Assembly: GCA_945867185.1 (NCBI GenBank)
Contig: CAMBHM010000019.1
Location: 1-13,158 of the forward strand
Source: Legionella genomosp. 1
Lineage (GTDB): Bacteria; Pseudomonadota; Gammaproteobacteria; Legionellales; Legionellaceae
DNA length: 13,158 bases
Direction of reading: 5' to 3'
Part shown: positions 1 to 13,158 of the stretch, piece after piece
Layout: every line of letters starts with the position of its first letter
How positions within the stretch are numbered: the first letter of the stretch is position 1
The notes under the pieces: generated by a model
What the model was told of the DNA's origin: nothing
The model's input: only the letters and a program-made list of their open reading frames with translations
The model's database searches: none
Translations under genes and position numbers: made by a program

Positions 1-721
1 TATCCACGGAGGTTGTTTTTTCATTCAACCCCAGTATTTTTTGCACTTCTTCTAGGGGCTTATCTAGCATGTCAGCGATTTCTTCTGGACTCGGCTCATG
101 ATCTAAGGTCTGCGTGAGCTGACGCGCTGCTCTTAAGTATACATTCAACTCTTTAACCACATGAATTGGCAATCGAATGGTTCTCGTTTGGTTCATGATG
201 GCCCGCTCTATGGTTTGACGGATCCACCACGTTGCATAGGTCGAAAATCGAAAGCCCCGATCGGGATCAAATTTTTCTACGGATTTCATCAAACCTAAGT
301 TGCCTTCTTCTATCAAATCCAACAAAGGCAACCCACGATTGAGATAGCGTCGTGAGATTTTTACCACCAAGCGCAGATTAGACTCAATCATTTTTTTACG
401 AGAGGCCCCGTCTCCTTGCAAGGCGAGTCTTGAGTAATGCACTTCTTCCTCAGCACTCAGCAATGGAGAAAAGCCAATTTCTCCGAGATACAATTGCGTG
501 GCATCCATCACCTTTTCTAGATGCTTGCCCTTTTGATAAGAGGGAAACGCGGTCTTATCAGAAAAATCATGCGGGCTCAAATCCTCTAGCTCGACTTTTT
601 GAAGCACTTCACTGAGATCAAGGGCATTTTCCCCTTCCAGCTCAACCGGCTCATCCTCCGCAGATAGGACATCCTGTTCTGTCTCTAACGCATCATCCTT
701 TTGCTCTTCGTGTGGGCACAT
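1..721 (-). CDS. rpoS: RNA polymerase sigma factor RpoS (3' end cut off by window edge)
   Basis: This is the stationary-phase/general stress sigma factor, which binds core RNA polymerase and directs it to stress promoters. The 240 complete codons present cover an acidic N-terminal tail (about 1-70), the region 1.2 signature [16 protein letters not shown] (73-88), and a strongly conserved region 2 with [31 protein letters not shown] and [18 protein letters not shown]. Region 3 begins with [15 protein letters not shown]. The end of region 3 and all of region 4 lie beyond position 1. The start is the ATG at 719-721: an in-frame TGA lies 6 nt upstream, and AGGTGAG sits just before it as a ribosome binding site. 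It is the last gene of a surE-nlpD-rpoS cluster, 54 nt after nlpD. RpoS rather than RpoD is chosen because of the short N-terminus, the region 1.2 wording and the nlpD neighbour. Confidence 0.97.
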
Positions 722-775
722 GTCTCACCTGCTATAAGGTTATTTATAGACCTATTAGTATATACCATAAGAGAT

Positions 776-1510
776 TTACCTTCCCCTTTGCAAGTAACGC
801 ATGGGATCAACCGGTTGTCCGGCTCTGCGAATCTCAAAATGAACCCCCCAGTATCGCCTATCCACTACCCCAATGATAGCAATGGCTTGTCCTGCACGAA
901 TCGACTGCCCTTCTCGAACCAAATTTTTCTGGTTGTTACCATACGCAGTCAAATAATGATTATCATGTTTGATGATGATCAAATTGCCATACCCCGCCAG
1001 TCCATTTCCGGCGTATGCCACCACGCCGTTGTGAGCCGCATGAATTTGCTCTCCCTGTCTTGCCGCAATATCAATGCCTTTTTTTCCTTGATCCGGGCGG
1101 TAATAAGCCACCACTTTGCCCTGTACAGGCCAAACCCAAGCACCTGCCCCTTGTCGTAGAGGTAAGGCATGCCAAATAGATCTGACCACCGGTTGGGGCG
1201 TCGAACGAGTATAGCTAAGAGGGGGCGGCGGTCGACGTAAAAAACTCGCGGACTGCAATCGCACACGTTGCCCTACACGAAGGGTATAAGGAGGCGGCAG
1301 GTGATTCAAAACAGCCAATTGTCGGTAATCTTTTTCATATCGAAACGCAATCGCATATAGCGTTTCGCCGCGGGCGACAATGTGTTCACTCGCATGTGTA
1401 TTGGTAGCACGCCATTGTAATTCCACAACCGGAGCAAGCACTTCTCGCGTACCACAACCACTCAGACCGAACAGTAAAGCCCACCCTACAAAGCGTGCCC
1501 AGCGCCTCAT
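776..1510 (-). CDS. nlpD: NlpD-like lipoprotein, LysM plus degenerate LytM (M23) domain
   Basis: A 244-aa envelope lipoprotein. In enterics NlpD activates the septal amidase AmiC during daughter-cell separation. The N-terminus is a short basic signal with lipobox LSGC (Cys19). A LysM peptidoglycan-binding domain follows (about 43-85, HIVARGETLYAIA to VGQRVRL), then a Pro-rich linker, then a LytM/M23 domain (about 128-238). The LytM metal site is incomplete: the first His of the HxxxD motif is replaced (GKKGID) and the middle region reads YLTAYGNN, while VHFEIR is kept. E. coli NlpD is degenerate in the same way, so this should be an activator and not a hydrolase. I start it at the ATG at 1508-1510 and not at the upstream TTG: this ATG overlaps the surE TGA (ATGA), has AGAGGG 6 nt upstream, and gives a clean lipoprotein signal. 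By analogy with enterics, an rpoS promoter may lie inside this gene; I did not identify one. Confidence 0.93.
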   Translation of the reverse strand: MRRWARFVGWALLFGLSGCGTREVLAPVVELQWRATNTHASEHIVARGETLYAIAFRYEKDYRQLAVLNHLPPPYTLRVGQRVRLQSASFLRRPPPPLSYTRSTPQPVVRSIWHALPLRQGAGAWVWPVQGKVVAYYRPDQGKKGIDIAARQGEQIHAAHNGVVAYAGNGLAGYGNLIIIKHDNHYLTAYGNNQKNLVREGQSIRAGQAIAIIGVVDRRYWGVHFEIRRAGQPVDPMRYLQRGR

Positions 1511-2259
1511 AAAATACCCTCTGTCCAAGAGGAAACTTGCTCAAATACTTTATAGTGGGTCATATCAAGATGGAGTGGGGTAAGCGACACATTGCGTTGA
1601 TTCACTGCATGAAAATCAGTGCCAGGCCCAGCATCCGCTTCAGGGCCTGCAGGCCCCACCCAATAAATCGCATGTCCCCTGGGATCGTGTTCCTTCACCA
1701 TTGGCTCTGCCGCATGACGCGTTCCCAAGCGCGTGACTTCAATCCCTTTTAATTCATCAAAAGGCACATTCGGCACATTGACGTTTAAAATCGTCTTTGA
1801 GGGCAAGGGGTTCGTATTGAGCTTCATAATAAGCTGGCGTACCAAGCGTGCAGCTGTATCATAATGATAGATCCCATTATCCCCTAGCATAGACACTGCA
1901 ATGGCTGGTAACCCTAAAAATCGTCCTTCCATCGCGGCCGCCACCGTGCCCGAATAAATAATATCATCGCCCAGATTAGCGCCTTCATTAATGCCTGAAA
2001 CCACCAAATCAAAGGGTTTATCAAAAAAACCTGTCAACGCCAAATGAACACAGTCCGTGGGCGTCCCTTCCACGCTATAATGTCCATTATCAAGCTGCCT
2101 GGCTCGTAAAGGTCGCGATAACGTCAACGAGTTGCTCGCCCCGCTTCGATTCCTATCAGGCGCCATGATCTCCAACTCAGCAAATGTAGAAAGCTCCTGA
2201 ACCAAGGCGCGTAATCCTGGAGCCAGGACGCCATCATCGTTACTCAATAATATTCTCAT
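1507..2259 (-). CDS. surE: 5'/3'-nucleotidase SurE
   Basis: A 250-aa metal-dependent survival protein of the SurE family, which removes phosphate from nucleoside 5'- and 3'-monophosphates (and short polyphosphate in E. coli). The length matches the family. The metal site is visible: ILLSNDDG near the N-terminus (Asp8, Asp9), the DRNRSG loop with Ser39, and VVSGINEGANLGDD with Asn91. The family segments EGTPTDCVHLA and YSGTVAAAMEG are also intact. The start is the ATG at 2257-2259. A TTG one codon upstream is possible but the ATG gives the classic MRILLSNDDG start. Its ATG shares a base with the TGA of the upstream small gene (TGATG), and its own TGA overlaps the nlpD ATG, so the three genes are probably one translationally coupled transcript. 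In enterics pcm would sit between surE and nlpD; here it is missing. Confidence 0.97.
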   Translation of the reverse strand: MRILLSNDDGVLAPGLRALVQELSTFAELEIMAPDRNRSGASNSLTLSRPLRARQLDNGHYSVEGTPTDCVHLALTGFFDKPFDLVVSGINEGANLGDDIIYSGTVAAAMEGRFLGLPAIAVSMLGDNGIYHYDTAARLVRQLIMKLNTNPLPSKTILNVNVPNVPFDELKGIEVTRLGTRHAAEPMVKEHDPRGHAIYWVGPAGPEADAGPGTDFHAVNQRNVSLTPLHLDMTHYKVFEQVSSWTEGIL

Positions 2260-2633
2260 CAAACGCTCACTGGGGATTCAAGCCATTTTACCACTGCCAA
2301 ACGGGTGGCCAACTGTCGTTTATTCTCGGCCAAAGCCGCAAGGGCTGTTTGATTCTGCTCTCCTTGTTGTAAAGCCAACTCTTGTTTGGCAATCGATTCT
2401 TGTAGAGACAAAATAATTTGCCCAAACCCTTGCGGACTCGAGCGCAATTGAGAGGCCAATACATTCACTTGTACGGCTATCTCGTTTAGCTGATCACAAC
2501 TCAATACAGTTGGAGGCGTCGCTGGACACTGTGCCAATGCTGCTTGCAACAAGGTTGGATGCAATTGATAATCCGGTGGGGCTTTTGCCATCAACGAACA
2601 AGGTAACAATAGAAACAATAGATATTTTTTCAT
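2259..2633 (-). CDS. small exported protein of unknown function, upstream of surE
   Basis: A 124-aa protein I do not recognise. With the ATG at 2631-2633 it begins MKKYLLFLLLPCSLMAKA, a typical short Sec signal peptide, so the mature part should be periplasmic. The Cys in this segment follows a Pro and does not make a good lipobox. The mature part has two further Cys (CPATPPTVLSC) that could form a disulfide, then a Gln/Ala/Leu-rich helical stretch (IILSLQESIAKQELALQQ and AALAENKRQLATRLAVVKWL) with coiled-coil character. The reading frame is open about 13 codons further upstream, but that extension puts polar residues ahead of the signal. No strong ribosome binding site is seen for either start. 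The stop overlaps the surE ATG, which supports it as a real gene in the surE-nlpD-rpoS operon. It could act in the envelope, but nothing in the sequence fixes a function. Confidence 0.7.
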   Translation of the reverse strand: MKKYLLFLLLPCSLMAKAPPDYQLHPTLLQAALAQCPATPPTVLSCDQLNEIAVQVNVLASQLRSSPQGFGQIILSLQESIAKQELALQQGEQNQTALAALAENKRQLATRLAVVKWLESPVSV

Positions 2634-2754
2634 AGCACACACTAAAGATAAAAACACGTAGTGTACCATCACTTTGAATAAATTGACTCGCTCTTCTCAG
2701 AAAATCTTACCTCGCGACTCTGAATCCTAGGACTGTCGTCCCCGCGCGCTGATA

Positions 2755-4041
2755 TCAAGGTCGTCGTGGAAATCTAGACTGTCCGGTACGTCCTGGTTGT
2801 GAACGACCGCCTGCTGAACATTTAGAAGACCGGGAGCCTGATCGTATGGGCGCTTTGCTAGGTCTTTGTGAGGTAGACCTTGAGGGGCTAGAAGCAACGG
2901 GCACCCCATGCGTTGGTTCAAAGTCATCAATATCTACTCGTTCTAACCGCTGTTTTATCAATCGTTCAATGTCATGCAACTGTTTCGCTTCATCAGCACT
3001 CACTAAAGAAATGGCTTGCCCAACTGATCCGGCTCGCCCTGTTCGACCAATACGATGCACATAATCTTCTGCTACATTGGGCAGATCAAAATTAACCACT
3101 CTTGGCAATTGATCAATATCAATCCCACGAGCTGCAATATCTGTCGCAACCAAAATACGAACCGTGCCCCCTTTGAAGTCAGCCAATGCTTTGGTTCGCT
3201 GAGATTGACTCTTATTACCATGAATCGCGAGCGCATCAATCCCATCTAGTGCAAGCAACTTCACCAATTTGTTCGCACCATGTTTTGTTCTTGAGAAAAT
3301 AAGGGCCTGATCCCAAGCTTGACTTCGAATCAAATGACTCAATAACTCTGTTTTACGAGCTTTATCCACCGGATGGACCAACTGAGACACAGAGACCGCT
3401 GCAATATTTCGGGGTGCGACACTGATTTCAACAGGATTTTTTAAAAACGCTTTGGCCAGTTGACAAATATCATTTGAAAACGTTGCAGAAAATAACAACG
3501 TCTGACGTTTGCTAGGTAGCAACGCCATGATCCGCTTGATGTCATGAATAAACCCCATGTCCAACATGCGATCGGCCTCATCGAGCACCAACGTCTCTAG
3601 CGTATCAAATCGAATAGCGCGTTGTGAATACAAATCCAAAAGGCGACCTGGCGTTGCAACAAGCATATCAACCCCTGCTCGTAACTTCATCATCTGAGGG
3701 TTGATTTTTACCCCCCCAAATACCACAGCAGCACTGCGGTTCATGTGTGCCCCATAATCCACGACACTTTGATAAATTTGTGCAGCCAGCTCCCTTGTTG
3801 GCGCTAAAATCAATACGGTTGCATGATTGGGCTTCGCACGGGGTTTTTCAGTCAACCGCATGAGCAACGGCAATACAAATCCTGCGGTTTTACCCGTACC
3901 TGTTTGTGCTGAAGCCAGTAAATCGTCCCCACGCAATACCACGGGAATAGCTTGTGTTTGTATCGGGGTGGGTGTCTCATAACCTTGCTGAATCAGAGCA
4001 CGTAATAAGGGCTCAGACAAGCCAAGCGTGGAAAAAGTCAT
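2755..4041 (-). CDS. rhlE: DEAD-box ATP-dependent RNA helicase, RhlE type
   Basis: A 428-aa cytoplasmic RNA helicase with all core motifs: Q motif (Phe3 with PTPIQ at 24-28), Walker A AQTGTGKT (45-52), PTRELAAQ (81-88), GG and TPGR (about 130-133), DEAD (154-157), SAT (185-187), and in the second RecA domain [11 protein letters not shown] (298-308) and HRIGRTGR (329-336). The opening [19 protein letters not shown] and the lack of a specific accessory domain fit RhlE and not SrmB, DeaD or DbpA. The tail (about 375-428) is a low-complexity Ser/Arg/Pro/Gly-rich basic extension, common in RhlE proteins and likely to bind RNA. Family roles are RNA remodelling in ribosome maturation and mRNA decay. 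The start has GAGGT 6 nt upstream. It is transcribed away from the malic enzyme gene and toward the surE cluster, 121 bp from the next start; no clear terminator separates them. Confidence 0.93.
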
Positions 4042-4065
4042 GAAATTACCTCACAGAAAACAAAT

Positions 4066-4108
4066 AAAAAGTTCAAACTATAGACATATTATCATAGAAC
4101 TGAACTTT
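4066..4108. repeat. imperfect inverted repeat in the rhlE/malic enzyme divergent gap
   Basis: AAAGTTCA at 4068-4075 is matched by its exact complement TGAACTTT at 4101-4108. Inside, CTAT (4078-4081) pairs with ATAG (4094-4097), giving an interrupted 41-bp inverted repeat. A possible rhlE promoter on the minus strand (TATAGT at 4077-4082, TTCAGT at 4099-4104, 16-nt spacer) falls inside it. It could be an operator for either divergent gene or a hairpin in a leader RNA. The match is seen; the role is inference. Confidence 0.45.
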
Positions 4109-4170
4109 CTTATAGAAAAAAAGCAAATTTCATGCGATCGTATACGTAAAAACAAAGGAAGATCCCCTTC

Positions 4171-5886
4171 ATGCTAGATTTTACCCTACATCGCGACGAC
4201 CATACTGGCGAATGCATTATCGAAACGTCCCTGTGTGGCAAATTGTTACTAACTACTCCACAACTGAATAAAGGAACTGCCTTTACTCAAGAAGAACGGC
4301 GTATCTTCGGTCTATTGGGGAAATTACCGCATCGCGTGGAAACCTTGGATGAGCAAGTCAAACGAGCGTATTTTCAATTCTCCAGTTACACCTCTCATTT
4401 ACAACAAAATATTTATCTCAATAATCTTCATGATAAAAATCAAATCCTATTTTACAAGCTCGTCAGTCGGCATTTGGGGGAGATGATTCCCATCATCTAC
4501 ACACCTATTGTAGGCAGTGCTGTCAAATCTTTCAGTCAAGAATATCGGCAACCCAGAGGGCTCTATATCACTCATACTGATCTCCACCAATTAGATGAAA
4601 TTTTAGAAAACCGCTCCAATCCAGAGATCGACTTGATTGTGGTCACCGACGGCGAAGGCGTGCTTGGGATTGGCGATCAAGGGATTGGCGGAATGGATAT
4701 TCCAGTCGCCAAACTGATGGTTTATAGTTTATGTGGGGGGATTGATCCGACGAGAACGCTCCCTGTTTTTCTAGATGTAGGCACTAATAACCAAACCTTA
4801 TTAGAGGATCCTATGTACCTTGGGTATCGTCATGAGCGTATTCATGGTAAGCCCTATGATCAATTCATTAAAGCCTTTGTCAGCAGTATTCGTAGCCATT
4901 TTCCAAACGCTTTCCTTCACTGGGAAGACTTTGGACGCGGCAATGCGCGACGAATATTAGATCATTTCCAAGATGAGCTCTGCACCTTCAATGATGATAT
5001 CCAAGGCACTGGCGCTGTGACCTTGGCAGCGCTACTGTCCGCCGCAGAGATCACAGGACTACCCCTTTTGGAGCATCGCTTTGTCGTCTTTGGAGCAGGC
5101 TCTGCTGGAACGGGTATCAGTGAACAAATCGTTGACGCGCTCGTTCGACAAGGGCTATCTAGCGCCGAGGCCCACAGTCGATTTTGGCTGATTGATCGTC
5201 AAGGGTTGTTGATGGCAACAGATGATACGCTCACCGACGCACAAAAACCCTTTGCACGACAAGAAACAGAGATAGTCGGATGGTCGATGCACGATAAAAA
5301 AACACCTTCTCTTGCCGATACCGTACGCAACATCAAACCAACTATTCTTATCGGTTGCTCAGCACAACCAGGTGCTTTCTCCGAAGATATCATTGAAACC
5401 ATGTGCGCCCATTGTGAGCGTCCGATTATCTTCCCTTTATCCAATCCAGATGAAAAATGTGAAGCACAACCTGCAGATATTTTAACCTGGAGTAACGGGA
5501 AAGCCCTGATTGCAACCGGTACAGCATTCCCTGCTGTGGAATTTCAAAATCGCTCAGTCAGCATCACCCAATGTAACAATGCGTTGGTCTTCCCAGGGAT
5601 TGGATTAGGCATTTTAGCAGTCCGCGCAAAACGGCTCTCTAAAGCCATGATTTGGGCTGCAGCAGACGCACTGAGTCACTTTGCTCCCTGCAAAAAGGAC
5701 AGCTTTCTACCCTTGCTCCCCGCCTTAGATGACGCGCAGTTGGTTGCAAAACAAATCGCTATAGCCGTAGCAAAAACCGCGATAGAAACAGGCCTTGCCG
5801 AGTGCGATGATGATCTCACTACCCGCATTCAAACCCTGTTTTGGGAGCCAAGATACTTGCCTTATCAACGCATCCCTGTGAAGTGA
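4171..5886 (+). CDS. maeA: NAD-type malic enzyme (oxaloacetate-decarboxylating)
   Basis: A 571-aa cytoplasmic enzyme converting L-malate plus NAD(P)+ to pyruvate, CO2 and NAD(P)H. The length matches E. coli MaeA/SfcA (about 565 aa) and not the longer MaeB with its phosphotransacetylase-like tail. Visible motifs are the catalytic Tyr in IIYTP (Tyr110), VVTDGEGVLGIGDQG (157-171) followed by the catalytic Lys in IPVAKL (Lys181), metal ligands in HWEDF (Glu252, Asp253) and FNDDIQGTG (273-281), and the Rossmann signature GAGSAGTG (308-315). Later family segments are GCSAQPGAFSEDII and FPLSNP. NAD preference is inferred from the subfamily; NADP use cannot be excluded. The ATG at 4171 is preceded by AGGAAG about 9 nt away. 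It feeds pyruvate from C4 acids, which suits growth on amino acids. Its last 22 bp overlap the end of the convergent inhibitor gene. Confidence 0.96.
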   Translation: MLDFTLHRDDHTGECIIETSLCGKLLLTTPQLNKGTAFTQEERRIFGLLGKLPHRVETLDEQVKRAYFQFSSYTSHLQQNIYLNNLHDKNQILFYKLVSRHLGEMIPIIYTPIVGSAVKSFSQEYRQPRGLYITHTDLHQLDEILENRSNPEIDLIVVTDGEGVLGIGDQGIGGMDIPVAKLMVYSLCGGIDPTRTLPVFLDVGTNNQTLLEDPMYLGYRHERIHGKPYDQFIKAFVSSIRSHFPNAFLHWEDFGRGNARRILDHFQDELCTFNDDIQGTGAVTLAALLSAAEITGLPLLEHRFVVFGAGSAGTGISEQIVDALVRQGLSSAEAHSRFWLIDRQGLLMATDDTLTDAQKPFARQETEIVGWSMHDKKTPSLADTVRNIKPTILIGCSAQPGAFSEDIIETMCAHCERPIIFPLSNPDEKCEAQPADILTWSNGKALIATGTAFPAVEFQNRSVSITQCNNALVFPGIGLGILAVRAKRLSKAMIWAAADALSHFAPCKKDSFLPLLPALDDAQLVAKQIAIAVAKTAIETGLAECDDDLTTRIQTLFWEPRYLPYQRIPVK

Positions 5887-6233
5887 ACAAGCACTTGCTG
5901 CCTCGTTCCTTTTGTTTTTTCCCAAGGCCGACTATACGTAAAAGAAAGCGTGGTTTTCTGAAGGCATGATCGATTTTTGCTCACAACAAATACAAAGGTC
6001 ATCACACCACCAGCCCCTATGAGATGGGTCTTAGGAGGCAAGAATGTCTGCTTACTGAGCGTGACACAGGATTTATCATAAGCTGTTGAAGCCCACTGAT
6101 ACCCGGTCGTAGGATTTGCTGGCAATGAAACCGTAAACTGCGTGGCATGGGGATCTACTTGCATGGTCATTGGACGCGCAGCACATCCCCACAGGGCATA
6201 CAAAAATAAAAAACACCCACAGAACGCTTTCAT
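5865..6233 (-). CDS. chagasin-type (I42) cysteine protease inhibitor lipoprotein
   Basis: A 122-aa exported protein. All three inhibitory loops of the chagasin/ICP fold are present and in order: NPTTGYQW (40-47, BC loop), GAGG (73-76, DE loop) and RPWE (102-105, FG loop). Proteins of this family plug the active site of papain-like cysteine proteases. The N-terminus MKAFCGCFLFLYALWGC looks like a lipoprotein signal with Cys17 as acceptor, although LWGC is a loose lipobox; otherwise the signal would be cleaved after the Ala-Ala that follows. I use the ATG at 6231-6233 and not the far upstream start, because it creates the signal peptide and lies 1 nt after the stop of the upstream gene. Three further Cys (7, 56, 90) could allow a disulfide. 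The 3' end overlaps the malic enzyme gene by 22 bp on the opposite strand. Its target (own or host protease) is unknown. Confidence 0.85.
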   Translation of the reverse strand: MKAFCGCFLFLYALWGCAARPMTMQVDPHATQFTVSLPANPTTGYQWASTAYDKSCVTLSKQTFLPPKTHLIGAGGVMTFVFVVSKNRSCLQKTTLSFTYSRPWEKTKGTRQQVLVHFTGMR

Positions 6234-6234
6234 C

Positions 6235-6525
6235 TTATTTCTTTGCTTTAGCAGCTGCTTTTTTTGGAGCAGGAGCGGCTTCTTTATCACAGAAAGGGGC
6301 ATCCTCTCCTTCACCATGGGTATGGCAATGTGAGTGCGGGCAATGACAAAAGAGGTGTTTATGGCACAACAAGACTATACCTGTAAAAAACATGGCCAAG
6401 ATACCCAATCCATTGCAAGTGATAACGGTCAGAAAAGCCGCCAACACCAAGAATACAAGCCCCAACAACTGATGCCGGTATGCCCAACAACACGCAGTAG
6501 TGCTGCAAGATTTTGAATTTTTCAT
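6235..6525 (-). CDS. small two-helix membrane protein with Cys/His-rich cluster
   Basis: A 96-aa protein I do not recognise. It has two hydrophobic segments (about 19-36 and 40-54) separated by a short CNG turn, so it should be an inner-membrane hairpin. Next comes a striking cluster, residues 54-70, in which 11 of 17 positions are Cys or His (CHKHLFCHCPHSHCHTH), then an acidic GEGED. The Lys/Ala/Pro tail (APKKAAAKAKK) is low-complexity and basic. The N-terminal part holds three more Cys (7, 12, 13). The Cys/His cluster suggests transition-metal binding; that is inference. The start is well supported: AAGGAGGA lies directly upstream of the ATG. The stop is 1 nt before the start of the inhibitor lipoprotein, so the two are surely co-transcribed. 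It diverges from yggX across 127 bp, which could hold a shared regulatory region. Confidence 0.75.
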   Translation of the reverse strand: MKNSKSCSTTACCWAYRHQLLGLVFLVLAAFLTVITCNGLGILAMFFTGIVLLCHKHLFCHCPHSHCHTHGEGEDAPFCDKEAAPAPKKAAAKAKK

Positions 6526-6652
6526 CGCTTCCTCCTTGAACAGCGAACAGTGTAGATCACATGCACGCTATAATGATAGAATAACAACTAACTCCCCTTA
6601 AGCCTATACGTTCAAGCAGCAACTCGCAAGATCTGCTTTAATAAGGATCCCT

Positions 6653-6919
6653 ATGACACGTTTATTATTTTGTGAAAAACTACAACAAGAAGCAGAGGGG
6701 ATGTTGTCCCCACCCTTTCCTGGCCCCTTAGGCGAACGTATTTTCAACCACATCTCAAAGCAAGCATGGAGCTTGTGGGTGGGGCATCAAACCATGTTGA
6801 TCAATGAATATCGCTTGAGTTTACTCGATCCAAAATCACGTACTTTTTTACAAGATGAAATGAAAAATTATTTTTTTGGCGACGGATCTCAGAAACCTGC
6901 AGGTTACCGACCTGAATAA
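6653..6919 (+). CDS. yggX: Fe(II)-trafficking / oxidative damage protection protein YggX
   Basis: An 88-aa cytoplasmic protein of the YggX family (E. coli 91 aa). It protects Fe-S clusters from oxidants and is thought to handle labile Fe(II). Family landmarks are intact: [11 protein letters not shown] near the N-terminus with the conserved Cys7, [30 protein letters not shown], and the C-terminal GYRPE. AAGGA lies 5 nt before the ATG. In many gammaproteobacteria yggX follows mutY; here it stands alone, divergent from the Cys/His membrane protein and followed by tRNA-Phe. A TATAAT at 6569-6574 could be a -10 box for it, but I see no matching -35. The family assignment is secure; the regulation is not visible. 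Confidence 0.96.
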
Positions 6920-6941
6920 ATTTATTTGAACAAGATTCCAC

Positions 6942-6970
6942 TTGACTCATACCCGTTCTCGGAGTCTAAT
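6942..6970 (+). promoter_or_regulatory. sigma70-type promoter of tRNA-Phe
   Basis: TTGACT at 6942-6947 and TCTAAT at 6965-6970 are separated by exactly 17 nt, and the tRNA 5' end follows 13 nt after the -10 box. Each hexamer has one mismatch to consensus. This is the best promoter-like match I noticed in the window, which fits a stable RNA gene with its own transcription. Confidence 0.65.
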
Positions 6971-6983
6971 ACACCCGTCTTAT

Positions 6984-7059
6984 GGCCAGATAGCTCAGTC
7001 GGTAGAGCAAAGGACTGAAAATCCTTGTGTCGCTGGTTCGATTCCAGCTCTGGCCACCA
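6984..7059 (+). tRNA. tRNA-Phe (GAA anticodon)
   Basis: A 76-nt cloverleaf that folds cleanly. The acceptor stem is GGCCAGA with TCTGGCC, then A73 and an encoded CCA. The D arm is GCTC...GAGC, and the anticodon stem AAGGA/TCCTT carries the loop CTGAAAA with anticodon GAA. The variable region is GTGTC and the T arm is GCTGG-TTCGATT-CCAGC. No intrinsic terminator with a GC stem follows; there is only a T-rich run at about 7078-7087. The gene marks the boundary between a conserved block and accessory-looking genes. Confidence 0.97.
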
Positions 7060-7074
7060 ATCCAAAGGACGATT

Positions 7075-7221
7075 ATGTTTTCTTTTTTTACACACCCCAA
7101 ACAGGCTCCTTTGCAACTGATGAATATGGTATGGATAGGTGGTCTAGATCTGGTGGCGCATCTTTGCAATGAGCTAATCTGCATTCTTAACTGGACTCAT
7201 AAAGAACATCCACATTTGTGA
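7075..7221 (+). CDS. possible 48-aa microprotein between tRNA-Phe and the RibH-like gene
   Basis: A short ORF starting 15 nt after the tRNA CCA end. The ATG at 7075 has a good ribosome binding site (AAAGGA, 5 nt upstream). The peptide has a polar start (FSFFTHPKQAP), a hydrophobic or amphipathic helix-like middle (LQLMNMVWIGGLDLVAHLCN, ELICILNW) and a basic/His end (THKEHPHL). It ends 9 nt before the GTG of the lumazine-synthase-like gene, which suggests a two-gene unit, possibly reading through from the tRNA promoter. I recognise no family. The call rests on the Shine-Dalgarno match and position; a chance ORF of this length is quite possible. If not coding, this is the leader of the next gene. 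Confidence 0.35.
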   Translation: MFSFFTHPKQAPLQLMNMVWIGGLDLVAHLCNELICILNWTHKEHPHL

Positions 7222-7230
7222 GCTCTTATC

Positions 7231-7659
7231 GTGTTAAAAAATAAAATATTGGTTGTTTGGTCAAATTATTACACCGATCTGGCAACACAACAACTAGACC
7301 ATTGCTTACACCTTCTAAATCAAGCAGGATATCAGCACACTGTAGAAAGGGTTGAGGCTGGTACCTATGAAATACCAGCCGTCATACAACAGTATCATCA
7401 ACATCACCCCTACGATGGCTATCTGCCATTGGGTTTACTGCTAAAGGGTAGTACCGATCATTATGAATTCATTCTGGACCATCTAAAAGCCTGCTTTACA
7501 ACCCTTACGCTAGATGGCCTATTAATTGGTAACGGTATCATTTCAGCCCCAAACCTAGACTGTCTCACCGAGCGGGTCAACCATCATGAACGGACCAAGG
7601 AAGCCATTCGAGCCCTGAGATATTTAATAGGTTTAAAAGAAAAAATCAAACGATCCTAA
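7231..7659 (+). CDS. divergent lumazine synthase (RibH) family protein
   Basis: A 142-aa protein that follows the layout of 6,7-dimethyl-8-ribityllumazine synthase, the penultimate riboflavin enzyme, but is diverged. The N-terminal strand and loop ILVVWSNYY correspond to the RFN substrate loop; VEAGTYEIP (41-49) matches the VPGAYELP loop; LPLGLLLKGSTDHYEFI (65-81) matches the GTVIRGGTAHFEYV region and keeps the catalytic His (His77). ERVNHHERTKEA replaces the ERAGTKAGNKG phosphate-binding helix, so the Gly-rich part is lost. No upstream ATG is available; the GTG at 7231 is the likely start, with only a weak GAG signal upstream. The isolated position away from other rib genes and the altered substrate loops suggest a paralog, perhaps active on a different substrate or purely structural. 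It might instead be a catalytically competent RibH2-like enzyme. Family confidence is moderate to good; function is open. Confidence 0.72.
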   Translation: MLKNKILVVWSNYYTDLATQQLDHCLHLLNQAGYQHTVERVEAGTYEIPAVIQQYHQHHPYDGYLPLGLLLKGSTDHYEFILDHLKACFTTLTLDGLLIGNGIISAPNLDCLTERVNHHERTKEAIRALRYLIGLKEKIKRS

Positions 7660-7679
7660 CGTTCCTGTCACCATCATCC

Positions 7680-7697
7680 AAGGCTTCCTGATTCAGA
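7680..7697. repeat. 18-bp exact repeat, copy 1 (intergenic)
   Basis: AAGGCTTCCTGATTCAGA here, between the RibH-like gene and the 919-aa gene, is repeated exactly at 11010-11027 inside the ankyrin gene. An 18-base identity is not expected by chance in 13 kb. The flanks do not match. I saw no further full copy by eye in this window. Confidence 0.6.
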
Positions 7698-7723
7698 ATG
7701 AGATAACCGTTTGAGAGAATAAT

Positions 7724-10483
7724 ATGCCGATTGGTGCAGCTGTTGATAAAAGCAAAGAAATGAATCTGGATTGGCTTCGTTATAAAGCATCGTGCTTGAT
7801 GATCAGTGATCATTATTTCAAATTGGGCATCGTGGTGGCTATCACGGATGAGCTACTTGAAAAACAACATGAAGTCGATTTGGCAGCACGATTTTCTCAT
7901 CAGTTTTTTTATTTTCAAGACAGGATGTTTCGCTTAAATACCCGTGATGAACGCATGGGATTTTCTTTGAATTTAAAGACACATGCTCAGACGTCTTTGC
8001 AGTTATTACACTTGATGCTTTCCATCCCTCAAGAAGCGGGTGAACCTGAGATATGCGTTCGAAATAGAAATCGTCAAGAAGAAATTTTTTGGCCAGCCCC
8101 TCTTAGTGAAACGGAAGCACCTTACCTTTACCCTTGGACTTCTCAAAAAGGGCCTATGCCCTCAAAGCTCGCATTTCAAACCTATGTGACGGCAGGCGAG
8201 GTATTTGGTTGGAGTTTAGAGGGCATGATAGCTGAATCTGAGGTTCGTGTGCCGATGATGAAGTGCGACATGCTGGACGAAACACAAATCATCACTCGTA
8301 TCGTTTCACTTCGCGAGCGCCCGCTCTATGAAGTCTTTTTATTGAAAAGTTTTTGGCAATTTACGGCTTTTTTGGAAAGTTCTTCAGCCACTGAAGAAAT
8401 CGTAGAACTCATCTATCATTTACCTTACTACGATTATATGTTGTTTGGTGTTGGGCTGTTTCTATCCAATAAAATAACTTTACCGGCTTTAGGTTCTTTT
8501 TTTAAGTGTATTCTTGATAAACGCATAGAATATACGGGGCATCTTCATGGCATTCTGGTAGCTTCTAAATTGAAACTCAAATTAAATTGCACCATTGAGA
8601 GCCCCTTTGCGAACATGTTTGGCCCCATTGAATGCCTTTTGGAAAGAGTGCATTGGGATGATCGAAGAGCCGATATGTCCGAGTTCGCCATGGCCATTCT
8701 TTCATATCTTCATATTCCAAGTAGCCTCCATAGAAAGGGGCCTGCTATTCACGAGCGGGATTTCGTCGTGAGCTGTAAGAAAAGATTGCTAGAGGGATAT
8801 GATCCGACTGAAAAGAACCCATTTTACCGTGCATTGCATCATGCTTGGTCTGATGCGCCACTTGATGATATCAACACCTTAGCAGATCTCTTGAAGCTTG
8901 GTGCAAGTCTTATGATTGCTGCGAGTGCGCATGGCAAACAAGGGGTGAGGATCTGTTCGTGGTTGCCCATATCGGAGCAAGAGAAGGCCGTGAAGTATGA
9001 TAGATGCCGTGAGTCTCTGAATCGGGGGTGCAGGGGCGAAACTCTGGAAGAAAAGCCATACCCATCTATTATGAATGTGGTATTGCTTGAGCCTGCCGTA
9101 TATTCCCCGGCGAATCCTATGGGCCATTTGTATCGTTTTAGAGAGTCCTGTCGGGTTCATTTTGTAAAACTTGTGGACAAAGGATTATTAGACGTCGCCA
9201 TGGTCAATGCATTGGATTTTTCAGAGGGAAAAAAGCACCCTACTCCATTAAAAGAGGCCTTTTTCTCGACAGCATCTGTTAGCGCGTTGGGTTTTTTTGG
9301 TCATCCAGAGACCCCCAGAAGGCCGTCCGATCATGCTTTAAATTCCGTCACACAAAGCCGGTTAAAAAAGATTCCCTTTATAGATTTTTGCACGTTTTTC
9401 CCATGGATTTCATCAGAGAGTAGGACAATGCCTCATGACATGAGCTCAAAAGATAAAGTACGCTTCCTTTTACAGAGTTCAAAGAAAGAAGTTCTTGTTT
9501 CTATGTGCTTTAAATCTCCAAATGAATTCAATCACCCGCAGTTGAGTGACTCATCGGATGACGCGCTACAATATCAACTCCTAACGGCTACGTTTCATGC
9601 GGGACATATCAGCGCCATGCGTTTCATAAGAAATGCAAAACATGCCAAAAATGCAGCGATCACCTTCGATGCTACCCCTTCGCTTCTCTCCATGAGCTTA
9701 ACCATGCTGGCAATGCTTCCTGAGGAATATTCTTGTAGAGTGGTTCTTCTTCGTGACATTTTAAAGACCGCTAAAGAATTGGTTTCAGAGACCCTTGTTC
9801 AGCTGATACGAGATCACTATTTGACCTTTGAAGAAGCGAACGAATTGATTCAAGAGCTTTTGCAAGCCACTTCTCAATTAACGCCTTTTATTAATCAATT
9901 TTTCCCAGACGAAGCATCTCTATTGACCCGCCAATTTATTAAATTTTTAACTTTAGCTTTAGAGCGCAATCTTGGAAAAAGTGCAGCTGCCCTCAACGTG
10001 ATTTATGAAGTTGAGTTTTTGAGTGCAACGAGCCTCCTGGAAATGATAAAGAAATGGCCTAAGTATCATTGGCGAACAGTCCTCGTGTCGATGTTGATTC
10101 AATATCCTGATAACCTGAGTAAATATCTTTTGCTCATGGAAATGGCTGAATTTGATCAAGAGTCCCTCTTTCATGATGCAGACGCTTTTCTCGACACTTA
10201 TGATGATTTATCCCCTGACTATAGAGCATGGATCATTGAAAATGAAATCCGACCTTTAAAAGAGTATGTAGTCACTGCGCGCAATTTATCAGCTGATGAA
10301 TTGCTCGTGTTGCAGTATTATTTTATGGATAGAAAAGACCTTTCACTGGCTCATCTCGAAATGGAAGCAATTCGCTACCTAGGTCAGGATCTTATCAATA
10401 AATCCATCATCGATTGGGTGGAATTAGAACACTGCGAAGAGATTCCAAAATTAGAATCAGAGCGTCATACCTTGGGATTCTAG
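7724..10483 (+). CDS. 919-aa orphan protein, effector-like
   Basis: A very large protein I do not recognise. It has no signal peptide and no convincing transmembrane segment, so it is cytoplasmic or exported by a non-Sec route. The sequence is mostly helix-forming. Aromatic-rich stretches occur near the N-terminus (FSHQFFYFQDRMFRL) and around 220-260 (LIYHLPYYDYMLFGVGLF). Two places look faintly ankyrin-like (LADLLKLGASLMIAASAHG and LLTATFHAGHISAMRFIRN) but no proper array can be laid out. The C-terminus is Glu-rich (ELEHCEEIPKLESE) and ends TLGF, with a hydrophobic residue at -3: the pattern described for E-block/Dot-Icm type IV substrates. That is inference. The ATG at 7724 has GAGA about 7 nt upstream; 64 nt separate it from the RibH-like gene. 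Codon choice and composition look broadly like the flanking genes. Other possibilities are a structural or toxin-like orphan. The gene is intact over its whole length, which argues for selection. Confidence 0.85.
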   Translation: MPIGAAVDKSKEMNLDWLRYKASCLMISDHYFKLGIVVAITDELLEKQHEVDLAARFSHQFFYFQDRMFRLNTRDERMGFSLNLKTHAQTSLQLLHLMLSIPQEAGEPEICVRNRNRQEEIFWPAPLSETEAPYLYPWTSQKGPMPSKLAFQTYVTAGEVFGWSLEGMIAESEVRVPMMKCDMLDETQIITRIVSLRERPLYEVFLLKSFWQFTAFLESSSATEEIVELIYHLPYYDYMLFGVGLFLSNKITLPALGSFFKCILDKRIEYTGHLHGILVASKLKLKLNCTIESPFANMFGPIECLLERVHWDDRRADMSEFAMAILSYLHIPSSLHRKGPAIHERDFVVSCKKRLLEGYDPTEKNPFYRALHHAWSDAPLDDINTLADLLKLGASLMIAASAHGKQGVRICSWLPISEQEKAVKYDRCRESLNRGCRGETLEEKPYPSIMNVVLLEPAVYSPANPMGHLYRFRESCRVHFVKLVDKGLLDVAMVNALDFSEGKKHPTPLKEAFFSTASVSALGFFGHPETPRRPSDHALNSVTQSRLKKIPFIDFCTFFPWISSESRTMPHDMSSKDKVRFLLQSSKKEVLVSMCFKSPNEFNHPQLSDSSDDALQYQLLTATFHAGHISAMRFIRNAKHAKNAAITFDATPSLLSMSLTMLAMLPEEYSCRVVLLRDILKTAKELVSETLVQLIRDHYLTFEEANELIQELLQATSQLTPFINQFFPDEASLLTRQFIKFLTLALERNLGKSAAALNVIYEVEFLSATSLLEMIKKWPKYHWRTVLVSMLIQYPDNLSKYLLLMEMAEFDQESLFHDADAFLDTYDDLSPDYRAWIIENEIRPLKEYVVTARNLSADELLVLQYYFMDRKDLSLAHLEMEAIRYLGQDLINKSIIDWVELEHCEEIPKLESERHTLGF

Positions 10484-10857
10484 TCAAACAATATTTATGG
10501 CCGTGCACAGTATGCAATCCCTTCTTGTGGAATGTACAATATTCGAGGATTTTTTATCATCTATCATAAAACATGCTATGCTGTAATTTATAAAAGGTGG
10601 GGCAGTCAATCTTTCATCGATTGCGAGAGAGGTGGTGCCCAAAAACAGTATGTAGATGGTATAACGATAATACCACTGGTTGAAGCGCTCTTCGTGTTAG
10701 TTGATCTCTTAAAAAAACCAGCTTCGTAAGATCTACCTTTGCGTTCCTGTGGCAACGGTATCAGTGAGATTAGGATTCATAAGGAGCCCAGTCATCCAGA
10801 AAAAAGTTTAAACAATGGTCTATACTCTTTTGTAACAGACACAGAAAGGTGTGAAAA
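10484..10857. other. 374-bp gene-poor stretch between the orphan and ankyrin genes
   Basis: There is no RNA gene, no GC-rich terminator hairpin and no insertion sequence that I can see. It holds one doubtful 65-codon ORF (10532-10729). Near its right end TATACT at 10821-10826 could be the -10 box of the ankyrin gene, with a poor -35. GTTTAAAC, an 8-bp palindrome, lies just upstream of it. An ACAATATT octamer occurs twice (10488-10495 and 10536-10543), probably by chance in AT-rich DNA. Confidence 0.5.
10532..10729 (+). CDS. doubtful 65-aa ORF, possibly a gene remnant
   Basis: An ORF from ATG 10532 to TAA 10727-10729. The second half (KQYVDGITIIPLVEALFVLVDLLKKP) reads like a real amphipathic helix, while the first half (FFIIYHKTCYAVIYKRW) lies over AT-rich, promoter-like DNA. 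The ribosome binding site is poor (GTGGA directly abutting the ATG). It might be a small protein, or the tail of a decayed accessory gene whose upstream part is gone. I recognise no family, and it could equally be non-coding. Confidence 0.25.
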   Translation: MYNIRGFFIIYHKTCYAVIYKRWGSQSFIDCERGGAQKQYVDGITIIPLVEALFVLVDLLKKPAS

Positions 10858-13158
10858 ATGGCCGAAGACCATGCTGAGTCGACGCCAGTTGACTGGAACG
10901 AAAAACTGATTGAGATAGGACTGGAGACTAAGTGGTTGTCACTCATGACAACAGACCTCGAACGTAAGAAAGTGTATCGATTATTAAAAAATCATATATC
11001 CACACGTTTAAGGCTTCCTGATTCAGATCGATCTGGCTTGTCTATGGATGCGTTACAAATCAAACATGCCTGGCAAATAGAAATATTGGCTGGGACGACA
11101 TCAATAAGGGATTACTCATGGGACTCATGGAAGATCTTTAGAACTACTCATGATTCGAGAGGAGCAACCCCTGTCCATTATCTCGCTTGGGCCGGTAATC
11201 TGAGAGAATTACGGTGGATGCTAGATGACGTTATGTATCAAAACTTTCTCATCTTTTACGACTATCAAGGTCGTGGTATTGAGACGTACGCGGCTTGGTC
11301 AGGCGATGATGATTTTTATAAGACTCTAACCAAAAATAAAGACCTATCAAAACGTAAGTCAGAGCTTTTGGATCAGCAGGGTCGATCAGAGAATTTACAC
11401 AAGATCATTTCAGATTGTAAATTAGAGTGGAGCGATGAAGAGTGTCGCGCACTGACTGAGCAAAAAGAAGTAGATAAGGCTGGCCGAAGTGCTTATTATT
11501 ACGCTATTTGGACAAGAAATAACTTACTGTTTAAAAAACTTCTAGCGGTTCGATTCGATGACAATATAGATAATACCTTTAACCTTAAAAAGCCTGGGGT
11601 ACCTACGTATTATGGTTCTTATGGTTCTCATTATTACCTAATGGGCGTTGACTTCGATGGTAGAGAAAAAAAGACCCTCGCTCACTACGCCGCATGGTTA
11701 GGTAATGTAGAGGCTTTAGAGGCACTAAGAGTAAAAAAGTATAGGTTCTTCGAAACGCCTGATGAAGAGACTGATGATACTATCGCTCACTACGCAGCAC
11801 GCTCAGGAAACCTTGATACCTTGAAATGGGTACATCAATATTATCCAGAATTGTTCGAAAGAGCGTTCGATAGATTCCTGGGCTTTAGGGGCCTCACTCA
11901 ATGCGCTAAAGCATCGAAAAATCCAGAGGTCGTAGCCTGGATGAGTAACTATAAAATAGTTCAAGAACGCATCAAAGCGATGATCTCGGGTGCCGAGAAG
12001 TTGTTAGGTGAGCTCAACTGGAAAGAGACGTTTTCAAGGGAATTTCCCAGTGTCGATCCCCATGTCATCCAGTGCGCTCAGAATCGTATAGAGACAGCCG
12101 TGAATACAGTCATCACAAAACGTGCGGATGCTTGGATTGATGAGGTGAAAAAGCAATTAGATAAACCAACGTGGAGAGATACGTTTAGGGCGCAGTGTCT
12201 TGGTGCGAGTTCAACGGTAGTAGCGAGAGAGCTCTTGAGGATAGAGACAGCATTCAACATTGCTTCTCATGAAATGGTTGCTAAAGCTGGAAAAAAATTG
12301 CAAGGCATGCGCGTTGGGGAGAGGTATGGTCAGGGCACGGAGGCTTTTTTAGCACAATTTAGCGCAGTTGATAAGGTCATCGTAGACAGAGAACTCTATA
12401 GAATAACACAGGCTCAGGGTGATCTTGCCCTTGTAACCCCTGAGAGCCCTCGTCATCAGTTGGTTAAGATAGGCGTAGACAATACACTGCTGTGTCAATC
12501 TGTCCTGAAGGAGGAAGACTTTGAAAGAATCCATAGACTACTGAAGAATCATACGTCCGATGCGTTAACGTTGACAGCGCATCCCGATATACCTGAGACG
12601 CTCAGGCTATCGATTCACAAGTTAAAGATCGAGGCAGTTTGGCAACTGAATGCGCTTGCAGGAACAGAAGGGAACCTTGACCCTACAAAGGAAGATAACA
12701 GAGGGGCTAATATTGCACACTACGCTGCGTGGTCTGGTAATATAGCGGCGTTAGAGTGGATTAAAACCACTCATCCAGCGCTTCTAAAAGCTGATAAATT
12801 TGGTGATAATCTCTATTATTATGCCTGCTATTCGAACAATAAGGAGACCTATGACTGGATCCAAAGGAACTGCGCTAATATAAGATACTATAGGGGCTCT
12901 GGACAAGTCCCTGCTGTGATTTCAGGTAATCAAACGATTCTTGACTGGATAATGAGCGACACTCAAGAGCTTGAGATTGCCTTATCTGATTATTGTCGAG
13001 ACTCTCTTCCTTTGATCTATTTTGTCGTTTGGGTAAAAAACAATGTCTTCCTTAACACCTTAATACAGGCCTATAAAGAGAAAGCAACTCCAGCGGGAAA
13101 TCAGCGATCACCGCTGTCGAATCTAACCCCAATAAGAAGGTACACCGTTGACGACAAG
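10858..13158 (+). CDS. large ankyrin-repeat protein with duplicated helical modules (3' end beyond window)
   Basis: The frame is open for 767 codons to the last base of the window, with no stop. AAAGGTGTG precedes the ATG at 10858. There is no signal peptide. Layout: helical module 1 (about 13-81); ankyrin-type units with the unusual core (A/V)HYxAWxGN at about 102-121, 137-157, 207-229, 267-290 and 306-325; a weaker unit 344-361; two tandem copies of a 51-residue helical repeat (388-438 and 439-489); then a second helical module (about 532-604) resembling module 1; and more ankyrin units (613-636, 646-668 and following). Ankyrin proteins bind other proteins; in Legionellales many are type IV effectors acting in the host. 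That role is inferred from the kind of protein and its neighbours, not shown. The secretion signal, if any, would be at the missing C-terminus. No catalytic motif is visible in the part present. Confidence 0.88.
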   Translation, partial: MAEDHAESTPVDWNEKLIEIGLETKWLSLMTTDLERKKVYRLLKNHISTRLRLPDSDRSGLSMDALQIKHAWQIEILAGTTSIRDYSWDSWKIFRTTHDSRGATPVHYLAWAGNLRELRWMLDDVMYQNFLIFYDYQGRGIETYAAWSGDDDFYKTLTKNKDLSKRKSELLDQQGRSENLHKIISDCKLEWSDEECRALTEQKEVDKAGRSAYYYAIWTRNNLLFKKLLAVRFDDNIDNTFNLKKPGVPTYYGSYGSHYYLMGVDFDGREKKTLAHYAAWLGNVEALEALRVKKYRFFETPDEETDDTIAHYAARSGNLDTLKWVHQYYPELFERAFDRFLGFRGLTQCAKASKNPEVVAWMSNYKIVQERIKAMISGAEKLLGELNWKETFSREFPSVDPHVIQCAQNRIETAVNTVITKRADAWIDEVKKQLDKPTWRDTFRAQCLGASSTVVARELLRIETAFNIASHEMVAKAGKKLQGMRVGERYGQGTEAFLAQFSAVDKVIVDRELYRITQAQGDLALVTPESPRHQLVKIGVDNTLLCQSVLKEEDFERIHRLLKNHTSDALTLTAHPDIPETLRLSIHKLKIEAVWQLNALAGTEGNLDPTKEDNRGANIAHYAAWSGNIAALEWIKTTHPALLKADKFGDNLYYYACYSNNKETYDWIQRNCANIRYYRGSGQVPAVISGNQTILDWIMSDTQELEIALSDYCRDSLPLIYFVVWVKNNVFLNTLIQAYKEKATPAGNQRSPLSNLTPIRRYTVDDK
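10894..11100 (+). repeat. duplicated helical module, copy 1 (residues 13-81 of the ankyrin protein)
   Basis: The module runs LIEIG (17-21), RLLKNH (41-46), LSMDALQIKHAWQ (61-73) and ILAGT (76-80). Copy 2 at 12451-12669 has LVKIG, RLLKNH, LSIHKLKIEAVWQ and ALAGT in the same order, with a 1-residue and a 4-residue shift. Both copies are followed directly by ankyrin units. Confidence 0.75.
11010..11027. repeat. 18-bp exact repeat, copy 2 (inside the ankyrin gene)
   Basis: AAGGCTTCCTGATTCAGA, identical to 7680-7697. Here it is coding and yields the residues LRLPDSD of helical module 1. It is in the less conserved linker part of that module, so the identity with the intergenic copy is not explained by protein conservation. 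Confidence 0.6.
12019..12324 (+). repeat. two tandem copies of a 51-residue helical repeat
   Basis: Copies cover residues 388-438 and 439-489 (12019-12171 and 12172-12324). They share W[KR][ED]TF at the start and RIETAxN exactly 22 residues after the Trp, with no gap needed (W388/R410 and W439/R461). Patches of DNA identity remain, such as ATAGAGACAGC. A shorter ERIKA segment at 370-374 may be the worn remains of an earlier copy. The repeat does not have the ankyrin pattern. Confidence 0.65.
12451..12669 (+). repeat. duplicated helical module, copy 2 (residues 532-604 of the ankyrin protein)
   Basis: Second copy of the module at 10894-11100. The anchor segments are LVKIG (535-539), RLLKNH (560-565), LSIHKLKIEAVWQ (584-596) and LAGT (600-603). 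The DNA has diverged (the LLKNH codons differ at wobble positions), so the duplication is old and kept at protein level. Confidence 0.75.

What the first reader, a model, noticed from the sequence alone, without database searches (positions are those of the whole stretch)
10894..12669. Ankyrin protein built from two module-plus-ankyrin blocks
A helical module of about 70 residues occurs twice, about 520 residues apart (RLLKNH then LS-x3-L-x-I-x3-WQ-x3-LAGT), each time directly followed by HYAAW-type ankyrin units. The wobble positions differ, so protein sequence and not DNA has been kept. This looks like an undescribed domain that caps or introduces ankyrin arrays, and could define a family of modular, possibly secreted proteins.
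Basis: partly seen in the sequence, partly recalled or inferred. Interest (0 to 1): 0.75.

Follow-up and report, generated by a model that had tools for sequence, protein, structure and literature searches.

The report
Duplicated cap module in ankyrin protein
A bacterial ankyrin-repeat protein carries two copies of a small helical starter module that related bacteria carry once, at the front of their own ankyrin proteins, where it most likely seals the first end of the ankyrin stack.

Summary
The gene at 10858-13158 (767 codons, cut by the contig end) holds two copies of a ~75-residue helical module, residues 10-81 and 527-604. The module-only alignment scores 103; the best of 2000 shuffles scores 55. 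33 of 75 aligned residues are identical, 12 of those 33 with the same codon. The module is not private to this gene: 18 of 143 Legionellaceae genomes carry it in 33 rows, and in a 369-genome sample of the class only two genomes match, both Legionellaceae. In 29 of 30 relatives examined it lies at the N-terminus of an ankyrin protein; named carriers are Legionella erythra, L. waltersii and Legionella sp. W10-070. No Pfam, NCBIfam or PHROGs model matches it convincingly. Low-confidence models give three helices, a loop and a WQ helix; in copy 2 the WQ helix falls in the first ankyrin slot. Best reading: an N-terminal cap of ankyrin arrays, present twice here by duplication or fusion. Secretion is inferred only; two Dot/Icm genes were not found in this incomplete genome. 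Most literature searches failed, so published precedence is unchecked.

The parts
10858..13158 (+). Ankyrin-repeat protein, 767 codons visible, 3' end beyond the contig
   Evidence: Pfam Ank_2 E 9e-16
10885..11100 (+). Module copy 1 (residues 10-81): three helices, disordered loop, WQ helix
   Evidence: (E 1.7e-15, model includes this copy)
11038..11097 (+). LS-x3-L-x-I-x3-WQ-x3-LAGT motif of copy 1 (residues 61-80)
   Evidence: read directly
11149..11349 (+). Degenerate ankyrin units after copy 1 (residues 98-164)
   Evidence: Ank_2 E 0.0058, below cut-off
11635..11832 (+). Ankyrin units later in block 1 (residues 260-325), HYAAW and HYAAR type
11956..12447 (+). Three helical repeats of ~55 residues between the blocks (367-423, 424-477, 478-530; the last overlaps the start of copy 2 by four residues)
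   Evidence: repeats 1-2 and 2-3 reached by 0 of 1000 shuffles each, 1-3 by 13 of 1000; no other match in 143 genomes
12436..12669 (+). Module copy 2 (residues 527-604)
   Evidence: (E 3.9e-17, model includes this copy)
12607..12666 (+). LS-x3-L-x-I-x3-WQ-x3-LAGT motif of copy 2 (residues 584-603)
   Evidence: read directly
12676..12861 (+). Ankyrin units after copy 2 (residues 607-668)
   Evidence: Ank_2 E 0.0031, below cut-off; Ank_5 at residues 605-645

Best explanation
The repeated module is an N-terminal capping element of a Legionellaceae group of ankyrin-repeat proteins. Three short helices lead through a variable loop into a WQ helix that takes the place of the first helix of the array, so it shields the hydrophobic end of the ankyrin stack and fixes where the stack begins. 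In the usual member it occurs once, at the protein's start, before an array and a conserved C-terminal region. In the window protein two such cap-plus-array blocks are joined in one chain with a three-fold helical linker between them, by internal duplication or fusion of two related genes. The protein would then be a bivalent binding scaffold, probably acting on a eukaryotic host protein after export. Shown: homology of the copies, recurrence before ankyrin units, N-terminal position in relatives. Inferred from low-confidence models: helix order and cap packing. Inferred only: two-site binding, export, host target.
Against: Both models are weak overall (mean pLDDT 56.9 and 65.7, pTM 0.45 and 0.50), rest on 5-row alignments, and share rows, so their agreement is not independent. 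In the block-1 model the ankyrin matches mostly begin at residue 172 and do not test copy 1. No sequence-profile similarity of the module to ankyrin repeats, so the cap reading rests on the model. In the full 20-row tree copy 1 groups with G047 rather than copy 2 (97/91; G047 is a long branch); holding the copies together is not rejected (p-AU 0.081). Without G047 they pair at 89/83. Beyond the module and first ankyrin unit the blocks are no more alike than two unrelated ankyrin stretches (47 against a control of 43). DotI and DotH not found in the genome.
Confidence: 0.65

Rival explanations
1. The module is a separate functional domain (a binding, dimerisation or targeting domain) tethered in front of ankyrin arrays, not a structural cap.
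For: Its profile is unlike ankyrin repeats. Three helices precede the WQ helix and are modelled with good local confidence in copy 1 (blocks 11-40 pLDDT 88-91). A disordered loop separates them from the WQ helix in both copies.
Against: In the 30 relatives examined ankyrin-like units follow directly; only one, in a frame-broken gene, is not at the N-terminus; the WQ helix of copy 2 lies in the ankyrin slot.
Confidence: 0.22
2. The module is simply a strongly diverged pair of ankyrin repeats, so nothing but ankyrin repeats is present.
For: Some structure matches extend the ankyrin alignment back to the third helix (1mx4_A model 182..307, 4o60_A 185..316, 7roy_B 184..313).
Against: Module-only members match no ankyrin model, profile comparison gives probability 0.2%, and the module is conserved in its own right (L36, W69, Q70 of A7).
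Confidence: 0.12
3. The two copies are an accident of a fresh tandem duplication or of assembly, without meaning.
For: No other carrier genome has two copies in one frame; contig is from an incomplete draft genome, 75.99% complete, 207 contigs.
Against: Copies differ in 42 of 75 aligned residues and 21 of the 33 identical residues use different codons; the frame is open over 767 codons; a 150-residue repeat region lies between them.
Confidence: 0.06

Closest known systems
Unnamed Legionella ankyrin proteins with the same N-terminal module (e.g. P0002 of Legionella sp. W10-070, 662 aa)
   Same: Module then HYAAW-type ankyrin units; P0002 is annotated only as ankyrin repeat domain-containing protein
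   Different: One module, at the N-terminus; 24 of 30 relatives score at least 44.9 bits with a C-terminal region model that the visible window protein does not match (0.2 bits)
Dot/Icm ankyrin effectors AnkX (LegA8), AnkY (LegA9), AnkF (LegA14)
   Same: Legionella-type ankyrin repeats; weak NCBIfam matches to AnkX in 13 of 30 relatives and E 0.0033 in the window protein
   Different: Far below the model cut-off (AnkX 15.6 bits for the window protein against 1400); match covers ankyrin repeats only
AnkH core effector
   Same: Distorted first ankyrin repeat acting as N-cap (passages of PMC6712400 seen)
   Different: Passages describe the ankyrin repeats as starting at residue 1, with a protease-like middle domain; no direct sequence comparison was made here
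Designed and natural ankyrin N-caps (DARPins, p18INK4c)
   Same: WQ helix and following units align with them structurally
   Different: Extra three helices and variable loop in front; no sequence similarity of the module

Membership tests
Ankyrin-repeat protein | Tandem ~33-residue repeats matching Pfam ankyrin models | tested here: met
   Ank_2 58.7 bits against cut-off 27.3, Ank_4 40.8 against 22.7
Legionellaceae module-ankyrin group | Module found by a profile built from relatives only | tested here: met
   both copies found by a profile of 5 relatives
Legionellaceae module-ankyrin group | Conserved C-terminal region after the array | tested here: inconclusive
   0.2 bits in the visible 767 residues; the true C-terminus lies beyond the contig
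Dot/Icm effector | Translocation by the Dot/Icm system | not testable with these tools
Dot/Icm effector | Host genome encodes Dot/Icm | tested here: inconclusive
   DotI and DotH: no match in G000, against 20 of 21 and 19 of 21 other family members in the sample; genome only 75.99% complete
Dot/Icm effector | C-terminal secretion signal | not testable with these tools
   C-terminus beyond the contig end
AnkX / AnkY / AnkF equivalogs | NCBIfam cut-off reached | tested here: not met
   AnkX 15.6 bits against 1400; AnkY and AnkF not listed for the window protein at E <= 1
Any Pfam, NCBIfam or PHROGs family (module alone) | Significant match of module-only sequences | tested here: not met
   12 members against Pfam, best E 0.027; 22 members against PHROGs, best 0.044, and NCBIfam, best 0.12

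The most novel reading that the evidence does not exclude
The module is an undescribed Legionellaceae-specific domain that starts ankyrin arrays and, with a so far unnamed C-terminal region, defines a three-part family of up to five paralogues per genome; the window protein is its only two-block member seen here, a bivalent host-directed scaffold with a private three-fold helical linker.
Probability: 0.35. Interest if true: 0.55.

Novelty: new variant of a known kind. Interest (0 to 1): 0.42.

Why it matters
Ankyrin proteins are a major class of Legionella host-directed proteins, yet database models see only the repeats. A recognisable start module (and a shared C-terminal region) gives a way to group such proteins into families, to set their true domain borders for structure work, and to follow how arrays are duplicated and fused.

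Tried and rejected
Tested and set aside: (a) that the block duplication extends far past the module: residues 122-240 against 641-750 score 47, reached by 5 of 1000 shuffles, while a control pair of unrelated ankyrin stretches scores 43, reached by 7 of 1000. (b) That the module is an ankyrin repeat by profile: hhalign probability 0.2% against 23 tandem ankyrin pairs; no positive control was run. (c) PDB relatives of the module: the module profile hits three RecA fusion chains (best E 6.3e-7) only through an 18-position stretch repeated in tandem fusions, judged spurious, and sulfotransferases at E 1.2; the module-plus-ankyrin profile hits DARPins and AnkX through its ankyrin end. (d) Foldseek on the block-2 model: no match at E <= 0.001, best 9.7e-3. 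(e) Mobile or viral carriers: no match in plasmids; in viral contigs 3 pattern matches, none a relative. (f) A recalled PmrA-type box: 0 matches in the window against 2.15 expected by chance; promoter scan at chance level. (g) The neighbouring 919-aa gene as a partner: its 62% orthologue in G024 has no ankyrin gene among the 6 ORFs of at least 120 aa in the 12 kb fetched.

Rows dropped before counts: L048 and L051 (module-like hits inside UvrD/AddA-like helicase frames, identified by recall) are false positives and do not appear. One row (G154:C38, 79-aa frame) was collapsed, leaving 30 of 31 relatives; L099 is a cut duplicate of copy 2. The 'relatives only' profile used 5 rows, not 10, because identical row names collapsed in the script. 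Script one search failed and was corrected. One search did nothing useful.

Literature: one search answered (36 papers hold the five terms, one listed; listing only). Seven searches failed, and three fetches failed. Passages of PMC7542358 and PMC6712400 were seen. I recall genus-wide Legionella effector-domain surveys that could already list this module; they could not be consulted, so no claim is made that it is absent from print.

Full report
What is there. The window is a whole 13,158-base contig (C19) of a draft genome of 1,445,997 bases in 207 contigs, 75.99% complete. The ORF at 10858-13158 is open to the contig end, so the protein's C-terminus is unknown. Pfam sees ankyrin repeats and no other family above its cut-off.

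The two copies. With ankyrin residues removed, residues 1-97 and 520-612 align with a score of 103; 2000 shuffles give mean 26.2, sd 4.9, maximum 55. 33 of 75 aligned residues are identical, only 12 of these with the same codon. In the 12-row alignment A2 copy 1 is 37% identical to copy 2, the other ten rows 23-31%. A profile of 5 relatives, without the window, finds copy 1 (3.2e-6) and copy 2 in two pieces (5.1e-7, 5.7e-6) in a single-sequence search.

The module elsewhere. P0001 itself finds one protein above threshold in the large protein search, P0002 of Legionella, whose N-terminus carries the module. The profile of 22 module copies finds 33 rows in 18 of 143 Legionellaceae genomes, 7 of 33 genera; 22 of those rows built the model and 11 did not, and of the 11 the four weakest have E 9.6e-8 to 6.9e-5. 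A search at order level drew the same 143 genomes. In 369 genomes drawn from the class only G000 and G007, both Legionellaceae, match. An earlier profile gave 17 of 143 genomes and 30 rows, two of them false positives in helicase frames. Named carriers are Legionella sp. W10-070, L. erythra and L. waltersii (34 stretches matched the pattern, 3 confirmed).

Context of the module. In 30 of the 31 relatives that were read, an ankyrin-like unit follows: 27 with an H-Y/F core and three with a changed core (L031, L032, L036). Pfam Ank_2 and Ank_4 each match 27 of 30 at E <= 0.01. The module begins by residue 48 of the stop-to-stop frame in 29 of 30; the exception (G007, L036) lies at residue 209 of a 299-codon frame in a frame-broken run of ankyrin ORFs. 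The window protein is the only one with two copies in one open frame. A profile of the C-terminal region, built from 14 relatives, lists 26 of 30 at E <= 1e-3, 24 of them with at least 44.9 bits, but gives 0.2 bits in the visible window protein.

Between the blocks. Residues 367-530 form three ~55-residue helical repeats: repeats 1-2 score 53 and 2-3 score 40, each reached by 0 of 1000 shuffles; repeats 1-3 score 31, reached by 13 of 1000. The region has no match in the other 142 genomes searched.

Origin of the two blocks. In the 20-row tree copy 1 groups with the long-branched G047 (97/91) next to copy 2; holding the two copies together costs 4.24 log units and is not rejected (p-AU 0.081). 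Without G047 they pair at 89/83. Internal duplication is therefore favoured but not shown; fusion of two related genes remains open.

Function. Ankyrin arrays bind proteins; [quoted passage not shown] The cap reading explains why the module always stands at the start of an array and why its WQ end falls in the first slot. Two blocks joined by a helical linker suggest two binding faces in one chain. Export by Dot/Icm is plausible for the family (20 of 21 other sampled Legionellaceae have DotI and 19 of 21 DotH) but neither gene was found in this genome. Because dotI and dotH lie close together in the genomes where both were hit, one missing contig of an incomplete genome could explain both.

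Verdict. A real, conserved, database-unnamed start module of Legionellaceae ankyrin proteins, doubled in this one. New variant of a known kind, of moderate interest; it would rise if the module is shown to be an undescribed domain with its own role, and fall if published domain surveys already list it.

Noticed in passing
window 7724-10483 (+): 919-aa protein with no Pfam or NCBIfam match; a 68% identical paralogue runs off contig C71 of the same genome, a 62% orthologue lies in G024, and N-terminal relatives occur in 8 more of 143 genomes.
   Followed up: partly
window 11956-12447 (+): Three ~55-residue helical repeats between the two blocks, found in no other of 143 Legionellaceae genomes.
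   Followed up: partly
relatives, e.g. L034:1453-3144:+: Shared C-terminal region (ALxTNYSLT...LP, then LPxxIL-like) in at least 24 of 30 relatives; it recalls an LRR end and an F-box by eye only; no Pfam model was consistent.
   Followed up: partly
L052 (G007:C34:18500-24000): Module inside a run of ankyrin ORFs in different frames, the last ending in a TnpB-like zinc-ribbon stretch (motif recalled); looks like a decayed gene. Not mended or joined.
   Followed up: no
G000 genome: 26 Ank_2 rows at E <= 1 on 14 contigs of a 1.45 Mb genome, while DotI and DotH were not found.
   Followed up: partly
window 7231-7659 (+): Divergent lumazine-synthase-like protein of 142 aa (PF00885, E 7.6e-17).
   Followed up: no
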